From: a virus
Direction: 5' to 3' (one strand)
DNA: 62,716 bases
IMG/VR virus record: IMGVR_UViG_3300044613_003165
Span: 1-62,716 of that record
A program made the translations under genes and the position numbers. Under the pieces are notes generated by a model. That model did not search any database. It was not told the DNA's origin and saw nothing but the letters and a program-made list of their open reading frames with translations. Below, piece by piece: positions 1 through 62,716 of this stretch (positions within the stretch are counted from its first letter, which is position 1; each line of letters starts with the position of its first letter).

Positions 1-885
1 GCGCATATTTCAGATACGCATTTTGGTGCTAATATCGAAAAAAGAGAAATGGGTCAAATTAACGAGTTTAACTGGAGCATTGCTTCAAGGCGAATGGGGC
101 TATTTGCTGAGCAAGTAGTCCAGTATAAACCACAACATCGAAAAGAAACTGACTTAGTTGTAGCCCTAAATGGCGACATTATTGCAGGAATGATTCATGA
201 CCAGGAATGGTTTGCTGATCTTTTAACTAAACAAGTAGCTGGATCTATTAAACTATTAACTCAATTCGTAAGTTACGTAGCCGGACACTTTAATAAAGTA
301 AAGGTAGTTTGTACTGTAGGTAATCACGGTAGGGCTATGCATAAATCTAACAAAAGTCGAGCTACTACGCATAAATGGGATTCCTACGAGAACATGATTT
401 ACATAGCTTTAAAGTACGCAATGGAAGCTAAACATAAAAATGTTACTGTAGAAATTCCTGTATCGCCATATGCTATTATTGATATTCAGGGTCATAAGTT
501 TTTGCAGACTCATGGAGATACTGTAATTAACGTGGGTAATCCTGGGTCTAGCATTAACATGAAAAGTATTAATACTCAAATTAAGAATTTAAATAGTTCG
601 GATATTGCGCCTACTAAGTTTTCGGGTGTTTTAGTTGGACACGTTCATGTGCCGACCGTTCAAGTAACCGATAACGGTACTGTTCTTTTAGTAAACGGAA
701 CCCTATCTGGTGCCGATCCCTACGTACAAAGCATTGGTATTTTTAGTAATGAACCTACCCAAATGATGTTTGAGGTTACGAAAGATCACGCTGTTGGAGA
801 TATCCGTTTTGTTCGTTTACAAGATGCTGATAAGAGAGTCGAATTAGAAAAGATTATTGAACCTTTAATTAACGAACTGGAGTAA
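1..885 (+). CDS. Metallophosphoesterase, 5'-truncated by window edge
   Basis: The open frame runs from base 1 without a stop, so the gene starts before the window; the ATG at 49 is internal. All signature motifs of the calcineurin-like metallophosphoesterase fold are visible: SDTHFG (D-x-H) at the very start, NGDII, GNHGR, THGD and GHVHVP. These residues bind two metal ions in phosphodiesterases and nucleases such as SbcD/Mre11. In a phage a DNA nuclease role is plausible, but substrate cannot be told from motifs. The stop is two bases before the next gene's ATG, so it heads or continues a rightward operon. Confidence 0.85.
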   Translation, partial: AHISDTHFGANIEKREMGQINEFNWSIASRRMGLFAEQVVQYKPQHRKETDLVVALNGDIIAGMIHDQEWFADLLTKQVAGSIKLLTQFVSYVAGHFNKVKVVCTVGNHGRAMHKSNKSRATTHKWDSYENMIYIALKYAMEAKHKNVTVEIPVSPYAIIDIQGHKFLQTHGDTVINVGNPGSSINMKSINTQIKNLNSSDIAPTKFSGVLVGHVHVPTVQVTDNGTVLLVNGTLSGADPYVQSIGIFSNEPTQMMFEVTKDHAVGDIRFVRLQDADKRVELEKIIEPLINELE

Positions 886-887
886 GT

Positions 888-1184
888 ATGGCTAAGAAAA
901 AATACCCTCCGATTAAACCTGGCTATGTGGTCAATAAACGTCACTATACGGTTACGTTTACTGATGAAATAGCCGGTAGACCTGATGTATTAGGGGAGTG
1001 TCACCATGAACCTCCTATTATTCTTTTAAAAAGTAAGCAAAGTGAAAAAGAAGTGTTTTCTACGCTTATTCATGAACTAGTACACGTATTTGATTTTGAA
1101 TACGATATTAACCTAACTGAAACCCAAGTACAAAAGCTTGAAAAAGCTGTGATTAGGTTTTTAAATAAAAATCAATTAATTTAA
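888..1184 (+). CDS. Small HExxH putative zinc metallopeptidase-like protein
   Basis: 98 aa. The central HELVHVFD segment (about residues 62-69) is a zincin-type HExxH motif, here followed by VFD. This is seen in short phage proteins distantly like SprT/ImmA-type zincins; a third zinc ligand is not obvious. It starts 2 nt after the metallophosphoesterase stop, so it is translationally coupled. A peptidase role is inference; it could be a zinc-binding structural protein. Confidence 0.6.
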   Translation: MAKKKYPPIKPGYVVNKRHYTVTFTDEIAGRPDVLGECHHEPPIILLKSKQSEKEVFSTLIHELVHVFDFEYDINLTETQVQKLEKAVIRFLNKNQLI

Positions 1185-1194
1185 GGAGATTAAA

Positions 1195-1416
1195 ATGTCT
1201 GATTCAGTAAATCATCCTAAGCATTACAATTCAGGTAAGTTTGAGGTAATTGATGTTATTGAGGATTGGAATCTGGGGTTTAACCTAGGTAACGCTGTAA
1301 AATACGTGGGTAGAGCGGGTAAAAAAGACCCTAATAAAACTGTAGAAGACCTATCTAAAGCTGTTTGGTACATTGAAAGGGAAATTAAACGACTAAAGAC
1401 TGAAGTAAACAAATAG
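1195..1416 (+). CDS. DUF3310 family protein
   Basis: 73 aa. It carries the pattern typical of phage DUF3310 proteins: VNHPKHYNSG at the N-terminus, FEVIDVIE, then GNAVKYVGRAGKK and a C-terminal helix with WYIEREI. The family is widespread in phages and sits near nucleotide-metabolism or replication genes; its biochemical role is not settled. A strong AAGGAG ribosome site lies 6 nt before the ATG. Confidence 0.85.
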   Translation: MSDSVNHPKHYNSGKFEVIDVIEDWNLGFNLGNAVKYVGRAGKKDPNKTVEDLSKAVWYIEREIKRLKTEVNK

Positions 1417-1431
1417 TTTATAGAGGTGTTT

Positions 1432-1575
1432 ATGGATAAAGTTATTGTAAGAGTTATTCCTGGTATTAATCCTTCTGTTAAGATTATACAGCTTATTAAT
1501 GTAGTTAACGATGTAGAAACCGTTGTACATACCCTTAAGGTTTCTATTAACGTGCCGGTGGAGGTACAAGAGTAG
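1432..1575 (+). CDS. Hypothetical 47-aa protein
   Basis: Short frame between two close neighbours, starting with ATG after a GAGGTG ribosome site. The product is rich in Val/Ile and predicted beta (MDKVIVRVIPGINPSV at its N-terminus). No family is recognised. Support comes from spacing, the ribosome site and fit in the operon. Confidence 0.6.
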   Translation: MDKVIVRVIPGINPSVKIIQLINVVNDVETVVHTLKVSINVPVEVQE

Positions 1576-1584
1576 GGGTAGTTT

Positions 1585-1878
1585 ATGCGGGATCGTAAAA
1601 AGCGTGAAAACGAAGACCTTAAAGGTGAAATTCGTCAGCTTAAAAAAGTTATTAAACACTTAAAAAAAGAAGCCGGTAAAGCAGAAAAGAAAGCCAGACG
1701 GCAAGAATACGATTTGCAAAACTTTAGCGTAGAAGAAGAATTACCAGAACCTTCTATTACTAAAGATGATAATGTTTGTGAAAATTGCGGTAAAACTGTT
1801 CAGATCATAAACCTTGAAAAACAAGGTAAGTTTTATAAGTGCTCTAACTGTAAAACTCAAAGAAGAAAAAAGACTTGA
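1585..1878 (+). CDS. Coiled-coil plus zinc-ribbon protein
   Basis: 97 aa. The N-terminal half is a highly charged Lys/Glu/Arg coiled coil. The C-terminus has two Cys pairs (CENC and CSNC, about 24 residues apart) in the form of a zinc ribbon, ending in a basic RRKKT tail. Such an arrangement fits a nucleic-acid-binding adaptor, but the partner is unknown. It is the last gene before the promoter at 1875. Confidence 0.6.
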   Translation: MRDRKKRENEDLKGEIRQLKKVIKHLKKEAGKAEKKARRQEYDLQNFSVEEELPEPSITKDDNVCENCGKTVQIINLEKQGKFYKCSNCKTQRRKKT

Positions 1879-1902
1879 CGTAATTTATAGATATAGTACA
1901 TT
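1875..1902 (+). promoter_or_regulatory. Sigma70-type promoter for leaderless RuvC-like gene
   Basis: TTGACG at 1875-1880, a 16-nt spacer, then TACATT at 1897-1902. The ATG of the next gene begins 7 nt after the -10 box and has no Shine-Dalgarno sequence, so the mRNA is likely leaderless. The same layout recurs at 5926, 6325 and 42589. Confidence 0.5.
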
Positions 1903-1910
1903 GGTACTAT
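1893..1910. promoter_or_regulatory. 7-bp inverted repeat at start codon (possible operator)
   Basis: ATAGTAC-ATTG-GTACTAT, perfect 7-bp arms, overlaps the -10 box and touches the ATG at 1909. As DNA it could be an operator; as RNA it could hide the start. No cognate protein is identified. Confidence 0.4.
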
Positions 1911-2565
1911 GAGTCTAGAACTAGCTCCTAGTGCTAACAAAAAACTACTAGTTATAGACCCAAGCGGTAGTCATTTAGCTTTTTCTATTGTAAGTATTGA
2001 CGATAAAGTTCTTACTTTTCATTATGTAGGAATGCTTTGGACTCAACCTAGCTGGGGTATTGGTAAACGCCTTTCTTATATGGAAAGAGCATTTAAATTT
2101 CTTTTAAACCTTAAAAATCACGTAGTTGACTCAATGTATACCGAGGCTTTCTTTGTAAACAAGTTTAAAATGTCCGGTATTTCAGTAATACCTACTGTTA
2201 ATAATTTAATGCAGAAAGTGATTTATGAAGAGGATTCTAGGATTGGTTATAAGGAGATTAGTCCTACGACTTGGCGTAAGGTCTTGGGTATTAAGGCTGT
2301 TACTTCTGACACTGGTGGGAAAGATTATAAATTCCCTACGGAAACTTACGTAAAGAATAATATTAAAGTTCCTTTACCTGATGAAATTATTTCTAACATT
2401 ACGTTTAATCTTAGGGCTAGACCTAATGATATTACTGACGTAATGGCTATTAGTATGGCTATAGGTAAAACATTAGGATGTACTGAATTTGATGTAACTT
2501 CTTATTGTTTTAATTATGGATTGTTTTATAACAGTTTAAAGGAGTTATATGAAAATTTTAAGTAG
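1909..2565 (+). CDS. RuvC-like Holliday junction resolvase
   Basis: 218 aa. The layout matches RuvC-type RNase H-fold resolvases: LLVIDPSGSHLAFS (first Asp about residue 17), YTEAFF (Glu about 79), ISPTTWRKVLG in the middle, and NDITDVMAISMA (two Asp) near the C-terminus. Phages use such enzymes to cut branched DNA before packaging. The ATG overlaps an inverted repeat and lacks a ribosome site (leaderless). Its 3' end overlaps the protease gene by 17 nt. Confidence 0.75.
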   Translation: MSLELAPSANKKLLVIDPSGSHLAFSIVSIDDKVLTFHYVGMLWTQPSWGIGKRLSYMERAFKFLLNLKNHVVDSMYTEAFFVNKFKMSGISVIPTVNNLMQKVIYEEDSRIGYKEISPTTWRKVLGIKAVTSDTGGKDYKFPTETYVKNNIKVPLPDEIISNITFNLRARPNDITDVMAISMAIGKTLGCTEFDVTSYCFNYGLFYNSLKELYENFK

Positions 2566-3265
2566 TATTGTTCGAGTAATTGCTGCTGTTTTAATCTTTT
2601 TATCGTCGGCTTATTTAGTGCTTCAGGCCCCGCAAATGCACTCTGAGTATATGCGAAATAAGGTAGGGGCTACTGTTTCTCTGTTAAACAATGGTCAAAG
2701 AACAGGAGGTGGAACAGGGTTTCAGGTAACAACCTCAAAGGGTGTTCAGTATACGCTAACTAACCGTCACGTTTGTCGAATGGATAAACCTATTAACACT
2801 TTAGTTAACGGTAAACGAAGAACATTAAAGATTGTTAAGGTATCCTCTAAAACAGATCTTTGTGTACTTGAGGCTATTAAGGAATTAAGGGCTTTAGATC
2901 TTGCTAGTTCTGTTAAAATCGGTGAGGGTATTGCTGCACTTGGACACCCTCAGTTATTACCTCTGGCCTTAACTAGGGGCGAATTAATGGGTTACGCTAG
3001 TGTTGGTATTGGAGAAGCTATGGTATTTAATCCTGCTCAATGCCCTAAAGCTACTGAACCAGTAATGAGTTTATTTGGTGTTATTTGTGTTCGAGAATAC
3101 AAAGCCGGTGTTACTAATGTCACTATTTTACCTGGATCTTCCGGTAGTCCTATGGTAAACTTTTGGGGTAATCTAGTAGGCGTTGTATTTGCTGCCAACA
3201 ATTCTAGTAATTGGGGATTAGTTATTCCATTAAACGAAGTAAGGGAGTTTTTAGAAAGCCTATGA
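2549..3265 (+). CDS. Membrane-anchored trypsin-like serine protease
   Basis: 238 aa. An N-terminal hydrophobic segment (about residues 5-27) predicts a signal anchor or signal peptide. The catalytic triad of the chymotrypsin/HtrA fold is visible: His74 in NRHVC, Asp103 in KTDLCV and Ser198 in GSSGSP. No PDZ domain follows, so it is shorter than host DegP/HtrA. It probably acts in the periplasm; the target is unknown. An AAAGGAG ribosome site lies inside the end of the RuvC-like gene. An exported protease is uncommon in a phage. Confidence 0.75.
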   Translation: MKILSSIVRVIAAVLIFLSSAYLVLQAPQMHSEYMRNKVGATVSLLNNGQRTGGGTGFQVTTSKGVQYTLTNRHVCRMDKPINTLVNGKRRTLKIVKVSSKTDLCVLEAIKELRALDLASSVKIGEGIAALGHPQLLPLALTRGELMGYASVGIGEAMVFNPAQCPKATEPVMSLFGVICVREYKAGVTNVTILPGSSGSPMVNFWGNLVGVVFAANNSSNWGLVIPLNEVREFLESL

Positions 3266-3537
3266 AAAAATTAACTGAGTTATTTAAAAAATGGGGTTTA
3301 GCTGTTCTAGGTGTAATTGCTGGGATTATTGTACTGTTTCGATTTAGAGATAAGTTAGACGGCATTCTTTCAAAAGAAAAACTACAAAAAACTAATGAGG
3401 AATCAACCCGATTAGAAACTGTAGTAAAAATTAATAAAGAAGGCATTAAACGTCATTACAATGAAATGACTGAAAAACAAGAAGAAGCCGATAAAGTCAA
3501 ACCTAGTGAAGTAGAAGATTTTTATAAGAGGCGTTAA
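3262..3537 (+). CDS. Small single-span membrane protein
   Basis: 91 aa from the ATG at 3262, which overlaps the protease stop (ATGA). A longer frame from 3211 lies inside the protease gene and is less likely. One transmembrane helix (about residues 12-25, WGLAVLGVIAGIIVLF) is followed by a long charged, probably coiled-coil tail. It might partner the protease or be a spanin or holin accessory; there is no specific motif. Confidence 0.6.
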   Translation: MKKLTELFKKWGLAVLGVIAGIIVLFRFRDKLDGILSKEKLQKTNEESTRLETVVKINKEGIKRHYNEMTEKQEEADKVKPSEVEDFYKRR

Positions 3538-3538
3538 A

Positions 3539-3961
3539 ATGAAAGCCAAAGTAACAAGTAGCGTTGTGTATAGTGGTAAATTTAAAGATGTTAAATCTGT
3601 ATTACCTAAACTAATGCTATCTAAAAAGGGTATTTTAGATTTACATAAAAAAATAGGTTATTTAACTAAGGTTAGAATTGGATACGCTACAGAATCTTCT
3701 TTAAACCCTGATGTATTGGTTGAAGGTACTGAGGGTAAGCAAATTATTACCCAACATTTTCAAATAAATACAACTAATAAAGAAGAGTTCTATCACGTAG
3801 GTTATCGTCGTAGTGACGATTGGTTAGGATTAGACGGTAAATTAATTCACAAGTCTAAAGGTGTTTTACTTAGAATTGAATATCTTAGTACAGGAACAAA
3901 CTTGTTTAAGTTTATGTTTTATAAGTTTATGAAGTTATTTACGGTTAAGCGCGAGTCTTAG
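3539..3961 (+). CDS. Hypothetical 140-aa protein
   Basis: Follows the previous stop by 1 nt. The product is basic and mixed alpha/beta, with a hydrophobic C-terminal FKFMFYKFMKLFTV stretch that might be amphipathic or membrane-associated. No family is recognised. Its last 27 nt overlap the convergent gene 3935-4195. Confidence 0.55.
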   Translation: MKAKVTSSVVYSGKFKDVKSVLPKLMLSKKGILDLHKKIGYLTKVRIGYATESSLNPDVLVEGTEGKQIITQHFQINTTNKEEFYHVGYRRSDDWLGLDGKLIHKSKGVLLRIEYLSTGTNLFKFMFYKFMKLFTVKRES

Positions 3962-4195
3962 CTTACCGAATTGACGATTAGCCCTATTAGCTTTTTGTTT
4001 GTCTCTAATAGCGCTTTTTTTCTCTTTGCTGCTAAGTTCTGACCAGGTTTTAGGTGTGCCGCTTGTTATCCTAACACTAGGGCGACACTTTTCGGGATTT
4101 TGTTTGTCTTTGCTTGTACCGCAAGGCTTACCGTCAGGCTTGGTCCACTTTTCTTTGTGCCAACGAGCTAAACCCGTAGTAGTTGGCTTAGGCAT
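3935..4195 (-). CDS. Small basic Cys-containing protein (giant-virus/phage DUF type)
   Basis: 86 aa, strongly basic. The pattern ARWHKEKW, KPCG, CRPS and TPKTWSELSSKEKKSAIRDKQ resembles short conserved proteins known from large phages and algal viruses, usually with no assigned role. It is the last gene of the three-gene basic cluster and overlaps the convergent plus-strand gene. The similarity is from memory of the pattern, not a search. Confidence 0.6.
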   Translation of the reverse strand: MPKPTTTGLARWHKEKWTKPDGKPCGTSKDKQNPEKCRPSVRITSGTPKTWSELSSKEKKSAIRDKQKANRANRQFGKLRLALNRK

Positions 4196-4382
4196 AGCCT
4201 CCGCCTTTTTCCTTGTATCGCTTGACTAACCAAGAACTACCGTAAGCACTAGGCCACTTAGTAAATTTACGTTTAGCCTCAGCTTTTACTTGGGCGTATA
4301 ATTTAGGATTAGTGGGTTTATCTCCGGTAGAGGTTCTGCCCATTGATTCTTTAAGTTTTTTAAATTCTCGTTTTTTAGCCAT
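4188..4382 (-). CDS. DUF5872-like small protein
   Basis: 64 aa. KPTNPKLYAQVKAEAKRKF, WPSAYGSSWLVKRYKEKGGGY is the signature of a short conserved protein family (DUF5872-like) found in phages and giant viruses. Basic and helical, probably nucleic-acid- or virion-associated. It overlaps the downstream gene by 8 nt and abuts the upstream one (TAATG). Confidence 0.65.
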   Translation of the reverse strand: MAKKREFKKLKESMGRTSTGDKPTNPKLYAQVKAEAKRKFTKWPSAYGSSWLVKRYKEKGGGYA

Positions 4383-4648
4383 TATGATTTATTCCTTGGC
4401 CATAGGGTTTTACATGCCCAGTGTTGAGCACCTAGTTTGGTTTTTGGTTCGTCGCACTTATGTCGTGCTCTAAATGATTTTTTAGCAGCTTTAGAATAAT
4501 TATGTCTATAGCCCTTTTGTCCAAATCTTATAATTTTTTCTTTACCATCTTCGCAAGCTTTAACCACTGCTTTTTTAACTGGATGACTAGGAGTCATTTT
4601 AGGTTGATTGCATTTTAGCATTTCACGAAGTTTACTAAACTTTGCCAT
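4382..4648 (-). CDS. Small basic Cys/His-rich protein
   Basis: 88 aa. Contains HPVKKAVVKACEDGKEKIIRFG, KSFRARHKC and HWACKTLW, an arrangement of Cys/His and aromatics seen in short phage/giant-virus proteins. It starts 1 nt after the lytic-transglycosylase gene, so all three small basic genes are co-transcribed with it. Function unknown. Confidence 0.6.
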   Translation of the reverse strand: MAKFSKLREMLKCNQPKMTPSHPVKKAVVKACEDGKEKIIRFGQKGYRHNYSKAAKKSFRARHKCDEPKTKLGAQHWACKTLWPRNKS

Positions 4649-4649
4649 A

Positions 4650-5918
4650 TTAAAGTAACCTATTTATTCTCTTATTAGCAGGTACTCTAAACTTTTCTAG
4701 TTCTTTTTGTAGTTCTCTAGCGCGTTTAATGCGATCACTTTGTTCTAGTTTTTTAGGATCTATTTTACTATGAGTAAGATTACTACCTTTTTCCCAAGCG
4801 TAGGTAGCTCTTTCTAAATCGTTTTTATTCTTAAATAAGACTTCTTTAGCTAATAAACGAGCTATAGTTTTTTCAAAAGCTGGATCATTTTCTACCATTT
4901 TAGCTAATTCTTGTTTGTCTAGTTTAGCTAAATCTTTAAATTGTTGTCTATTTTCTGCTGGTACTAGTTTACCGAGCACGTTAATTTCGCTACCGGCTTT
5001 AGTTAAAACATCTTTAATGGTATTAGGTAATAATCCGTAGCTTCCTACGGCTTTATCGCCTTTATGTATTCCCGACTTAATAACCTTGTGATTTTTATTT
5101 TGACCAAATGAAGATTCTAAGCCTTGTTGTAATAATAAGAAATTATCTAGTTTATTATCATCTAATTCAGTTTTAGTAAGATCTTCGATAAAGTTACGTC
5201 CTGGTTTAGTAGGTCTTACTGACCCAGCCTCGGCTTCCATAGCCTTTGTGCCTAAAGTACCTGCTGCTAGTCCTGTTCCTAACTTTAGTTTATTAGGTAA
5301 ACCTTCGATAGCTTTTCTTTTTATATTAGCAAAATTATCGGCGGTGTCTTTTATGGCTTTTTCTTTAATAGGATCATAGTAGACTGTATTCTCTAACACA
5401 TCTTTTACATACGGATCGTCTAAACTATCGGTAATCTCTTTTATAGTTTCTTCTTCGGTTTTATAAGTTTTTTTTATTGTAGGCAGTTTAGTAGGCTTAC
5501 TAGTTTTTGGTTTTAGATCAAGAATTTCTCTTAGGGTCGGTGAAGCGTACTGCTCTGTACCCTTTACGACTGTAGGCGCTTTACTAGCGCTTTCTTCTGC
5601 TACCTGTCTAGCAAAGTTTAAGTCATCAACCGCTTCTTTAGCCAATCGACCTTTAGGAATAGGTAAACCCTTTACTCCAATGCTGCCTACGGTACTAGCT
5701 GCTGACTGCGCTAAATTAAGTTGTTGGGCTAATTTTCTATTAAGGTCTTCTTCTGTGCTGGTATCTCCGGCCTTGCGTAAAACGCCTTTATTAAGCTCTA
5801 CAAGACCCTTCTCAGTGTCGCTTAAGTCCTCGATGCCTTTATCTGATTCTACAGAACCAGCGCCTTCTTCTTCCTTTAAACGATTAATAGAATTAACTAT
5901 AGACCTACGGTAATCCAT
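4650..5918 (-). CDS. Virion-associated lytic transglycosylase-like protein
   Basis: 422 aa. The N-terminal half is charged, low-complexity and helical. From about residue 260 there is an SLT-like domain: LQQGLESSFGQN (catalytic Glu about 268) and GDKAVGSYGLLPNTIKDVL (the G-x-Y-x-L block). This matches peptidoglycan-cutting domains carried by podovirus ejection proteins such as T7 gp16, here in a much shorter protein. It is likely packed in the virion and opens the cell wall during DNA entry. AGGAG ribosome site and TAACAAATA motif lie upstream. Confidence 0.7.
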   Translation of the reverse strand: MDYRRSIVNSINRLKEEEGAGSVESDKGIEDLSDTEKGLVELNKGVLRKAGDTSTEEDLNRKLAQQLNLAQSAASTVGSIGVKGLPIPKGRLAKEAVDDLNFARQVAEESASKAPTVVKGTEQYASPTLREILDLKPKTSKPTKLPTIKKTYKTEEETIKEITDSLDDPYVKDVLENTVYYDPIKEKAIKDTADNFANIKRKAIEGLPNKLKLGTGLAAGTLGTKAMEAEAGSVRPTKPGRNFIEDLTKTELDDNKLDNFLLLQQGLESSFGQNKNHKVIKSGIHKGDKAVGSYGLLPNTIKDVLTKAGSEINVLGKLVPAENRQQFKDLAKLDKQELAKMVENDPAFEKTIARLLAKEVLFKNKNDLERATYAWEKGSNLTHSKIDPKKLEQSDRIKRARELQKELEKFRVPANKRINRLL

Positions 5919-5925
5919 TTAGAGC

Positions 5926-5954
5926 TTGACTCCTATTAAATTATTTGTTAAATT
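5926..5954 (+). promoter_or_regulatory. Sigma70-type promoter, leaderless start
   Basis: TTGACT (5926-5931), 17-nt spacer, TAAATT (5949-5954), then ATG at 5962. The predicted transcript starts at or next to the ATG and no ribosome site is present. It overlaps the oppositely directed TAACAAATA motif. Confidence 0.65.
5942..5950 (-). promoter_or_regulatory. TAACAAATA motif (putative late promoter)
   Basis: Exact TAACAAATA on the minus strand, 23 nt before the ATG of the lytic-transglycosylase gene (5918). Confidence 0.55.
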
Positions 5955-5961
5955 GTAATAT

Positions 5962-6324
5962 ATGAGAACTATTAGCTTTTTTCTATTAATGTCATTAAGT
6001 TTCAATACCTTAGCTCAAGTACAGTACATCGAAAAAGGAACTCAAGCTCCTTTTACTGGTTATCTATTTACTCCTGAAGCAGAGTTAAAAAACCGTAAGG
6101 ATTTGATTCAACTGGATATGTTTCGTCAAACTGTACCCCTTTTAGAGCAAAATAACACCCTTTTAACCAAGCAGGTAGACCTATGGCGAACTCAATCAGA
6201 TGAGTTATCTAAACAACTTATTAGACAAGAAAGAAGTACCTTTTGGCAAAATCTAGGATATTTTGCTTTAGGTGCTGTTTTAACCACTGGCCTAGCTTTT
6301 GCAGTAAACCAATCAACTAAGTAA
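5962..6324 (+). CDS. Exported protein with C-terminal membrane anchor
   Basis: 120 aa. N-terminal signal peptide (MRTISFFLLMSLSFNTLAQ, likely cut after Ala-Gln area, no lipobox Cys), a middle helical/coiled-coil region, and a C-terminal transmembrane helix (about residues 96-114). A periplasm-spanning protein fixed at its C-terminus recalls unimolecular spanins, but the missing lipobox argues against a classic u-spanin. Transcribed from its own leaderless promoter. Confidence 0.6.
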   Translation: MRTISFFLLMSLSFNTLAQVQYIEKGTQAPFTGYLFTPEAELKNRKDLIQLDMFRQTVPLLEQNNTLLTKQVDLWRTQSDELSKQLIRQERSTFWQNLGYFALGAVLTTGLAFAVNQSTK

Positions 6325-6352
6325 TTGACTTATTGGTATGAAATGGTAAATT
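6325..6352 (+). promoter_or_regulatory. Sigma70-type promoter, leaderless start
   Basis: TTGACT (6325-6330), 16-nt spacer, TAAATT (6347-6352), ATG at 6362. The -35 box begins on the base after the stop codon of the upstream gene. There is no ribosome site before the ATG. Confidence 0.6.
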
Positions 6353-6361
6353 AGATATATC

Positions 6362-6982
6362 ATGGACGAGAAAGACCTCAAGGATGAGGTTTATACTGAT
6401 GATCTTGGTATAGACCCTGCCGTTGGTGAAGTATTAAAAGCGGCAGATCTAAGTAAATTAGATAAAAGATCTACCCATATTATAAAAGAAATACGTAGAT
6501 TTATTATTGGTAATAACATAAAGCCTGGTAAAACAGGTATATTTTCTGAAATGGTATATGATCTTTATGTTCAGTGGTCCGATGCTCCAGTTTCGCCTCA
6601 GTGGTTTACGCAACACTTTAGGCTTTTCTTTCGTCGTTCTACTTGGTCTGATAGATTTTACTACTACAAGTTAGACCCTAAACCTTTTGGGGTAGAAGAA
6701 GATTTTAGCGTATACACTGCTTATAAACAAAAAGCGGGTTTACTTAAAAAGAAAAAAACAAAGCTTAATAAATATTATGGTGTTTATAGACTACCTTTTG
6801 GTGGATTTGTAGCTAGAGCTAAGAATCAAAATGGTGAGACGGTTTCGTTGGGTTTTTTTAAAACACCAAAAGAAGCGGCTATAAACTACGATAAATATGT
6901 TTATTTATTATGGGGTAGATCAGCCCATTTAAACTTCCCAGGAAGGATAAAAGAATATGAAAAAGAGTACCGCGAAAAGTAA
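6362..6982 (+). CDS. AP2-domain DNA-binding protein
   Basis: 206 aa. Residues about 134-190 form an AP2/ERF-like domain: KYYGVYRLPFGGFVARA, SLGFFKTPKEAAINYDKY and AHLNFP. In phages and bacteria this DNA-binding fold is usually tied to homing HNH endonucleases, but no nuclease motif is seen here. The N-terminal half (about 40-110) is an unrecognised helical domain with many aromatics (FTQHFRLFFRRSTWSDRFYYYK), maybe a winged helix. It could be a regulator. Overlaps the next gene by 26 nt. Confidence 0.7.
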   Translation: MDEKDLKDEVYTDDLGIDPAVGEVLKAADLSKLDKRSTHIIKEIRRFIIGNNIKPGKTGIFSEMVYDLYVQWSDAPVSPQWFTQHFRLFFRRSTWSDRFYYYKLDPKPFGVEEDFSVYTAYKQKAGLLKKKKTKLNKYYGVYRLPFGGFVARAKNQNGETVSLGFFKTPKEAAINYDKYVYLLWGRSAHLNFPGRIKEYEKEYREK

Positions 6983-7430
6983 AAAGAAAAAAAGCGTACA
7001 CCGCAACAAAGAAAAGAATGTAACCTTTAACCTAAAAAGAATGGTAGCTAATAGAAGAGAACAATTAGCCGTAGATTATTTAAATCAGTTATCTGAAAAA
7101 GAAAAGAACTGGCTAAATAGATTTAATGAGGAATATGTATTGGCTAATTTTAATCATCCTGGTAAGGTATTAGATGACTCACCTAAAGCTAAAAAAAGAT
7201 CTTACGATGCTAATAACGCAAGAAATAGATGTCTTTATACAATGAGTAAAGTAACTGGTAAGTTAAATAAAATTATGTCTAAAGAGCATTTAGAAATACT
7301 ATTAGATCATGATAGATCTAATCAAAATCCCGAAGATGCGCTAATTGAAGCGATAGATGCTAAATTAGATTATACTAAGCTCTTGGAGGAGCTTAACCAA
7401 AGCAAAAAGGGTAGTAAAGACTCCGACTAA
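6957..7430 (+). CDS. Hypothetical basic 157-aa protein
   Basis: The N-terminus is Lys/Arg rich (KKSTAKSKKKKSVHRNK), followed by a helical body with no recognised family. Its start lies in the end of the AP2 gene after an AAGGAT site. By position next to a DNA-binding protein it may bind DNA; a small-terminase role was considered but is unsupported. Its last 66 nt overlap the convergent gene 7365-7643. Confidence 0.55.
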   Translation: MKKSTAKSKKKKSVHRNKEKNVTFNLKRMVANRREQLAVDYLNQLSEKEKNWLNRFNEEYVLANFNHPGKVLDDSPKAKKRSYDANNARNRCLYTMSKVTGKLNKIMSKEHLEILLDHDRSNQNPEDALIEAIDAKLDYTKLLEELNQSKKGSKDSD

Positions 7431-7643
7431 CCAAAGACTTCCGGAAAACCATTTAATAGGAGCTTCTACTTTTTCTAGTCGTTTATTTAATTCATTGGCT
7501 TTTAATTGGGCAGCTTCGTCTTGATTAGCGTGAAAACTAAGAGCACCTTCAATTCTGCCCATTCGATCTCTTAGATCACTAAATCCCTCATCTACTTTTT
7601 CTTGAAGATGAATTATTTGCTTTTCTAAAAATGAGTTATCCAC
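7365..7643 (-). CDS. Coiled-coil protein with C-terminal membrane helix (holin/XhlA-like)
   Basis: 92 aa. N-terminal coiled coil (FLEKQIIHLQEKVDEGFSDL) and a C-terminal hydrophobic span (about 66-86, WFSGSLWLVGVFTTLFALVK). This layout is shared with haemolysin XhlA-type phage lysis accessories. Placed just downstream of the ejection-protein genes in the late direction. The lysis role is inference from topology. Confidence 0.5.
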   Translation of the reverse strand: MDNSFLEKQIIHLQEKVDEGFSDLRDRMGRIEGALSFHANQDEAAQLKANELNKRLEKVEAPIKWFSGSLWLVGVFTTLFALVKLLQELSII

Positions 7644-7670
7644 GATACAATCCTAATTAGTTACTAGCGT

Positions 7671-10082
7671 TTATTCTTTCTTATCTTTCATTAATTCTCT
7701 AAAACCAGGGTCTTGTTGTATTAAAAATAACGTAGCGTTACGTTTAATAGGATCTGTAGTTGTTGAAGCTACGTTAAATAAGTTAGTTAGCTTTTTAGCG
7801 CTTTCTGTATCTTTTACTTTAGAAATTACTTCTTTACTTAGATTTTGTAGTTCTTTAGGCGTAGACTTGCTTAAAAAATTACTAAGGTTTTGTGCCGATC
7901 TTTTAACGGCTCCTGTGGCCCTTCCTAGTTGATTTGGTACTACATCTAATATAGCAGGTGTTTGTTTTAAAATTTGAGCAGGAGCATCTTGCGTTGCGGC
8001 AATGTTACTTAAGTCTATGTTATATAGATCGGCTTTTTCTAAGGCTTTTGACGCACCACCAATAAGTTCTTCGCCTCTTTCTTCACCAAAAGCTTTTTTG
8101 GCTATGTTTTGAGCACTCTCAAAATCTTTACCAGATTTTACATTGGGTTTAAAGGGTACTTCTAGTGTGCTAATTGTTTTTTGTGGGGTAATTACCTGTA
8201 ATTCTTCTTCTAATAGATCTTGTCTTCCTAGTAATTTTTCTAAGCTTTGAAATCTTTTTTGTTGTTGTAATAAATCTTTAGGAGTGCTTATGTCTATTTC
8301 TTGTTTAAGTAATTTTTTAGCTTCGGAATCGTCAATTTTAGACTTATTTATTATTTCAAATAAATCTGGTCTTTGGGTTTTTAGTAATTCATTCGCTCTT
8401 TCATTTACTTGTTTTTCAGTTATATTTAATTGTTTAGCAATTCTAGCTTTTTCTGCCGAACTTAAAACGCCTTTTTCTAGGGAATCGGCTAATTCCTGGT
8501 CTAGCACTTTAGCTGCTTGGGTAATAGGAGCTTCTATAAAAGTTCTTCCTAATTCTCTTTGACCGGCGACTTTATCACCGAATTCTACAATATCAATAGG
8601 AAATAATTTATCACTTGCTTTTTGTGAATAGTTACCTAATGTATCTTCTAATAAAAATAAATTTTTAAAACTATTGTTAATCCCTTTTAGTTCAGGTATG
8701 TTTTCTCCGATTTTATTGTCAATAGAAGTGTAAACTTCTAAAAATAATCTTCTCTGTTCATTAGGTAGATTTTTTGCTGTTTGATATATAAATTGTTTTA
8801 ATCCTTTAAATTGTTCTGGATCTAGTTTTTTAGCAAACCAAGAATCAAGATTACCTGAAATAGCGTCTAATTGTGCCGCTTGGTCTGGTCTAAGATTTAC
8901 TTTATAGTTGCCTAGGCTTGTTCTAAGTTGGTCTATTTCGTCGCTAAAATCTAATTTTACATTACTATTTTTAGTAATACGTCCGTATTCTTTGGTTAAG
9001 CCGTCTCGTGTTTTATTTATTTTTTGTGCTAGATTAACCGCTTCTTTTTCAAGTTTTTCATTAGCTTGTTTAATTCCAGCTTCTTTACCTTGTTCTAAAA
9101 CTTGTCTAGTTTGTTGTCTAGATTTTTGAAGTAGGTCTTCAAGCTCTTTTCTAGCTAAGTCGATATTTTCATTATGCTTAGCTACTTGTTCTTGTACTCG
9201 TAATTCAGCTTGCTTCTTAGCTGCTTCAATACCTTCTTCTGTTACCTTTTTACCTTCAACAATGGCATTACCTAAATCATCTAATTTTTTATAAGCTTCT
9301 TTTTGAACTTGTACTTGTTGTTCAGGATCAAGAATATTTCCGCCTTGTTGTCCTAAATCAAATTGTTTACCAGCCCTAGTGCCTATGTTACTTCGTGAAA
9401 TAGCGTTACTTGCGCCTTGTAAACCGTATTTAGCTAAAATACCAGCAGTAGCTCCACCGCCTATTTTAGCAGCTTTTTCTAGTAAGCTATCATCTTCGTT
9501 AATTAATTGAGAACCGCCGTAAGCTCCTAATCCTCCGGCTACTACGTTACCTGTACCAACTTTACCTACTGCTCCAGGTAAAACTCCGCCTAATACGGCT
9601 CCTGTAGCGGTGTCTCTAACAATTTCTCCTGCTGTATCACCTTCAGAGTATCCAAATCCTGCCGCTGCACCTTCTGCTGCACCTAAAGCGGCTATGCCTT
9701 TAGCACCTAAAGCTCCACCTTTAGCTAAAGCTGTAGCTCCTCCGGTTGCAAGTGTAGAGGCTAAACCTCCGGCTACGTTACCTAAAAATGCTGTTTTAGG
9801 ATTAGCTTCTTCACTGGCTTTAAAAGCTTGTCTAGATTCATCACGTTCTTCTGTGTAAAGTTCAGGTAAATCAGCTAGAGTTTTATCAGTAAAAGCTACG
9901 TCTTTTAGTGCTCCTGCCGCACCTGCTATTTCATCGGCTAATCCAAAACTAGCACCTTGTGCTGCGCCTCTTAGAAAAGATTCGGTCTTAGAAATAGAAT
10001 TATCTACTTCTTCGAATGGTTGACTTTCGTCAAAAGTAATCTCTTCAAATGGTAGCGATTCATCGAATTTTGGATCTGCCAT
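7671..10082 (-). CDS. Large internal virion (ejection) protein
   Basis: 803 aa from ATG 10082, chosen because GAGG lies 6 nt before it; a 4-codon longer frame overlaps the previous stop. The N-terminus has two near repeats (FDESLPFEE, FDESQPFEE). Residues about 35-230 are Gly/Ala rich and hydrophobic, like glycine-zipper, potentially membrane-inserting segments. The rest is long helical/coiled coil. Size, composition and position between other ejection candidates fit a podovirus internal core protein that crosses the envelope during DNA entry. Confidence 0.6.
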   Translation of the reverse strand: MADPKFDESLPFEEITFDESQPFEEVDNSISKTESFLRGAAQGASFGLADEIAGAAGALKDVAFTDKTLADLPELYTEERDESRQAFKASEEANPKTAFLGNVAGGLASTLATGGATALAKGGALGAKGIAALGAAEGAAAGFGYSEGDTAGEIVRDTATGAVLGGVLPGAVGKVGTGNVVAGGLGAYGGSQLINEDDSLLEKAAKIGGGATAGILAKYGLQGASNAISRSNIGTRAGKQFDLGQQGGNILDPEQQVQVQKEAYKKLDDLGNAIVEGKKVTEEGIEAAKKQAELRVQEQVAKHNENIDLARKELEDLLQKSRQQTRQVLEQGKEAGIKQANEKLEKEAVNLAQKINKTRDGLTKEYGRITKNSNVKLDFSDEIDQLRTSLGNYKVNLRPDQAAQLDAISGNLDSWFAKKLDPEQFKGLKQFIYQTAKNLPNEQRRLFLEVYTSIDNKIGENIPELKGINNSFKNLFLLEDTLGNYSQKASDKLFPIDIVEFGDKVAGQRELGRTFIEAPITQAAKVLDQELADSLEKGVLSSAEKARIAKQLNITEKQVNERANELLKTQRPDLFEIINKSKIDDSEAKKLLKQEIDISTPKDLLQQQKRFQSLEKLLGRQDLLEEELQVITPQKTISTLEVPFKPNVKSGKDFESAQNIAKKAFGEERGEELIGGASKALEKADLYNIDLSNIAATQDAPAQILKQTPAILDVVPNQLGRATGAVKRSAQNLSNFLSKSTPKELQNLSKEVISKVKDTESAKKLTNLFNVASTTTDPIKRNATLFLIQQDPGFRELMKDKKE

Positions 10083-10083
10083 T

Positions 10084-11514
10084 TTATTCCTCAAATCCTA
10101 TAAATTTTTTATTTTCGTCAAATAAAGCAATTTTACCGTCTTTTTGTTTTTGTCTGAACTTGACTGCACTTGTTGAAGTAGCTGCTTTTTGTGCAGAATC
10201 TTTTCTTTCTTTTGCTCTAGCTTGAGCTTCTTCTCTAGCTTGTGCTATTGTTTGAACGGATTCTAAAGTAGGATCTTCAAAATCAGCAAGATCGTCCTGA
10301 CCTAGTAATATAAGGGTGTCGTTTACTGAATATGGTCTTTCTAAAGTTTCGCTCATGTTTCTAGCAAATTGTCGTGCTCTGACTCTAGTAATAACGTTTC
10401 TTCGGTCTTTTGCCATTTCTGTTAGCGTTAGCATAGATGCTTTAATTAATTCAGCATTTTCTTCAGTTAAAGTACCTGTTGCTAATGTCTGTAAAAATTG
10501 AGTAATTCTTGGTACTAAGGCTTTATTTGCAACATATCGAGTAACGTCGGCTTCGGATAAAGCACCTACTTCACCCATAGCTTTAGCTACTTTTACACCA
10601 GCTTGCGCTGCGGCTTGTGGAATTGTTTTTGCTTTTTCTGCAATAACATCAATTTGTTCACCAGCTTTAATTTCTTCATTAACTTTTTCAAGAGCTTTAT
10701 TTACTCCATCCTGAAACTTAGCAGTTCTTTCTGTAGCGTATTGACGACCTTTACGATCTTCTTCTAATTTTCTTTGTGTTAATAGTTCTTGTTGACGTAA
10801 TGCTCTATCTGCTGCTGCACTTCTAGCGGTTTCTTTTCTTGCATCCAACTGTTCTTTTAGTTGTAATACTTTAAAATTATCATCTAATTGTTGAGCAGTC
10901 ATTCGCTCAAAACTAGGAGAACTAGCAAATTCAGGAAAGTTTTGTCTAATTAATTCGCGAGCACGTTTAGATTCTTCACTATTAGGATCTAATAGTTTTT
11001 GTTTATTAGTAAAGTCTAAGCGCTCAGCTTCGGATTTTCTTTGAGTTAGTAATTGTTCTACAGGAAGATTAGCTGATTCAAATAAACTTTTTGCAAATTG
11101 TGATTCATCTAATTTACCTTGATTAAATTGAGTAGCTCCTGATAAAATTTCATTAGCTGCTAAATTAATTCTAGCATCTCTTAAATTTTGATTAGCAAGT
11201 TCTTGAGCTTGTCTTAATTGAACATCACCTAACTCTTGTGGTTTAGTTAGGTCTTGTTCTAGCTCAGTTGGTTGCATTGAGCTTAGATCACGAGTAAGAT
11301 CTCTTACGCCTGGTTGTGTTTGTTTTTGAGGACCGAACTTTTGTAATAGCTTTTGATTTTGGTCATCTTTTTGCATTTGGGCGCGTTCAGCTTCACCAAA
11401 CTTACGAATCTCTTCAAAATACTCATCGCTTAATTGAGGAATGAGTTGTTCTTGAGATAATTCGTCTCTATTTTCAAAATCTAATTCAAAAGGCGATTGT
11501 CCTGGTAAGCGCAT
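10084..11514 (-). CDS. Coiled-coil internal virion protein candidate
   Basis: 476 aa, rich in Gln, Glu, Arg and Ala, nearly all predicted helix, with no recognised enzyme motif. It abuts 11518-12621 upstream and the 803-aa ejection protein downstream, with stop and start a few bases apart, so the four are one operon. Composition and order match podovirus inner-core proteins. Confidence 0.55.
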   Translation of the reverse strand: MRLPGQSPFELDFENRDELSQEQLIPQLSDEYFEEIRKFGEAERAQMQKDDQNQKLLQKFGPQKQTQPGVRDLTRDLSSMQPTELEQDLTKPQELGDVQLRQAQELANQNLRDARINLAANEILSGATQFNQGKLDESQFAKSLFESANLPVEQLLTQRKSEAERLDFTNKQKLLDPNSEESKRARELIRQNFPEFASSPSFERMTAQQLDDNFKVLQLKEQLDARKETARSAAADRALRQQELLTQRKLEEDRKGRQYATERTAKFQDGVNKALEKVNEEIKAGEQIDVIAEKAKTIPQAAAQAGVKVAKAMGEVGALSEADVTRYVANKALVPRITQFLQTLATGTLTEENAELIKASMLTLTEMAKDRRNVITRVRARQFARNMSETLERPYSVNDTLILLGQDDLADFEDPTLESVQTIAQAREEAQARAKERKDSAQKAATSTSAVKFRQKQKDGKIALFDENKKFIGFEE

Positions 11515-11517
11515 AAT

Positions 11518-12621
11518 TTAGCTCTCAAATCCTCGTGTTAATTTAGCGTTTTGATTAGCTTTTTCTTTTTCTTCATCAGTTAATTCACTAATTTCTAAAT
11601 TAGATCTAGGAGTTTTAGATGTCGAAAATGGGTTTAGCTTTTTTAAATCGGTATTAGCTAATAGATCGCCTGCTCCGCTTACTACTCTAGAAATACCACT
11701 TGTGCGGTTAGCTCGGCGAGTATCCGCTACTCGTCCTCCAGTAACACGAAGATCGCCAACTTCCCTAGCTTTAGCTAACCTGGCGTCATAATTTCTAGCA
11801 ATAGCATCGGCCATATTATCTCGTTCCCTGTTAGATAAATTTACGTTTTTATCTAATAAATCTTGACGTTGTTCTAAATTGAGTTGTAGTGCAGCATTTC
11901 TACGATTAACGTTAGAACCTGCTGTATCTTGTTGATTACTTACGTTAAATCTATTAATAGCGTCTTGTTGAGCGGCTACGTTTTCTTGTCGTCTGATGTC
12001 CTCTTGTGACATAGCGCCTGCTTGTTGACGTAGGTTAAGAATAGCAGATCGACGAGCTTGCTCTGATCTAGCTGCTGCATCTAGAGCGGCTTGGCGTTGA
12101 GCTTCCGCTGCTTGTTGTTGTGCCATTTGTCTTTGCACTAATTCATCCCCTGCACTTAATGTACCACGTGCAGCTAAATTTTGCAAGATAGCGCCTTGTT
12201 GACCGCGATTTCTTTGGTCTGCTTGACCTAGAGCTTGGTCTAGTGCTGCTCGGCTTTCTAGTGTAATTCCGGTGGATTCGGCTTCTCGACGAATGCCTTC
12301 AATAGCCCTTCGCTGTAAATCCCTTAATTCAGGATCTTCTTCTACCTTTTTAAGTTCAGTATCGGCTAAGGTAAAGGTTTGTTCTAGTTCGGGGGTTAGT
12401 TCGCCTGCTGATTGGTAACGTTGATAGGTAGCGGCTAAAGCTTCAGCCGGAGGTACACCTACCTTAATTAAATCATTTACAGCCTTTTCAATAGCTTCTT
12501 CTTGTTTGCTTTTCTTTTTATTACCAAACAAGTTAAAAGCTGCTCCGGCTAATTTAACTCCTACTCCTAAAGCTGGGTTAATTAAACTTGCCCCTGTTGC
12601 TACAGCATCTTCTATTGCCAT
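11518..12621 (-). CDS. Internal virion protein candidate, Ala/Gln-rich
   Basis: 367 aa. N-terminal residues 1-35 are hydrophobic and Gly/Ala rich (GASLINPALGVGVKLAGAAFNLFG), followed by a long Gln/Ala/Arg helical region. In position and type it resembles the small T7 gp14-like ejection protein, which forms the outer-membrane part of the DNA channel. No sequence identity is claimed. Confidence 0.55.
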   Translation of the reverse strand: MAIEDAVATGASLINPALGVGVKLAGAAFNLFGNKKKSKQEEAIEKAVNDLIKVGVPPAEALAATYQRYQSAGELTPELEQTFTLADTELKKVEEDPELRDLQRRAIEGIRREAESTGITLESRAALDQALGQADQRNRGQQGAILQNLAARGTLSAGDELVQRQMAQQQAAEAQRQAALDAAARSEQARRSAILNLRQQAGAMSQEDIRRQENVAAQQDAINRFNVSNQQDTAGSNVNRRNAALQLNLEQRQDLLDKNVNLSNRERDNMADAIARNYDARLAKAREVGDLRVTGGRVADTRRANRTSGISRVVSGAGDLLANTDLKKLNPFSTSKTPRSNLEISELTDEEKEKANQNAKLTRGFES

Positions 12622-12622
12622 T

Positions 12623-14287
12623 TTATTGTCTTCCTATTCGGCTAATAATGTCACGTCTTTGTTGATTTCTATTAATTTGATCTAAGTTACGTAAAGTAGA
12701 GTTTCGTGCGTCAGCGAATACTCTATTTTGTTCATCTATTAAATTAAAAAGTCTGTTTTGGTCGACATTTGTAAATTGTCCGCTATCCGAAAACCCATCA
12801 TCATTTTTTTGTTTTTTTCTAAGATCTGAAATTTCTTTTTCTCGTCTTGTAAATCGTTCTTTAGCTAAAGGATCTAAAATATTAATAACCGCTTCTCTCT
12901 GTTGTTGGTTAGCTACTCCGCTGGCTGGTATGCTCGCTATTAAATTAGCTGTTTCTGGGCTTTGGTTAAATAAGTTTACTATGGCGTCCCTTTGGAATGG
13001 CTCGCCTGTTCTAACATAGTCTTCAAAATTAGCTCCGCCTTGTAGTCCTGCTAGATTTTGTTCGGCTAATGCTAACTGTTGAGTAAAGCTGTCACTTAGT
13101 CCTCTTTGTACCCCTGGACCTTGATCTTGGAATTGAATCTGTTCGCCTTCGCCTGCTAAATTAGCTAAAGCGTTTAATTGTTCCGCTGCTGTTCTATCGA
13201 AGTTAGCTCTAGATGCTTTTTGTACGTTTTGAGCAAAACCTAACCTAATTTGATCGTCAGTTAAACCTAGACCTCTTAAACGATTAATAGCTGATACATC
13301 ACCGAATTGACCTGATAATAACTGGTTAAATTCATCCTGGCTAATTTCGGCGGCATCGGCCTCAAGCTCAGTATTTCTAGCTTCTATTTCTCGATCTAAC
13401 TGTGTACCTCTAGTACCTAAACCTTCAATAACTTGTCTACGTAAATCTGCTCTTTGAGTTTCTAATTCACCGCTTACTTGACCAGATTGACGACGAGATT
13501 CTTCTAATTCTCGATTAATTCTAGAATCAAGACCACGAGCTTCTGTGGCTGTCTTTTGTAAAGCTCTAGCGGCTTCAGGACCAGATTGACCAACTAATAG
13601 GTTATCTAGTCGTTGTTGGCCCCTAGAGTACCCTTGGCGTCCAAATAGCTGCTGTAATGCACCAAATCGACCTGTTTCAGTTTGAGCGGCGTTTGAAATA
13701 GCTTGCGCGTCTTGACGACTACGTTCAATTTCTGATAAGTTACCTAACTCTTCAGGAGCTTGAAACTCTTGTTGTGTAGCTTGTCGAACTTGTTCAGCGG
13801 CTTCCGCTACGTTAGTTGGTTGCTCTTGTTTTTGAGTAAGTTGAGCTAATCCAGCTTGAGCCTGTTGTCCTGCTTGTAGTTGGCGCTGCCTTTGATCTTC
13901 TAGTTGTTGACCAAACTGTTCTTTACTTTGATCGACTTGTTGACCGGCTTGTTGAGTTTTTACGCCTACTTTTTGAGCAAAGCGTTGACCAAATGCGCCT
14001 TCTGGGGTTTGATTAGCTCTAATAAAATTCTGTAAATTAGTAAATCTACCAGAACTTCTTTGTGATTGCGGTTTGGGTGCTCCGGCTTGTTGAGGTTGTG
14101 CTGCTGGTGTACCGGCTTGCACATTAGCTGATTCTGCTCTATTTGTAACAGGGGCTTGTTGCTGCTGTTGTGCCTGGTTTTGTTGGGGTTGTTGTGCAGA
14201 ATTAAGGGGGTTCTGTTGTGCAGAATTAAGGGGGTTCTGTTGTGAACCTCCTTGAGACTGATCTTCATTTCTTTCAACTACAGGCAT
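12623..14287 (-). CDS. Gln-rich virion protein candidate
   Basis: 554 aa. The first 150 residues are extreme low complexity (Gln, Pro, Ala, Asn), with a perfect tandem peptide repeat (QNPLNSAQ twice) from a 24-bp DNA duplication. The rest is Gln/Arg/Glu coiled coil. The start is preceded by AGGGG and a TAACAAATA motif. Likely part of the ejection or tail-core complex; family not recognised. Confidence 0.55.
   Translation of the reverse strand: MPVVERNEDQSQGGSQQNPLNSAQQNPLNSAQQPQQNQAQQQQQAPVTNRAESANVQAGTPAAQPQQAGAPKPQSQRSSGRFTNLQNFIRANQTPEGAFGQRFAQKVGVKTQQAGQQVDQSKEQFGQQLEDQRQRQLQAGQQAQAGLAQLTQKQEQPTNVAEAAEQVRQATQQEFQAPEELGNLSEIERSRQDAQAISNAAQTETGRFGALQQLFGRQGYSRGQQRLDNLLVGQSGPEAARALQKTATEARGLDSRINRELEESRRQSGQVSGELETQRADLRRQVIEGLGTRGTQLDREIEARNTELEADAAEISQDEFNQLLSGQFGDVSAINRLRGLGLTDDQIRLGFAQNVQKASRANFDRTAAEQLNALANLAGEGEQIQFQDQGPGVQRGLSDSFTQQLALAEQNLAGLQGGANFEDYVRTGEPFQRDAIVNLFNQSPETANLIASIPASGVANQQQREAVINILDPLAKERFTRREKEISDLRKKQKNDDGFSDSGQFTNVDQNRLFNLIDEQNRVFADARNSTLRNLDQINRNQQRRDIISRIGRQ
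14197..14244. repeat. Perfect 24-bp tandem duplication inside coding sequence
   Basis: Two adjacent identical 24-bp units, 14197-14220 and 14221-14244. They keep the frame and add eight residues to the Gln-rich protein. Identity at every base suggests a recent slippage event. Confidence 0.9.
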
Positions 14288-14313
14288 TTTTGTCTAACCC
14301 CTTGATATAATAA

Positions 14314-14322
14314 TATTTGTTA
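14314..14322 (-). promoter_or_regulatory. TAACAAATA motif (putative late promoter)
   Basis: Exact copy on the minus strand, 26 nt before the ATG of 12623-14287 and just after the stop of 14327-14725. Confidence 0.55.
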
Positions 14323-14326
14323 ATCG

Positions 14327-14725
14327 TTAAGCAAAAAAGACTATCCTTAAACGGTACTGATTACCTTCGGTTAACCCTGTGATATTATTAATGATAAGTT
14401 GTCCTTGACCGTTGGTAAATTGAACAAATGGACTAGTTTCTAAAATTTCATTAGGGTTAGTTAGACTATCTACCCTTAAAACCTGAGCGCCAGTAATAGG
14501 TGAAGGTAGGGTATTTCTTACAGTAGTACCTGCTCCATTTCCTATAACAGAAATAGTTACATCTAAGGCTTGGAAATTATCATTAAAGTTTAGGTTTTTA
14601 TTAAAAGCAAAACTTACTGATTCTATAAACTGGTTAATAATATAAAAAAACCCGCTAACTAGATCGTTATACTTGGGTGGATAATCCTCAACAATAAGGC
14701 GTCTAGGAGAGTTTAGTTTTGCCAT
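14327..14725 (-). CDS. Small virion protein candidate
   Basis: 132 aa, mainly beta, with no clear family. Its start overlaps the stop of the 1130-aa gene by one base (TAATG), so the two are tightly coupled. A tail or nozzle accessory is plausible from position only. Confidence 0.5.
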   Translation of the reverse strand: MAKLNSPRRLIVEDYPPKYNDLVSGFFYIINQFIESVSFAFNKNLNFNDNFQALDVTISVIGNGAGTTVRNTLPSPITGAQVLRVDSLTNPNEILETSPFVQFTNGQGQLIINNITGLTEGNQYRLRIVFFA

Positions 14726-17700
14726 TATCTATTAACTCTTTGAATAATAGGATCAAATGTTAAAGATAGTCCTACCATTCGATAGCCTTCAAAAGCTCTT
14801 TTGTGTTCAAATCTAGGTTCTAGGAATCGGCATTTTTGTTTTTCTCTTGGTACGTAGGTTCTAAACGCTCTTGGTTCTTCCACGCTACCCCAAGAATCAT
14901 TGCCCCATTCAATATTACCCCATCCACCAGCCGTATTCGATTGAAATTCTACTTTTTGGAATCCGTATAATAAATCTGATCTAAAACTTAAATCTACTCT
15001 ATTTGATTCAATGCTACTGAACATTAAATTAGCTTCGTAGTATTGTTTAAGTATTGAAGGATCGCCAGAATGTTGAGGTGCCCAAGTAACTCTAGTTAAT
15101 ATGTGATTATAAAATGTAGCAGAGGCTACGTCCCAATCTAATTCATTTTCTACTGTAATAGTGCTTGTTGTTGTATTAATTTCTATTACGTTTGTTTCTA
15201 GTTGTGTAGTCGAACTAGAGGTTTGGTAATTGTTAAAAGCAACGACGCTATCTATATTAAGTTTATTTACTATAATATTAAAGTCGCTTTGTATAGCAGT
15301 TGGTGTAGTGCCTAGGCTCATTGAAGAATAGTAGTTTGTAAACTGTAAGCCGTCAGTATCTAATTTTTGTGCTAGTTGGTTTAGTTTTGTTCTTAACTGA
15401 CTTTTTGTTGTTACAATAAGAGTGCTCACAAAGTCACTCGATGCTACTCCTGGATCTGTGTCTAGTTTAGCAAGTAGAGTATTAAACTTAAACGGTGTTA
15501 AATACACAGTTTGTGTAAACATATCGCCTACTTTTAAATTAGCTAAAATAGTAAGAGTTAATAGTTTACCGTTGGCGGCGGTTATATTCGTAGTATATTC
15601 CCTATCGGCAAAATCTCGGTAAGTATAGCTTTTTCTTTCTTGCTCAATAAAGTTAGTATCTCCAGCACCTAAGTATAGCTTATCGTCAGCAGAGTTAACT
15701 ATACCGCATGTTTTTTCAATGGGAAATCTTGTCCAGGCATTTGTTACTGTATTAAATACATAACACTGTGTAGCATTTACGTCAGAGTTTTGTTCTACCG
15801 TCCATAAATGATACTGTCTAGCTGTAGTGTAGTACAATCCAAAAGTAGCTTTTTTAAAATTAGTAAATAAAGGAGAAAACAATGGTGTTATTTTATCCTC
15901 AATGTTTGAAGATACAATACTTGATCCAGTATCGCTAACTCTAACTATACCTTGATCCGCCAGCATATAAATTTGATTGTTACCTACCGCTACACTTTCT
16001 GGTGCTACGAGTATTGTGGAATTATCAAATAAACTATCCGATAAAGAAAATACAGAATCGCCTATAATTCTATATATACCATCTTCTTTAAATACGAATA
16101 AACTATCTCTTAGTGGTACTATTCTTAAAATAGCGCTATCTTTACCGCCAATATCTCGATAATTAGGTGTGGGTACTGCCTCTGGTTGTTGAAATTTAGA
16201 GAAGTAGATCCTGTTGGGTTTTACTTCATTGTCAGATATGTTAGCGTTTCCAGTAACCGGAATGGCTGGGGAAAATTCGTCGCCTGTTGCTGTGCTATTG
16301 GCATTTAAATGAAAAGCCGCTGTATCTAGATTTCTTGCAAATATGCGAATAAGTCCAGGAACGTCATCTACTCCTGATTCGTAAGACGCGTATAAAAAGA
16401 TATTAGCTGTATATCTATTAATTACTTTAACTAGGCTTCTTGCGGTTTCGTCTACTTGTTGGGCAGGTGTAGCTAAAGGATCAGGTAGTTTTACTACGCC
16501 CGATGGTGCATTTTCGATTGCATTAAAAGTTATAGTAAAATTTAATAAACCACTCGTAAATGTAATAGTAGAACTTGATGTAAAAGTATCGGCACTAACC
16601 ATTGAAATATTTAAAAAGTGCGGTGTTTTTGTATTAGCGTAAAATAACGAATTTTTATAAATACCGATATCTTTAGCAAAAGGAGGAGGTTGGTTTGCCT
16701 GTTGTATACCTTCTTGGTTAGGATTAGTATACAAATCGGCTCCTCTAAAATCATCTGGGGTTATATCAGTAACCGTTACTAGTTTATTAGTAATTTGTGT
16801 AGATGTAGGATTGTCCTCAAGAACTAGTTGTAACTCGTCTCCTGGATCAATGTCTAATCCGCCTGATTGGGCTGATCTATAAATTTGATAGAAGTGATCG
16901 GTAGTTATACCTTCTGGTATAGTAAAATTAACATCAACATTTCTTGATTTTTCAGATATTAGAAAGTTACCTGCTGTTTGAGCGGCAGTTGCAATTTTAA
17001 CCGTGGGTTCGTCATTTAGCGTTGCTACTATTTCATCAAAGAATTCTTGTTGTTGTAAATAGTCTGGTTGATTGTTTTCTGTTGGGACTGGGTACTTTCT
17101 TTGAATCCCGCTTGCCCAAGTACCTGCTGCTGTACCCGCTACTGTTGTAGTAACAGGAATGGTAAATGTTGTAGGGGATGCTACTGTGACAGTATATTCA
17201 CCTACTAATTGAGGTATGCTATTGGTGCCCGCTAAAACTACTTTGTCCCCTGATTGCATACCATGCGCGGCGCTGGTTGTAACTAACGCATTAGAAGCTG
17301 CGCTAATTGAACTAACGCTACCATTTCTACCGTAACGCGCTTGTGTTATATAATTTAAATCGTTTTCTATTTTAGTAGCTAATTGTTTTAATCTAGCATT
17401 AAATGTAGCTGCTGTATCGTTAGTATTAAGTGCTGTAATTGTACTTGCGTAATTTGTATCCGATAATTCATCTACTAAAGAAACTGGTGCCGCTGTATCT
17501 AATTTAGTTCTTAGTGTGTTAAAATTGTTAGCTAGTAACTCATTAATTCCTAAGCCCACTACTACTCGATTAGAAGGTGCTCCTAGTATTAGGTTATTGT
17601 TCCTATCTTTAAATCCCCAAACTACTCTATAGGCTACTTGATTATTATTTTGTAAAAATCCACTAATCCCAGTAGAAATAGATGCTTCTGTGTCTAGGGC

Positions 17701-18117
17701 TATTTTACCGCCAGGATTTTGAATAGCAGTATCAATTTGATCTAGTTTTTTAATACCGCTAGAAGTGGTCATGTAGAAATTACCGTTAATCTCTACGCCT
17801 CTAATTTTGAGATTGGTATCTGGTTCACTATAAGTACCTGAATAGCTAGTAAATGTACCGCCTGGGTTACTATCATACTGAAGCACGTTAGCGTAATGTC
17901 TAATTAAACGTTTTTGGTAAACTAATAATTGTTTAGCTCTGCTAGTAGCATTACCCATAGAGTTTGCGTAGGTTTTAAACCCTCGCCTCGGTTCAGCTAC
18001 ATCATCCGCATTAATAACGATATTATCTGCTTCAATTAGCGCACCATCGGGAACCGAGCCTAAATTGTTGGGCTCAGTTACTAAGCCTTTAACCTTTAGG
18101 TTTACTGACTGAGGCAT
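14725..18117 (-). CDS. Tail nozzle / tail tubular protein B-like structural protein
   Basis: 1130 aa. The opening pattern (GLVTEPNNLGSVPDGALIEADNIV cut here; then EPRRGFKTYANSMG and QLLVYQKRLIRH) is typical of podovirus nozzle or stabilisation proteins that form a beta-propeller, comparable in role to T7 gp12. A HGMQSGDKVVLAGT insert near residue 285 matches a common phage beta-domain. The C-terminal third holds repeated LNxLxxKLDTD helices. It follows the adaptor gene by 2 nt, as expected for a short-tail operon. Confidence 0.6.
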   Translation of the reverse strand: MPQSVNLKVKGLVTEPNNLGSVPDGALIEADNIVINADDVAEPRRGFKTYANSMGNATSRAKQLLVYQKRLIRHYANVLQYDSNPGGTFTSYSGTYSEPDTNLKIRGVEINGNFYMTTSSGIKKLDQIDTAIQNPGGKIALDTEASISTGISGFLQNNNQVAYRVVWGFKDRNNNLILGAPSNRVVVGLGINELLANNFNTLRTKLDTAAPVSLVDELSDTNYASTITALNTNDTAATFNARLKQLATKIENDLNYITQARYGRNGSVSSISAASNALVTTSAAHGMQSGDKVVLAGTNSIPQLVGEYTVTVASPTTFTIPVTTTVAGTAAGTWASGIQRKYPVPTENNQPDYLQQQEFFDEIVATLNDEPTVKIATAAQTAGNFLISEKSRNVDVNFTIPEGITTDHFYQIYRSAQSGGLDIDPGDELQLVLEDNPTSTQITNKLVTVTDITPDDFRGADLYTNPNQEGIQQANQPPPFAKDIGIYKNSLFYANTKTPHFLNISMVSADTFTSSSTITFTSGLLNFTITFNAIENAPSGVVKLPDPLATPAQQVDETARSLVKVINRYTANIFLYASYESGVDDVPGLIRIFARNLDTAAFHLNANSTATGDEFSPAIPVTGNANISDNEVKPNRIYFSKFQQPEAVPTPNYRDIGGKDSAILRIVPLRDSLFVFKEDGIYRIIGDSVFSLSDSLFDNSTILVAPESVAVGNNQIYMLADQGIVRVSDTGSSIVSSNIEDKITPLFSPLFTNFKKATFGLYYTTARQYHLWTVEQNSDVNATQCYVFNTVTNAWTRFPIEKTCGIVNSADDKLYLGAGDTNFIEQERKSYTYRDFADREYTTNITAANGKLLTLTILANLKVGDMFTQTVYLTPFKFNTLLAKLDTDPGVASSDFVSTLIVTTKSQLRTKLNQLAQKLDTDGLQFTNYYSSMSLGTTPTAIQSDFNIIVNKLNIDSVVAFNNYQTSSSTTQLETNVIEINTTTSTITVENELDWDVASATFYNHILTRVTWAPQHSGDPSILKQYYEANLMFSSIESNRVDLSFRSDLLYGFQKVEFQSNTAGGWGNIEWGNDSWGSVEEPRAFRTYVPREKQKCRFLEPRFEHKRAFEGYRMVGLSLTFDPIIQRVNR

Positions 18118-18119
18118 TG

Positions 18120-19082
18120 TTAGGGCCTCCCTCTATTGCTCCAAATAACCTTAGATCGACGCATTAGACCGTTTACGTTATTAATCTTTTGAGGATTACC
18201 TTCGGTTCGAGTGTCAATCATTGAGAATAACATAGACTGCATTTCGTCTAGTTTTTTTAATGCTGCTGATAAGTTGTTTAAATCGCCCATAGCTTCTAAA
18301 ATACGACATGCTACCGCTTGTGCTAAAAAGGGCCTTAGCTCAACTGGGATTTGAGGAACAATACATTCACCAGCAGAAGCAATATGATCTCCGATTTGAA
18401 GTTCACTAGGAATGTCTGCTGGATCTAAAGTAATCTGTTTAGTTGTAGGGTTTACACTAACAACGTTAACATCAAACTTGTAATTCTTAAAATTAGATTT
18501 ATTTTGTAAAAAATCTACCTTTGAACTAGCGGTAATGTTAGACGGAAAGGTTACATTATTAATGGTAATTACGCCTGTAGTTGTGTTAATTCCGCTAATA
18601 ATACCTACTCGTTTTGGTTCTACTAGTCTATTAGGTCTTAGGTAATAGCTTAAGCCTAGTTTGCCCCCGCCTACTTCGCCTACTAATACTACGTCGTTAT
18701 TTTTTAAATAAAACGCAGCAAATCCTAAGCTGTTCGAATAATTAGAATATTGGAAATTATCAATTTGTTCGGGTTGTAATCGAGTAAGGGATAGCTTATT
18801 ATTTTGATCGTCAGATAAACGATAAGCTTCTCTAAGCTTAGCACCTACTGCTCGATAAGGAATTTCGTAGTTTTGTTTACCTTGTTCAATGCTGTATTCA
18901 GCTTCGGTAACGTAAAATTCTTCTTTAACTTTTAAAATATTAGGAACTACTTTTAGATCCATTTCTTCGTTAGCGAACATAAGAATTTCGCTATCTTTGA
19001 ACGTAATTTGAGAAGCAGGGACCATTGCCCTTACTTTAATAGATTCTAAAAGGTCGGTTACTGTAAAATCAAATCCGGCCAT
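18120..19082 (-). CDS. Head-tail adaptor candidate
   Basis: 320 aa. An N-terminal helical domain with MVPASQITFKDSEILMFANEEM and a C-terminal helical segment (FLAQAVACRILEAMGDLNN) surround a beta insert (about 165-245, GIISGINTTTGVITINNV). Helical adaptor plus beta insert, followed at once by the nozzle-like gene, fits the podovirus adaptor (T7 gp11 role). The call rests on layout and pattern. Confidence 0.55.
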   Translation of the reverse strand: MAGFDFTVTDLLESIKVRAMVPASQITFKDSEILMFANEEMDLKVVPNILKVKEEFYVTEAEYSIEQGKQNYEIPYRAVGAKLREAYRLSDDQNNKLSLTRLQPEQIDNFQYSNYSNSLGFAAFYLKNNDVVLVGEVGGGKLGLSYYLRPNRLVEPKRVGIISGINTTTGVITINNVTFPSNITASSKVDFLQNKSNFKNYKFDVNVVSVNPTTKQITLDPADIPSELQIGDHIASAGECIVPQIPVELRPFLAQAVACRILEAMGDLNNLSAALKKLDEMQSMLFSMIDTRTEGNPQKINNVNGLMRRSKVIWSNRGRP

Positions 19083-19107
19083 TATTTTCTCCTACTGTTA
19101 TAGGAGC

Positions 19108-19428
19108 TTAGGCCATCTTTTTTTTAGCCTTAAGAAGCTCCCGCATTTTTTCCATATCATCGCCGGATTCTTCATCTTCGGCCATCATTTCTTCAGGCAT
19201 TTCTTCTTCCATGCCTTCTTTTTCTTCAGCTTCTTCCATTTCTTCTACTGGCTCGGCTTTTACTTCAATTTCAATAATGCCTTTTTTGCCAAGATCTTCC
19301 ATCATCATTTCTTGTGCAAATTTCTTAAGATCCATAAGCACGTCTTTCATGGCTTGTTTTTTGCCATCAGACATAGCTGGCATTTCTTTAGCTCCGGCTT
19401 TTAAAAGTTTTTTCATATCCATACACAT
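19108..19428 (-). CDS. Highly acidic small protein
   Basis: 106 aa from ATG 19428, which follows AAGGAAG; a second ATG at 19422 is also possible, and the longest frame needs a TTG inside the upstream gene. The C-terminal half is almost all Glu/Asp/Met (EEMEEAEEKEGMEEEM). Phage proteins of this type can act as scaffold-like or assembly chaperones; no specific family. Confidence 0.55.
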   Translation of the reverse strand: MCMDMKKLLKAGAKEMPAMSDGKKQAMKDVLMDLKKFAQEMMMEDLGKKGIIEIEVKAEPVEEMEEAEEKEGMEEEMPEEMMAEDEESGDDMEKMRELLKAKKKMA

Positions 19429-19441
19429 ATCTTCCTTATAA

Positions 19442-19969
19442 TTAAGCGCCAAAACGTAGAAGTTGTTGTACTGAAGAACCTCCAGCTAAACGAGCAGCAC
19501 TTACTGAGATGTCAGCGCCAGTTTCAGTAAGAGTTACTGCGTTTCCTGCCGGACCTGGAATTTTAGCGGTTAAGGTAACTACCGGACCCGCTACACTAGC
19601 AGAAACGTGATCTGCAACTAAAGGACTAGTTGACGCTTGAATAGCTGCCGCTAGGTTAGCCGCCGAAGCTGCTTGGTTAGCTCCTGGTACGAATTGGTTA
19701 GCTGCTGGAGAAGAAGCGACACAAAGGAAAGATACTCCGTTAATAACGACTGTATCACCTGCTGTAGCTGCTGCTGCAAAGGTAACTGTAGCACTTGCTG
19801 CCACTGGAGCTACTTCTAAAAGAACGGTTCCTTCATAAGAACCGGCTAACATACCTTTTAGGTTATTAATTGCTCCTTGAACTGCAAATGTAGGGCCTTT
19901 ACCATTAAGCATTTCTTCAAGAATCTGAGTTTGAAGTTCGTTGTCGATAAATAAACGAAAAGATGACAT
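19442..19969 (-). CDS. Virion decoration / structural protein candidate
   Basis: 175 aa. Residues about 60-160 match a beta-rich module common in phage virion proteins: AGDTVVINGVSFLCVAS, AANLAAAIQAS, VVTLTAKIPGPAGNAVTLTE. Such modules decorate capsids or tails. An AAGGAG site and a TAACAAATA motif stand before the start, hinting at strong late expression. Confidence 0.55.
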   Translation of the reverse strand: MSSFRLFIDNELQTQILEEMLNGKGPTFAVQGAINNLKGMLAGSYEGTVLLEVAPVAASATVTFAAAATAGDTVVINGVSFLCVASSPAANQFVPGANQAASAANLAAAIQASTSPLVADHVSASVAGPVVTLTAKIPGPAGNAVTLTETGADISVSAARLAGGSSVQQLLRFGA

Positions 19970-19996
19970 TTTAGTATTCTCCTTAAATTATACAAT

Positions 19997-20005
19997 TATT
20001 TGTTA
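19997..20005 (-). promoter_or_regulatory. TAACAAATA motif (putative late promoter)
   Basis: Exact minus-strand copy, 27 nt before ATG 19969, in the short gap after the 70-aa membrane protein gene. Confidence 0.55.
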
Positions 20006-20006
20006 A

Positions 20007-20219
20007 CTATTCTAATGACTTAGTATCTTTACCTAAACTTAACCTACGACCAAAATAAAGGCCGGAAGTAGTCATAAATAGGGTTTCAAAAACACTAGTA
20101 GTTTTAACCATTTGGAAGATTTCTAGGGCTCCTACTATAACTAATCCTAAAAAAGACACTACTAGTAGGGTTAAACTAACGGACGGCTCTTTGGTTTTAG
20201 GATCAGAAATCCACTTCAT
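20007..20219 (-). CDS. Small two-span membrane protein (holin candidate)
   Basis: 70 aa. Two hydrophobic stretches (about 15-37 and 46-58) around a short loop, then a basic/charged tail (FGRRLSLGKDTKSLE). Size and topology fit a class II holin, and it is in the late operon. Holins share little sequence, so this remains a topology-based guess. Confidence 0.5.
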   Translation of the reverse strand: MKWISDPKTKEPSVSLTLLVVSFLGLVIVGALEIFQMVKTTSVFETLFMTTSGLYFGRRLSLGKDTKSLE

Positions 20220-20227
20220 ATTGCTCC

Positions 20228-20755
20228 TTAGATGTCAATTTGGCTAAAGATTTTAGCGTCTTTTAGTGTTCTTGCTGTTGTTGTTCCGGTAGCGTGATCG
20301 TTAACATTTTCTGTCCAAACTTGATCTACCATATCAGGAATATCTGCTGGAGTAAGAACTCTTGTAGGGTTTACTCCTTGGCTAATAGCCGATAATGACG
20401 CCAGAGTTGTGCTTTGATTGCCTAATGGATCTCTTGCTCTAATTCCTATAAAATAGGTTTGTCCGTTAAGTAACAGGGTATTGTCTGCTAAAGTAAAAAT
20501 ATAAATAGATAGTTTATTTGTACTTAGAGCTAGATTAGTTGAAGAAAATAACCCTGTTGCTGTTGTTGGTTGTATGTAAACGTCATAATAAATAGGGTTA
20601 GACGCATCGGTAGCTGCTAACCATGTTGCTAATATAGAGCCGTTTAATTGTGCGGAAATTGTTGCTATTCCGGCAAAAGTAGGTGACGTAGTGTCTACTA
20701 CACAAGCCTGGGAAGTTGGTGCGTAAACATTTCCGCTTACTAAAATATTAGCCAT
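20228..20755 (-). CDS. Fibronectin-III-like tail/appendage protein
   Basis: 175 aa. SPTFAGIATISAQLNGSILATW, YYDVYIQ and YFIGIRARDPLGNQ fit a fibronectin type III-like beta-sandwich, frequent on phage tails. The C-terminus (TPADIPDMVDQVWTENV) may be a joining helix. It is 3 nt from the 683-aa gene, suggesting parts of one appendage. Confidence 0.55.
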   Translation of the reverse strand: MANILVSGNVYAPTSQACVVDTTSPTFAGIATISAQLNGSILATWLAATDASNPIYYDVYIQPTTATGLFSSTNLALSTNKLSIYIFTLADNTLLLNGQTYFIGIRARDPLGNQSTTLASLSAISQGVNPTRVLTPADIPDMVDQVWTENVNDHATGTTTARTLKDAKIFSQIDI

Positions 20756-20758
20756 TTA

Positions 20759-22810
20759 TTATAACTCCGTTAGTCCTGGTCTAATATCTACTCCTGGTGG
20801 AGAAGTAAATGTATACCTTACTAATGTTCCTACTGTGTTCGGAATAGTGCCTAATGGTAGCCAAGTTAATCCGTTATCTGTAGAATATTGAAATTGACTT
20901 GTGTGACTTGTTGTATTTTGATCTACTAACAATACGTTAGATAAATCGTATGCTCTAAATCGTAAAGCCGGTACGGTTGAAGAATAAGCGGTTTTTAATC
21001 TAAACGCAATTCTAGATGGGGTGTTGTTATCTGAAAATTCGTCTGAAAATTCCCAATTATCTGAAATTGTTGTATTTTCTTCTAGTCCTAAAATAAGTTC
21101 TGATATTTGAGCGTGAATTGATGGTCCAGTCATTAGAGTTTTAAATCTAATTTTAAATTGTATTTGATTTGCTGACGCTAATGAAGAAATATCTCTTGAA
21201 AAATCTACAGGAAGCCATCCTCCAGTAATAGAACCGAATCCGCTTGTTCTATAAAATAAGTCTAAAGTACCTGTCATGTCAATAGATTCTCTTAATGCTG
21301 TTAAAGATTTATATGTTGAAATAGGCGTGTTTAATACTTTAGTAACAATATAGCTAAAATCAAATGCCGACTCTGATCTTAAATCTATAAGATAAATTCC
21401 TCTTTGACCTACTTGGTTACAAAGAACGCCCATCCAACCTTGTTCAACATCAAGACCAATAGTAGCGACTAATGGTTGATATTCAATTAGATTAATAGAA
21501 GGGAATCCTTCTAGATATCTATTGGTTGTTCCGCCAAAAGAATAGTCTATTTGGTTGTTTACTACAGGTTTTATAACGTTTAGTGTTGTAGTTGTGTAAA
21601 CTGTTTTGTCTAAAACGTTTGAATAGGTTGCATACCCTGCGGCTGGTGCTGTTATTTGGTTAACTGTTCCAAGTAAGTTAGATGTGGTTAAGCTTGGCCA
21701 AGTTACAGCGCCAGCGGTTAATTCGCTTAGTCTTCCTAAATATAGGTTAGTGCTGGTAGAAAAAAACGCGCAGTTTTGTCCAGAATTAGGTCCGTATTGA
21801 GGTGTAGCAAAATCTTCTGAGTCGGTTAAAAGAAGTGTTCCGGTTAAAGCTGGTAAATTTCCTGTTCTAAATACAAAGTTATTTGAACTAGTACCAAATG
21901 CTCTCCCTAATTGCGCACCAACTGATGCCGATCCTGTTGTGTTAATTGATGCTCCACCTGATGTTGCTGATAATTCAAAGGTGTTTGCCGTTGGGTTTCT
22001 TACGAAATAAACAGTGCCCACAACAAGTCCGGTTGGTAGTGTTCCTGCTGTAAAAACTACAGGATCGTTTGCTAAATATCCATGTCCAGTTAGTGTAACT
22101 ACGCCTGGAGATGCTACTGTTACCGTAGCTGATCTAACTAAATAGGTTGGATTTGTTGCTGTGTTATAAACGTAATACTGATGCGTGGTGGCGTTTCCGT
22201 TGTGAACATAGAGTCTATTTCCTGAAAAATCAAGTACGCTTCCTGCTGTAGCTGTTTGTAGTTGGTTTACTCCAATATTAGTTGGATCTTGTATAAAATA
22301 TACTGCTTTTTGGTTGTCGCCTGTAGCAAATGGAATGGTAGGAAATCCAATAGGGGCAAAATCGGCTAAATCTACGTTGTTAACTAGATAAGTTCCTCCG
22401 TTAATTAAAATGCTACCAGTTGTTGAAATAAAAATACGCCATCCTGTAGTTCCTGTATCAATTACTTTAATTGAACGTATAGCATGAGTAGTAGCTGCTA
22501 CGTTAGCTAAGTTAATATTTAATCTTCCAATGTAAGAAGTTGCTCCTGTTGTAAAATTTATTGTGTATAAGGCTAATTGGTTAGTCGCAGTCATTGTAAA
22601 AATTCGACCATTTTGTGTAATATAAAGACTATTACTAATAGGAGCTAATCCTGCATCAGTAAACATATCTAAAAATCTATTAAGAGGAGGACCAAGCACT
22701 TGTCTAGAATTTAGAGTTTTTTGTGAAACTCTTCCTTGAATTGTTGTTTTAGTTTGATCGTAACTAGAAACAACATCGGATAATAGATCTGCTGGTAAAT
22801 ACTTTAACAT
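20759..22810 (-). CDS. Large beta-rich tail appendage protein
   Basis: 683 aa, Thr/Asn/Ser-rich beta structure. Around residue 230 a module GVVTLTGHGYLANDPVVFTA ... TVYFVRNPTANTFELSA matches a domain often seen in phage tail proteins. The C-terminus (FSTDNGLTW-like, QYSTDNGLTWLPLG) looks like a sialidase/BNR-type Asp-box region. It may bind host surface glycans; an enzyme site is not evident. Confidence 0.55.
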   Translation of the reverse strand: MLKYLPADLLSDVVSSYDQTKTTIQGRVSQKTLNSRQVLGPPLNRFLDMFTDAGLAPISNSLYITQNGRIFTMTATNQLALYTINFTTGATSYIGRLNINLANVAATTHAIRSIKVIDTGTTGWRIFISTTGSILINGGTYLVNNVDLADFAPIGFPTIPFATGDNQKAVYFIQDPTNIGVNQLQTATAGSVLDFSGNRLYVHNGNATTHQYYVYNTATNPTYLVRSATVTVASPGVVTLTGHGYLANDPVVFTAGTLPTGLVVGTVYFVRNPTANTFELSATSGGASINTTGSASVGAQLGRAFGTSSNNFVFRTGNLPALTGTLLLTDSEDFATPQYGPNSGQNCAFFSTSTNLYLGRLSELTAGAVTWPSLTTSNLLGTVNQITAPAAGYATYSNVLDKTVYTTTTLNVIKPVVNNQIDYSFGGTTNRYLEGFPSINLIEYQPLVATIGLDVEQGWMGVLCNQVGQRGIYLIDLRSESAFDFSYIVTKVLNTPISTYKSLTALRESIDMTGTLDLFYRTSGFGSITGGWLPVDFSRDISSLASANQIQFKIRFKTLMTGPSIHAQISELILGLEENTTISDNWEFSDEFSDNNTPSRIAFRLKTAYSSTVPALRFRAYDLSNVLLVDQNTTSHTSQFQYSTDNGLTWLPLGTIPNTVGTLVRYTFTSPPGVDIRPGLTEL

Positions 22811-22811
22811 A

Positions 22812-23117
22812 TTAAATTTCTCCTACTAGCCGATAAACATTACTGATATACTCGGGCGATAGTGCTGTTTGACAGTAAATGTCATCTTTTAAATTATAAG
22901 CTTTTACAAAAATAGTGCTTCCTTCTATCTTTGAAACTTGAAAAGAATAACCCCAATATGGATCTGCGGGTAAGGCTAATTCACTTACATCTAACCAATC
23001 ATTTTTCCAAATATTTATTAATCTACCATCTTCTATTCTTACTTCAGTTGAATTATTAGAATCTGATAATAAACTAGAATTAGGTGCAAATTCGTCTGTT
23101 CTTCCAAAATCTGCCAT
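22812..23117 (-). CDS. Hypothetical tail-region protein
   Basis: 101 aa from ATG 23117 (MADFGRTDEF), one base after the upstream stop; a longer frame inside the neighbour lacks a ribosome site. Mixed beta protein with Trp/Tyr rich middle (NIWKNDWLDVSE). No family recognised. Confidence 0.5.
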   Translation of the reverse strand: MADFGRTDEFAPNSSLLSDSNNSTEVRIEDGRLINIWKNDWLDVSELALPADPYWGYSFQVSKIEGSTIFVKAYNLKDDIYCQTALSPEYISNVYRLVGEI

Positions 23118-23118
23118 A

Positions 23119-23694
23119 TTAACTTTCTGTAGTGCTTTCCATTTCACCGTTAATGTTATAGGTTATGTCTTTTGTTTTAACTTGACTTGTTAGTAAATTA
23201 GTCGTAACTACTTGAATTAAATTTCCTGCTAAATTGTAATTAAAATGTTTATTAAAAACTTGAATTGCTTTGGTATTATCGACGTAAACATTAAAATCTA
23301 CAATATCTCCAGTTAAGTTATAAATAAATTCTTTAAAAGGAAAGGGTGCAGAAGTAGACCAAGCTACGTCTAATTCAAATTCTGGCGGTAGTCCTACTGA
23401 AGTAGCTAATGAACTTAGCGTTGTTTTTCTATTGCTAGAGGTTGCTATATCCCAAAATATTAGTTCGTCTATGCTATTGGCTGTTCCGTTTGGTAATGCG
23501 TTGATATTAACGCTAAAATCAATGGTGTCAGTACCGTCGTTACCGTTAATAAGAATACTGCTATCGGGCGAAGTTAAGGTAAGGGTATCGACTCCGCTTG
23601 TTGCGGTTGGACTGGTTCCTGTATCAGTTTGTATAGTATTAAAACTGTTTGTTGTGCCAGTTTCAATAGGCAATTTTCTATACGTTCTAGACAT
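23119..23694 (-). CDS. Tail fibre-like beta protein
   Basis: 191 aa. Short N-terminal linker, then SGVDTLTLTSPDSSILINGNDGTDTIDFSV, typical of phage fibre repeats, and a beta C-terminus with repeated FNYNLAGN / YNLTGD / YNINGE motifs. Start overlaps the upstream stop (TAATG). Confidence 0.5.
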   Translation of the reverse strand: MSRTYRKLPIETGTTNSFNTIQTDTGTSPTATSGVDTLTLTSPDSSILINGNDGTDTIDFSVNINALPNGTANSIDELIFWDIATSSNRKTTLSSLATSVGLPPEFELDVAWSTSAPFPFKEFIYNLTGDIVDFNVYVDNTKAIQVFNKHFNYNLAGNLIQVVTTNLLTSQVKTKDITYNINGEMESTTES

Positions 23695-24044
23695 TACTCT
23701 CTAGACCTCACTACTACCTTAATTTCCATATTAGAAACGCTACCTGCTGTAACATCTAAACTAACCCGACCAAAACGATAATGAAAATCTCCTACATCAT
23801 AAATATGATTTCCGGTAACTCCGTTTACAAAAACTCCGCTACCAGGGATAGGAGCAAAGTTAACGTTATCATTACTAGCTTCTAAGGTAAAGATTCCTGT
23901 AAATCCGGAACCTCCAGACCAAACCGCTTGTATTGAATAACCTTCTCTAATGTCTAATCTTACGCCATCTGTATTAATATCAGAACTTACTGCTTGTGCA
24001 GGAAATAAAACAAATTCTGATTGTACTTTTATAGTAGAACTCAT
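23694..24044 (-). CDS. Beta-sandwich tail accessory, paralogue of 27033-27374
   Basis: 116 aa. Shares GYSIQ-x-W, GxFTLEASNDNVNF, GxHIYD and FHYRFGRV with the product of 27033-27374, so the two genes are duplicates. The repeat module FTLEASNDNVNF is common in phage proteins bound to tail fibres. One-base stop/start overlaps on both sides show tight coupling. Confidence 0.6.
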   Translation of the reverse strand: MSSTIKVQSEFVLFPAQAVSSDINTDGVRLDIREGYSIQAVWSGGSGFTGIFTLEASNDNVNFAPIPGSGVFVNGVTGNHIYDVGDFHYRFGRVSLDVTAGSVSNMEIKVVVRSRE

Positions 24045-24364
24045 TAAATTAACCCTAACTTAAATAATACGTCTAAAACTATATATAAACTTGTAACAAC
24101 TAAACTTAATTTTGCTATTTTTGGTGTTTTATAAAGAACTAGTTTTGGTTCTTTTTTATTAGAGCGTTTTTTATCGTCTAAATATGCTATTTTGTTATTT
24201 TTTAAAATCCACTTTTCAGGAGGAATTCCTGATGTTGTGGTTAAATCGGGATTAACCAAAAAGGGAATTTTATCTTGTCTTAGTGCTTGTATAAAGTCCT
24301 CACCAGGATTAACATAAATCCTAGCTCCTACTTCTTTTTTAAACACTATTACTTTATCTTTCAT
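24044..24364 (-). CDS. Small protein with C-terminal membrane helix
   Basis: 106 aa. A globular N-terminus (GARIYVNPGEDFIQALRQDK) and a basic middle lead to a hydrophobic C-terminus (about 84-105). Tail-anchored topology. No family recognised. A TAACAAATA motif lies 17 nt before its ATG. Confidence 0.5.
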   Translation of the reverse strand: MKDKVIVFKKEVGARIYVNPGEDFIQALRQDKIPFLVNPDLTTTSGIPPEKWILKNNKIAYLDDKKRSNKKEPKLVLYKTPKIAKLSLVVTSLYIVLDVLFKLGLI

Positions 24365-24381
24365 GGTTAAACCCTTATATT

Positions 24382-24390
24382 TATTTGTTA
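24382..24390 (-). promoter_or_regulatory. TAACAAATA motif (putative late promoter)
   Basis: Exact minus-strand copy, 17 nt before ATG 24364 and after the 682-aa fibre gene. Confidence 0.55.
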
Positions 24391-24453
24391 ATAGGGTAAA
24401 AGATATAAAGAGACTAGGTAAATAAACCTAATCCCTTTATTTTCAAGTATTTA

Positions 24454-26502
24454 TTAAACTGTGGTTACTTGGGCTCTAAACTTAATTGTTAGACTTACGA
24501 AACCTGCTGCGTTAGGTGAGGTATATTGAACCTGACCGGCTGAGGTAATTGTAAAGTCTACTCCAGAAACATCACCTGTTGCTGTAGCGCTCATAGACCA
24601 GTCCGCACCTCGTTGAACGCCCATAAGCTCAAATACTTCAAAAGCGTCAGAGGTAGCGTCTAAGTGTACGCTTACTAAAGCTTTAAATGCCCTAACTGTT
24701 CCGTTAGCAAAAGCTAAGCCTGTAACGTTAGCTGGTGTTGCTACGTTATTAGCTCCAGCAAAACTTGTAAGATTAATATCGCCTGTAGCCGCTGATGGTA
24801 CTGCTGCCCAAGATAGTCCTGTAGCGGCGGCGCTATTGGCCACTAATACCTGACCGTCAGTTCCTACGCCTAAACGAACGTTATCTGTTCCATTGTGAGC
24901 AATTAAATCGCCTTTGGTTGTACTTGGGGCTAGTGCGTCAAAAGCTGCTGTTTGGGAAGTTTGACCAGTACCGCCACGAGCAATATCTAATGTAGCCGTT
25001 GAACTAAGTACACCTGAACCGTCATTTACTACAATGTGGTTAGCTGTTCCTGCTGCTAACTTAGTTCTAGCAATAGCTGCGCTTGTCGCAATATCGCCAT
25101 TAACAATAGAGTTAGATAGAGATAGTTTACTGTATGCAATACCTGCTGCGCTATTAATATCAGCATTTACGATAGAATCGGTTAAACTTAACTTGCTATA
25201 AGCAATAGCTGCTGTATTACTTACTTGAGTATTAGAAATGCCGCCATCTGCTACTTTTAAACCCGCTCCTGATTTGCTTAATGTCGATCCATCAAGCTCT
25301 AATTGAAACTGTAATGCGACTAATTCAATACCTTGACCGTCTGCTGTATAAGCTGCTCCGGCTGGAAAACTTACGAATGTGATTGGTGTGGTGCCTAAAG
25401 TTCCGCCATCGTCTGAGGTGCATATCCAAGCGGTATCTCCGTTTACGCTACCTTCTTGAACAAGCATAGCGGCGGCAGGTACTTCTACCCATGAATCCAT
25501 ATCGGATGCTCTAGACCAAGCTCCTGATGCTGCTACATAAATACCGTTATTTTCTTGTGCAGTTTGATTTTTTACAAGAACTCGATCATTTGCTACTAGA
25601 GTAATTCCATCTACTGTTAATAGTCCTGATAAGGAAGAAATATTTGCCGTTGTTGCTACACGCACTGCATTTTTCCATTTAGCGCCTGCTGCTAAGTTAT
25701 CAACATATAGTTTGTTAGCTGCATCATTGGCTGCTGTAGGAGTAGCAACGTTAATAATTTTACGACTATTTACGTCGATATCTGTTCCACTCCAATCAAG
25801 TTTTACTGTAGATCCAGTACGTAATTGACGAGATTGCCAATCTACCGATACACTAGCTACGTTATCTTGTAATGTACGGTCGCTTGTTCCTGTACCGCCT
25901 CGTGATACGGCTAGTTGCGCTTCTGATGATAATACACCAGAACCGTTATTAATTACAACATGATCTGCTGTACCAGCAGCTAGTTTAGTACGAGCGATAT
26001 TAGCAGAAGCGTTTACTTCTGTGTCGCTAATAGCACCGGCTACAATTTGAATATCTCCGGTATTGGATACCGTTACGTCTCCACTGGGAGTAACCGCTGT
26101 TGCAACGTTAGAAACGTTACCTACAAAGATTTGACCGTTGTTTAATGTTGTTCCTAGTTTGCCGTCTAGTTGAGTTTGAATAGGAGAAGTAACTCCGTCT
26201 AGTCGTTGAAACTCGGCGTTTGATACGCTACCATCTGCAATCTTAGCCGCGTCAATAGCTGCACCAGCTTTAATATCCGCGTTTTCGATGTTAGTAATGG
26301 TGTTTTGATCTGCGTCAATGGTTTTGTTGGTTAAAGTAGCTGAGCTATTTTCTTCAACAAGAACTCGAGTAGCGGAACTACCTCTAACCTGTACTTTATC
26401 AATCGTACTATTATAACCAACATCACCCTGTTCAGTAAGTGTTGGCGAGCTTAACGGTTCAATATTAAGCGACTTTTTAATTTTTGTTGAATTTGATGCC
26501 AT
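24454..26502 (-). CDS. Tail fibre protein 1
   Basis: 682 aa. The first ~200 residues are close to those of the 1143-aa fibre (28461-31892): both hold TLTNKTIDAD, IENADIKAGAAIDAAKIADG and VSNVATAV. These are fibre repeats found in many phage tail spikes. The middle carries NKLYVDNLAAG and repeated AxIAYSKLSL units, and the C-terminus a beta domain (FTITSAGQVQYTS). The conserved N-terminus likely docks to the virion and the variable C-terminus binds the host. Confidence 0.75.
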   Translation of the reverse strand: MASNSTKIKKSLNIEPLSSPTLTEQGDVGYNSTIDKVQVRGSSATRVLVEENSSATLTNKTIDADQNTITNIENADIKAGAAIDAAKIADGSVSNAEFQRLDGVTSPIQTQLDGKLGTTLNNGQIFVGNVSNVATAVTPSGDVTVSNTGDIQIVAGAISDTEVNASANIARTKLAAGTADHVVINNGSGVLSSEAQLAVSRGGTGTSDRTLQDNVASVSVDWQSRQLRTGSTVKLDWSGTDIDVNSRKIINVATPTAANDAANKLYVDNLAAGAKWKNAVRVATTANISSLSGLLTVDGITLVANDRVLVKNQTAQENNGIYVAASGAWSRASDMDSWVEVPAAAMLVQEGSVNGDTAWICTSDDGGTLGTTPITFVSFPAGAAYTADGQGIELVALQFQLELDGSTLSKSGAGLKVADGGISNTQVSNTAAIAYSKLSLTDSIVNADINSAAGIAYSKLSLSNSIVNGDIATSAAIARTKLAAGTANHIVVNDGSGVLSSTATLDIARGGTGQTSQTAAFDALAPSTTKGDLIAHNGTDNVRLGVGTDGQVLVANSAAATGLSWAAVPSAATGDINLTSFAGANNVATPANVTGLAFANGTVRAFKALVSVHLDATSDAFEVFELMGVQRGADWSMSATATGDVSGVDFTITSAGQVQYTSPNAAGFVSLTIKFRAQVTTV

Positions 26503-26511
26503 GATTTCTCC

Positions 26512-27033
26512 TTAATCAATGTCCCAATTATCTACTTTATATTTAAATGTAGCGTCTAAACCTAAATTATTTGTTGTGTACAAGAGTCTTAAACTACCAG
26601 CATTTACGTCAGCGGTAAATACTACTCCATTGTTACCATTTGATGAAATTCCGCTTTGGCTAAAAAAAGCATCAGTTCCATCGGTGCTTAACCTAATTTC
26701 ACCATTTTCTACGAAAGTAGCTCTTGAAATACTGTAACTAATAATAACATTACTTTGGGTTGCGGTGCTAAAGCTTAAAGCTACTGTCGGGGTTAGTGTG
26801 TTATTTATTAAAGTAACAGAACCTAAAGGTAATGCTGCTGACTGATTTATCCAAGAAGTTCCGTTCCATGTGTATACATTCCCTGTATCTTGTGTGATTC
26901 TAGCGTCACCTAGTGAATTGCCTGTAGGAGGTAAAGCTCCGGAATTAGCTACTGGATCTTTCCAACTAGCGCTACCTCCGCCACCTCCACCGCCTGAGCC
27001 AAATAAATCGGGTATTACGTTAATAAAAGACAT
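26512..27033 (-). CDS. Small tail fibre-tip protein
   Basis: 173 aa. A Gly run (GSGGGGGGGS) near the N-terminus is followed by a collagen/carbohydrate-style DARITQDTGNVYTWNGTSW motif and a C-terminal beta domain (SVTLINNTLT... VIISYSISR) resembling the end of 32563-33030. Next to the fibre gene, so likely fibre tip or receptor-binding subunit. Confidence 0.55.
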   Translation of the reverse strand: MSFINVIPDLFGSGGGGGGGSASWKDPVANSGALPPTGNSLGDARITQDTGNVYTWNGTSWINQSAALPLGSVTLINNTLTPTVALSFSTATQSNVIISYSISRATFVENGEIRLSTDGTDAFFSQSGISSNGNNGVVFTADVNAGSLRLLYTTNNLGLDATFKYKVDNWDID

Positions 27034-27374
27034 TATTCTTCTTCTCTAGCTGTAAATTTCATTTCCATAGTACCGCTTCCGCTTACTCGTTCAAAACGAC
27101 ACCTTACGTACTCGTAATGGAATAAAACTGCATTATAAATATGAGTTCCTGATGATCCTGAAATAGCCTGGTTTGTATTAGCTATTGCGGTAAAGTTTAC
27201 ATTATCATTACTAGCTTCTAATGTAAAAGTACCTACTAAACTGCTAGATGACCAGTTAATTTGAATAGAATAACCTACTAATGTTTCTAAATCTTTAGTT
27301 AAACTTACTACCGTAGCGTTTACTAATTGACTAGGTAATATATCTACACGTTCTGTAATGGCTAATTTAGACAT
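27033..27374 (-). CDS. Beta-sandwich tail accessory, paralogue of 23694-24044
   Basis: 113 aa. Shares the GYSIQINW, GTFTLEASNDNVNF, GTHIYN and FHYEYVRCRFER pattern with 23694-24044. Each paralogue sits with a fibre-type gene, suggesting a duplicated fibre-attachment set. One-base overlap with the downstream gene; TAACAAATA is 15 nt upstream of its start. Confidence 0.6.
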   Translation of the reverse strand: MSKLAITERVDILPSQLVNATVVSLTKDLETLVGYSIQINWSSSSLVGTFTLEASNDNVNFTAIANTNQAISGSSGTHIYNAVLFHYEYVRCRFERVSGSGTMEMKFTAREEE

Positions 27375-27388
27375 TGCTACTCCCTAAT

Positions 27389-28459
27389 TTATTTGTTATT
27401 ATGTTTTAGGTGTAGGGCGGCGCTGGCCATAACCATATAGTTGTTATTTTGTTGAGAATACAAGAACTTATCGTCTTTGGGATAGTTTTGTGGCCACATT
27501 ACTGGATTATCAAAACTTTCCAGTGTTTTAATTGCTTTTTGTCTAAAGTCTTCGTCTATCGCGCCTGCTGACCAAGCAAAGCCTGTAATCCAGGGTTGAG
27601 CATTACCTGCTGGTGCTAAATCTTGAGCTATCCATTTAAGTCCGTGTTTATAGCCGCCTTTAAGTTTATTTAATACCCATAGATTCATTGCTGTAATGTG
27701 TTCAGCGTAGTACCATCTTTGCGTTTTAAAAAACATTACCGGAACCGCGCTATAAAACCAACCGCCACAAATTAACCAGTGTAGGTAGTACGCTAAGTGC
27801 CATAATCCGCCTAGCTCTTTAGAGGCTAAGGCTAATAAAGCTTGACTAGTAAAAAATGCTGGTCCTGTAATTGGTTGCATAATACCCCAATCACGTTTCC
27901 ACCATTTTTCACCTATTGGCCAACCATCAACTACGGTAGCTAATCCTCCGTTAGAACTTCTAGCTGAGACTCCTTGGCGTCTCTCCCAAGTTACTCCAAA
28001 ACAATTAGCTAAATAACTAGTCGCAACTTTTTTAACTAAATCTTTTCTATCAATACCCCAATAAGTATAACAATATACCCAACTAGTTAAACAATCTCCA
28101 CTTACGCCAATAGGATCATTTTTAGGATATTTGCGGTATAAGGAACCGGAAGGTCTGACTACTTGTTCGATTAGCTTTTTAGCACGTTCAGGAAATAATT
28201 TACCGTTAGCGTCCTGTATTAAAAGCGTATGATCGTCGTTACCTATAAATTTATATTTATCTGTAGGAGCGTATACCGCTTTTTTAATAATTTCTTCTAA
28301 AGTATCTTTTCTTTTTAGATTTAACGGTAAAGCTTGTACTTTAGGTTTTACTTTTAATAAAAAGTAGGGTAAGTAAAAAAGTTGTGCTAAAATAACTAGG
28401 TAGTCTAGTATCTTTCCTGGGAAAAATAAAGCCCACCTAGTTATTCTGTGTAATAACAT
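27389..28459 (-). CDS. Membrane-associated protein of unknown function
   Basis: 356 aa. A hydrophobic N-terminus (about 8-36, WALFFPGKILDYLVILAQLFYLPYFLL) is followed by a soluble part rich in Trp/Tyr with Cys-Trp pairs (SGDCLTSWVYCYTYWGI) and Trp/Tyr-rich helices (LWHLAYYLHWLICGGWFYSAV). The helical, aromatic-rich build recalls alpha/alpha-barrel carbohydrate-active enzymes, but no catalytic motif can be shown. Located between two fibre genes, so a glycan-related or host-envelope role is possible. Its last codons overlap a TAACAAATA motif. Confidence 0.5.
   Translation of the reverse strand: MLLHRITRWALFFPGKILDYLVILAQLFYLPYFLLKVKPKVQALPLNLKRKDTLEEIIKKAVYAPTDKYKFIGNDDHTLLIQDANGKLFPERAKKLIEQVVRPSGSLYRKYPKNDPIGVSGDCLTSWVYCYTYWGIDRKDLVKKVATSYLANCFGVTWERRQGVSARSSNGGLATVVDGWPIGEKWWKRDWGIMQPITGPAFFTSQALLALASKELGGLWHLAYYLHWLICGGWFYSAVPVMFFKTQRWYYAEHITAMNLWVLNKLKGGYKHGLKWIAQDLAPAGNAQPWITGFAWSAGAIDEDFRQKAIKTLESFDNPVMWPQNYPKDDKFLYSQQNNNYMVMASAALHLKHNNK
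27390..27398 (-). promoter_or_regulatory. TAACAAATA motif (putative late promoter)
   Basis: Exact minus-strand copy, 15 nt before ATG 27374, overlapping the stop codon of 27389-28459. Confidence 0.5.
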
Positions 28460-28460
28460 T

Positions 28461-31400
28461 TTAACCTACTTTAACAATTGATAGTGTTGTGTAGCCAGAG
28501 TTAATCGAATGGTTTAAATTTCCTCCAGTGTTTTGAAAGCCTCGTATGTCAAGATTATCACCAGCATTACAACGAATTGATTTACAAAACGGAGTTGCTG
28601 CATCAAAAATACCTAATGGGTTAGCTGCAATAATAGCTTCGTATTCAATAATACTTCCGCTATTTTTACGAATTTCTGCTCCTCTTGTCCCTGTGTTGTT
28701 TGTAACATATCCCACCGTTCCTGAAACCATGTAAACGCCAGATACTGGGACAGTAAACACCCCAGAAGAAGCATCAAATGCGTTGTGCGTGTCTGATTGT
28801 TTGGTCCAACTCGTTACAATTTGCCAGTTGCCCGTCGCGGTATGGGCTCCACTTGTTTTAACGGCATTTACTGAAACAACTTCACCGGCCCCAATCGCTT
28901 CGGGTCCTGCTATTCTTTTAACTGTACAATAATTGTAAAGCGCGCTGGTAGATGTCGGCGTGACTGCGCCCCTGCTATGAAAAGCTCTCACGGAGATTGT
29001 ATCGCCTGCATTTAATCTATAAGTGCTTTGTCCTGATACAGAGAGATCTAAAACACCTGTCGCTGAAACTTGAACACGACCAATTCGCTCGGTATCCGCT
29101 CCGTTTATGAACACTAGTAATTCAGCGGCTGTTCCCGCGCCCCAGTTTGCTGCTCCATATAATAGTTGAGCAAAAACTTCATACAATCCGCTTACAGGGG
29201 CAGTAAATATCCAACCGGCTCCGGTCGTGACAGCAGAGTGTGTGTCATAAACTCGTGTTTCGAAATCTATAGCAGTAATGGTTGAGCTGTTTATGTTTTG
29301 CACTCCAGCTTTGCTATATTTTGCTCCAACAACTCTCGCTTGCTCAGCTACCGCGAACCCGCTTGCGGTAATCATGGAAACGTCCCAGTTGGAACCTCCG
29401 AAAACGGTAGCATCACTGAACAGAGTTACCGTTGTGTTTGCGGCGCTCCACAATTCGTAAAAGTCACCAGCCACTGCATTGTCTTCAAACACAAACGCAT
29501 TTGCGCTTCCTGCCGTAGCTGATGCCAAAGCGTTTGATGTCCTAATGTCAGCCACACCATTTTTACGAAGCCTGACTTCAGTGTTAGTAAGTCCAGCCGC
29601 GTTGGCAAAATTCAAAACTCCGCCAAAACGGTATCGACCAGCCACAGGCACAACAAAACGAAAATTAGTCAGATCGTAGTTTCCGTTGTTGTCGGAAACA
29701 ATGGCGTTCATCTGTACTTTAGATAAAGTGCTAGTAATTGTTTGACCTGTAGTGGCTCTTTTTACAGTAGCTCCGACAGTCAGTTGCGGAGTAGGGTTTT
29801 GCGATTGCCGTCGTACCTTCAAATTTCTAACCTTGATCGTGTAGGAAGACGCGCTTGTCGTAGCGACATGGAAGATCAAACGATACAAAGTCCCAGTGGC
29901 GTTAGCTTGGAACTGCCCACGAAAAAACGAGCTTTGTTGTGTTGCGGAAGCCGAACGGCTTAGTTGAAACGTACTTGGCTGAATCAGTTGGTTGTTTGTG
30001 AGGTCGTAAATCCAAACAGTGACGTCGTTGTTTGCGTAGTTTGCGCTGGTCAGAAAATCAAAAGACAAATCAATGACACGAGTCCGCTCGTCGGCACCTA
30101 TGCGAAAAACTCCAGACCAGCCTTGTCCTTGTACGTTTGAAGCTGGCTTGTTCAAAACAAAAGCTGGACTCGTCGCGAATTCTGAAACTTTTGTAATAGT
30201 CATTCCGACTGCCGGAGATCCTCCAGTACCATCGGTCGGGGTTGCTCCGCTGTCAGCATAGGCCGCCCAGTAGTTCGCCGCACCAAAAAAACCAGGCGTG
30301 TATTCTTGACTCAAGAGCGCGCCATAGTTTTGTTCAACGTTAGTCAAAACCGTGTTTTTGTATAATGAACTTGCTTGAAAGATTTGAATGTCAGTTGCTG
30401 AAATAGCAAGACCCACTGGAATCAATTGATACAAATCTAAAAACAAGCTTACGTTTGCGGGTGGCTGAACGTATGCCCCTTGAATGTTTGGATCTGCGTA
30501 AACTAAAGCGCCAGGAGTCAACCCAGAAAACCCAGTAATGACCCCACTTGTTTGTACGTTAACAGGATTGCCACTCGTGGCGGCAGCTTTCGCGAATCCA
30601 ATAATGGTTTTGGCGGCGTTTATATTGATAAGCGATCTAATTGCTCCACCGCTATCGTCTACGGCGACAAGGTCCCGAATGGCGATATTTTCAGCGGCGG
30701 TTAAAGTGACAACGCTGCTCGAGCCCCCTTCTGAACCGCTTCCGCCTACTACGCACCATCGTTGAGATGTGCTATCATACTTTAACCAAATAGAAGCGTT
30801 ATTTGTTAGGGTTAATGTGCCGTTAGTTCCTGTTAAAATTCTATTAGCTGCTGTAGGTGTAGCGTTGTCGTTTAATACTGAAATATCAGCTCCGCTTACG
30901 TTCCTAACTAATAGTAATTGTCCGTTAACTCCTGCCGCAATACCGCGTAGGTTAGTTACTGCTCCGGTTAACCGAATAGCTGCTCGATCTGTAATTGTAA
31001 GAGCATCTACGTTACCAGTTGAAGCGTCGTTAGTATCAGGTAAAGCAATGCTATCGTTTAATGTTTTAATACCATCGACTGTTTGTGCTGTTGTTAGGTC
31101 TACGAAGTTTTGTGTAGAAGATCCTGTACCGCCATTGGCTACTGGTAAAATTCCTGTTACTTCTGTAGCAAGATCTATGTTAGAAGAACTAAGAACTGTT
31201 CCGTTTGATTTTACTACGCCTGCTCCTGGTACTACGGCTACTGTACCGGAAGCTGGAAAGGTAGCGCTAGAGCTTACTCCGGTCCCACCTCTTGTTGTAG
31301 CTAATTGTGCTTCTGAACTAAGAACACCTGAACCGTTATTAATAATAACATGATCTGCTGTACCAGAAGCTAGTTTAGTACGAGCAATAGCCGCTGAAGC

Positions 31401-31892
31401 ATTTACTTCTGTGTCGCTAATAGCTCCTGCTACGATTTGAACATCGCCAGTATTTGATACGGTAACATCTCCAGAAGCAGTTACGGCAGTAGCTACGTTA
31501 GAAACGTTACCTACTAAAATTTGACCGCTATTTAAAGTAGTACCAATTTTAGCATCTAATTGAGTTTGAATGTTTGATGTAACGCCGTCTAATCTTTGAA
31601 ATTCTGCATTACTTACTGTACCATCTGCAATCTTAGCTGCATCAATAGCCGCTCCAGCTTTAATGTCAGCGTTTTCAATATTAGTGATTGTATTAGAATC
31701 AGCGTCGATTGTTTTATTAGTTAGAGTAGCGGCTCGATCTTCTGTAACTACTGATCGAGTAGCTGAATCATCTCGTACTTTTAACTTGTTATCTGCGCTA
31801 TCATAAGCTACCTCGCCAGCCTCATCTAATGTAGGCGCATTAAGCGGAGTAACAACTAATTTACCTTTTTTAATTCGGAATTCATTTGACAT
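28461..31892 (-). CDS. Tail fibre protein 2, mosaic
   Basis: 1143 aa. The first ~210 residues parallel tail fibre 1 (TLTNKTIDAD, DAAKIADGTVSNAEFQRLDG). After that come beta-rich modules, among them repeated C1q-like or tail-tip units (TGQTITSTLSKVQMNAIV, SGLYEVFAQLLYG, SGVYMVSGTVGY). Roughly 28800-30760 uses clearly more G/C in third positions than the flanks, which suggests that the receptor-binding part was acquired by recombination. Likely the main host-range determinant. Confidence 0.75.
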   Translation of the reverse strand: MSNEFRIKKGKLVVTPLNAPTLDEAGEVAYDSADNKLKVRDDSATRSVVTEDRAATLTNKTIDADSNTITNIENADIKAGAAIDAAKIADGTVSNAEFQRLDGVTSNIQTQLDAKIGTTLNSGQILVGNVSNVATAVTASGDVTVSNTGDVQIVAGAISDTEVNASAAIARTKLASGTADHVIINNGSGVLSSEAQLATTRGGTGVSSSATFPASGTVAVVPGAGVVKSNGTVLSSSNIDLATEVTGILPVANGGTGSSTQNFVDLTTAQTVDGIKTLNDSIALPDTNDASTGNVDALTITDRAAIRLTGAVTNLRGIAAGVNGQLLLVRNVSGADISVLNDNATPTAANRILTGTNGTLTLTNNASIWLKYDSTSQRWCVVGGSGSEGGSSSVVTLTAAENIAIRDLVAVDDSGGAIRSLININAAKTIIGFAKAAATSGNPVNVQTSGVITGFSGLTPGALVYADPNIQGAYVQPPANVSLFLDLYQLIPVGLAISATDIQIFQASSLYKNTVLTNVEQNYGALLSQEYTPGFFGAANYWAAYADSGATPTDGTGGSPAVGMTITKVSEFATSPAFVLNKPASNVQGQGWSGVFRIGADERTRVIDLSFDFLTSANYANNDVTVWIYDLTNNQLIQPSTFQLSRSASATQQSSFFRGQFQANATGTLYRLIFHVATTSASSYTIKVRNLKVRRQSQNPTPQLTVGATVKRATTGQTITSTLSKVQMNAIVSDNNGNYDLTNFRFVVPVAGRYRFGGVLNFANAAGLTNTEVRLRKNGVADIRTSNALASATAGSANAFVFEDNAVAGDFYELWSAANTTVTLFSDATVFGGSNWDVSMITASGFAVAEQARVVGAKYSKAGVQNINSSTITAIDFETRVYDTHSAVTTGAGWIFTAPVSGLYEVFAQLLYGAANWGAGTAAELLVFINGADTERIGRVQVSATGVLDLSVSGQSTYRLNAGDTISVRAFHSRGAVTPTSTSALYNYCTVKRIAGPEAIGAGEVVSVNAVKTSGAHTATGNWQIVTSWTKQSDTHNAFDASSGVFTVPVSGVYMVSGTVGYVTNNTGTRGAEIRKNSGSIIEYEAIIAANPLGIFDAATPFCKSIRCNAGDNLDIRGFQNTGGNLNHSINSGYTTLSIVKVG

Positions 31893-31934
31893 TAAAGCAC
31901 TTCCCTTTCCATGCTTAAGTGGTTGATTTAATAA

Positions 31935-31943
31935 TATTTGTTA
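31935..31943 (-). promoter_or_regulatory. TAACAAATA motif (putative late promoter)
   Basis: Exact minus-strand copy, 42 nt before ATG 31892 of tail fibre 2. It is back to back with a plus-strand copy at 31953. Confidence 0.55.
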
Positions 31944-31952
31944 ATAATAGGA

Positions 31953-31961
31953 TAACAAATA
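31953..31961 (+). promoter_or_regulatory. TAACAAATA motif (putative late promoter)
   Basis: Exact plus-strand copy 7 nt before ATG 31969. Orientation switches with gene direction, which supports a promoter role; such a short gap would give a leaderless transcript. Confidence 0.55.
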
Positions 31962-31968
31962 AAGGTAT

Positions 31969-32370
31969 ATGGAACATACATGGAAAAAAGGTGAATTAAA
32001 ACAACTAACTAAAAATTTTACTACCAAGGAATTTGAGTGTAAGTGTAAATTAGCAAGTTGTGTAAATCAAAAAATTAGTAAGGAATTGGTTGATAAGATT
32101 CAAAAGGCTAGAGAAGAGTTTGGTAGTTCTTTAATAATTACAAGTGGTTATCGTTGTTTAGAGCATAATACTGCTATCGGTAGCCGTCCTACTAGTCAAC
32201 ACGTTTTAGGTCGAGGTGCTGATTTAACCTGTAAAGACAATGATAAGTTATTTGAAATATTAGAAAAATACTTTTTAGCTATTGGCGATGCTAGGATTAG
32301 TATAGGTAACAGGTCTAACTTTATCCACGTAGATACTCGTTCTGATAAAAAAAGACGTTGGTTATACTAA
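31969..32370 (+). CDS. M15-family peptidoglycan peptidase (endolysin candidate)
   Basis: 133 aa. The M15_3/VanY-like zinc peptidase signature is complete: SGYRCLEHN, SQHVLGRGADLT (His and Asp ligands) and FIHVDTR (HxD with the third ligand). These enzymes cut D-Ala or L-Ala-D-Glu links in peptidoglycan stems. No signal peptide is present, so export would need a holin. It is on the plus strand inside the minus late region with its own TAACAAATA motif, so it is likely the phage endolysin. Confidence 0.8.
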   Translation: MEHTWKKGELKQLTKNFTTKEFECKCKLASCVNQKISKELVDKIQKAREEFGSSLIITSGYRCLEHNTAIGSRPTSQHVLGRGADLTCKDNDKLFEILEKYFLAIGDARISIGNRSNFIHVDTRSDKKRRWLY

Positions 32371-32371
32371 A

Positions 32372-32380
32372 TAACAAATA
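32372..32380 (+). promoter_or_regulatory. TAACAAATA motif (putative late promoter)
   Basis: Exact plus-strand copy directly after the peptidase stop, 21 nt before ATG 32402; AAGGAG follows as ribosome site. Confidence 0.55.
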
Positions 32381-32401
32381 TTTTTAAGGAGTCGCTGTAA
32401 A

Positions 32402-32563
32402 ATGCCTGCTAAAAGTAAAGCTCAGTTTAGGTTTATGAAGGCCGTAGAGTCTGGCTCTTTAAAAGTTCCTGGTTTATCAAAAAAAGAAGCTAAAGAATTT
32501 ACTGAAGAAAATACCGGAAAACGTAAATTTAGTAAATTAAAAGAATACGTAAGGAAAAAATAA
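32402..32563 (+). CDS. DUF3008-like small phage protein
   Basis: 53 aa, basic. Begins MPAKSKAQFRFMKAVESG and continues with SKKEAKEF, the pattern of short phage proteins of the DUF3008 type. Function unknown. A good AAGGAG site precedes it, and its stop overlaps the next start (TAATG). Confidence 0.65.
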   Translation: MPAKSKAQFRFMKAVESGSLKVPGLSKKEAKEFTEENTGKRKFSKLKEYVRKK

Positions 32564-33030
32564 TGGCTATTCCAGTAGTAGTAAAAGGTTTAACTTTTTT
32601 AATTCCCGAAACTAGTGAACGTCGTTGGGGTGATGAAACAACCAACTATTTAGTTACTTTAGGTACTGCGGTTAACGATATTACCTCAGTGGGTGATATT
32701 CCTTTGCTTTCTATTCCTATTAACAATAACCAAACTACCCTTATTAACGTAGATAACCTAAGCTTTGAAACTACTCAGGTTCGTCATGCTATTATTGAAT
32801 ATAGCGTCTATAGGGTCACTAGTAGCGAAGAAGTCAGTCAATGTGGTAATTTACTCATTACTTACAAAAACAACGCAGCTACGTGGGAATTAATTGATAA
32901 TACGGTGGGTGATGCTGGGGTATCCTTTACCATTACTACCGCTGGTCAAGTTCAGTATACTAGCACCAACATGGCCGGTACTGGCTACCAAAGCAAGATG
33001 TCCTTTAGGGCTCGAGCTTTTCCTATTTAA
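32563..33030 (+). CDS. Fibre C-terminal-domain-like protein
   Basis: 155 aa. A short N-terminus (MAIPVVVKGLTFLIPETSE) leads to a beta domain whose end (VSFTITTAGQVQYTSTNMAG, MSFRARAFPI) parallels the C-terminus of tail fibre 1 (FTITSAGQVQYTS). It might be a free receptor-binding or fibre-assembly subunit that moved to the opposite strand. Confidence 0.6.
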   Translation: MAIPVVVKGLTFLIPETSERRWGDETTNYLVTLGTAVNDITSVGDIPLLSIPINNNQTTLINVDNLSFETTQVRHAIIEYSVYRVTSSEEVSQCGNLLITYKNNAATWELIDNTVGDAGVSFTITTAGQVQYTSTNMAGTGYQSKMSFRARAFPI

Positions 33031-33039
33031 TAATATTTA

Positions 33040-33132
33040 AAATTGCCCCCGGCATAATGTTTCAGCCATTATACCGAGGGACTTTGTTATCCTGTTTTGT
33101 AAAACGCTTTGGATAACTGTGAGAAAAACTAC
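33040..33132 (-). ncRNA. Candidate small structured RNA
   Basis: About 92 nt predicted between a sigma70-type promoter (33139-33167) and a terminator-like hairpin (33046-33080), in the gap between convergent genes with no frame. Near its 5' end GTTATCC (complement of 33109-33115 area) pairs with GGATAAC, enclosing a GTTT/AAAC mini-hairpin. The final stem has two G-U pairs only in minus-strand RNA, so this strand is favoured. Role unknown. Confidence 0.45.
33046..33080 (-). terminator. Hairpin terminator of the candidate small RNA
   Basis: 14-bp stem on the minus strand (two G-U pairs), 7-nt loop, followed by CAATTTT. On the plus strand two C-A mismatches weaken it, so it serves minus-strand transcripts best. 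The U run is short. Confidence 0.5.
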
Positions 33133-33138
33133 TATATT

Positions 33139-33167
33139 AATTTATACTTAAAATATAATTAAGTCAA
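33139..33167 (-). promoter_or_regulatory. Sigma70-type promoter (minus strand)
   Basis: TTGACT (33167-33162), 17-nt spacer, TAAATT (33144-33139): identical boxes to the promoter at 5926. It fires into the gene-free gap toward 33040. Confidence 0.55.
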
Positions 33168-33177
33168 GCTATTTTAT

Positions 33178-33186
33178 TATTTGTTA
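33178..33186 (-). promoter_or_regulatory. TAACAAATA motif without a coding target
   Basis: Exact minus-strand copy 11 nt upstream of the -35 box of the small-RNA promoter. No gene follows on this strand, so here it would serve the candidate RNA. Confidence 0.45.
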
Positions 33187-33227
33187 GGCAAAACAAGGGC
33201 ACTGTGTAGAAAAAATTTGAAAAATGA

Positions 33228-33267
33228 TAATAAAAAACCCCCCTGATTTCCGAAGAAACCAGAGGGG
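33228..33267 (-). terminator. Rho-independent terminator after the capsid gene
   Basis: On the minus strand: 13-bp stem (CCCCTCTGGTTTC with its partner, two G-U pairs), UUCG tetraloop, then TTTTTTATTA. It stands 28 nt after the major capsid stop codon and should block late read-through toward 33 kb. Confidence 0.85.
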
Positions 33268-33294
33268 TAGTTCGAGCTGTAAAAGCTAATTAAA

Positions 33295-34394
33295 TTAGCT
33301 GTTTACGATGTTCTCGATGAGGACAAGGCGGGCAGGAGCATGACAGAAAAGTGCCATGTCTGCGTACGCTCGTAATTCGACTCCGGCGTTGTTCTCAAGA
33401 TCACGGAAGAACTCTTCGCTCTCGCCAGGACGCTTGAATGTAACTTCGCTTGAACCAACACGCATTAGAACGTCTTCAGGCATGATAAATGCAAGAGACT
33501 CTTTAACGTATGGGTTTGGAACTACTTTGATAAGACCATTCTGTCCGTAGAACTCGATAGCCTTAGCACCTGACTTAGCAAGGTCGGGCTTGTAGCTTGA
33601 GTCATACATACGTAGAGCGTCTTGAGCCTGTAATAGGTTTTCCCAGGTTACAGGGTTAACATGACACTCAACGTCTTCTTCAAGACCTTTAGCAACAGCA
33701 AGAGCTAATGCCTTGTTGATCTTGGATTGTGTAAGAGCAGCAGAACCTGCTGAAAATACAGTTGACTTCCAAAGATCATAGGTAGCAGCGTTGATGTTGA
33801 AAAGTGTACCAGCGTTACGCATGATAGCTTCTAGACCGTGGAATTCAAGAGCGCCTTGTTGGGTGAGTTCACCTGAATAAGCGTGCTTGAGTTGGTCAGT
33901 AGCTACAATAGCAGCTAGTGTTGGTGCAGCAGCGCTGACTGTAATTTGTCGAGCAACTAGATCAACAGCGGTAACTTTTAGTAAAGTAGCAGGACGAGTA
34001 GCGCCACGGATGGCTGTGCCTGCTGCGTCATATGCTTCAAGTTCCATTCCTACTCCACCGGCCCATACTGCGGGTGCCCATGAAGCGGCTGTTACTGTAA
34101 TAACAGATCCAGCTACGCCTGAAACAACACCGATGTTACGCTTGCCGTAAAGCATGATGGTTTCAAGACGCTTAGAGAAAGACTGAACCATGTTAGCAAC
34201 AACTAACTTGGTAGCTCGCTCGAAAGCACCTTTGTCGTTCATAGAACGCATGATTGTACCAGCGCCGATAGCTGTACGAAGTACGAACTCGTAGCTGATT
34301 ACTTTAGCGTCTTTTACTTGACCTGGATTTGGATCTTGAAGATCGAAAGCAGATCCATCAGTACCACCGTATGAGACATTTGTTACCGTAAGGG
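33295..34394 (-). CDS. Major capsid protein, exon 3 (main body)
   Basis: The capsid gene is split as 36351-36299, 35404-35265 and 34394-33295. Joined, the exons give 1293 nt, exactly 431 codons (430 aa) without a stop. Exon 3 opens with SLTVTNVSYGG and continues through an HK97-like body (GAFERATKLVVANMVQSF, AYDAAGTAIRGATRPATL, ending in LRAYADMALFCHAPARLVLIEN cut here). Order after the scaffold gene and a strong terminator behind it fit the most expressed virion gene. A frame starting at 34251 is only the part after an internal ATG. Confidence 0.85.
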
Positions 34395-35264
34395 CTTTTT
34401 ATCCCCTACTTCTTATAGTTTCCTATAAGGTCAGCATATCTTTTCACCCTTTTTTTTTAAAGGGGATGAGGACTCTTGGACCCATTATATTCCATTAATT
34501 TCTTAATGGTTTCAGGATCTATGCGTTGCTCGTGTATTGCTTCTTTAGTTGCAATACTTCCGATCTGATTAGCGTAGTCATTTGCGTATAAAAAAGTGTA
34601 ACCTTTACAAATTTTTCTATTGTGTCGTCTTCTACAAATACTAACAACGTTAGATTTATGAAAACCTTTATCTACTAACTGAAACGCTCTTTCAAAAAAT
34701 GAAACGTCTCCTGTTTTTAGATTTATAGCAACAATAGAGTCTTTACTAAAATGTTTTGATATAGATTCTCTAGTTTCTAAAGAATGATTATTTCCTTTAT
34801 TACCTTTAAATCTACCTTCTTTAATAGCTTTCCTAACTGCTAAGGATATTCTTTTTTTAGCTCTTTCGGTATGGGAAACATTTCCTTTACCGCCGTCTTT
34901 TAAATTATATCCATTAGGATAAAGAGTATTATGCGTTTTTACTAATTCAGCTTCCGCTTTATTTAAACTATCTTCGTCAAAAGCGATAAATAGTTCTTCT
35001 AGTAAAAAAGCATCTCTACCTTTTTTTCTTAGGGCTAGGTCTATATACATTTTAGAGCTTGTTTTCCAGTAATGGTCATTAAAACGTTCGGTAGATGTTC
35101 TAGTTGTTTTACCAACATAAGAAAATCCTGTTTTCTTTTCTATAATTTTATATATAACACCGAATCGTTTCATACTTTTAATATATCACAAAAACTCTTA
35201 GCTTTCCAGTTTTTTTCCTCATTATTTTCCTAGTCAATTACTCGACTAGTGGGCTCTCAATTTA
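34395..35264 (-). other. Group I intron 2 in the capsid gene (870 nt)
   Basis: 5' splice site GGGT^TAAATTGAG at 35265/35264 is nearly the same as in the T4 td intron (GGGT^TAATTGAG). The 3' end is AAAAAG^CCC at 34395/34394. Splicing restores the frame (EHG-S-LTV). The intron carries a GIY-YIG endonuclease gene. Boundaries are inferred from frame, the U before and the G at the end; not tested. Confidence 0.8.
34457..35173 (-). CDS. GIY-YIG homing endonuclease in intron 2
   Basis: 238 aa. GVIYKI ... GFSYVGKTT (about residues 5-22) is the GIY-YIG catalytic start, with NLKDGGKGN and a basic middle (SHTERAKKRISLAVRKAI) typical of NUMOD-type DNA-binding repeats. The C-terminus (VAINLKTGDVSFFERAF, GYTFLYA) matches intron-encoded endonucleases. 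It spreads the intron by cutting intronless capsid genes. Confidence 0.85.
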   Translation of the reverse strand: MKRFGVIYKIIEKKTGFSYVGKTTRTSTERFNDHYWKTSSKMYIDLALRKKGRDAFLLEELFIAFDEDSLNKAEAELVKTHNTLYPNGYNLKDGGKGNVSHTERAKKRISLAVRKAIKEGRFKGNKGNNHSLETRESISKHFSKDSIVAINLKTGDVSFFERAFQLVDKGFHKSNVVSICRRRHNRKICKGYTFLYANDYANQIGSIATKEAIHEQRIDPETIKKLMEYNGSKSPHPL

Positions 35265-35404
35265 ACCCGTGTTCTGATGCTACGATGACTGGTTGATGAT
35301 ACTCTGCTCCAAGCTGCTTATCGCGTGGAACGAAAGGAATCATCTTTAAAAGTTTGACGTGATCTGGGATTAAATTCTCAACAGAATCTCCATAAATTTC
35401 TTTG
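35265..35404 (-). CDS. Major capsid protein, exon 2
   Basis: 140 nt between two introns. Reads KEIYGDSVENLIPDHVKLLK, MIPFVPRDKQLGAEYHQPV and IVASEHG in the frame that joins both neighbours. LFKEIYGD...LIPD is typical of the N-terminal region of phage capsid proteins. Confidence 0.8.
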
Positions 35405-36298
35405 CTAGTAAATAGTTGATTTTACAACTATCTCTTGACTATATCATCAGCTTTAATAGCTGCCTGGGGCTGTAAACAACGTGATTGATAAATTTGCTCA
35501 ATATATCTAAACTTATGTTGCATACTTTTAAAATTTAAAATAAATTCTCTAAGTATTTTCCATAGTTTTAAAGAGTCTTTTTGATTAAATTTAAGAAAAG
35601 GATAGCTTTTACCCTGTTTCTTATTTTTTGCGTAAAGTATTCTAGGCTCTACATCAAAAATATCCTTAAACCATTTAATTAGAATATTTTGAGTCTCTAC
35701 TGTTTGATCGCAAGTAAATATTCTAAGTATTGCTCCGTATAACGCATTTGGGTATCTTTTATCTTGACTTGGTTCTACGTAACCGTCATCCATTAACCAT
35801 ATTGCTAGGGCTAATTCTGGCTGACGTATAAACTTAATTACCTTAGCTAGATCTTTTTTTCTATTAGGGTAAGTAAACTTATACCAAGCTCTAAAACGTT
35901 TCATAGATACTGATATTTGAACTGACTTACCTTTATGGCCTGTTCTCAGTTTAATATCTTTACCTAAACACGTAGATAATAGACTTGCTTTCCAGCTTAA
36001 GTAATCTGATTGGGTTATTCCGTGGTCTAGGTTAAGACTGGCATAACCTCTTTTATCTACATGCAAATTACCATCACCTAAAAGCATCATTAACGCTATA
36101 CTGCGTTTATCTTTATTAAGCATTTTATCTCCTACAGGCTAAAGCCTTCTGGATAATCTGTTATTTTAGTCGATACACCTTTAAGTATTTCTACTTACTC
36201 GGCTAGGTATTGGGTTTTATCCGTCCACCTAATTCTCCAGGTTACGCGGGGTTTACCGCGTCGGGGGTTTCACCCGACCTCTCCAAAGTGGTTACTCC
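35405..36298 (-). other. Group I intron 1 in the capsid gene (894 nt)
   Basis: 5' splice site CTCTT^GGAG at 36299/36298; the exon end GGTCTCTT pairs with GGAGAGGTC about 15 nt into the intron, with a U-G pair at the cut, as in group I P1 helices. The 3' end is ACTAG^CAAAG at 35405/35404. It contains paired GC-rich stems around 36220-36290 and a LAGLIDADG gene. Confidence 0.8.
35428..36123 (-). CDS. LAGLIDADG homing endonuclease in intron 1
   Basis: 231 aa. Two LAGLIDADG helices are visible: ALMMLLGDGNL (about 10-20) and ALAIWLMDDGYV (about 103-114), each with its acidic catalytic residue, so it is a monomeric two-motif enzyme. RBS AGGAG precedes the ATG. The stop is 23 nt from the intron 3' end. 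Confidence 0.85.
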   Translation of the reverse strand: MLNKDKRSIALMMLLGDGNLHVDKRGYASLNLDHGITQSDYLSWKASLLSTCLGKDIKLRTGHKGKSVQISVSMKRFRAWYKFTYPNRKKDLAKVIKFIRQPELALAIWLMDDGYVEPSQDKRYPNALYGAILRIFTCDQTVETQNILIKWFKDIFDVEPRILYAKNKKQGKSYPFLKFNQKDSLKLWKILREFILNFKSMQHKFRYIEQIYQSRCLQPQAAIKADDIVKR

Positions 36299-36351
36299 AA
36301 GAGACCGTTGAGTGTGCTAATTTTATTAGCATTTGCGGCTGAAATTGCCAT
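36299..36351 (-). CDS. Major capsid protein, exon 1 (start)
   Basis: 53 nt from ATG 36351: MAISAANANKISTLNGL plus two bases of the next codon. AAGGAG stands before the ATG. Without splicing the frame stops two codons later, so splicing is needed for a capsid. Confidence 0.8.
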
Positions 36352-36482
36352 TTTATTCACTCCTTGGTTATTGTTTTTTTTTGTTGTTTTTTGAATAAAT
36401 CTAAGCTTTATGTTCTAGATTAGGATGTTTTAGTCCGAATGGTACTAAAAGTCTGTCTAGTTAAAACTCAACTATTCAAATT

Positions 36483-36491
36483 TATTTGTTA
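36483..36491 (-). promoter_or_regulatory. TAACAAATA motif upstream of the capsid gene
   Basis: Exact minus-strand copy just after the scaffold stop and 131 nt before the capsid ATG. The long leader holds a TTTTAGT/ACTAAAA hairpin (around 36430-36452). Confidence 0.6.
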
Positions 36492-36494
36492 ATT

Positions 36495-37526
36495 TTACCT
36501 TTTATAAAAATCCTTAATAAAGCTATTAACGTTAACTTTTGATTTTTGTTGGGTTTTTGGTTGTTCTTTTGCTACTTCTTGTGTTTTTGTATTAGGTACA
36601 GCGCTCTTAATCTTTTTAAGGCTGTGCTTCCTAATACGAGTAATAATCTCATCTCCAAGAATTTCTTCTAGTTGTTCATCAGATAGCTGTTTAATAAAGC
36701 TAGTCGTATCGCCTTTTAGTTCTTCTTTGACTAGTTCAGCGGCTCCCATTGGAGTTATTTTTAAATTGTTATCGTGTGCCATAAGAAGAATGTCAGTCAT
36801 TCGATTTAATACTACAGGATCACGACGAAGACCTGTTTTTTCTAAAGCCTCTGTTACTTTAGTTTGTAACTCTTCTTCAAACTTAGATGCTTCAGCGTCG
36901 TATTCTTGTTGTTTACGTTCTTCTTCTTCACGTTTCTTTTCTTCGCGTAAACGCTCTAGTTCTGACTTAGCTTCCATAAGCTCCTTTTGTTCAGGAGACA
37001 TAGCCTCTTCTTCTAGCTTTTTAGATAGAACTTCTTGTGAAAGCTTAATTAAATCAATACCTAAATCAGGATCGCGTAATACTGAAACAGGATCATTTTT
37101 TAATGCGTTAAGAAACCCATCTACTTGTTTTTTATATTGGGAATATTCTTGCATTCGTTTTTGACCAACTTTACCTAATTGAGCAAATCGAACTACGTCT
37201 TCCTTAGTCATTTGAACTTCTTCGCCGTCGATCTTAAGCGTAAATAGTTCTCCCTTAGAACCTTCTACTTCTTCGGCACCGATTTTGTCGGCAGCTTTTT
37301 TACTATCTTTTTTACTAACTTCTTTTTCTTGAGGTTTAGCTGCTTTTTGTTCTTGTTCTGATACTAGCTTTTCTTCTAAAGCAATATCTTCAGCGCTTAA
37401 ACTTTCAATAGCAGGAGCTTCTTGTTTAGCAGAAGTTTCTGTTGGTTTAGCTGCGCTTTCTTGAGTTGGAGCAGAAGAAGCTGCTGGTTGTGCTGCTGGT
37501 GCAGCGGATTGTGTTGACTCTGACAT
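36495..37526 (-). CDS. Capsid scaffold protein candidate
   Basis: 343 aa from ATG 37526, chosen because AAAGGAG is 6 nt before it; a 12-codon longer frame lacks a site. Ala/Pro/Ser/Gln-rich N-terminus, then strongly charged coiled coil (LERLREEKKREEEERKQQE) and a basic C-terminus. Position between portal and capsid genes, acidity and coiled coil fit a podovirus scaffold that is removed during maturation. Confidence 0.7.
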   Translation of the reverse strand: MSESTQSAAPAAQPAASSAPTQESAAKPTETSAKQEAPAIESLSAEDIALEEKLVSEQEQKAAKPQEKEVSKKDSKKAADKIGAEEVEGSKGELFTLKIDGEEVQMTKEDVVRFAQLGKVGQKRMQEYSQYKKQVDGFLNALKNDPVSVLRDPDLGIDLIKLSQEVLSKKLEEEAMSPEQKELMEAKSELERLREEKKREEEERKQQEYDAEASKFEEELQTKVTEALEKTGLRRDPVVLNRMTDILLMAHDNNLKITPMGAAELVKEELKGDTTSFIKQLSDEQLEEILGDEIITRIRKHSLKKIKSAVPNTKTQEVAKEQPKTQQKSKVNVNSFIKDFYKR

Positions 37527-37596
37527 TTTGTCTCCTTTACCTTCCTTTAGGATACGCACCATGCGGTCCTTTTAGGTTAGGTTAAAATTAACTTAG

Positions 37597-39657
37597 TTAT
37601 ACCTGAGTGGGCGGTAAGCCTCCTGGGGGAACGTCTGCTGGGTTAGTGGGTAGATCTTGGAACGGAGGAGGCGGAGTAGGCATATTTGGTTGCCTTACTT
37701 GATTTGCTTGTTCTACCCCTACTGGTAAGGGTTGTTGTACGTTTTCTGCTAGGTTTTGTGCAAAATTAGCTTCATCCCTGTTTAAAGTGGGGTTTTCTTC
37801 GGGAGCACCTGGAGGCGGTCCTTGTTGTTGATCTGGACTTAGTGGTTGTTGTTTTAAGATCATTAGTAATTCAGGATTAATTGTTTTTAATAAATCAATG
37901 TGTTCTTGAATGTGATTTAATACAATTCCAGCTAATTCATCGTTCATTCGTAGATCAGGATCGTTAAGAATAGAAGCATGGGCTTCAATGTGCTTAACGT
38001 GTTGGTCTGTTGGCAAGGCTTTTACTTCTTGCATATCAGCTAACCGTTCGTTTTCTGCTCGAATTAGGAATAGTTGATTTTGAGCAGCATCGGTCATTGT
38101 TTCAATAGAACCAGTATTTAAAACCGTAAAGTAATCGTCTACGTTTTGAATAAGCCCCATTTGAATTAGGTTATTAGCGATTTCTAATCGACCTGCTGTG
38201 GTTTTACTAAGAGGATTTGCTACAGTAACTTTTACACGATTAATGCTTAAAAGATCTTCGCCTTTAAATTGTTTAACATAAGACTTATTTGACTTACCTA
38301 CAATAGACGCTACTCGTGGTGTAGTAGCAAAATCTTGTAGTAGTTTAATAATAGCGGTTCCTACGTCTTCCATTAGTCGAACATAGGATTGTTGTAATCC
38401 ACTAGCAAATTGTACAGCTTGTGCTTGAACTAGAGCAAGTGCCGCTCCTGACTTAAGACTTGCTTCTGGATTACCTCGAACTACCGAGTTAATACCAGAA
38501 AGAGTTTCCATTTGACTTTCAATAGTTCTAATAAAATTAAAGATTTCAGGAGGAGTTTGGGTTAAATTTAGAGCCTGGGGTTTGTCCATACCCTGTTCGT
38601 ATTCAATAACATTTAATCCGCCAGAAAGCTCATTGGTGTTTAAATTAGCTCCTTTGGGAATTAGAATATTTTGAACACCAAATGCGTTTTGGTTAGTGGC
38701 TACAGTGCTATAAAGAGCGTTTACTGTCTCTTGTAGAGGAATAACATCAAACATCGGAGTATAACCAAGCGGTGTTCCTAGAATGTCAGAAGGGGCCATT
38801 CTAAAAATAGGAATAAACCTATAAGGAAGTGGTCCATCGTAAGCGACTGCTTTAGGTGTAATAATAATCATATATCGACCGTCTGGTAGGGCATCTGAAC
38901 GACGGTGATAGAATTCATAAATCGGAATAAGATCGGTTTTGTCTTGCTTAAGACCGCCAAATAGGTTATTAACTTCTTGGTCGTCTTTAGACTCTACACC
39001 CATGATTTCTTCTTCAAAATCAGGATATTTAGCAATTAGTTCATAACGATTTCTAAATACACGAACAATTACCCAATCGTGGTCTTGGTCTTCGCGTGAA
39101 GTATCTCGTACAACATCAAGAGGCGATAGGTTACTAAACTTAATATCGCCTTCAAAGATTGTAGTTTGAGTTTCTTCATTAAATCCGTAGGGTTCTCCTC
39201 CGGTTGAATCCCATTCTACTTTTACATATCCTTCGCCTAATACGATGGCGTATTCTGCGGCACGCTTTAAATATTCTTCTAGACGTTTTTCTACAACGTA
39301 ATAATCTAAAAGACCATTAGCTAGTTTAGTTTGAACTAGAGATTTAAAATCGGTATTTGTGCTACGAGCTTCCATTGAAGGACGGTTAGCTGTAGTCATG
39401 TTAAGCAAGTGAACTGCAATATTTCTAAAGTGGTTAACGGCTAATTGGGCTAATTCGCCTTGTTCTCCGCCGAACGACAACTGATGACCACTTGATAAAT
39501 CTTGAAAATAAACGCCGTGATAACATCTCCAGCTATTCTTACATTTTTCAATATAATTAGATGTAGAAAGTGAAGTGTTCCACCCAATTGTTTTACCTAA
39601 AATAGCTCTTGCTGCTTCTTCGGTAGTTAGTTTAGCAAAGTATTCGTTTTTGTTCAT
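37597..39657 (-). CDS. Portal (head-tail connector) protein
   Basis: 686 aa. Follows the terminase and precedes the scaffold. The pattern LAVNHFRNIAVHLLNMTTANRP, LLDYYVVEKRLEEYLKRA, LGEGYVKVEWD and later SGINSVVRGNPEASLKSG-type text matches large portal proteins of podoviruses. The Pro/Gln-rich C-terminus (QPLSPDQQQGPPPGAPEENP) is probably disordered. Twelve copies would form the packaging ring. Confidence 0.75.
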   Translation of the reverse strand: MNKNEYFAKLTTEEAARAILGKTIGWNTSLSTSNYIEKCKNSWRCYHGVYFQDLSSGHQLSFGGEQGELAQLAVNHFRNIAVHLLNMTTANRPSMEARSTNTDFKSLVQTKLANGLLDYYVVEKRLEEYLKRAAEYAIVLGEGYVKVEWDSTGGEPYGFNEETQTTIFEGDIKFSNLSPLDVVRDTSREDQDHDWVIVRVFRNRYELIAKYPDFEEEIMGVESKDDQEVNNLFGGLKQDKTDLIPIYEFYHRRSDALPDGRYMIIITPKAVAYDGPLPYRFIPIFRMAPSDILGTPLGYTPMFDVIPLQETVNALYSTVATNQNAFGVQNILIPKGANLNTNELSGGLNVIEYEQGMDKPQALNLTQTPPEIFNFIRTIESQMETLSGINSVVRGNPEASLKSGAALALVQAQAVQFASGLQQSYVRLMEDVGTAIIKLLQDFATTPRVASIVGKSNKSYVKQFKGEDLLSINRVKVTVANPLSKTTAGRLEIANNLIQMGLIQNVDDYFTVLNTGSIETMTDAAQNQLFLIRAENERLADMQEVKALPTDQHVKHIEAHASILNDPDLRMNDELAGIVLNHIQEHIDLLKTINPELLMILKQQPLSPDQQQGPPPGAPEENPTLNRDEANFAQNLAENVQQPLPVGVEQANQVRQPNMPTPPPPFQDLPTNPADVPPGGLPPTQV

Positions 39658-39673
39658 AAATTACCTACTTATT

Positions 39674-39682
39674 TATTTGTTA
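39674..39682 (-). promoter_or_regulatory. TAACAAATA motif upstream of the portal gene
   Basis: Exact minus-strand copy 16 nt before ATG 39657, between the terminase stop and the portal start. Confidence 0.55.
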
Positions 39683-39683
39683 T

Positions 39684-41171
39684 TTATTTCTTTTTAATAA
39701 AAATGTCTTTTATAACTTGGGCAGTTTCAGTCAAGTCATTGATATTACGGTAAAATGTGTCTTTTGATAATCCGTAGTTTCTAGGATAGGGATTTTTACG
39801 CCAATCTATATTACGCACTAAATAAATGGCCGCGTCTATTAGGTCGTAGTGGCCGCCTTCTGGCGATCTATCATAGCTTTTCTTGTTTTTAGCCCAAGTA
39901 GCGTTTTTTAATTGAAATATAAAATTTTTACATTTAGGATTAATTATAATTTGTTTATTAGCTATTCGATCTCTAAAATCGTTTAATGCTGCTGATTTTT
40001 CATCTTTTCTAGTTAGAGCAAAGGATAGCTCATAAGTAGAAATCATTTCGTTTAATGCAATCTGTTCGTTATTATCAGCTATTCTTTTAGTAACAGGTAA
40101 TACCTTATTAGTTTTGGGATCTGTCCAAAGCTCTTTCTCTTTTTCTATAATAGCATTGGCTATAGTTGAAACTCTGGCTTGCTGACCATTAAATAAAAGT
40201 TCATCTTCTACAACTAGTTTAGCGTTTCTAAAATCATAATACGCGAATAATATAGCAGTAAAGTCCTTTACACCTAAGTCCATAGAAACATAAGTATCAA
40301 AACGAGGAGGTTTTATCCAACTATGTACTATTTCCGATTCTAGCTCATTAGTAAATTCAGGAATCACGCTATATTCTTCATTAGTAACAATTTCACACAA
40401 ATATTCGCGTTTCCAGTCGTTTGGTTTAGTTACTTTTCTAAGTCTTTCTACTTCTTCTGGAGCTAGTCTGTCTCTGAGGTAGGCTGGATCGCTTTTTACT
40501 TGTTCAAGGTACTCATAAATGCTCATTTTAATATAAGCGTTATCAAACTGAGCGTTTTTAATAAAATCTACTAGATCATGGCTTGCTGATTTAGGCGGAG
40601 AAGAAACTATTAGGATTCTTCCCTTGGTTGTCGATGTCATAGGCAATAGAACGGCGTTTACTGCGTATTCTAGATCATCTACGAATCCTGCTTCATCAAC
40701 AATAATTAAATTAGCTGGAGTTCCTCGTAAATCGTCAGCTTTTCCACCATCCAAACCTTCAATGTATAAAATAGAACCGTTATTAAAATTATAACAACCT
40801 TCTATTCGATTAAATGACGGTCTGATGTCTTTTGGGCACTCTTGTAGTATCTTTCTTAGAGTTGGTCTTAGGATTTTACCTACCGCTTTAGCTTGACCGG
40901 CACAATATTTCACTTGACAATTAGGTGTAGATAGACAAGTTTCTAGTGCTAGAGTAATAAGTGTGAATGATTTACCAATTTGCCTAGAGCAGTTCCAAAC
41001 TGTTACCTTATGGTCATTTCTTTTGTATTTATTGTATAGTTTCTTTTGAGCGGAGTCTAGTTTCCAGTGTAATACGCCACGACGCCACAATATTTCCGTA
41101 GCTTCTAGCTCGGTCATTTCTTTTAACGCCGGAAATGCGTCAAAATTATACTTTTTCTCCGTTGTCGTCAT
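39684..41171 (-). CDS. Large terminase subunit
   Basis: 495 aa from ATG 41171 (AGG ribosome site); the longer frame starts with TTG. ATPase motifs: CSRQIGKS (about 61-68, Walker A variant), LIIVDEAGF (Walker B, about 155-163) and ILIVSSPP (motif C). The nuclease part has YVSMDLGVKDF and a late HYDLIDAA Asp. It drives DNA into procapsids through the portal and cuts it. Overlaps the upstream gene by 26 nt. Confidence 0.9.
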   Translation of the reverse strand: MTTTEKKYNFDAFPALKEMTELEATEILWRRGVLHWKLDSAQKKLYNKYKRNDHKVTVWNCSRQIGKSFTLITLALETCLSTPNCQVKYCAGQAKAVGKILRPTLRKILQECPKDIRPSFNRIEGCYNFNNGSILYIEGLDGGKADDLRGTPANLIIVDEAGFVDDLEYAVNAVLLPMTSTTKGRILIVSSPPKSASHDLVDFIKNAQFDNAYIKMSIYEYLEQVKSDPAYLRDRLAPEEVERLRKVTKPNDWKREYLCEIVTNEEYSVIPEFTNELESEIVHSWIKPPRFDTYVSMDLGVKDFTAILFAYYDFRNAKLVVEDELLFNGQQARVSTIANAIIEKEKELWTDPKTNKVLPVTKRIADNNEQIALNEMISTYELSFALTRKDEKSAALNDFRDRIANKQIIINPKCKNFIFQLKNATWAKNKKSYDRSPEGGHYDLIDAAIYLVRNIDWRKNPYPRNYGLSKDTFYRNINDLTETAQVIKDIFIKKK

Positions 41172-41442
41172 TATTACCTGATTTATCCTCAATTACTTTA
41201 GAAATAATTACATCGGTCGGGATGCTTTCGCGCTCTTCTTCTAGCTTTTTGAACTTAGCTTCGATAATGCCAGTAGCTTCACCCTTAGAAATCTGTAAAT
41301 TCTTAACTAACATATCGTAAATCTTAACTTCTTCTAGAGTTAGCGATCTTTCTTTAGCTTTTTCTAGTAAAATATTAAGTTGCATCTCAGCAATAGCTTG
41401 TGCTGGTGTAGGCTCTATAATAATTTCCTTTTTCTTAGACAT
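41146..41442 (-). CDS. Small terminase candidate
   Basis: 98 aa, helical and charged; ALTLEEVKIYD-like text (SLTLEEVKIYDMLVKNLQIS) and a KKLEEE coiled coil. It directly precedes and overlaps the large terminase, the usual place of the small subunit. No helix-turn-helix is certain, so the call is by position. Confidence 0.45.
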   Translation of the reverse strand: MSKKKEIIIEPTPAQAIAEMQLNILLEKAKERSLTLEEVKIYDMLVKNLQISKGEATGIIEAKFKKLEEERESIPTDVIISKVIEDKSGNNDDNGEKV

Positions 41443-41445
41443 TTT

Positions 41446-41691
41446 TTACACTTTTCTAATCATACCTAACGCTGAAATTCGAGACTCTAGCGATTTAATA
41501 CGTTCTTCGTAACTAGAAACGTCTTTTAATCGTTTTTCTTGTTGCTCTAGCTTATTTTTTTCAAATTCTTTGTAAGCTTTAAACGCTAAAAGAAAACCTA
41601 CGCTAAAAGATGACGCTAAAGTAAACCCTACTACAAAAGAATGCACTAGTACCGACGTAACTAGTACGTCAGCTAATTCAATTTTTTTCAT
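41446..41691 (-). CDS. Small membrane protein with coiled coil
   Basis: 81 aa. One transmembrane stretch (about 8-36) followed by a charged coiled coil (FEKNKLEQQEKRLKD). It sits between two small genes in front of the terminase. Function unknown. Confidence 0.5.
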   Translation of the reverse strand: MKKIELADVLVTSVLVHSFVVGFTLASSFSVGFLLAFKAYKEFEKNKLEQQEKRLKDVSSYEERIKSLESRISALGMIRKV

Positions 41692-41696
41692 TTTTA

Positions 41697-41960
41697 TTAA
41701 CCCTCTTGAGCTTTTTTAGCTTGTTGTTCTAAAATCCAAGGATGTTTTAGTAATTGATCGTATGATTGCTTGTACATATCACGTAAATGATCTACGAGTT
41801 TATCAACTACTTTACTAGCCTTACCTGGAAATTGACCTTCCATTACAGCGCGATGCATTTCTGCAAATTCACCGGCAATTTTTGCTAGTTGTTTTACGTC
41901 CTCTGGACGAGGATCTACGATTTGTTCTTCTTGAGGGACAGGAAGTTCTTGTTCTGACAT
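41697..41960 (-). CDS. Hypothetical helical protein, first gene of the late operon
   Basis: 87 aa, acidic N-terminus (SEQELPVPQEEQIVDPRPED) and helical body. First gene after the TAACAAATA motif at 42108. It could be a packaging accessory by position; no family recognised. Confidence 0.5.
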   Translation of the reverse strand: MSEQELPVPQEEQIVDPRPEDVKQLAKIAGEFAEMHRAVMEGQFPGKASKVVDKLVDHLRDMYKQSYDQLLKHPWILEQQAKKAQEG

Positions 41961-42107
41961 GTTAATTTTCCTTTCTTGTAGGGTAGGATTATACCGCCCT
42001 AAAACAAGTTAAGTTAAAATCTCGTAGTTTACTGTCGTAGCTTATATTCTAGCTTAATTTAAAGCTAATTCCGGCTCACCGGCTTACCTACCGTTACTAC
42101 TTACATA

Positions 42108-42116
42108 TATTTGTTA
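42108..42116 (-). promoter_or_regulatory. TAACAAATA motif upstream of the packaging operon
   Basis: Exact minus-strand copy 147 nt before ATG 41960, in the divergent gap. Confidence 0.5.
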
Positions 42117-42148
42117 TGCTTTTAGATAACCAGCTTAAAATAAAATAT

Positions 42149-42177
42149 TTGACTTTTACGCCTATACATGTTAAATA
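42149..42177 (+). promoter_or_regulatory. Sigma70-type promoter into gene-free region
   Basis: TTGACT (42149-42154), 17-nt spacer, TAAATA (42172-42177). The first coding start on this strand is about 440 nt away and has its own promoter, so this one may serve a non-coding RNA. Confidence 0.5.
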
Positions 42178-42183
42178 ATATAT

Positions 42184-42560
42184 AAGCCCATAAAAGGGCC
42201 TACTAGTTTTTGGTTCCCTAGTATGAGCTAGTCCGCTAGTATAAAAAGGACTCTGGGGTGACGCTCTAAAGGATACTTGACCTAGAGAAAAGGGCTTGGT
42301 GTAACCGATACAAAGACCCAACCAAGTAATGCTCTATAAAAGTACGCCTTTAATATAGCCCAGTAAATAGTTAGTTTATAACACTAAGCGGGTATAAACC
42401 TCCCGACCGTCGCTTTTCGGTAGCTCCGGTTAACGTCCCGACTTTTATTAGATCTAGTCAAAACAGGTACTAGATAATCTTAGTGTTAGACTTGCTAGTC
42501 TGGGTGCCTAGGTTCTAAAAAGCCGCTTCCCTGGGTAAGGGACGGTAGTGGGTCTTATTG
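42184..42560 (+). ncRNA. Candidate structured non-coding RNA or long leader
   Basis: No plausible gene. Many helices can form: a perfect 10-bp long-range stem TAACACTAAG (42379-42388) with CTTAGTGTTA (42479-42488), enclosing CGGG/CCCG, ACCG/CGGT and ATCTAGT/ACTAGAT hairpins; outside it CTTGGT/ACCAAG, AGACT/AGTCT and TCCCT/AGGGA. The nested layout suggests a folded RNA, of unknown class. No clear terminator was found. Confidence 0.4.
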
Positions 42561-42588
42561 TCTAAATTAGGACTAAGTAAATTAGTGC

Positions 42589-42617
42589 TTTACAGGATAA
42601 ACTCAGGGTGATAGATT
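42589..42617 (+). promoter_or_regulatory. Sigma70-type promoter, leaderless start
   Basis: TTTACA (42589-42594), 17-nt spacer, TAGATT (42612-42617), ATG at 42624. No ribosome site lies between, so the mRNA should start at the ATG. Confidence 0.6.
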
Positions 42618-42623
42618 GGGTAT

Positions 42624-42905
42624 ATGAGTGCAAAAGAACTAGAGTTATCGCTTATTAATTCGTTTATTGAAAGTGCTGAAAAGATTAGGGACGAAGAAAA
42701 TCCAGATAAGGTTAGCGGGTATTTAATGATTTTAGCATTACATAATCTAGCTATGGCATCTTTTCTAGAACTTAGTGCTAAAGAAATTGATAAAGACAAA
42801 TTAAATCAACAAATTGAGATTGTATTAGAAGAATTAACTAAACGTAAGATGCAAATTGAAAACGTTAATGGTATTATTTACAAAGGTCCAAAAGGAGAGG
42901 CTTAA
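42624..42905 (+). CDS. Hypothetical helical protein
   Basis: 93 aa, almost all helix, mildly acidic (ELELSLINSFIESAEKIRDE). First gene of the rightward operon, with leaderless start; it overlaps the AAA+ ATPase gene by one base and might be its partner. No family recognised. Confidence 0.55.
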   Translation: MSAKELELSLINSFIESAEKIRDEENPDKVSGYLMILALHNLAMASFLELSAKEIDKDKLNQQIEIVLEELTKRKMQIENVNGIIYKGPKGEA

Positions 42906-43897
42906 TGGCTGGTAAGTACGTTTTAGAAAAGGCTCACAAAGTAGAAAACTTTAAAGTAGGAGATGAGTTATTAGAATCGGATTTTTCTCATTTTAATAAT
43001 GATACTTTTTATCAATGGAAATATATTCCAGACAAAGAAGAACAAGACTTTTTAGAGATTACTCCTGGTTGTTGGCGTTTTGAACATAAAGAGTCTGATA
43101 TCGTTTTAAGGAAAGCACACTTTACTAAAAATAATAAACTATTAGAAGAATACATTCATACTAAAAACTTAACCGATAAAATTGATAGTTTTTTTAATAA
43201 ACTAGACGTATATAAAAAATACGAGGTGTTTCCTAAAAGGGGTATTCTTTTACACGGCCCTCAAGGAACAGGTAAAAGCCAAATTATCTCTAAGATTTCG
43301 GAAACATATTTAAACGATCCTAACACCGCTGTACTTATTTGGCCTACCGACAAGTTTAAAGCTAGAGACATTAACTATTCTCTACAGGTAATGAAATATA
43401 CTAATGTAGATAAATTAATTTTAGTTATTGAGGATATTGGTGGAGTATCGGTAAAAACAGAAGGCCAGCAATTAGCGGTAGAACCCAGTCTGCTTAACTT
43501 GCTTGATAATACTCAAGATACATTTAAAATAGCTACGCTTATTATAGCAACAACTAACTTCCCAGAAAACCTTTTACAAAATCTATCTAATAGACCACAA
43601 AGATTTGATTACTTATATAAAGTAGATAATCCTAGCTCTGAATTCAGATCTAAATTTTTAGAATTTTTTAGTCTAAATAAAGCTTCAGAAGAAGAACTTA
43701 AGCTTATTGCTCATAAAAAATATGATAAGTTTAGCGTAGCACATATTAAAGAAGTAGTTATTCGTTCTGAATTACACGATATTAGTATTAAAGAAAGTAT
43801 GAATGAACTACTAAAACAATCTGAATTAAGCGCTAATCAATTTCAAGCAGAAAAAAATAAAGTAGGCATTGGAAGTAGTTTTGACGATTATGAATAA
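42905..43897 (+). CDS. AAA+ ATPase
   Basis: 330 aa. Walker A GPQGTGKS (about 118-125), Walker B LILVIEDIGG (about 178-187), sensor-like IIATTNFPENL and the arginine-containing NRPQRFDYLYKV region, as in BCS1/FtsH-type AAA ATPases. N-terminal 100 residues are specific, with a FKVGD start. C-terminal helices form a lid. Likely a protein-remodelling or DNA-linked motor; substrate unknown. Confidence 0.8.
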   Translation: MAGKYVLEKAHKVENFKVGDELLESDFSHFNNDTFYQWKYIPDKEEQDFLEITPGCWRFEHKESDIVLRKAHFTKNNKLLEEYIHTKNLTDKIDSFFNKLDVYKKYEVFPKRGILLHGPQGTGKSQIISKISETYLNDPNTAVLIWPTDKFKARDINYSLQVMKYTNVDKLILVIEDIGGVSVKTEGQQLAVEPSLLNLLDNTQDTFKIATLIIATTNFPENLLQNLSNRPQRFDYLYKVDNPSSEFRSKFLEFFSLNKASEEELKLIAHKKYDKFSVAHIKEVVIRSELHDISIKESMNELLKQSELSANQFQAEKNKVGIGSSFDDYE

Positions 43898-44114
43898 AAA
43901 TAAGTATTTATCACCATATGGATTATTTACAAGAGTAAATGGATTTAATAAAAAACACTATGAATTAAATAAACAACCCTTTAAATTAGAAGTTAATTCT
44001 ATAAATAAAACAAAGATAAGATTTAATGAAGATCCTTATTTAAACAGTAAAACAAATTCAAGTTTTGAAGGTTTTATTAGTAAAGATATTCTTAAAAAAT
44101 TATTAGACGATTAA
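43890..44114 (+). CDS. Hypothetical 74-aa protein
   Basis: Starts with ATG 43890 inside the last codons of the ATPase gene; a longer frame needs TTG. Basic, Asn/Lys rich (NGFNKKHYELNKQPFKLEV). No family recognised. Confidence 0.5.
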   Translation: MNKNKYLSPYGLFTRVNGFNKKHYELNKQPFKLEVNSINKTKIRFNEDPYLNSKTNSSFEGFISKDILKKLLDD

Positions 44115-44115
44115 A

Positions 44116-44319
44116 ATGGGCTACGAAGATCTTTTTCCTAAAGTTAAGGATTTTTTGAAATACATAGGTGGATACGAGCATTGTGATTTAATTCCTGGTC
44201 AATTCTATGAAGTCATTAATGTAAACTATACCGTAGTGGGGTTTTATAAAGTTTTAGTAATAGGAGATACTGGTTACAGTTCTTGGGTTCCTTTAAACTA
44301 TTTTTATTTTGAGGATTAG
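44116..44319 (+). CDS. Small beta protein, SH3-like
   Basis: 67 aa. LIPGQFYEVINVNYTVVGFYKVLVIGDTGY and a closing WVPLNYF resemble the small SH3-like barrels found in several products of this region. It lacks the WLK tail. Role unknown. Confidence 0.5.
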   Translation: MGYEDLFPKVKDFLKYIGGYEHCDLIPGQFYEVINVNYTVVGFYKVLVIGDTGYSSWVPLNYFYFED

Positions 44320-44322
44320 AAT

Positions 44323-44520
44323 ATGGCGGGATTTTTAATTGGTTTTGGAATAGCAATGTTAATACTTAGGATTTGGTTAGCTAAAACTATGCAAGCCAAG
44401 CCACAATGCACTAAAGGACATAAGTGGAAAACGCACGAACAACCAGGAACAAACCTAGAGTATTTAAAGTGCGAAGAATGCGGATGGGTATTTGGAACCG
44501 ATCCAGAAAGTAGAACATGA
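44323..44520 (+). CDS. Membrane-anchored zinc-ribbon protein
   Basis: 65 aa. N-terminal membrane helix (about 2-18, AGFLIGFGIAMLILRIW), then CTKGHKW ... CEECGW, a zinc-binding Cys/His set. Stop and next start overlap (ATGA). Confidence 0.55.
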   Translation: MAGFLIGFGIAMLILRIWLAKTMQAKPQCTKGHKWKTHEQPGTNLEYLKCEECGWVFGTDPESRT

Positions 44521-44708
44521 AATTAGTAGAATTAGATCTTCAGGATCAAGGCGAAAACGCCGTTTATATTAACGTAGACTGTATTAGTCAAATTACGGTA
44601 ACAGATCGTGGTTATTGTAGAATTATTCTAAATAACGGCGCTTCTTATGTTGTAAAAAAGAAAGTAGCAGATTTTATTACAGAACTTAAAAAAGTAGGAG
44701 AGTTTTAA
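44517..44708 (+). CDS. Hypothetical 63-aa beta protein
   Basis: Compact alpha/beta product (YINVDCISQITVTDRGYCRII) with coupled start. It directly precedes the dUTPase gene. No family recognised. Confidence 0.5.
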   Translation: MKLVELDLQDQGENAVYINVDCISQITVTDRGYCRIILNNGASYVVKKKVADFITELKKVGEF

Positions 44709-45128
44709 ATGTTAGTTAAAATCAAAAAACTTCATCCAGAAGCAGTTATTCCTTCTTATGCTAAACCAGGAGACGCCGGTTTAGATCTAACCGCTGTAGG
44801 CGTTTTAGAACGTTCAGATACACTAGAATGTTATACTGGATTAGCTTTTGAAATACCAGAAGGACACGTAGGCTTAATTTTCCCTAGATCATCTATTAGT
44901 AAGACTAATTTATCGTTAAGTAACGCGGTAGGGGTAATTGACTCGCAATATCGCGGAGAAGTCGTATTTAAGTTTAATAAGGTAAAATCTAACGGTAAAA
45001 GTTACGAACCAGGAGATAGGGTCGGTCAGCTTATTATTATGCCATTTCCTAAAGTTAGCTTTTTAGAGGTTAATTCTTTAGAGGAAACCGAAAGAGGATC
45101 TGGAGGATTTGGAAGTACAGGAACCTAA
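44709..45128 (+). CDS. dut: Trimeric dUTPase
   Basis: 139 aa, normal length. All five motifs are visible: KPGDAGLDL, PRSSIS, GVIDSQYRGEV, RVGQLII and the C-terminal RGSGGFGSTG. It turns dUTP into dUMP and diphosphate, keeping uracil out of DNA and feeding thymidylate synthesis by ThyX. GGAG ribosome site; starts right after the upstream stop. Confidence 0.92.
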   Translation: MLVKIKKLHPEAVIPSYAKPGDAGLDLTAVGVLERSDTLECYTGLAFEIPEGHVGLIFPRSSISKTNLSLSNAVGVIDSQYRGEVVFKFNKVKSNGKSYEPGDRVGQLIIMPFPKVSFLEVNSLEETERGSGGFGSTGT

Positions 45129-45442
45129 AACCCGTACTTTTTAGTCATTTGATCTTTATGTTCTTTAGCGTGTTCAGGAGTGCAAAATAAACGGTATGGG
45201 TTATCTGATTGGTACTCGACCTTACATAACATACACTTTAAAGTATAAACTTCTAGTTTAGCCTCTTTAGGTTTGCCGCTTCCTGTAATTCTACAGACTC
45301 GTTCCGCGTTACACTCTGGACAAAGCTTACCCATCCAAATAATACCCTTATCGTCTTTGTATAAAGATCGACCTTGTTTATTTAAATGACTAAATATCCT
45401 AGGCTTTTCAATACCACAAGCTTTACATTTACATGTTGACAT
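45125..45442 (-). CDS. Multi-Cys zinc-binding protein
   Basis: 105 aa on the opposite strand. Cys pairs CKCKAC, CPEC and CMLC plus FCTPEHAKEH give two likely zinc sites. It may bind DNA or act as an inhibitor; no match recognised. Convergent with dUTPase (4-nt overlap) and preceded by its own TAACAAATA 8 nt before the ATG. Confidence 0.6.
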   Translation of the reverse strand: MSTCKCKACGIEKPRIFSHLNKQGRSLYKDDKGIIWMGKLCPECNAERVCRITGSGKPKEAKLEVYTLKCMLCKVEYQSDNPYRLFCTPEHAKEHKDQMTKKYGF

Positions 45443-45450
45443 TACCTATA

Positions 45451-45459
45451 TATTTGTTA
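45451..45459 (-). promoter_or_regulatory. TAACAAATA motif (putative late promoter)
   Basis: Exact minus-strand copy 8 nt before ATG 45442, on the only minus gene within the nearby rightward operon. The short gap suggests a leaderless late transcript. Confidence 0.5.
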
Positions 45460-45471
45460 TATTTAAGTGAG

Positions 45472-45732
45472 ATGTTTGTTGTTGGCGCTTTTTACGAGGT
45501 TGGTAATCCTCTTACACATGTTGGTTATAACGCTAATTACCCTTATGTTAAAATAACAGAAAACGATGGAAGAATCTATACTTTTAAGGTTTACGACGCA
45601 AATCTTAACGAAATACTTAACGAAGTAGATACTTTTTATGAAGACTCAAACTTCGCTAAAAATTTAAGATACGCATCATATTTAAATAAATCGTTAGAAA
45701 CGGATAAGGAAATTAAAGAATGGCTAAAGTAA
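45472..45732 (+). CDS. WLK-tail small protein 1
   Basis: 86 aa from ATG 45472 (AAGTGAG before it). Beta N-terminus, helical end with the shared tail DKEIKEWLK. The tail codons AAGGAA and GAATGGCTAAAGTAA supply a ribosome site and the overlapping start of the next gene. Confidence 0.6.
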   Translation: MFVVGAFYEVGNPLTHVGYNANYPYVKITENDGRIYTFKVYDANLNEILNEVDTFYEDSNFAKNLRYASYLNKSLETDKEIKEWLK

Positions 45733-45914
45733 AAATTAAATTCGGTAGGGATGAGCTTTATCCAGTTTATGTTGAGGATAATGTTTACGGTAACTTTGAA
45801 ATTGAAATGACTGAAAGTCAAATTACTGAATATCGTAGGGTTTATAGAGAGTTTAGTCAATGGTTGGCGTTTTTACAAAAATTAGAGCAAGATGAAGAAA
45901 AGAGCGCCATTTAA
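45720..45914 (+). CDS. Hypothetical 64-aa protein started inside a WLK tail
   Basis: Begins MAKVKIKFGRDELYPV at the 13-nt overlap with the tail of 45472-45732. Beta start and helical, acidic end (LEQDEEKSAI) that does not carry the WLK tail. Stop and next start overlap by one base. Confidence 0.55.
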   Translation: MAKVKIKFGRDELYPVYVEDNVYGNFEIEMTESQITEYRRVYREFSQWLAFLQKLEQDEEKSAI

Positions 45915-46396
45915 TGCTAGATATAAAACTACTATTGAATATTACAATAGCCGTATACTTACCCTTACTATTAATAGCAATTGGTTATTATATTTATAAT
46001 AAAGTTAATCGTTTTAAAGAATTTTTAGACGATTATAATATGGACTTTAAAAAATATATTATTCGGGGTTTAAAACGGTTTAAAGTCGGAGATATACTAA
46101 TCCAAGAAGAACCCTACTTAGGACAACCCATTGAAGAACTAAAAGAAAATAGAGATATTATAAAAATATTAACCATAGGCAAACACACTATGGTAGAGGT
46201 ACTAGAACAAACTAGTAGTCCTTCTACTTCTATTTCTCCTACAGTAGCACCAGTAAGACGCTTACCTTATTTATCTAAAAGAGCGGGGTTTCAAGATAAA
46301 ATAGTTTACGAAATGCCATTAACAGTTATTAAGTATCGTTTTAATAAACATAAAAAAACTATTATACAAGACGAAGTAAACGAATGGCTAAAATAA
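45914..46396 (+). CDS. WLK-tail protein 2 with membrane anchor
   Basis: 160 aa. N-terminal membrane helix (about 6-27), then RFKVGDILIQEEP, an SH3-like barrel start, a Ser/Thr/Pro linker (SSPSTSISPTVAP) and the tail QDEVNEWLK. The only family member with a clear membrane anchor. Overlaps the next gene by 13 nt. Confidence 0.6.
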   Translation: MLDIKLLLNITIAVYLPLLLIAIGYYIYNKVNRFKEFLDDYNMDFKKYIIRGLKRFKVGDILIQEEPYLGQPIEELKENRDIIKILTIGKHTMVEVLEQTSSPSTSISPTVAPVRRLPYLSKRAGFQDKIVYEMPLTVIKYRFNKHKKTIIQDEVNEWLK

Positions 46397-46704
46397 ATTT
46401 TACTTTTAGACAAGACATAATACTGTACTTTACACCAATTAAAGATAAACTATATTATCCTATCCCATATCAAAAAATAGCCATAGGCCCCCTTGAGTTT
46501 AACATAATCATAGACAAAAGAGAATTAGTTAAATTAGTAAATAATAGAATAGTATACGCCTACACAACAAAACTACAAACTCCTAAACGATACACTACAT
46601 TTAAAACGTATGGTATAATGGATGATATCTATTATATAGAAATAGACGAATCTTTATTTAAAGTAGAACAAACTAATAAAGAAATACTAGAATGGCTAAA
46701 GTAA
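46384..46704 (+). CDS. WLK-tail small protein 3
   Basis: 106 aa, begins MAKINFTFRQD inside the previous tail. Beta rich, Tyr rich body; ends NKEILEWLK. Its own tail overlaps the start of 46692-46916 by 13 nt. Confidence 0.6.
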   Translation: MAKINFTFRQDIILYFTPIKDKLYYPIPYQKIAIGPLEFNIIIDKRELVKLVNNRIVYAYTTKLQTPKRYTTFKTYGIMDDIYYIEIDESLFKVEQTNKEILEWLK

Positions 46705-46916
46705 TCTTTTACTATAAAGATACCCTAACTGGCCATATCCTATCAGCCGTACCTATTGAAGGCTCTAGTCAAATAACCATTAGACATTGGAGTAACGATC
46801 AATGGGATGATAAAGAATGGACTGTACACATTGAGTTCTTAAACGAGTGTGTTGAAATACCTAACCCTGAGAAAGCTCTACAAACCGAATTCGACATCAA
46901 AAACTGGCTAAAGTAA
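46692..46916 (+). CDS. WLK-tail small protein 4
   Basis: 74 aa, begins MAKVIFYYKD. Ends EFDIKNWLK, with Asn replacing the usual Glu. No gene starts in this tail; the next genes are on the other strand, so tail conservation here is not forced by overlap. Confidence 0.6.
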   Translation: MAKVIFYYKDTLTGHILSAVPIEGSSQITIRHWSNDQWDDKEWTVHIEFLNECVEIPNPEKALQTEFDIKNWLK

Positions 46917-46918
46917 CC

Positions 46919-47161
46919 TTATTTTAACCACTCTTCTATTTCTTCATCAGTTAACTGCCCTTTATAAAAATCAAAATTATTATCGACGTAATTTAAATCA
47001 AAAAATGCACCAGAGTAGTATTTGTCAAGTACAAGACAATACATACCATCGTGGACATATTTAACAGTAAAAATAAATTTAGAGTTTACGTAATTATATT
47101 CATTAGTTTTATCTGTACAAATTATTTTATCGCCCGCTTTAAATTTATAACTATATTCCAT
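46919..47161 (-). CDS. WLK-tail small protein 5 (minus strand)
   Basis: 80 aa. SYKFKAGDKIICTDKTNEYN opens an SH3-like barrel; the end is DEEIEEWLK encoded by other codons (GAG TGG TTA AAA). It is on the minus strand, convergent with 46692-46916, and no gene overlaps its tail. Confidence 0.65.
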   Translation of the reverse strand: MEYSYKFKAGDKIICTDKTNEYNYVNSKFIFTVKYVHDGMYCLVLDKYYSGAFFDLNYVDNNFDFYKGQLTDEEIEEWLK

Positions 47162-47162
47162 G

Positions 47163-47438
47163 TTATTTAAACAATTCCTGTACCTCTGATTCAGTAAATT
47201 TAGTTTTTACAAACTCAGGTGATACCTCAGTAAAAAAACCAGTATTACGGATATAGATCCTACTTTTATATGGACTGCCATTTTTTTTAAAAACCCTATA
47301 AACCCCTTTATCATCTTTTGTATATATTGGCAATTTTGTAATAATACCATTTATAAAATCGTTATGTTCGTAGATCTTAACATAATATTTATCCTTTTCT
47401 AAGTCGCACATACTCAACACTAAACCGTTTACTAACAT
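47163..47438 (-). CDS. ELFK-tail paralogue A
   Basis: 91 aa, paralogous to 47449-47724 (shared YTKDDKGVYRVFKKNGS, ITKLP). It ends ESEVQELFK, a variant of the WLK tail. AAGGATG site before ATG 47438. Confidence 0.65.
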   Translation of the reverse strand: MLVNGLVLSMCDLEKDKYYVKIYEHNDFINGIITKLPIYTKDDKGVYRVFKKNGSPYKSRIYIRNTGFFTEVSPEFVKTKFTESEVQELFK

Positions 47439-47448
47439 TCTATCATCC

Positions 47449-47724
47449 TTATTTAAACAATTCGTTTATTTCTAGTTCTGCCAACTTAGCTTTTACAAAC
47501 CCAGGCTCTAACTCATAAAAATAAGTAGATTTAAAACTAAAATAAACTTTACGCTTATACAAACTACCGTCTTTTTTAAAAACTTTATAAATCCCTTTAT
47601 TATCTTTTGAATATACGGGCAATTTTGCAATAATACCCTTTTCAAAATTACGAAATTCGTAACCATGAGCGTAATACTTACCTTCTTCTAACTTATCAGT
47701 AGAAATTAAAAGACTTACAATCAC
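47449..47724 (-). CDS. ELFK-tail paralogue B
   Basis: 91 aa, GTG start at 47724. About half of its residues match paralogue A in order (YSKDNKGIYKVFKKDGSLYK). Ends ELEINELFK. The pair is a recent tandem duplication. Confidence 0.65.
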   Translation of the reverse strand: MIVSLLISTDKLEEGKYYAHGYEFRNFEKGIIAKLPVYSKDNKGIYKVFKKDGSLYKRKVYFSFKSTYFYELEPGFVKAKLAELEINELFK

Positions 47725-47784
47725 CTTACCAATCTACCACATAATCCTACAAACCGCAACACTAAACCTGGTTTACCAACGACT

Positions 47785-47817
47785 CAAACCCTACCCAAAC
47801 CCTACCCAAACCCTAAC
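47785..47817. repeat. Three tandem 11-bp units (telomere-like)
   Basis: CAAACCCTACC at 47785 and 47796, and a close third copy at 47807. No coding role. Confidence 0.85.
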
Positions 47818-48047
47818 CTCGTATAACCGCCTATACGCCTCTATAAACGCTAAATGTTTAAACCCTAGCCTACCCCGCACGTACCCCTAACTTATATAAG
47901 CCTATAGCCCTATAATCCATTTATTACGCCTAGGTTAGTATAGCCGCTTAACGCTTACAAGCCCCTTACCTATTCACAACTTGATTTACAACTAACTTAA
48001 CCCAAATGGTTGTAAAAGTGGTTGTATAAGTACATCGGTTACGTAGA

Positions 48048-48069
48048 TATTACCATAAAAACGGTAATA
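48048..48069. promoter_or_regulatory. Dyad, possible enhancer-binding site
   Basis: TATTACC-N8-GGTAATA, perfect 7-bp arms, 166 nt upstream of the first sigma54-type promoter. Position and symmetry fit an upstream activator site for a sigma54 enhancer protein. Confidence 0.4.
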
Positions 48070-48234
48070 CGTACACTTATAGTATACCAAAGGTTTATTA
48101 TAGCCCTTAGGATACAAACGCTTATAAACTATAGGGTTTTTATAGCCCTGGGCTTACAAGCGCGAAAAAAGGGAGATAAGCGTGAGTGACAGTATAAATA
48201 TAAATTTGGTTGTAGGTTACTCCTACCCCCCACT

Positions 48235-48249
48235 TGGCACGGTTTTTGC
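48235..48249 (+). promoter_or_regulatory. Sigma54 (RpoN)-type promoter 1
   Basis: TGGCACGGTTTTTGC followed by TA: GG and GC are separated by exactly 10 nt, and it matches the consensus TGGCACG-N4-TTGCW at each fixed position. Predicted start near 48260. Confidence 0.7.
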
Positions 48250-48310
48250 TATATGCAAAAACTATGCCTGCCTATTTACAAGAACTTTACGCAAGAATTG
48301 TACCAAGACC

Positions 48311-48325
48311 TGGCACGGTTTTTGC
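48311..48325 (+). promoter_or_regulatory. Sigma54 (RpoN)-type promoter 2
   Basis: Second copy of the same 17-bp word (TGGCACGGTTTTTGCTA at 48311-48327), 76 nt after the first. It faces the small genes that begin at 48546. Confidence 0.7.
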
Positions 48326-48545
48326 TACGCGTATACCTCCTATATAATGGGCTCAGAACTCGAGTGACCTTAACAAGATCTTAACAGAATTTTTGTAAAC
48401 ACTTTGGGCAGGGGTGTCAAAAAATAAACGCTTGAAATCATTGACGATTCACGCAACCTTAACAAAAATGTACAAAAGTTCGACACCACAGTTTCGTGCA
48501 ACCCATTGAATTTACAGGTGGCACAGCGCGTGCAATTACCTAAGT

Positions 48546-48737
48546 ATGAACAACGAACAAGTGACCGAACACAAGTCAAAGGCCGAGGCAATCAAGTACC
48601 TCAAGGCTAAGGGCTACGAGTACACCGAACGCAATGACTTTGGCGATTGCGCGTGGCTCTACAGCAACGAAAATTATGCAATGCTTAGCTACAACAACAA
48701 AAATACAGTGACTATAGTAGAGGCAAAAAAACACTAG
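48546..48737 (+). CDS. Hypothetical 63-aa protein (sigma54 cluster)
   Basis: KSKAEAIKYLKAKGYEYTER suggests a helix and strand fold; no family recognised. Codon use is more G/C rich than the surroundings (GAC, TAC, AAG, GGC). No strong ribosome site. First gene after the sigma54-type promoters. Confidence 0.55.
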   Translation: MNNEQVTEHKSKAEAIKYLKAKGYEYTERNDFGDCAWLYSNENYAMLSYNNKNTVTIVEAKKH

Positions 48738-48764
48738 TTCCGCTTAACAACAAAGGGGGAAATC

Positions 48765-48995
48765 ATGGGAACAAAAACACAAGTCATTGAATTCATTGAA
48801 CACAACGAAATTGATGTGCGGACATTGAGTCTAGTTGACGACGATCCCGAGTTCGGGACAAGTGACATTAGTGACATTGAGGGCGACCTCTGTACTGTTG
48901 AGGCCTTGACTTTGGATGGGCTTGAGTTCAATTTTCAAATACTGAATGGCGGAAAAGAATTTGATATCATCGGCAAGTTGGCCGGATGGTTTTGA
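48765..48995 (+). CDS. Hypothetical acidic protein (sigma54 cluster)
   Basis: 76 aa, acidic (LVDDDPEFGTSDISDIEGD). Strong GGGGG site before ATG. Its coding sequence contains AAGTCATTGAATTCA (48781-48795), the same 15-mer that starts the 71-bp repeats near 49613. Function unknown. Confidence 0.6.
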   Translation: MGTKTQVIEFIEHNEIDVRTLSLVDDDPEFGTSDISDIEGDLCTVEALTLDGLEFNFQILNGGKEFDIIGKLAGWF

Positions 48996-49021
48996 ACACA
49001 AAAATTGTAGGGAGTCAAGCA

Positions 49022-49129
49022 ATGAACACAAAAAAATTCAAAGGTAAAATTATCCGAATCAAAGGCCCCATCAAATTGTGCAGCATCGCTAAACTCAAGG
49101 CATTGGGCTTTGTAGTTATAATGGCATAG
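49022..49129 (+). CDS. Hypothetical 35-aa basic peptide
   Basis: ATG after AGGGAG. MNTKKFKGKIIRIKGPIKLC then a helical end. Spacing and ribosome site fit the cluster. No family recognised. Confidence 0.5.
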   Translation: MNTKKFKGKIIRIKGPIKLCSIAKLKALGFVVIMA

Positions 49130-49138
49130 GGAGGATTT

Positions 49139-49321
49139 ATGAACAAAAATAGAGCTATTGAATTAGTGACATCACTTCTAAACGACATGGACTTATGGCA
49201 AGGCGAGCATGCGGAGTTCGATCACTTGTTAAGTCAAGGCGTGGCAATGCTCGAATTAGGGTATACATTAGGGCAAGTAGATGAGTGCCTTAATAATAAA
49301 ATTCAAGACTTGGCCGCCTAG
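49139..49321 (+). CDS. Hypothetical 60-aa acidic helical protein
   Basis: MNKNRAIELVTSLLNDMDLW onward is amphipathic helix. GGGAGG site in front. Last gene of the sigma54 cluster before the repeat-rich gap. Confidence 0.6.
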   Translation: MNKNRAIELVTSLLNDMDLWQGEHAEFDHLLSQGVAMLELGYTLGQVDECLNNKIQDLAA

Positions 49322-49409
49322 CAAGAAGTCAAGACTTTTGCTGGACATTGGGCGATTCTCGGGCGTAAGGCTCGAGGATCGCTCTATTTTGTTTAGGCGC
49401 GCTCTAATG

Positions 49410-49578
49410 GCCTTGCCCTGCCCTGTCCTGCCCTGTCCTGTCTTGGCCTGTCCTGTCCTGTCTTGGCCTGTCCTGTCTTGGCCTTGCCCTGCCTTGCCCT
49501 GCCCTGCCTTGCCTTGGGTGCTTTGCTCGAGCCTTGGTGCCTTGCTGGAGCCTTGCTTTGGTGCTTTGCTCGAGCCTT
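49410..49578. repeat. CCTG/CTTG low-complexity tract plus three 19-bp units
   Basis: 49410-49516 is an irregular run of CCTG, CCTGT and CCTTG words. Then GGTGCYTTGCTSGAGCCTT occurs at 49517, 49536 and 49560. Very G/C rich on one strand against an AT-rich genome. Confidence 0.85.
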
Positions 49579-49610
49579 AGCGAATTTTATCACTTCAAGC
49601 TCTTATGCGC

Positions 49611-49769
49611 CTAAGTCATTGAATTCACGCGCGACACTAAAAATGCCCATAGCGATTTCTAGAATTGTAGGTCTAGTTTTGCTAAGTTATTGAATTTATA
49701 CGAAGGTCTAGAAAGGCCCAGGTAAATTTTCATTTTTATATTTACAGATAAGCTAAACTATTGAATATA
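49611..49769. repeat. Three degenerate 17-bp repeats at 71-bp spacing
   Basis: CTAAGTYATTGAATTYA-like words at 49611, 49682 and 49753. Exact 71-nt steps. Confidence 0.7.
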
Positions 49770-49897
49770 CTATAATGGTAAATAATTCTCTATATAGATG
49801 AGTGAAAGGTCTAGATAAACGTTTATAAATTGACTTAGCTTGTTTTTGGGCATAGGCTAAGCACCATTATACCATATTAGACACCTATGGAAATCGA

Positions 49898-50004
49898 GTC
49901 AAGTTAAGATTTAGTTAAGGGATTCATTTTTTATGGGCACAGCTATCCCATTATATCAATTTAGCATCCGGAGGTCTATTTGTCAAGTTAAGTTTATGTT
50001 AAGG
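49898..50004. repeat. Two 23-bp direct repeats
   Basis: GTCAAGTTAAG...GTTAAGG at 49898-49920 and 49982-50004, four mismatches, 84 nt apart. A shorter copy (GTCAAGTTAAGAT) is in the DUF932 gene near 51614. Confidence 0.7.
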
Positions 50005-50461
50005 CGCTTATTGAATAGATTAAAGTTGGATTATTGTTAATAAAATAAGGGATTGTGAATAGAATAGTGGGTGCATTGGGTGCGGAGTATTGATTCAATA
50101 AATAATTTTCAGTATTACGTCCCTCCATTCTCGCCTACCTTGCATCTATACCCTATCTTATTGGATCTATTAATCTTTTAAAGCTTTATTAGACGCTCTT
50201 TACGCCGCTATAAGCGCACTTAATAGCCTAAACCGTTGATTATATACTAAGTACCTCTAAAGCGTCCCTAATCACCTTTTAAACTGTACAATAGACCACT
50301 AAGCGCCTATAAGTTCGACACTAAGCCTAAGTGCTCAAATTAATTAATACCCTTGAGGGATTATTAAGCTTAAGTTAAGCCTTTGTATATAAGTTATACA
50401 GGATCTATATTTAACTATTCTTTAAAGTCTAGTTAGTTAACCTTTGGCATAGCTTTAGCAT

Positions 50462-50467
50462 TATACT
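50462..50467 (+). promoter_or_regulatory. -10 box, probable leaderless start
   Basis: TATACT 6 nt before ATG 50474, with no ribosome site. The -35 side is weak (TTAACC at 19-nt spacing). Confidence 0.4.
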
Positions 50468-50473
50468 AATTAT

Positions 50474-50851
50474 ATGGGAACACAAGTTATAAACCAAATC
50501 ACTGAAGCTCTAGTTAAGGGTATACTTTCTTCTAATGGATCTAGTGTTAATTCTTTAGGTCAAACTATTGAGTCTAATATAGGCTATATGGTTAGCACTA
50601 AGCCTAACCTTGAATATATAGTAAATACCGCCGAGCCCCTATACTTTGAAGTCTTGGCCTACGTTGAACGAGTAGTCGGCTTATTAGGCGCTAATAGCGC
50701 TATAGGCGCTTGGGTAGACGCTAAGTCGGGCAAAGTGTACCTAGACGTGTCCGAATGCATTCTAGACCTTAATACGGCCATTAAACTAGCTAAACAAGCC
50801 AACCAAAAGGCTATTTTTGATCTTAACAGAAAGGAAACCATATATGTCTAA
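50474..50851 (+). CDS. Hypothetical 125-aa protein
   Basis: Helical start (INQITEALVKGILSSNG), beta middle with WVDAKSGKVYLDVSE. No family recognised. The next gene starts inside its end. Confidence 0.55.
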   Translation: MGTQVINQITEALVKGILSSNGSSVNSLGQTIESNIGYMVSTKPNLEYIVNTAEPLYFEVLAYVERVVGLLGANSAIGAWVDAKSGKVYLDVSECILDLNTAIKLAKQANQKAIFDLNRKETIYV

Positions 50852-51047
50852 TCTAATCACTAAGTTAAGTCTATTGGAAATTATTAGCCTTGAGGGACCT
50901 AAAAGCTTAGGCGAAGTCCTAAGGTACTATCCGCAAAATGCGTACCGTGAGGACATAAAGGCTTTATTGGATGAACTAGTAAAAGAGGGCAAGTTGACCT
51001 TTCAAATGACCAAAGGCATTTATAGGTCAAATATAAGTTTAAAATAA
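50844..51047 (+). CDS. Small winged-helix-like protein
   Basis: 67 aa from ATG 50844, which follows AAGGAAA; a longer frame from 50817 is inside the upstream gene. IISLEGPKSLGEVLRYYPQNA ... LLDELVKEGKLTFQ ... GIYR is the layout of a small winged helix-turn-helix. Possible regulator. Confidence 0.55.
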   Translation: MSNLITKLSLLEIISLEGPKSLGEVLRYYPQNAYREDIKALLDELVKEGKLTFQMTKGIYRSNISLK

Positions 51048-51050
51048 TAC

Positions 51051-51079
51051 TTGACTGGATGATTAAAATAAGGCTTAAT
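51051..51079 (+). promoter_or_regulatory. Sigma70-type promoter before the DUF932 gene
   Basis: TTGACT (51051-51056), 17-nt spacer, CTTAAT (51074-51079); AAGGAG and ATG 51114 follow. Confidence 0.5.
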
Positions 51080-51113
51080 GTATAAAGTTAATAAACAATA
51101 AGGAGTTAATAAA

Positions 51114-51848
51114 ATGGAACAAAGTAAACTAATCACCTTGCCCGCGATTGTAAGCCCTGAGGTAAGCCCTAAGGTAAGCGGCAAATACGGCTTTGTTAAT
51201 ACCGCTGAAGTGGTGGCAAAGCTTGAAACAATGGGCTTTGTAGTGCGCACCGCGACACAACAAGGCAGAGGATCATCGGCGCGGCATGTCGTGAAAATGG
51301 TTGAATCGGGCTCTAGTCCACAATTTGATGGAACTAGACCGGAACTAATCATTATGAATGCCCACAATGGTACGTCTAGTCTTAGATTTTTAATGGGACT
51401 TTATAGAATGGTGTGCTCTAATGGACTTATCGTTTCGGATGGGGTAGATGAAAGGATTGTACTTCGACACTCGCAGGGCTTGCCGCAAAACCTTGAATCG
51501 GTTATTGAATTAGTTAAGAACAAAGCCACTGGGGTTTTTGAACACGTCAAGTCAATGAACGAAGCACAAGTTAACTCGGACGCTTTGGCCGCGTACACTG
51601 GAGCAGTCTTGAGTCAAGTTAAGATCGAACCGAGTGCAACTAATATTCAATTAGCCTTGTCACCGCGACGCACCGAAGATCAAAGCAATGATGCTTGGCA
51701 CGTATTAAACCGAGTGCAAGAAAATCTAATCAAAGGTGGACTTAAGTTTGAGGGTAGGAAGCGAGCCACTAAGGAAGTAAAAGGGATTCTAGGTGACTTT
51801 ATGGTGAATAAGGCTGTATGGGATAATAAGGCTTTGTTAGTTGGCTGA
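51114..51848 (+). CDS. DUF932 family protein
   Basis: 244 aa. The pattern YGFVNTAEVVAKLETMGF, PELIIMNAHNGTSSLRFLMGLYRMVCSNGLIV, then a helical C-terminus with NRVQENLIKGG, matches the DUF932 family of phage and plasmid proteins of unknown biochemical function. Strong AAGGAG site and own promoter, so expressed well. Confidence 0.8.
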   Translation: MEQSKLITLPAIVSPEVSPKVSGKYGFVNTAEVVAKLETMGFVVRTATQQGRGSSARHVVKMVESGSSPQFDGTRPELIIMNAHNGTSSLRFLMGLYRMVCSNGLIVSDGVDERIVLRHSQGLPQNLESVIELVKNKATGVFEHVKSMNEAQVNSDALAAYTGAVLSQVKIEPSATNIQLALSPRRTEDQSNDAWHVLNRVQENLIKGGLKFEGRKRATKEVKGILGDFMVNKAVWDNKALLVG

Positions 51849-51865
51849 ATTATCCTAAAAACAAA

Positions 51866-51881
51866 GCGCCAAGGATGGCGC
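51866..51881. other. GC hairpin after the DUF932 gene
   Basis: GCGCCA-AGGA-TGGCGC, perfect 6-bp stem, 18 nt after the stop and just before the ribosome site of 51894. No T run, so probably an mRNA structure and not a terminator. Confidence 0.5.
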
Positions 51882-51893
51882 AGAAAGGTTTAT

Positions 51894-51998
51894 ATGATAA
51901 GTCTTTTAATTCTAATCGGTTTAGTATATTTTGCTGTAACAATGCCTATTATCGGAGTGCCCTTGTTGATTTTGGCTATACTTTCAGGAAAGGTCTAA
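51894..51998 (+). CDS. 34-aa membrane peptide
   Basis: Nearly all hydrophobic (MISLLILIGLVYFAVTMPII and on). AAAGG site 6 nt upstream. One transmembrane helix. Function unknown. Confidence 0.5.
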   Translation: MISLLILIGLVYFAVTMPIIGVPLLILAILSGKV

Positions 51999-52002
51999 AA
52001 AA

Positions 52003-52188
52003 ATGAACGTAATTAACTTTAAAAATGAATTGACTAAACTAGTCTTTAATAATAAGATCGAAACAAGTCTAAGGATAAAGGCAGGCAATACAGTAAATAA
52101 AATTAATGAGGACGAAACTAAGGAACTAGAAAAGCTTTACTTTGAGCAAGAAGATAAGAAAACAGGGAATTTTAATCCTTTTAGATAA
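52003..52188 (+). CDS. Hypothetical 61-aa protein
   Basis: Charged, helical (ELTKLVFNNKIETSLRIKAG). Starts 4 nt after the membrane peptide stop; AAAGG upstream. No family recognised. Confidence 0.5.
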   Translation: MNVINFKNELTKLVFNNKIETSLRIKAGNTVNKINEDETKELEKLYFEQEDKKTGNFNPFR

Positions 52189-52202
52189 GAAAGGTTTATA
52201 AA

Positions 52203-52748
52203 ATGGAATATAATATTAAAAAAATGTATGCCATTGAGGTAGGGAAGAAAGAAAGCGAAAGGTTTTTTAGGTTAATCGAAAAGAAAGGCTACCATGATCT
52301 AAGTTATAGAATGGTAACAAATGATAGGTTAAACCATAAAGTGGAATTTTTTGAAACTATAGAAAGCGCTAATAATAAAATCAAAGAATTAAAAACCATT
52401 AAAAAAACCTGGCAATTAAGGCCCATTGAGGTAAATTGTTTAGAATTTTATCATTTTGAAGCCGAGGGATTTGCTGATACTTATGGTTGGTATAGGGATT
52501 GTAGTATTAATAAAGTAAAATCAACGGTTTTTAAACGAGAACCTTTTAGCGAAGCCGATATTGAAGACTATTTTAGATCAAGATTTTCTAACCCAAAACA
52601 ATTGGCTTTGAAGTTAAAAAAACAGGAAGTAGAACACAAAAAAAATACTATTAAAAAATTTATTGAAGAAACTAAAAAAATCAAGCAAAGATTTGAATAT
52701 TTGAAAGAATACGACTCGGACAACGAAGTACAAGAATGGTTGAAATAA
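52203..52748 (+). CDS. WLK-tail protein 6
   Basis: 181 aa, the largest member. Beta front part, long charged coiled coil (residues about 140-170) and the tail DNEVQEWLK encoded as GAA TGG TTG AAA. No overlapping gene start, so the tail is kept at protein level. Confidence 0.65.
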   Translation: MEYNIKKMYAIEVGKKESERFFRLIEKKGYHDLSYRMVTNDRLNHKVEFFETIESANNKIKELKTIKKTWQLRPIEVNCLEFYHFEAEGFADTYGWYRDCSINKVKSTVFKREPFSEADIEDYFRSRFSNPKQLALKLKKQEVEHKKNTIKKFIEETKKIKQRFEYLKEYDSDNEVQEWLK

Positions 52749-52752
52749 ACTT

Positions 52753-53088
52753 ATGAAAGTAACAGAAAAAAACGGACTTGTCAAGGGAAATAGTTTTACT
52801 TTTAATAAAATTACACTTGAAGGATTTAGCTATAAATGGTGGCAAGTAAGTTTAAAATTAGACGAAAATACTGTTTTATTTAATAATTACAAATATTCCC
52901 AAACTACTGCTAGGCATCAGCATGAAATTTTACGCCTATTAAAAGAACAACAAGAAAGATTTGGTTTTAGAATTTTTACAGTTTCAATATCCGAAGGTTT
53001 ACAAGATAAAAATGCGGTGGTCAATTTTGTTAAAAACAATTTAAAAACGATTAGCACTGATAATGAAATTAGGGAGTGGCTAAAATAA
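52753..53088 (+). CDS. WLK-tail protein 7
   Basis: 111 aa. Alpha/beta body (WWQVSLKLDENTVLFNNYK), tail DNEIREWLK. Starts 4 nt after the previous stop without an own ribosome site; likely coupled. Confidence 0.65.
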   Translation: MKVTEKNGLVKGNSFTFNKITLEGFSYKWWQVSLKLDENTVLFNNYKYSQTTARHQHEILRLLKEQQERFGFRIFTVSISEGLQDKNAVVNFVKNNLKTISTDNEIREWLK

Positions 53089-53092
53089 TCTT

Positions 53093-53290
53093 ATGAAATT
53101 CAAATCAATTACTAGAGGAAACTATCCTGTAAAAATCTATCGAACTAATTTCACTAAAGAATATCCAATTTTAGGCGCTTATTACATGCTCGGGATTTGG
53201 AAACCCGAAAAGTGGACAAAGGAAGGCTTTTCTTCGTTTAGCGTAAAGGGAACAGTCCCAACTTCCACTGATTTAATTCTTAAAAAATAA
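53093..53290 (+). CDS. Hypothetical 65-aa protein
   Basis: Starts 4 nt after the previous stop, like its neighbour. Short beta protein (YPVKIYRTNFTKEYPILGAY). Ends TDLILKK, without the tail. Confidence 0.5.
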   Translation: MKFKSITRGNYPVKIYRTNFTKEYPILGAYYMLGIWKPEKWTKEGFSSFSVKGTVPTSTDLILKK

Positions 53291-53298
53291 GGAAAACA

Positions 53299-53580
53299 AT
53301 GAAAAAAACAAAATATTTTACCTACTATACCAAGGAAGATTTTTTAACTAGTGTTGATTTGGGATATAAAGCGCGTCTTTCATTATTTTTAGGCGCATCA
53401 ATAGGTGGAATTGACGAAAAAGGGTTTTATTTGTTTGAAGACTCAATTGACCATAAAGTTGATTCTTGTTTTTGTGTGACAAAAGGAAAGGATTTGATTA
53501 TTTTTCCTTTTACAAATAATGAAATTATAAAACAATTCGAGTTAATTAGATCAATTAAAAATAAAATTGACAACAAATAA
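53299..53580 (+). CDS. Hypothetical 93-aa protein
   Basis: AAGGAAAA site before ATG. Alpha/beta product with YKARLSLFLGASIGGIDEKG. The promoter of the MoxR operon overlaps its last codons. No family recognised. Confidence 0.5.
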   Translation: MKKTKYFTYYTKEDFLTSVDLGYKARLSLFLGASIGGIDEKGFYLFEDSIDHKVDSCFCVTKGKDLIIFPFTNNEIIKQFELIRSIKNKIDNK

Positions 53581-53595
53581 AAGTTTTGATATACT
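53567..53595 (+). promoter_or_regulatory. Strong sigma70 promoter for the MoxR/VWA operon
   Basis: TTGACA (53567-53572), 17-nt spacer, TATACT (53590-53595): the closest consensus match in the window. A 20-nt leader with GGAGG precedes ATG 53622. Confidence 0.75.
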
Positions 53596-53621
53596 GTTAA
53601 CACAATGGAGGATAAAGCAAA

Positions 53622-54698
53622 ATGAAGCCAAACGATATTAACAAAATCCTAGACCTTGCCAAAAGTGCTCGAAGCAAAGGATTCACGTTTAACCCGCTTT
53701 TCGTAGGTGACGCGGGCATTGGGAAGTCTAAAATTTGTCAACAATGGGCTGAAAAACAAAAACAATCGGACCCCGATTTTGGGTTTATTGACTTGCGCAT
53801 GGCTTATCTTGAAGCTCAAGACCTTGTAGGAATGCCGCGTAGCGAAGGTGGCCGGACTGTTTATTCTTTGCCTGAATTTTGGCCTACTTCTGGCAGCGGG
53901 CTTTTGTTGCTAGAGGAACCTAATAGAGCGCATCCGCAAACGATGCAAGCTCTAATGCAGTTGACTACTGACCGAAAGGTGCATGATTATAAACTTCCTG
54001 CGGGATGGATTATCGCTGGAGCTATTAACCCTGAAAGTTCTAGTTATTCGGTTGAAACAATGGACGCAGCGCTTAAAAACCGATTCCAATTGTTTGAAAT
54101 TAATTATGACCATTCTAGTTTTGTTGACTTTATGAAAGAAAGAAAATTTAGCGATAATGTTATTTCATTTGTTAATAGCGGAGTTTGGACCTTTAAAAGC
54201 GCATCTGAAAATGTGGAACACTATATTTCACCTAGAACCTGGCACGCAATGAGTGACGCTGAATTGTCGGGACTCACGAGCGAGTTTAAGGAAATGCACC
54301 ACGAAGCCGCTATTGCAATTTTAGGCAAAAGTGTAGGGAAGGAATTCCACGCCTATTGCTTCCTTGAAACTCCTGTATTGCTAAAAGACCTTTTGAACAG
54401 CCCAAAGGAAGCCAAGAAGAAACTTAAGAAGCACGCAAGCGAAGAATCCTATCGTGGGGATTTGCTCAATGTTACAATTAACAGCATCTTGAGCGAATAC
54501 AATGGCGAGCAAGACAAGCTAGAAAAATTTGAAGACCTTGTTTTGATGGTTGCAGATCTTTTGCCCGCCGATCTTTCTTTGAACCTGATTAAAGAATTCA
54601 CTAATAAAGTTCCTGACAAAAACTATAAGATAGCGACTCTACTGGATAAAAACCCTGAAATCAAGAAGTCACTAGAAAAACGCTTTAAGGGGATTTAA
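53622..54698 (+). CDS. MoxR-type AAA+ ATPase
   Basis: 358 aa. Walker A GDAGIGKS (about 29-36), Walker B GLLLLEEPNRA (about 93-100), then GAINPESSSYSVETMDAALKNRF with sensor and arginine finger, as in MoxR/RavA ATPases. These work with VWA partners to insert cofactors or remodel complexes; the next gene is such a partner, 2 nt away. Slightly higher G/C use than neighbours. Confidence 0.85.
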   Translation: MKPNDINKILDLAKSARSKGFTFNPLFVGDAGIGKSKICQQWAEKQKQSDPDFGFIDLRMAYLEAQDLVGMPRSEGGRTVYSLPEFWPTSGSGLLLLEEPNRAHPQTMQALMQLTTDRKVHDYKLPAGWIIAGAINPESSSYSVETMDAALKNRFQLFEINYDHSSFVDFMKERKFSDNVISFVNSGVWTFKSASENVEHYISPRTWHAMSDAELSGLTSEFKEMHHEAAIAILGKSVGKEFHAYCFLETPVLLKDLLNSPKEAKKKLKKHASEESYRGDLLNVTINSILSEYNGEQDKLEKFEDLVLMVADLLPADLSLNLIKEFTNKVPDKNYKIATLLDKNPEIKKSLEKRFKGI

Positions 54699-54700
54699 TT

Positions 54701-55945
54701 ATGTCAAATAAACTAGAACTAGCAAAGCAGCAACTAGAAAAGTGTTCTTATTATCTTAACTATAAAAGCAAGCTTATTTTTGTTAGTTCGGTGGCGCAGT
54801 CAATGCATGTTAACTTTAGCGAAAGTTTGCCTACAGCGGGAGTTATGTTTGATGAAAAGATTAAGCAGTTTAAGCTATTTATTAACCCTGATTTTCTTTT
54901 GAAGCTTAGCATCGCAGAGGGAGCCGCAGTATTAACCCACGAGATTTATCATATTTTCCACAAGCACGTCTATTATAATCACACTCAATATAATAAAATG
55001 ATCCTTAATATCGCAATGGACCTAGTTATTAATCAGTTAATTGAAGATTTACCCAAGGAGGCAATGTTTTTAAAGAATTTTAAACAGAAAGACGGAAGCC
55101 CATTCCCTAAGAATAAACCGACTGAAGTATACTATGATTTGCTAATGAATAGTGACTTTAACCCTAATCCTGACGGCGATCAAAGCAACCCGATGCCTAA
55201 TGAGTGGAAGGACACTAAGGAAGCTTTTACTAAGAAACAACACGCTTTTGATTCGCATGAATGGGGAGAAACACAAGATGAGGCTCAATTAAAAGAAAAA
55301 CTAGAAGCAGTTCAACAATTAGCTAAGCGCGCTAAAGAACAAACAGAGAAGGCACACTCAAAGACCCCTGAATTCGTAGAAGACTTACTAGAACAAATAA
55401 ACAAGGAACTCGCTAAACTTGATTATAAGTCTATTTTGATGCATACACTTAAGCGATCTATGCCCGCCAAAACGCTAATTAAGACACGCAAAAGACCCTC
55501 TAGACGCTTTGGTGAAATAGCACCAGGGAATAAACTAGGTGAAATGCCTAGAGTTTACTTCTTGGCCGACACTTCCGGTTCTATTTCCTACAATGAGTTA
55601 AGCGAGTTTCTTAATGTTACTAATGGATTTATGGTTAATGGTGTTTCTAAGGCTGAAATCGGCTTGTTTCATACTTCCCTTTATCACGAAGAAAGGATTA
55701 AGAAAAATTTTACTATCAACGAGTCTAAACTACAGTCCGGCGGAACCGAGTTAACCGATGCTTTGACCAAGGTTATCAAGAAAAACCCAGATCTTTTGAT
55801 TATTTTAACTGATGGGGAGTTTAGTATGCCTGAAATTGACACAAGAAAGCTTCCTAATACTGTGGTTGTTTTATCAAATACGCATCGCGACGATTGCCCT
55901 TTATCTACCCTTAAAAATGTAAAGACGGTTAAGTATGGATTCTGA
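54701..55945 (+). CDS. VWA-like protein with metallopeptidase-like domain (DUF2201 type)
   Basis: 414 aa. N-terminal domain with LTHEIYHIFHKH (HExxH at about 80-84), a charged middle, and a C-terminal VWA-like fold with the metal-binding DTSGS (about 288-292) and LIILTDGEF. This domain order is known from DUF2201 proteins paired with MoxR ATPases. Probably the ATPase substrate adaptor; peptidase activity is unproven. Confidence 0.8.
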   Translation: MSNKLELAKQQLEKCSYYLNYKSKLIFVSSVAQSMHVNFSESLPTAGVMFDEKIKQFKLFINPDFLLKLSIAEGAAVLTHEIYHIFHKHVYYNHTQYNKMILNIAMDLVINQLIEDLPKEAMFLKNFKQKDGSPFPKNKPTEVYYDLLMNSDFNPNPDGDQSNPMPNEWKDTKEAFTKKQHAFDSHEWGETQDEAQLKEKLEAVQQLAKRAKEQTEKAHSKTPEFVEDLLEQINKELAKLDYKSILMHTLKRSMPAKTLIKTRKRPSRRFGEIAPGNKLGEMPRVYFLADTSGSISYNELSEFLNVTNGFMVNGVSKAEIGLFHTSLYHEERIKKNFTINESKLQSGGTELTDALTKVIKKNPDLLIILTDGEFSMPEIDTRKLPNTVVVLSNTHRDDCPLSTLKNVKTVKYGF

Positions 55946-56123
55946 AATAAAAGCAGGGGATAAGGTTATTGTAAAGCGAGAACCTAATCAAGTTTATACA
56001 GTACAAGCAAGGCACAAAGATTTAATCTTAGTTAAAGAATCAAATAAACTTTTTTTTGTTAAGGAATTAAAGCTGACCAAAATAGAAACCTTAAATAAGG
56101 AAATAGCAGAATGGCTCAAGTAA
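55935..56123 (+). CDS. WLK-tail small protein 8
   Basis: 62 aa. IKAGDKVIVKREPNQVYTV is an SH3-like barrel start; ends NKEIAEWLK. Starts inside the VWA gene's end (11 nt). The tail includes AAGGAA and the start of the next gene. Confidence 0.65.
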   Translation: MDSEIKAGDKVIVKREPNQVYTVQARHKDLILVKESNKLFFVKELKLTKIETLNKEIAEWLK

Positions 56124-56353
56124 AGGCTAAATTTAAAGCTGGCGATGTTATAAAGTTTAAGAACGGTTCCGTATGGTATACGCATATTATAACGGGTTTT
56201 AGCGACAATGGCCTATGCTATTACGCCAAGGGCTCGTTTTCAACCGATAATTATTCTAATGAATATCTTATGGGTATTACCAGGACTGACGGCATGTATA
56301 CTTTATCTAAAAGAACAGAAACCGAAAAGGACATACAACAATGGCTCAAGTAA
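56111..56353 (+). CDS. WLK-tail small protein 9
   Basis: 80 aa. MAQVKAKFKAGDVIKFKNGS, SH3-like; ends EKDIQQWLK. Overlaps neighbours by 13 nt at both ends. Confidence 0.65.
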   Translation: MAQVKAKFKAGDVIKFKNGSVWYTHIITGFSDNGLCYYAKGSFSTDNYSNEYLMGITRTDGMYTLSKRTETEKDIQQWLK

Positions 56354-56514
56354 AAAAACTAAGTAAAAACATGAGTCTTATTTTAGATGATAAGGGTAAC
56401 TTTGACCTTATTTTTAATCAAAAATCTTTTAGCCTTAGTGTAGACGGCAGCAAGGTTTGGGTTAAGATTAGTCCCAAAACAGCCAAGAAACTAGTTAAGG
56501 AATTAAGCAAATGA
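56341..56514 (+). CDS. Hypothetical 57-aa protein started inside a WLK tail
   Basis: Begins MAQVKKLSKNMSLIL in the 13-nt overlap. Short beta body, Lys-rich helical end (TAKKLVKELSK). The stop overlaps the next start (ATGA). Confidence 0.55.
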   Translation: MAQVKKLSKNMSLILDDKGNFDLIFNQKSFSLSVDGSKVWVKISPKTAKKLVKELSK

Positions 56515-56801
56515 AAAGAATAGGGAATAGATATTTTATAGAGTCTAGTCCGCTTAGCGTAGGCACCTTGACAGTTAACTATTCGGATAACTTTATCGTA
56601 AAGGACTTAAGTTTATCCGTAACAGTAAAGGGAATAAGTGTAGAAGTTATAAAGGAAATTGAAGAAGTGTTAAACGATTTTAGAAAGTATAGCGAGCCAA
56701 AAAAAGGCGTAAATGCAATTAAGCTCCGAGAAGAATGGAGCAAAGAGGAAGAAGATCAAAACAATCTAAACTATATTATCAACAAAGCGAGGAAGCAATG
56801 A
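56511..56801 (+). CDS. Hypothetical 96-aa protein
   Basis: Beta N-terminus (YFIESSPLSVGTLTVNYSDN) and charged helical C-terminus. Coupled on both sides by 4-nt overlaps. No family recognised. Confidence 0.5.
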   Translation: MKRIGNRYFIESSPLSVGTLTVNYSDNFIVKDLSLSVTVKGISVEVIKEIEEVLNDFRKYSEPKKGVNAIKLREEWSKEEEDQNNLNYIINKARKQ

Positions 56802-57109
56802 TTAATAAAGAAACCAAAACTAAGTTTACTTTTCGAGTTGTAGAACCCTTTTACGATATGGGCGAAGAAATAAACAAAAGCGAAGTAGTGACGGATAGTC
56901 TTGACAAGGCTAAGGAAATTCTGGTAAATTCTTATGAGGGAGTAGATATTAATAACTTTCAGTTGGTAAAGACTGAAGATATTGAACTCTATGATCCTCA
57001 AAAGAAAACTTCCTTGGAATACATGGAAGACTTTGAAAGCTTTAAGTATTTTGAAATTGGAAACTATTTTGACAAAGACTTCAACAACAAGAAAAGAGTG
57101 GTAAAATGA
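56798..57109 (+). CDS. Hypothetical acidic protein
   Basis: 103 aa from ATG 56798 (GAGGAA site, overlaps upstream stop); a 21-codon longer frame is less likely. Acidic alpha/beta (VVTDSLDKAKEILVNSYEG). No family recognised. Confidence 0.5.
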   Translation: MINKETKTKFTFRVVEPFYDMGEEINKSEVVTDSLDKAKEILVNSYEGVDINNFQLVKTEDIELYDPQKKTSLEYMEDFESFKYFEIGNYFDKDFNNKKRVVK

Positions 57110-57417
57110 GTAAATTAAAATGGTTATTGTTAAGCGTAACACTGGTATTAGGCTTTAGTTTGATTTGGTTGACTTTACCAGGACACAAGGTAGGACAATG
57201 CTTAGAAGATCCTGAAACCGGAAGTGTTTTTAGAATTGAGGACGTAGGCACTAAGTTTGTTATTCTAGGTTTGGTTAGTTCGGATAATTTAGCAGTTATT
57301 TTAGGTATGATTCAACGCGGTGGGTTTATTTTAGCGGATAAGGATAACCCAGACCTCGACGCTATGAAAGTTCCATGTCCTGAAATGCCTGAAACACAAC
57401 AAGAAGGAAGCAAGTAA
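57106..57417 (+). CDS. Membrane-anchored protein
   Basis: 103 aa. N-terminal membrane helix or signal (LLLSVTLVLGFSLIWLTL), then a small soluble domain with two Cys (GQCLED, VPCPEMP). First gene of an envelope-protein run; followed at once by the lipoprotein gene. Confidence 0.55.
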   Translation: MSKLKWLLLSVTLVLGFSLIWLTLPGHKVGQCLEDPETGSVFRIEDVGTKFVILGLVSSDNLAVILGMIQRGGFILADKDNPDLDAMKVPCPEMPETQQEGSK

Positions 57418-58308
57418 ATGAAACTATTATTACTTTTAACCTTAACAGTAGCACTGAGTGCGTGTAGCGGTAGCGATACTGTTATTGTAAACACTCACGG
57501 AGATCGAATTAGCGAACTAGAAAGGCGTGCTGATCTTAATGATAAACTTAACGAAGTTCAGAATATGCGTCTTGATGCCCTAGAAGGACGTATGGGCTCA
57601 GTAGAAGACCGAGCTACAGACCTAGAAGTCCGAGTTGATGAACTAGAAGGCGAAGTTGAAGCTTTGGAACTAGCTGACGCTGATCTACAACAACAAATTG
57701 ACGATTTGACTACTCAAATGCTAGACGGTGACGCTAGTTTGCAGTCACAAATTGATAGTTTAGTTTGGGAACAATCGGTTACACGAGGAAGGCTTAACAG
57801 TCTACAAGCCCAGTTATTTGTACAATCTTTTGTAGTTTCTGTTATGCAAAACCAAATTAGCATTATTAATTCTCGTTTTCCAGTTATTAACTCACGTTTA
57901 AATAGCCTACAAAGTCAAATTAACGACCATAGTTCGCGTTTAGATACGATTGAAAGTGAACTAAATGATGTGGTTAGCGATCTTTCGAGCCTAGATACAC
58001 GAGTTTTGGCGCTTGAGTCTGATTTTCTTGTGTTAGAAGGTCAGGTTTCTGCTTTACAGGCACGATTGGACCGAGAAGGGGTTACGGTGTTCAAGTGTAA
58101 CAGCGCTTCTTCAAAAGAAAAGATCTTTAAAATTAACGGTTTGTTCTATGCTGCAATGAACTATGTTACTAAGTCAGGAAACAATGTAACAAGCGTGCAA
58201 ATTGCCTTAGAGTCCCTTAATTCTAGTACGACTTATGTAACAACGGACGGTGGCCCCGCTTGTACCTTTAAAGGCGACGGAACTAATCTTATCCCTTTTA
58301 ATCTTTGA
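57418..58308 (+). CDS. Coiled-coil lipoprotein
   Basis: 296 aa. Signal peptide with lipobox LSAC (Cys16), so acylated and likely outer-membrane held. Residues about 30-220 are heptad-rich coiled coil (LERRADLNDKLNEVQNMRL, LDTRVLALESDFLVLEGQV). The C-terminus is a small beta domain with two Cys (FKCNSAS, GGPACTFKGDG). Could block or recognise surface receptors, as phage superinfection-exclusion lipoproteins do; inference only. Confidence 0.65.
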   Translation: MKLLLLLTLTVALSACSGSDTVIVNTHGDRISELERRADLNDKLNEVQNMRLDALEGRMGSVEDRATDLEVRVDELEGEVEALELADADLQQQIDDLTTQMLDGDASLQSQIDSLVWEQSVTRGRLNSLQAQLFVQSFVVSVMQNQISIINSRFPVINSRLNSLQSQINDHSSRLDTIESELNDVVSDLSSLDTRVLALESDFLVLEGQVSALQARLDREGVTVFKCNSASSKEKIFKINGLFYAAMNYVTKSGNNVTSVQIALESLNSSTTYVTTDGGPACTFKGDGTNLIPFNL

Positions 58309-58319
58309 AAGGAAATTAT

Positions 58320-58775
58320 ATGAATAAGAAAAGCGTATTAAAGACCTTTTCGATTATGTTAGTAGGCGGCGTTATTGGTTATATTCTGGCACCAAGAGAA
58401 GGTAAAGTAGTAACAGAAGTAGTAGAAAAGACTGTAGAAGTGCCTGTAGAAATTATCAAGGAAGTAATTAAGGAAGTTGTAGTAGAAAAGAAAGTATATG
58501 TTAAGCGGGCTTGTGCTAAAAAGTCTTGGCAAAGGGAAATGATTAGCGCAGAAAGGCGTAAGGATTCTCGTAAGAAAAACCGTTTAAGTGTTGGCTTAGG
58601 TTCGTCCTATGTAGGACTTGATGTTAAAGAAAGTGCCGCTCAAACTGTAGTGAAGGAAAAGCGAGAAGCTGATTACATGATTCAATACCAAAGATCCCTA
58701 ACAGATACGCTTAGTTTAGGTGTAGCAGTAACAGGCAGTGAGTCTATTTTCGGTGTAGTAGGATTAGATTTTTGA
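58320..58775 (+). CDS. Membrane-anchored protein with beta C-terminus
   Basis: 151 aa from ATG 58320 (AAAGGAAA site). N-terminal membrane helix (SIMLVGGVIGYILA), a Val/Glu/Lys repeat zone (EVVEKTVEVPVEIIKEVIKE) and a C-terminal beta region (RLSVGLGSSYVGLDV, LSLGVAVTGSESIFG). Likely spans the periplasm. No family recognised. Confidence 0.55.
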   Translation: MNKKSVLKTFSIMLVGGVIGYILAPREGKVVTEVVEKTVEVPVEIIKEVIKEVVVEKKVYVKRACAKKSWQREMISAERRKDSRKKNRLSVGLGSSYVGLDVKESAAQTVVKEKREADYMIQYQRSLTDTLSLGVAVTGSESIFGVVGLDF

Positions 58776-58776
58776 T

Positions 58777-58944
58777 ATGAAAAGAAAGCGTGCTTGGATC
58801 ATTCAAGGCGTTTGGGGAAGAAAACCTTTAGCCCTTCCCCTTCATTTAGTCAAAAGAAAACCTTTTAAACTAAACGATTGGTTGTTTGTTTCAGTTGTAG
58901 GAATAGCAATAGGTTACTTTTTTAGTGGTTTGTTCTTAAATTAA
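58777..58944 (+). CDS. 55-aa basic membrane protein
   Basis: Basic N-terminal half (MKRKRAWIIQGVWGRK), one C-terminal membrane helix (WLFVSVVGIAIGYFFSGLF). Starts 1 nt after the previous stop. Confidence 0.5.
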   Translation: MKRKRAWIIQGVWGRKPLALPLHLVKRKPFKLNDWLFVSVVGIAIGYFFSGLFLN

Positions 58945-58958
58945 CTAGATGGTGTTTT

Positions 58959-59246
58959 ATGGATATGTGGGATGGCGACGATCCAGGCGATTCTGATTCT
59001 TGGCTAAAGCAATTAAAAAATGAACACAATAATTTTTATAGTAGCTATAACCGTCCCGCTATAGAAGAAATTGAAGCAAATTGTTATATTTGTGGTAAAA
59101 AGAAGATCAAAATAGACTATTATCACGACACTTTAAACGAAGTCCATCACCTAACCTTTAGGTGTTGTCGAACAGAAACCAAGACTTTTAGCAAGAAAGA
59201 CTTAGACAAAATTATCCAAGGTAAAATTTGGCTGGCTTTTATTTAG
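58959..59246 (+). CDS. Small Cys-rich protein
   Basis: 95 aa. Acidic start (MDMWDGDDPGDSDSW) and a Cys set CYICGK ... RCC that could bind zinc. Just before the dCTP deaminase gene. No family recognised. Confidence 0.55.
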   Translation: MDMWDGDDPGDSDSWLKQLKNEHNNFYSSYNRPAIEEIEANCYICGKKKIKIDYYHDTLNEVHHLTFRCCRTETKTFSKKDLDKIIQGKIWLAFI

Positions 59247-59258
59247 AAAGGAAAAGAA

Positions 59259-59786
59259 ATGGGTATTTTAACTTCAAGCGAAATCAGTAAACAAGTTGTG
59301 TTGGGCGGAATTGACATTAAACCCTTTACAAAAGAAAACGTACAGATCAATAGTTACGATGTTACTTTAAACAATACACTTATTACCTATTTAGGTACTG
59401 TTTTAGATATGAAAATGCCTAATCAAACTCAAGAACTAATTATTCCAGAAGAAGGACTTGTTTTAGAACCAGGCAAGCTTTATTTAGGGTCAACAAATGA
59501 AGCTATTGGTAGTTCTTTATATGTGCCTATGCTAGAAGGTCGATCTAGCTTGGGTCGATTAGGTATTAGTATTCACGCTACAGCCGGTGTGGGTGACTTG
59601 GGCTTTAAAAATAGGTGGACACTAGAGATTAGCGTAGTGCAACCTGTTAAAATCTATCCTAATGTTAGGGTTGGTCAGGTAATATTCTTTAAACCAGAAG
59701 GTGATACAAGAAACCAATATACAGGCAAATACGCTAATAGTGTTTCAGTAGAAGCAAGCAGGTCACATGAAGACTTTAATAGTTAA
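59259..59786 (+). CDS. dcd: dCTP deaminase
   Basis: 175 aa. Family motifs: ILTSSEI, NSYDVTL, EGRSSLGRLGI, HATAGVGDLGF and WTLEI with the catalytic Glu. Converts dCTP to dUTP and ammonia; the dUTPase encoded at 44709 then makes dUMP. Closest to the Dcd/dUTPase superfamily; a bifunctional form cannot be ruled out. AAAGGAAAAG site. Confidence 0.85.
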   Translation: MGILTSSEISKQVVLGGIDIKPFTKENVQINSYDVTLNNTLITYLGTVLDMKMPNQTQELIIPEEGLVLEPGKLYLGSTNEAIGSSLYVPMLEGRSSLGRLGISIHATAGVGDLGFKNRWTLEISVVQPVKIYPNVRVGQVIFFKPEGDTRNQYTGKYANSVSVEASRSHEDFNS

Positions 59787-59919
59787 GTATGGTTTGATAG
59801 TTGCTATTAACTTATTGTTATTATTGCTATTAGATTCATTTTACCAAAGAGAATTGACAAACGTCTACGAGTACAGTAAATTCGTAATAGAGGTGTACTG
59901 TGGCGCAAAACGGTTCTAA
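59767..59919 (+). CDS. 50-aa membrane peptide
   Basis: Starts inside the dCTP deaminase end. One strong hydrophobic span (LIVAINLLLLLLLDSF) and a mixed tail. It overlaps the next start, and a promoter lies inside it, so translation is uncertain. Confidence 0.4.
   Translation: MKTLIVKYGLIVAINLLLLLLLDSFYQRELTNVYEYSKFVIEVYCGAKRF
59854..59882 (+). promoter_or_regulatory. Sigma70-type promoter
   Basis: TTGACA (59854-59859), 17-nt spacer, TAAATT (59877-59882); GAGGTG and a GTG start at 59900 follow. Confidence 0.65.
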
Positions 59920-60124
59920 AGAATTATACAGAATTTATACGGATGTTAATGGTAAAAGGCGTAAGTTAAAAAGCTTACGCCAAACTTACTATTTTGTAGA
60001 ATGGAGTAAAGAACATCCTGAATCTATTTGTACAATTTGGCAAGACGAATCCGGTCAAGAGTTAAGAATACCAGATAACGCATGGACTTTAATTAATTTT
60101 CAATATGTGGATATTTTGGAATAA
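59900..60124 (+). CDS. Hypothetical 74-aa protein, GTG start
   Basis: AGAGGTG site 5 nt before GTG. Basic beta product (LYRIYTDVNGKRRKLKSLRQ). First gene of the ThyX operon. No family recognised. Confidence 0.55.
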   Translation: MAQNGSKELYRIYTDVNGKRRKLKSLRQTYYFVEWSKEHPESICTIWQDESGQELRIPDNAWTLINFQYVDILE

Positions 60125-60127
60125 TTT

Positions 60128-60511
60128 ATGCAAGTTACAGTAAAACAAAACACAGTTCTTATTTCAAATGCTAATAAAGAAAAATTAAAAAGATATTTTA
60201 AAACTAGTAATAAAACTAGGAATTTTACGGAAAATAAATTTTACGTTTTTTCTCCACATCCTAGTAATTTTCTTTATTATGGAGGATTTCCTAGAGCGTT
60301 TAGTTATAAAGATTTTTACTATTTAGAAAACGGAGAATTGTTTAGGCTTTATAACCGTGGGTTTAGCCCCCTTAAACGAAAAAAAAGATTTGACTGGAAA
60401 GAACACCCTATGTGTACTAGTTGTGATTATATTCCTTATTTTATTGAACTAGATTCAGATCCTTTTAAGCATTTAGCAGTTGAACAAGAAATTAGCGAGT
60501 GGTTAAAATGA
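60128..60511 (+). CDS. WLK-tail protein 10
   Basis: 127 aa, aromatic and basic body (ENKFYVFSPHPSNFLYYGGF), ends EQEISEWLK encoded as GAG TGG TTA AAA TGA. The next ATG overlaps the stop by 4 nt, not the usual 13. Confidence 0.65.
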   Translation: MQVTVKQNTVLISNANKEKLKRYFKTSNKTRNFTENKFYVFSPHPSNFLYYGGFPRAFSYKDFYYLENGELFRLYNRGFSPLKRKKRFDWKEHPMCTSCDYIPYFIELDSDPFKHLAVEQEISEWLK

Positions 60512-60735
60512 GTAATAAGTTTAAGGTAGGGGATCTTATAAAACATAAAGAGGCTTCTGCTTGTTATTTAATTTGTGGATCAAATAACAACTTTTATCGT
60601 TTAAAAGTAAAAAATGATAATTTGTATGGTAATTTGTCTTATGAATTAAAATCCCCAAAATCTTATATAAACGAAAATTATAAATTAGTCAAAGAATCCG
60701 AAACCGAAAAGGATATAGAAGAATGGCTCAAGTAA
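60508..60735 (+). CDS. WLK-tail small protein 11
   Basis: 75 aa from ATG 60508; a GTG three codons earlier is possible. [16 protein letters not shown] opens an SH3-like barrel; ends EKDIEEWLK. Its tail overlaps the start of ThyX by 13 nt. Confidence 0.65.
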
Positions 60736-61361
60736 AATTAGTACATACTACACCCGATGCTGAATCTTTAATAGCTATGATGGCTCGGGTTAGTAATCCT
60801 AAAAACAAAAATAATCCCGAATATTCTAAGCTTATCGGTTATTTAATCAAACAAAAGCATTGGTCGCCTTTTGAAATGGCTACTATGTGCTTAGAAATAG
60901 AAACTACTAGAGCAATTAGTCCTCAAATTTTAAGACATAAAAGTTTTTTCTTTCAAGAATATTCACAAAGATATCAGGTAGTTGATTTTATTGGTTTTAG
61001 TGCAGAAGAAGCTAGGCAACAAGATTTAAAGAACCGACAAAATAGCACAGATACCTTAGATGAGTCAACTAAACAATGGTTTATTGACAAACAGAACGAG
61101 GTTTGGAATACTTCTAAAGCTCTTTATGATGAAGCTATTTCTAAAGGGATAGCTAAGGAATGTGCTAGAGGTTTATTACCATTAAATACTAAAACTAACC
61201 TTTACATGCATGGTACTGTTAGAAGCTGGATTCATTACATTGAACTAAGATCTGCTAACGGTACTCAAAAGGAACACCAAGATATTGCTTTAATGGCTAA
61301 AGATATATTTGTAGAACAATTTCCTAAAATAGCGGAGGCATTAGAATGGAAAAAGCGTTAA
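60723..61361 (+). CDS. thyX: Flavin-dependent thymidylate synthase ThyX
   Basis: 212 aa. The ThyX motif is [14 protein letters not shown] (71-84), a variant of RHRxxSxxxxSxRY, preceded by [18 protein letters not shown] and followed by [13 protein letters not shown] and [13 protein letters not shown]. Makes dTMP from dUMP with FAD, NADPH and methylene-folate. It completes the dCTP to dUTP to dUMP to dTMP route with dcd and dut. Its start lies in a WLK tail. Confidence 0.88.
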
Positions 61362-62350
61362 GTTTTGACGACGTATTAATCGAACCAGGCTTTTCTGATA
61401 TTGACAGCAGAAAGGATGTAGATTTATCAGTAGACCTAAATGGACTATCTCTAAAGTTACCCGTTATCAGTTCACCAATGGATACCGTTACTACGTTTAA
61501 AATGGCACAAACTTTGAATAAACATGGCGGTATTGCCAGTCTTCACCGTTTTCAAACTATCGAAGAACAAGTACAAGAGTTTAAAGAATCTGATTGTTCA
61601 CCTATTGTTTCAGTGGGTTTAAATGATTGGGAGCGTATAGATGCGTTATCTAATGTTGGCGGGACTTATTTTCTCCTTGATGTCGCTCATGGCGCACAAG
61701 AATCTGTTGTTCGATTTGTATATGATTTTAGAAAAAAGTATAACAAAGATAACTACTGGTTAATGGTAGGTAATTTTTCTTCATCCAGGCAAGTATTAAC
61801 CTTTATTGATAGGGTAGCAGATAGACACTACGTCAATGCTTGGCGATTAGGAATTGGAGGAGGCAGCGCTTGTTCTACTCGAATTAAAACTGGATGCGGC
61901 GTACCTACTATGCAGACCTTGCTTAGTTTAAGGAATTGTGGATTGGCTACCGTAGCTGACGGCGGTATTAAAACTTCAGGTGACGCTGCTAAAGCCTTAA
62001 CCGCTTCTAACGCTATTATGGTAGGTAGGATGTTAGCTGGTACAGAAGAAACCCCTACGTTTTTATCAAACGATAATAGAAAGGTAAAGCTCTACAGAGG
62101 TTCTGCTAGTGCCGAGAGTTATGCTATTCAAAATAAGGTACAGAGCTACATTACCCCCGAAGGCGAAACCTACGAGATCCCTTTTAATGGTACAGCAAGT
62201 AAAGTATTGCGGGACTTAGAAGGCGGCATTAGATCGGCCATGACCTATGTGGGTGCTAGAAACCTTTATGATTTTAGAAAGAAAGCTCATTTAGTTGAAG
62301 TGACCTTATCGGGGCATATTGAATCAGGTGCTCATGGGAAAAAATTATGA
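61346..62350 (+). CDS. IMP dehydrogenase / GMP reductase family enzyme
   Basis: 334 aa, without the CBS insert of standard [38 protein letters not shown], catalytic Cys176 in [15 protein letters not shown], and [12 protein letters not shown] with [12 protein letters not shown]. The KTG after the Cys loop is nearer to GMP reductase. It would change IMP/XMP/GMP balance; direction is unclear. Overlaps ThyX by 16 nt; GGAGG site. Confidence 0.82.
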
Positions 62351-62571
62351 TTTTGTTATTTACATTTTTAATATTAGGTACTTCTTTTAAATTGGGCTAT
62401 GAACAGGGCGCTGAAAGTGGTAGAGAAGAAGGAATGAGTTGGGCTTGTAATCAACTAATGCTTCCTGATGAGGGTTTAGATGGCTATTTGTCCGAATTAA
62501 ATATAGAAACTAAATGCAAAGATTATTTAAAGGAGCATGAAAAATGGATAAATGGCGCAACGTATCGTTAA
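62347..62571 (+). CDS. Small membrane protein
   Basis: 74 aa. N-terminal hydrophobic part ([18 protein letters not shown]), then an acidic soluble region with two Cys. Overlaps the upstream stop (ATGA) and the next gene. Possible spanin-type element; no proof. Confidence 0.5.
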   Translation: MILLFTFLILGTSFKLGYEQGAESGREEGMSWACNQLMLPDEGLDGYLSELNIETKCKDYLKEHEKWINGATYR

Positions 62572-62716
62572 TTAGTTTTTTAGTTATACTATCTTTAGGT
62601 GTAGGGTTTAGCTTGGGTATTTCCGGTAAAAGACAAGCTTTACAAGATGTTAAAGATTTACAAAACGAATTAGAATACACTAAAGACGTGTGTAAAAAAT
62701 TGTTAAGGTTTGGTAG
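62544..62716 (+). CDS. Membrane protein, cut by window end
   Basis: 57 codons seen. ATG after AAAGGAG; one membrane helix (SLISFLVILSLGVGFSLG), then a charged helix (QDVKDLQNELEYTKDVCKK). Nested start inside the previous gene is the arrangement of Rz/Rz1-like or paired small membrane genes. Confidence 0.55.
   Translation, partial: MDKWRNVSLISFLVILSLGVGFSLGISGKRQALQDVKDLQNELEYTKDVCKKLLRFG

Follow-up and report, generated by a model that had tools for sequence, protein, structure and literature searches.

Capsid genes split by introns are already known in phages. In the crAss-like (Zeta group) phage OLRF01000054, as described in PMC7886860, the major capsid gene lies in five fragments; like the locus reported here, it is the capsid gene of a tailed phage recovered from metagenomic data and carries several introns with group I-type endonuclease domains, but it belongs to another phage order and has more introns. 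Mycobacteriophage LittleE likewise has a group I-like intron in its major capsid gene with a LAGLIDADG-type ORF, and its splicing was proven by RT-PCR and N-terminal sequencing; there, however, the intron is single, its ORF lies on the opposite strand and the phage is unrelated (PMC3706429). The Bastillevirinae share with our locus the presence of two or three group I introns per gene, nuclease ORFs overlapping the ribozyme, introns separated by a small exon and, in one case, a LAGLIDADG_2 intron whose enzyme falls into the same PHROG (11023), whereas the interrupted genes are those of DNA polymerase, terminase, thymidylate synthase and ribonucleotide reductase rather than the capsid gene (PMC11878797). 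The searched literature contained no capsid gene with exactly this pairing of a LAGLIDADG_2 with a GIY-YIG enzyme, which is a new combination.

The locus was identified in one uncultured virus record, the whole stretch of which (62,716 bases) is here called the window. Its major capsid gene, coding for an HK97-type head protein, lies on the minus strand in three coding pieces that are split by two group I introns (Table 1). This is almost certainly the result of an invasion by two mobile group I introns, unrelated to each other and predicted to splice and to home by endonuclease cleavage, which entered the gene at two conserved sites near its N-terminus; the phage is an uncultured tailed phage of P22/SU10-like type. 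Gene order on the minus strand is terminase, P22-like portal, an ORF at the usual scaffold position and the split capsid gene. The joined gene matched PHROG 14242, ‘major head protein’, and 23 of the 24 relatives were also assigned to a PHROG ‘major head protein’. When exon 3 was modelled with AlphaFold (mean pLDDT 73.5), the solved structures that matched best in Foldseek were HK97-fold capsids and encapsulins, with TM-scores of 0.23–0.41 that are low partly because the model covers exon 3 only. This relation in sequence and fold to head proteins, together with the place among head genes, assigns the product to the HK97-type capsids. Sequence searches of the PDB with the capsid, LAGLIDADG and GIY-YIG proteins gave no match. 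A search of prokaryote genomes with the capsid yielded no prophage relative, so no host is proposed; a phage of Silvanigrella aquatica is the one capsid relative that has been sequenced. Directly downstream of the capsid gene, the strong terminator-like hairpin faces convergent plus-strand ORFs at 31969-33030, one of which is a Peptidase M15 family member.

Uninterrupted capsid homologues were collected from 32 viral contigs, some of them near-duplicates, and their alignment over 1.2 kb spans both joints. At joint 1, exons 1 and 2 together encode LNGLFKEIY, the string present in the closest homologues and closely resembled in the others. With the 3′ end of intron 2 placed as argued below, the three pieces, all of them open, sum to 53+140+1082 nt, i.e. 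1275 nt or 425 codons, and encode 424 aa; intron 1 is inserted inside codon 18 (LNGL^F) and intron 2 inside codon 65 (EHG^F). Much of the original prediction, which had been made from the letters alone, is borne out by these data, namely a capsid gene in three minus-strand pieces with two group I introns of two enzyme classes, the exact limits of exons 1 and 2, and the loss of the N-terminus in plain gene calling, whose ATG-started ORF begins at 34251 and encodes 318 aa, so that the N-terminus is lost.

Table 1. Features of the split capsid gene in the window (minus-strand elements are described 5′ to 3′)
Feature	Coordinates	Strand	Details
Capsid exon 1	36299..36351	-	53 nt, ends ...GGTCTCTT; placed by homologue alignment at LNGLFKEIY and by P1 pairing
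Intron 1, group I	35405..36298	-	894 nt, last base G
Intron 1 internal guide	36275..36288	-	CUUUG (P10, 36288-36284), then directly P1 strand GAGAGGUCG (36283-36275)
Intron 1 P3 5′ strand CUGGA	36236..36240	-	predicted to pair with UCCAG 36153-36149, from one sequence
Intron 1 P4 strands	36205..36230	-	AGGU (36230-36227) and ACCU (36208-36205); from alignment and pair counts
Intron 1 P7 5′ strand GACUA	36167..36171	-	pairs with UAGUC 35441-35437, in register
LAGLIDADG_2 homing endonuclease ORF	35428..36123	-	231 aa, between P3′ and P7′, last codons overlap P7′
Intron 1 J8/7-P7′ motif GAUAUAGUC	35437..35445	-	overlaps LAGLIDADG ORF end
Capsid exon 2	35265..35404	-	140 nt, first bases CAAAG, last bases CACGGGT
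Intron 2, group I (3′ end corrected)	34377..35264	-	888 nt, ends ...ACAAATG
Intron 2 internal guide	35251..35259	-	UGAGA (P10), then directly GCCC (P1)
Intron 2 P3 5′ strand UGAGGA	35216..35221	-	pairs with UCCUCA 34472-34467; covaries in relatives
Intron 2 P7 5′ strand GCAUA	34520..34524	-	pairs with UAUGC 34438-34434
GIY-YIG homing endonuclease ORF	34457..35173	-	238 aa, inside intron 2
Intron 2 P9.1 helix	34388..34409	-	contains the originally predicted splice site 34395|34394; conserved in 19 introns
Capsid exon 3 (start corrected)	33295..34376	-	1082 nt; PHROG 14242 major head protein, HK97-type fold matches
Terminator-like hairpin	33237..33268	-	directly 3′ of capsid gene

In intron 1, a 9-bp P1 and a 5-bp P10 (CAAAG/CUUUG) are contiguous and define both intron ends, and their combined score was reached by none of 20000 shuffled intron starts; the U-G pair that had been predicted for this P1 was found at its end, and likewise in intron 2. 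Downstream of the guide, the core elements P3-P4-P5-P6-P7-P3′-P8-P7′ follow in order, which, with the P1/P10 guide and the terminal G, identifies intron 1 as group I. The encoded enzyme is a LAGLIDADG_2 protein (Pfam PF03161, E=1.8e-18, positions 2-167 of 168, no stops; PHROG 11023) with its LLGDG and MDDG motifs intact and conserved. Direct searches revealed no close relative of this enzyme, and the wider family was reached only through an alignment with crAss-phage homologues, which retrieved 127 loci, 80 of which were kept. Many of these 80 lie inside introns in which AAUU-P4 ... AAU-P4′-AGCCAAG ... GACUA precedes the ORF and GAUAUAGUC lies at the ORF end or beyond it. The core string AAUU-P4-P5-AAU-P4′-AGCCgAG-P6-GGUGUA-GACUA ... 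GAUAUAGUC of intron 1 is common to 29 phage LAGLIDADG_2 introns with the same kind of ORF position. Across 23 cores of this type, P4-P6 was paired in 92.4% of cells and 10 of 12 pairs were changed on both sides (0/500 shuffles); P4 and P6 covary, while P5 is a weak helix (71%) that in intron 1 itself comprises two pairs only. The 5′ part of the intron folds only modestly better than shuffles (z=-1.6), and a DNA search with it gave only short matches at chance level. As a side observation, the LAGLIDADG_2 ORFs of many uncultured phages (L076-L155) sit inside canonical group I introns, and the association of the two in phages looks commoner than a 2014 review (PMC3984707) suggests.

Intron 2, with its 3′ end corrected, has a 4-bp P1 ending in a U-G pair and a 5-bp P10. 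Its enzyme belongs to the GIY-YIG family (Pfam PF01541, E=4.8e-7, positions 2-78 of 78, frame intact; PHROG 314, E=2e-28), and the 3′ part of the ORF doubles as the ribozyme core, covering P6, P7, P7.1, P7.2 and P3′; as the ORF ends in P8, its final portion is both enzyme-coding sequence and ribozyme core. When viral contigs were scanned for the P9 hairpin of intron 2, 27 contigs were retrieved, and 18 more introns could be aligned with P7 and the 3′ end in register; P9 was the search motif and so provides no evidence by itself. In the resulting 19 introns, 97.1% of the cells of the 3′ half (P7, P7.1, P7.2, P8, P9, P9.1) were paired and 22 of 34 pairs were changed on both sides, a value reached in 0/500 shuffles, with slid controls at 30-45%. 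P3 pairs across the ORF, with UGAGGA/UCCUCA, UGGUGA/UCACCA and CGAAGU/ACUUCG as covariants, and the same core occurs without an ORF in L051 and L052. By its P1/P10 guide, terminal G and covarying, pseudoknotted P3-P7 core, intron 2 is a group I intron. The start of intron 2 had been likened to the T4 td intron, but a search with its 3′ half does not point to td as the nearest kin: of the DNA matches in sequenced phages, the closest were in those of Enterocloster, Clostridioides, Staphylococcus and Streptococcus. At the sequence level, covariation is thus strong for intron 2, and the assignment of intron 1 draws on shared architecture and the covariation of P4 and P6.

A match to Rfam RF00028 is an aid to recognition and not a mechanistic criterion. 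In an Rfam search of the window, no family, RF00028 included, came within E=5 on the correct strand of the intron region, and no group I match was obtained at the gathering threshold in the relatives. The ORF-less intron B of L012 likewise goes undetected with this library, so the absent match is weak evidence against group I introns. Available models have been reported to overlook introns in phages, frequently to one side of the ORF (PMC11878797).

Five other contigs of the clade (L010, L011, L012, L034 and L040) also have split capsid genes, with all splits within the first 66 codons, and in each of them the joined exons encode a continuous capsid N-terminus. L010:1833-3789 contains three group I introns (837, 199 and 885 nt) separated by exons of 23 and 13 nt, and L011 is near-identical. 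In L012:2715-3770, two group I introns flank a 12-nt exon (CTAGAACACGGT), the first six bases of which lie in P10 of the upstream intron and the last six in P1 of the downstream one. L034:2570-4028 has a single capsid intron of 1459 nt that encodes a GIY-YIG (NUMOD-like) and a LAGLIDADG_2 enzyme on either side of one group I core, and L040 has one capsid intron, with GIY-YIG. With these contigs, one of which unites both enzyme classes in one intron, and with the five-piece capsid gene of PMC7886860, the description of such an arrangement as uncommon was overstated. L010 and L012 each have a homologue of intron 2, inserted at practically the same position of the gene, with GIY-YIG enzymes 53% and 39% identical to that of intron 2, respectively. 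The GIY-YIG ORF of the homologue at L012:3001-3654 has an internal TAA and looks decayed, and that of L010 stops early (TAG) within the P7.2 hairpin. In seven introns of relatives, P10 had at least 3 bp in five and P1 at least 5 bp in all. The relatives share the capsid family with the present genome but differ in having as many as three introns, other insertion sites and exons of 12, 13 and 23 nt; no intron was seen at the codon-18 site in any other capsid gene.

In the mechanism that we propose, each intron would form a ribozyme, pair through its internal guide with the exons on either side and excise itself to leave a continuous 424-aa capsid message; each homing endonuclease would be expected to cut the intronless allele of a co-infecting phage, whose repair would copy the intron in. 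What the sequences show are the continuous homologous gene, the guide pairings and the covarying core helices; splicing in vivo, cleavage activity and homing are predicted. The introns might instead be degenerate, with the capsid gene broken or poorly spliced and the variant defective, a reading in favour of which stand the decayed endonuclease ORFs of the relatives L012 and L010. Here, however, both introns retain their core helices and guide pairings, the two endonuclease ORFs and the three exons are open, and head genes flank the capsid gene in the usual order, making this reading very unlikely.

Still less probable is the end of intron 2 at 34395 in the original prediction, which gave exon 3 1100 nt and the gene 431 codons (a capsid of 430 aa). 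That junction is in frame, creates no stop and leaves G as the final intron base, and the joined protein is continuous with its homologues through joint 1. At joint 2, however, the homologues read EHG-(I/V)-TYGG, EGG-VSYGG or similar, overall E(H/G)G-(I/V/F)-(S/T)Y, whereas the 34395 end produces EHG-SLTVTN-VSYGG, whose six additional residues are absent from every uninterrupted homologue and all relatives; the protein is continuous only from 34376. Nine in-frame candidates ending in G were compared, and only G34377|T34376, 18 nt further downstream, has a P10 of more than one pair, namely 5 bp (UCUCA/UGAGA) contiguous with the P1 strand GCCC, and its product, EHG-F-SYGG, is homologue-like. Shuffled intron starts reached the P1+P10 score of this corrected version in 0.7% of cases and that of the earlier one in 47%. 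The L010 and L012 introns resemble intron 2 in sequence up to position 34377 exactly and end at the homologous base, and P10 at this site has 7 bp in each of them with other letters (UAAGAUA/UAUCUUA and AAGUAAU/AUUACUU). Moreover, the first part of an exon 3 starting after 34395 would be the 3′ strand of the P9.1 helix, which is conserved in 19/19 introns. The least probable alternative, that the tandem introns are retained for an additional functional capsid protein made by exon skipping, as reported for Twort orf142 and the SIOphi terminase, has a documented precedent in tandem group I introns (PMC11878797) but was rejected, since exon 1 joined to exon 3 is out of frame (53+1082 = 1135 nt) and the skipped product nonsense.

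With invasion by two mobile introns as the preferred reading, the distribution of splits in the relatives raises a further proposal, to which we give an even chance: the first 66 codons of the clade's capsid gene may form a hot spot for introns, with five or more insertion sites close together, in which exons can be so short (12 nt in L012) that every base pairs in P10 or P1, and neighbouring ribozymes would compete for the few exon letters, constraining the order of splicing. The case illustrates how a major structural gene is deprived of its N-terminus in automatic annotation; corrected boundaries are given here. Together, this genome and its relatives form a natural series with zero, one, two and three introns, both enzyme classes and exons down to 12 nt, which serves the question of how group I introns come to accumulate in a single gene that is conserved and highly expressed.
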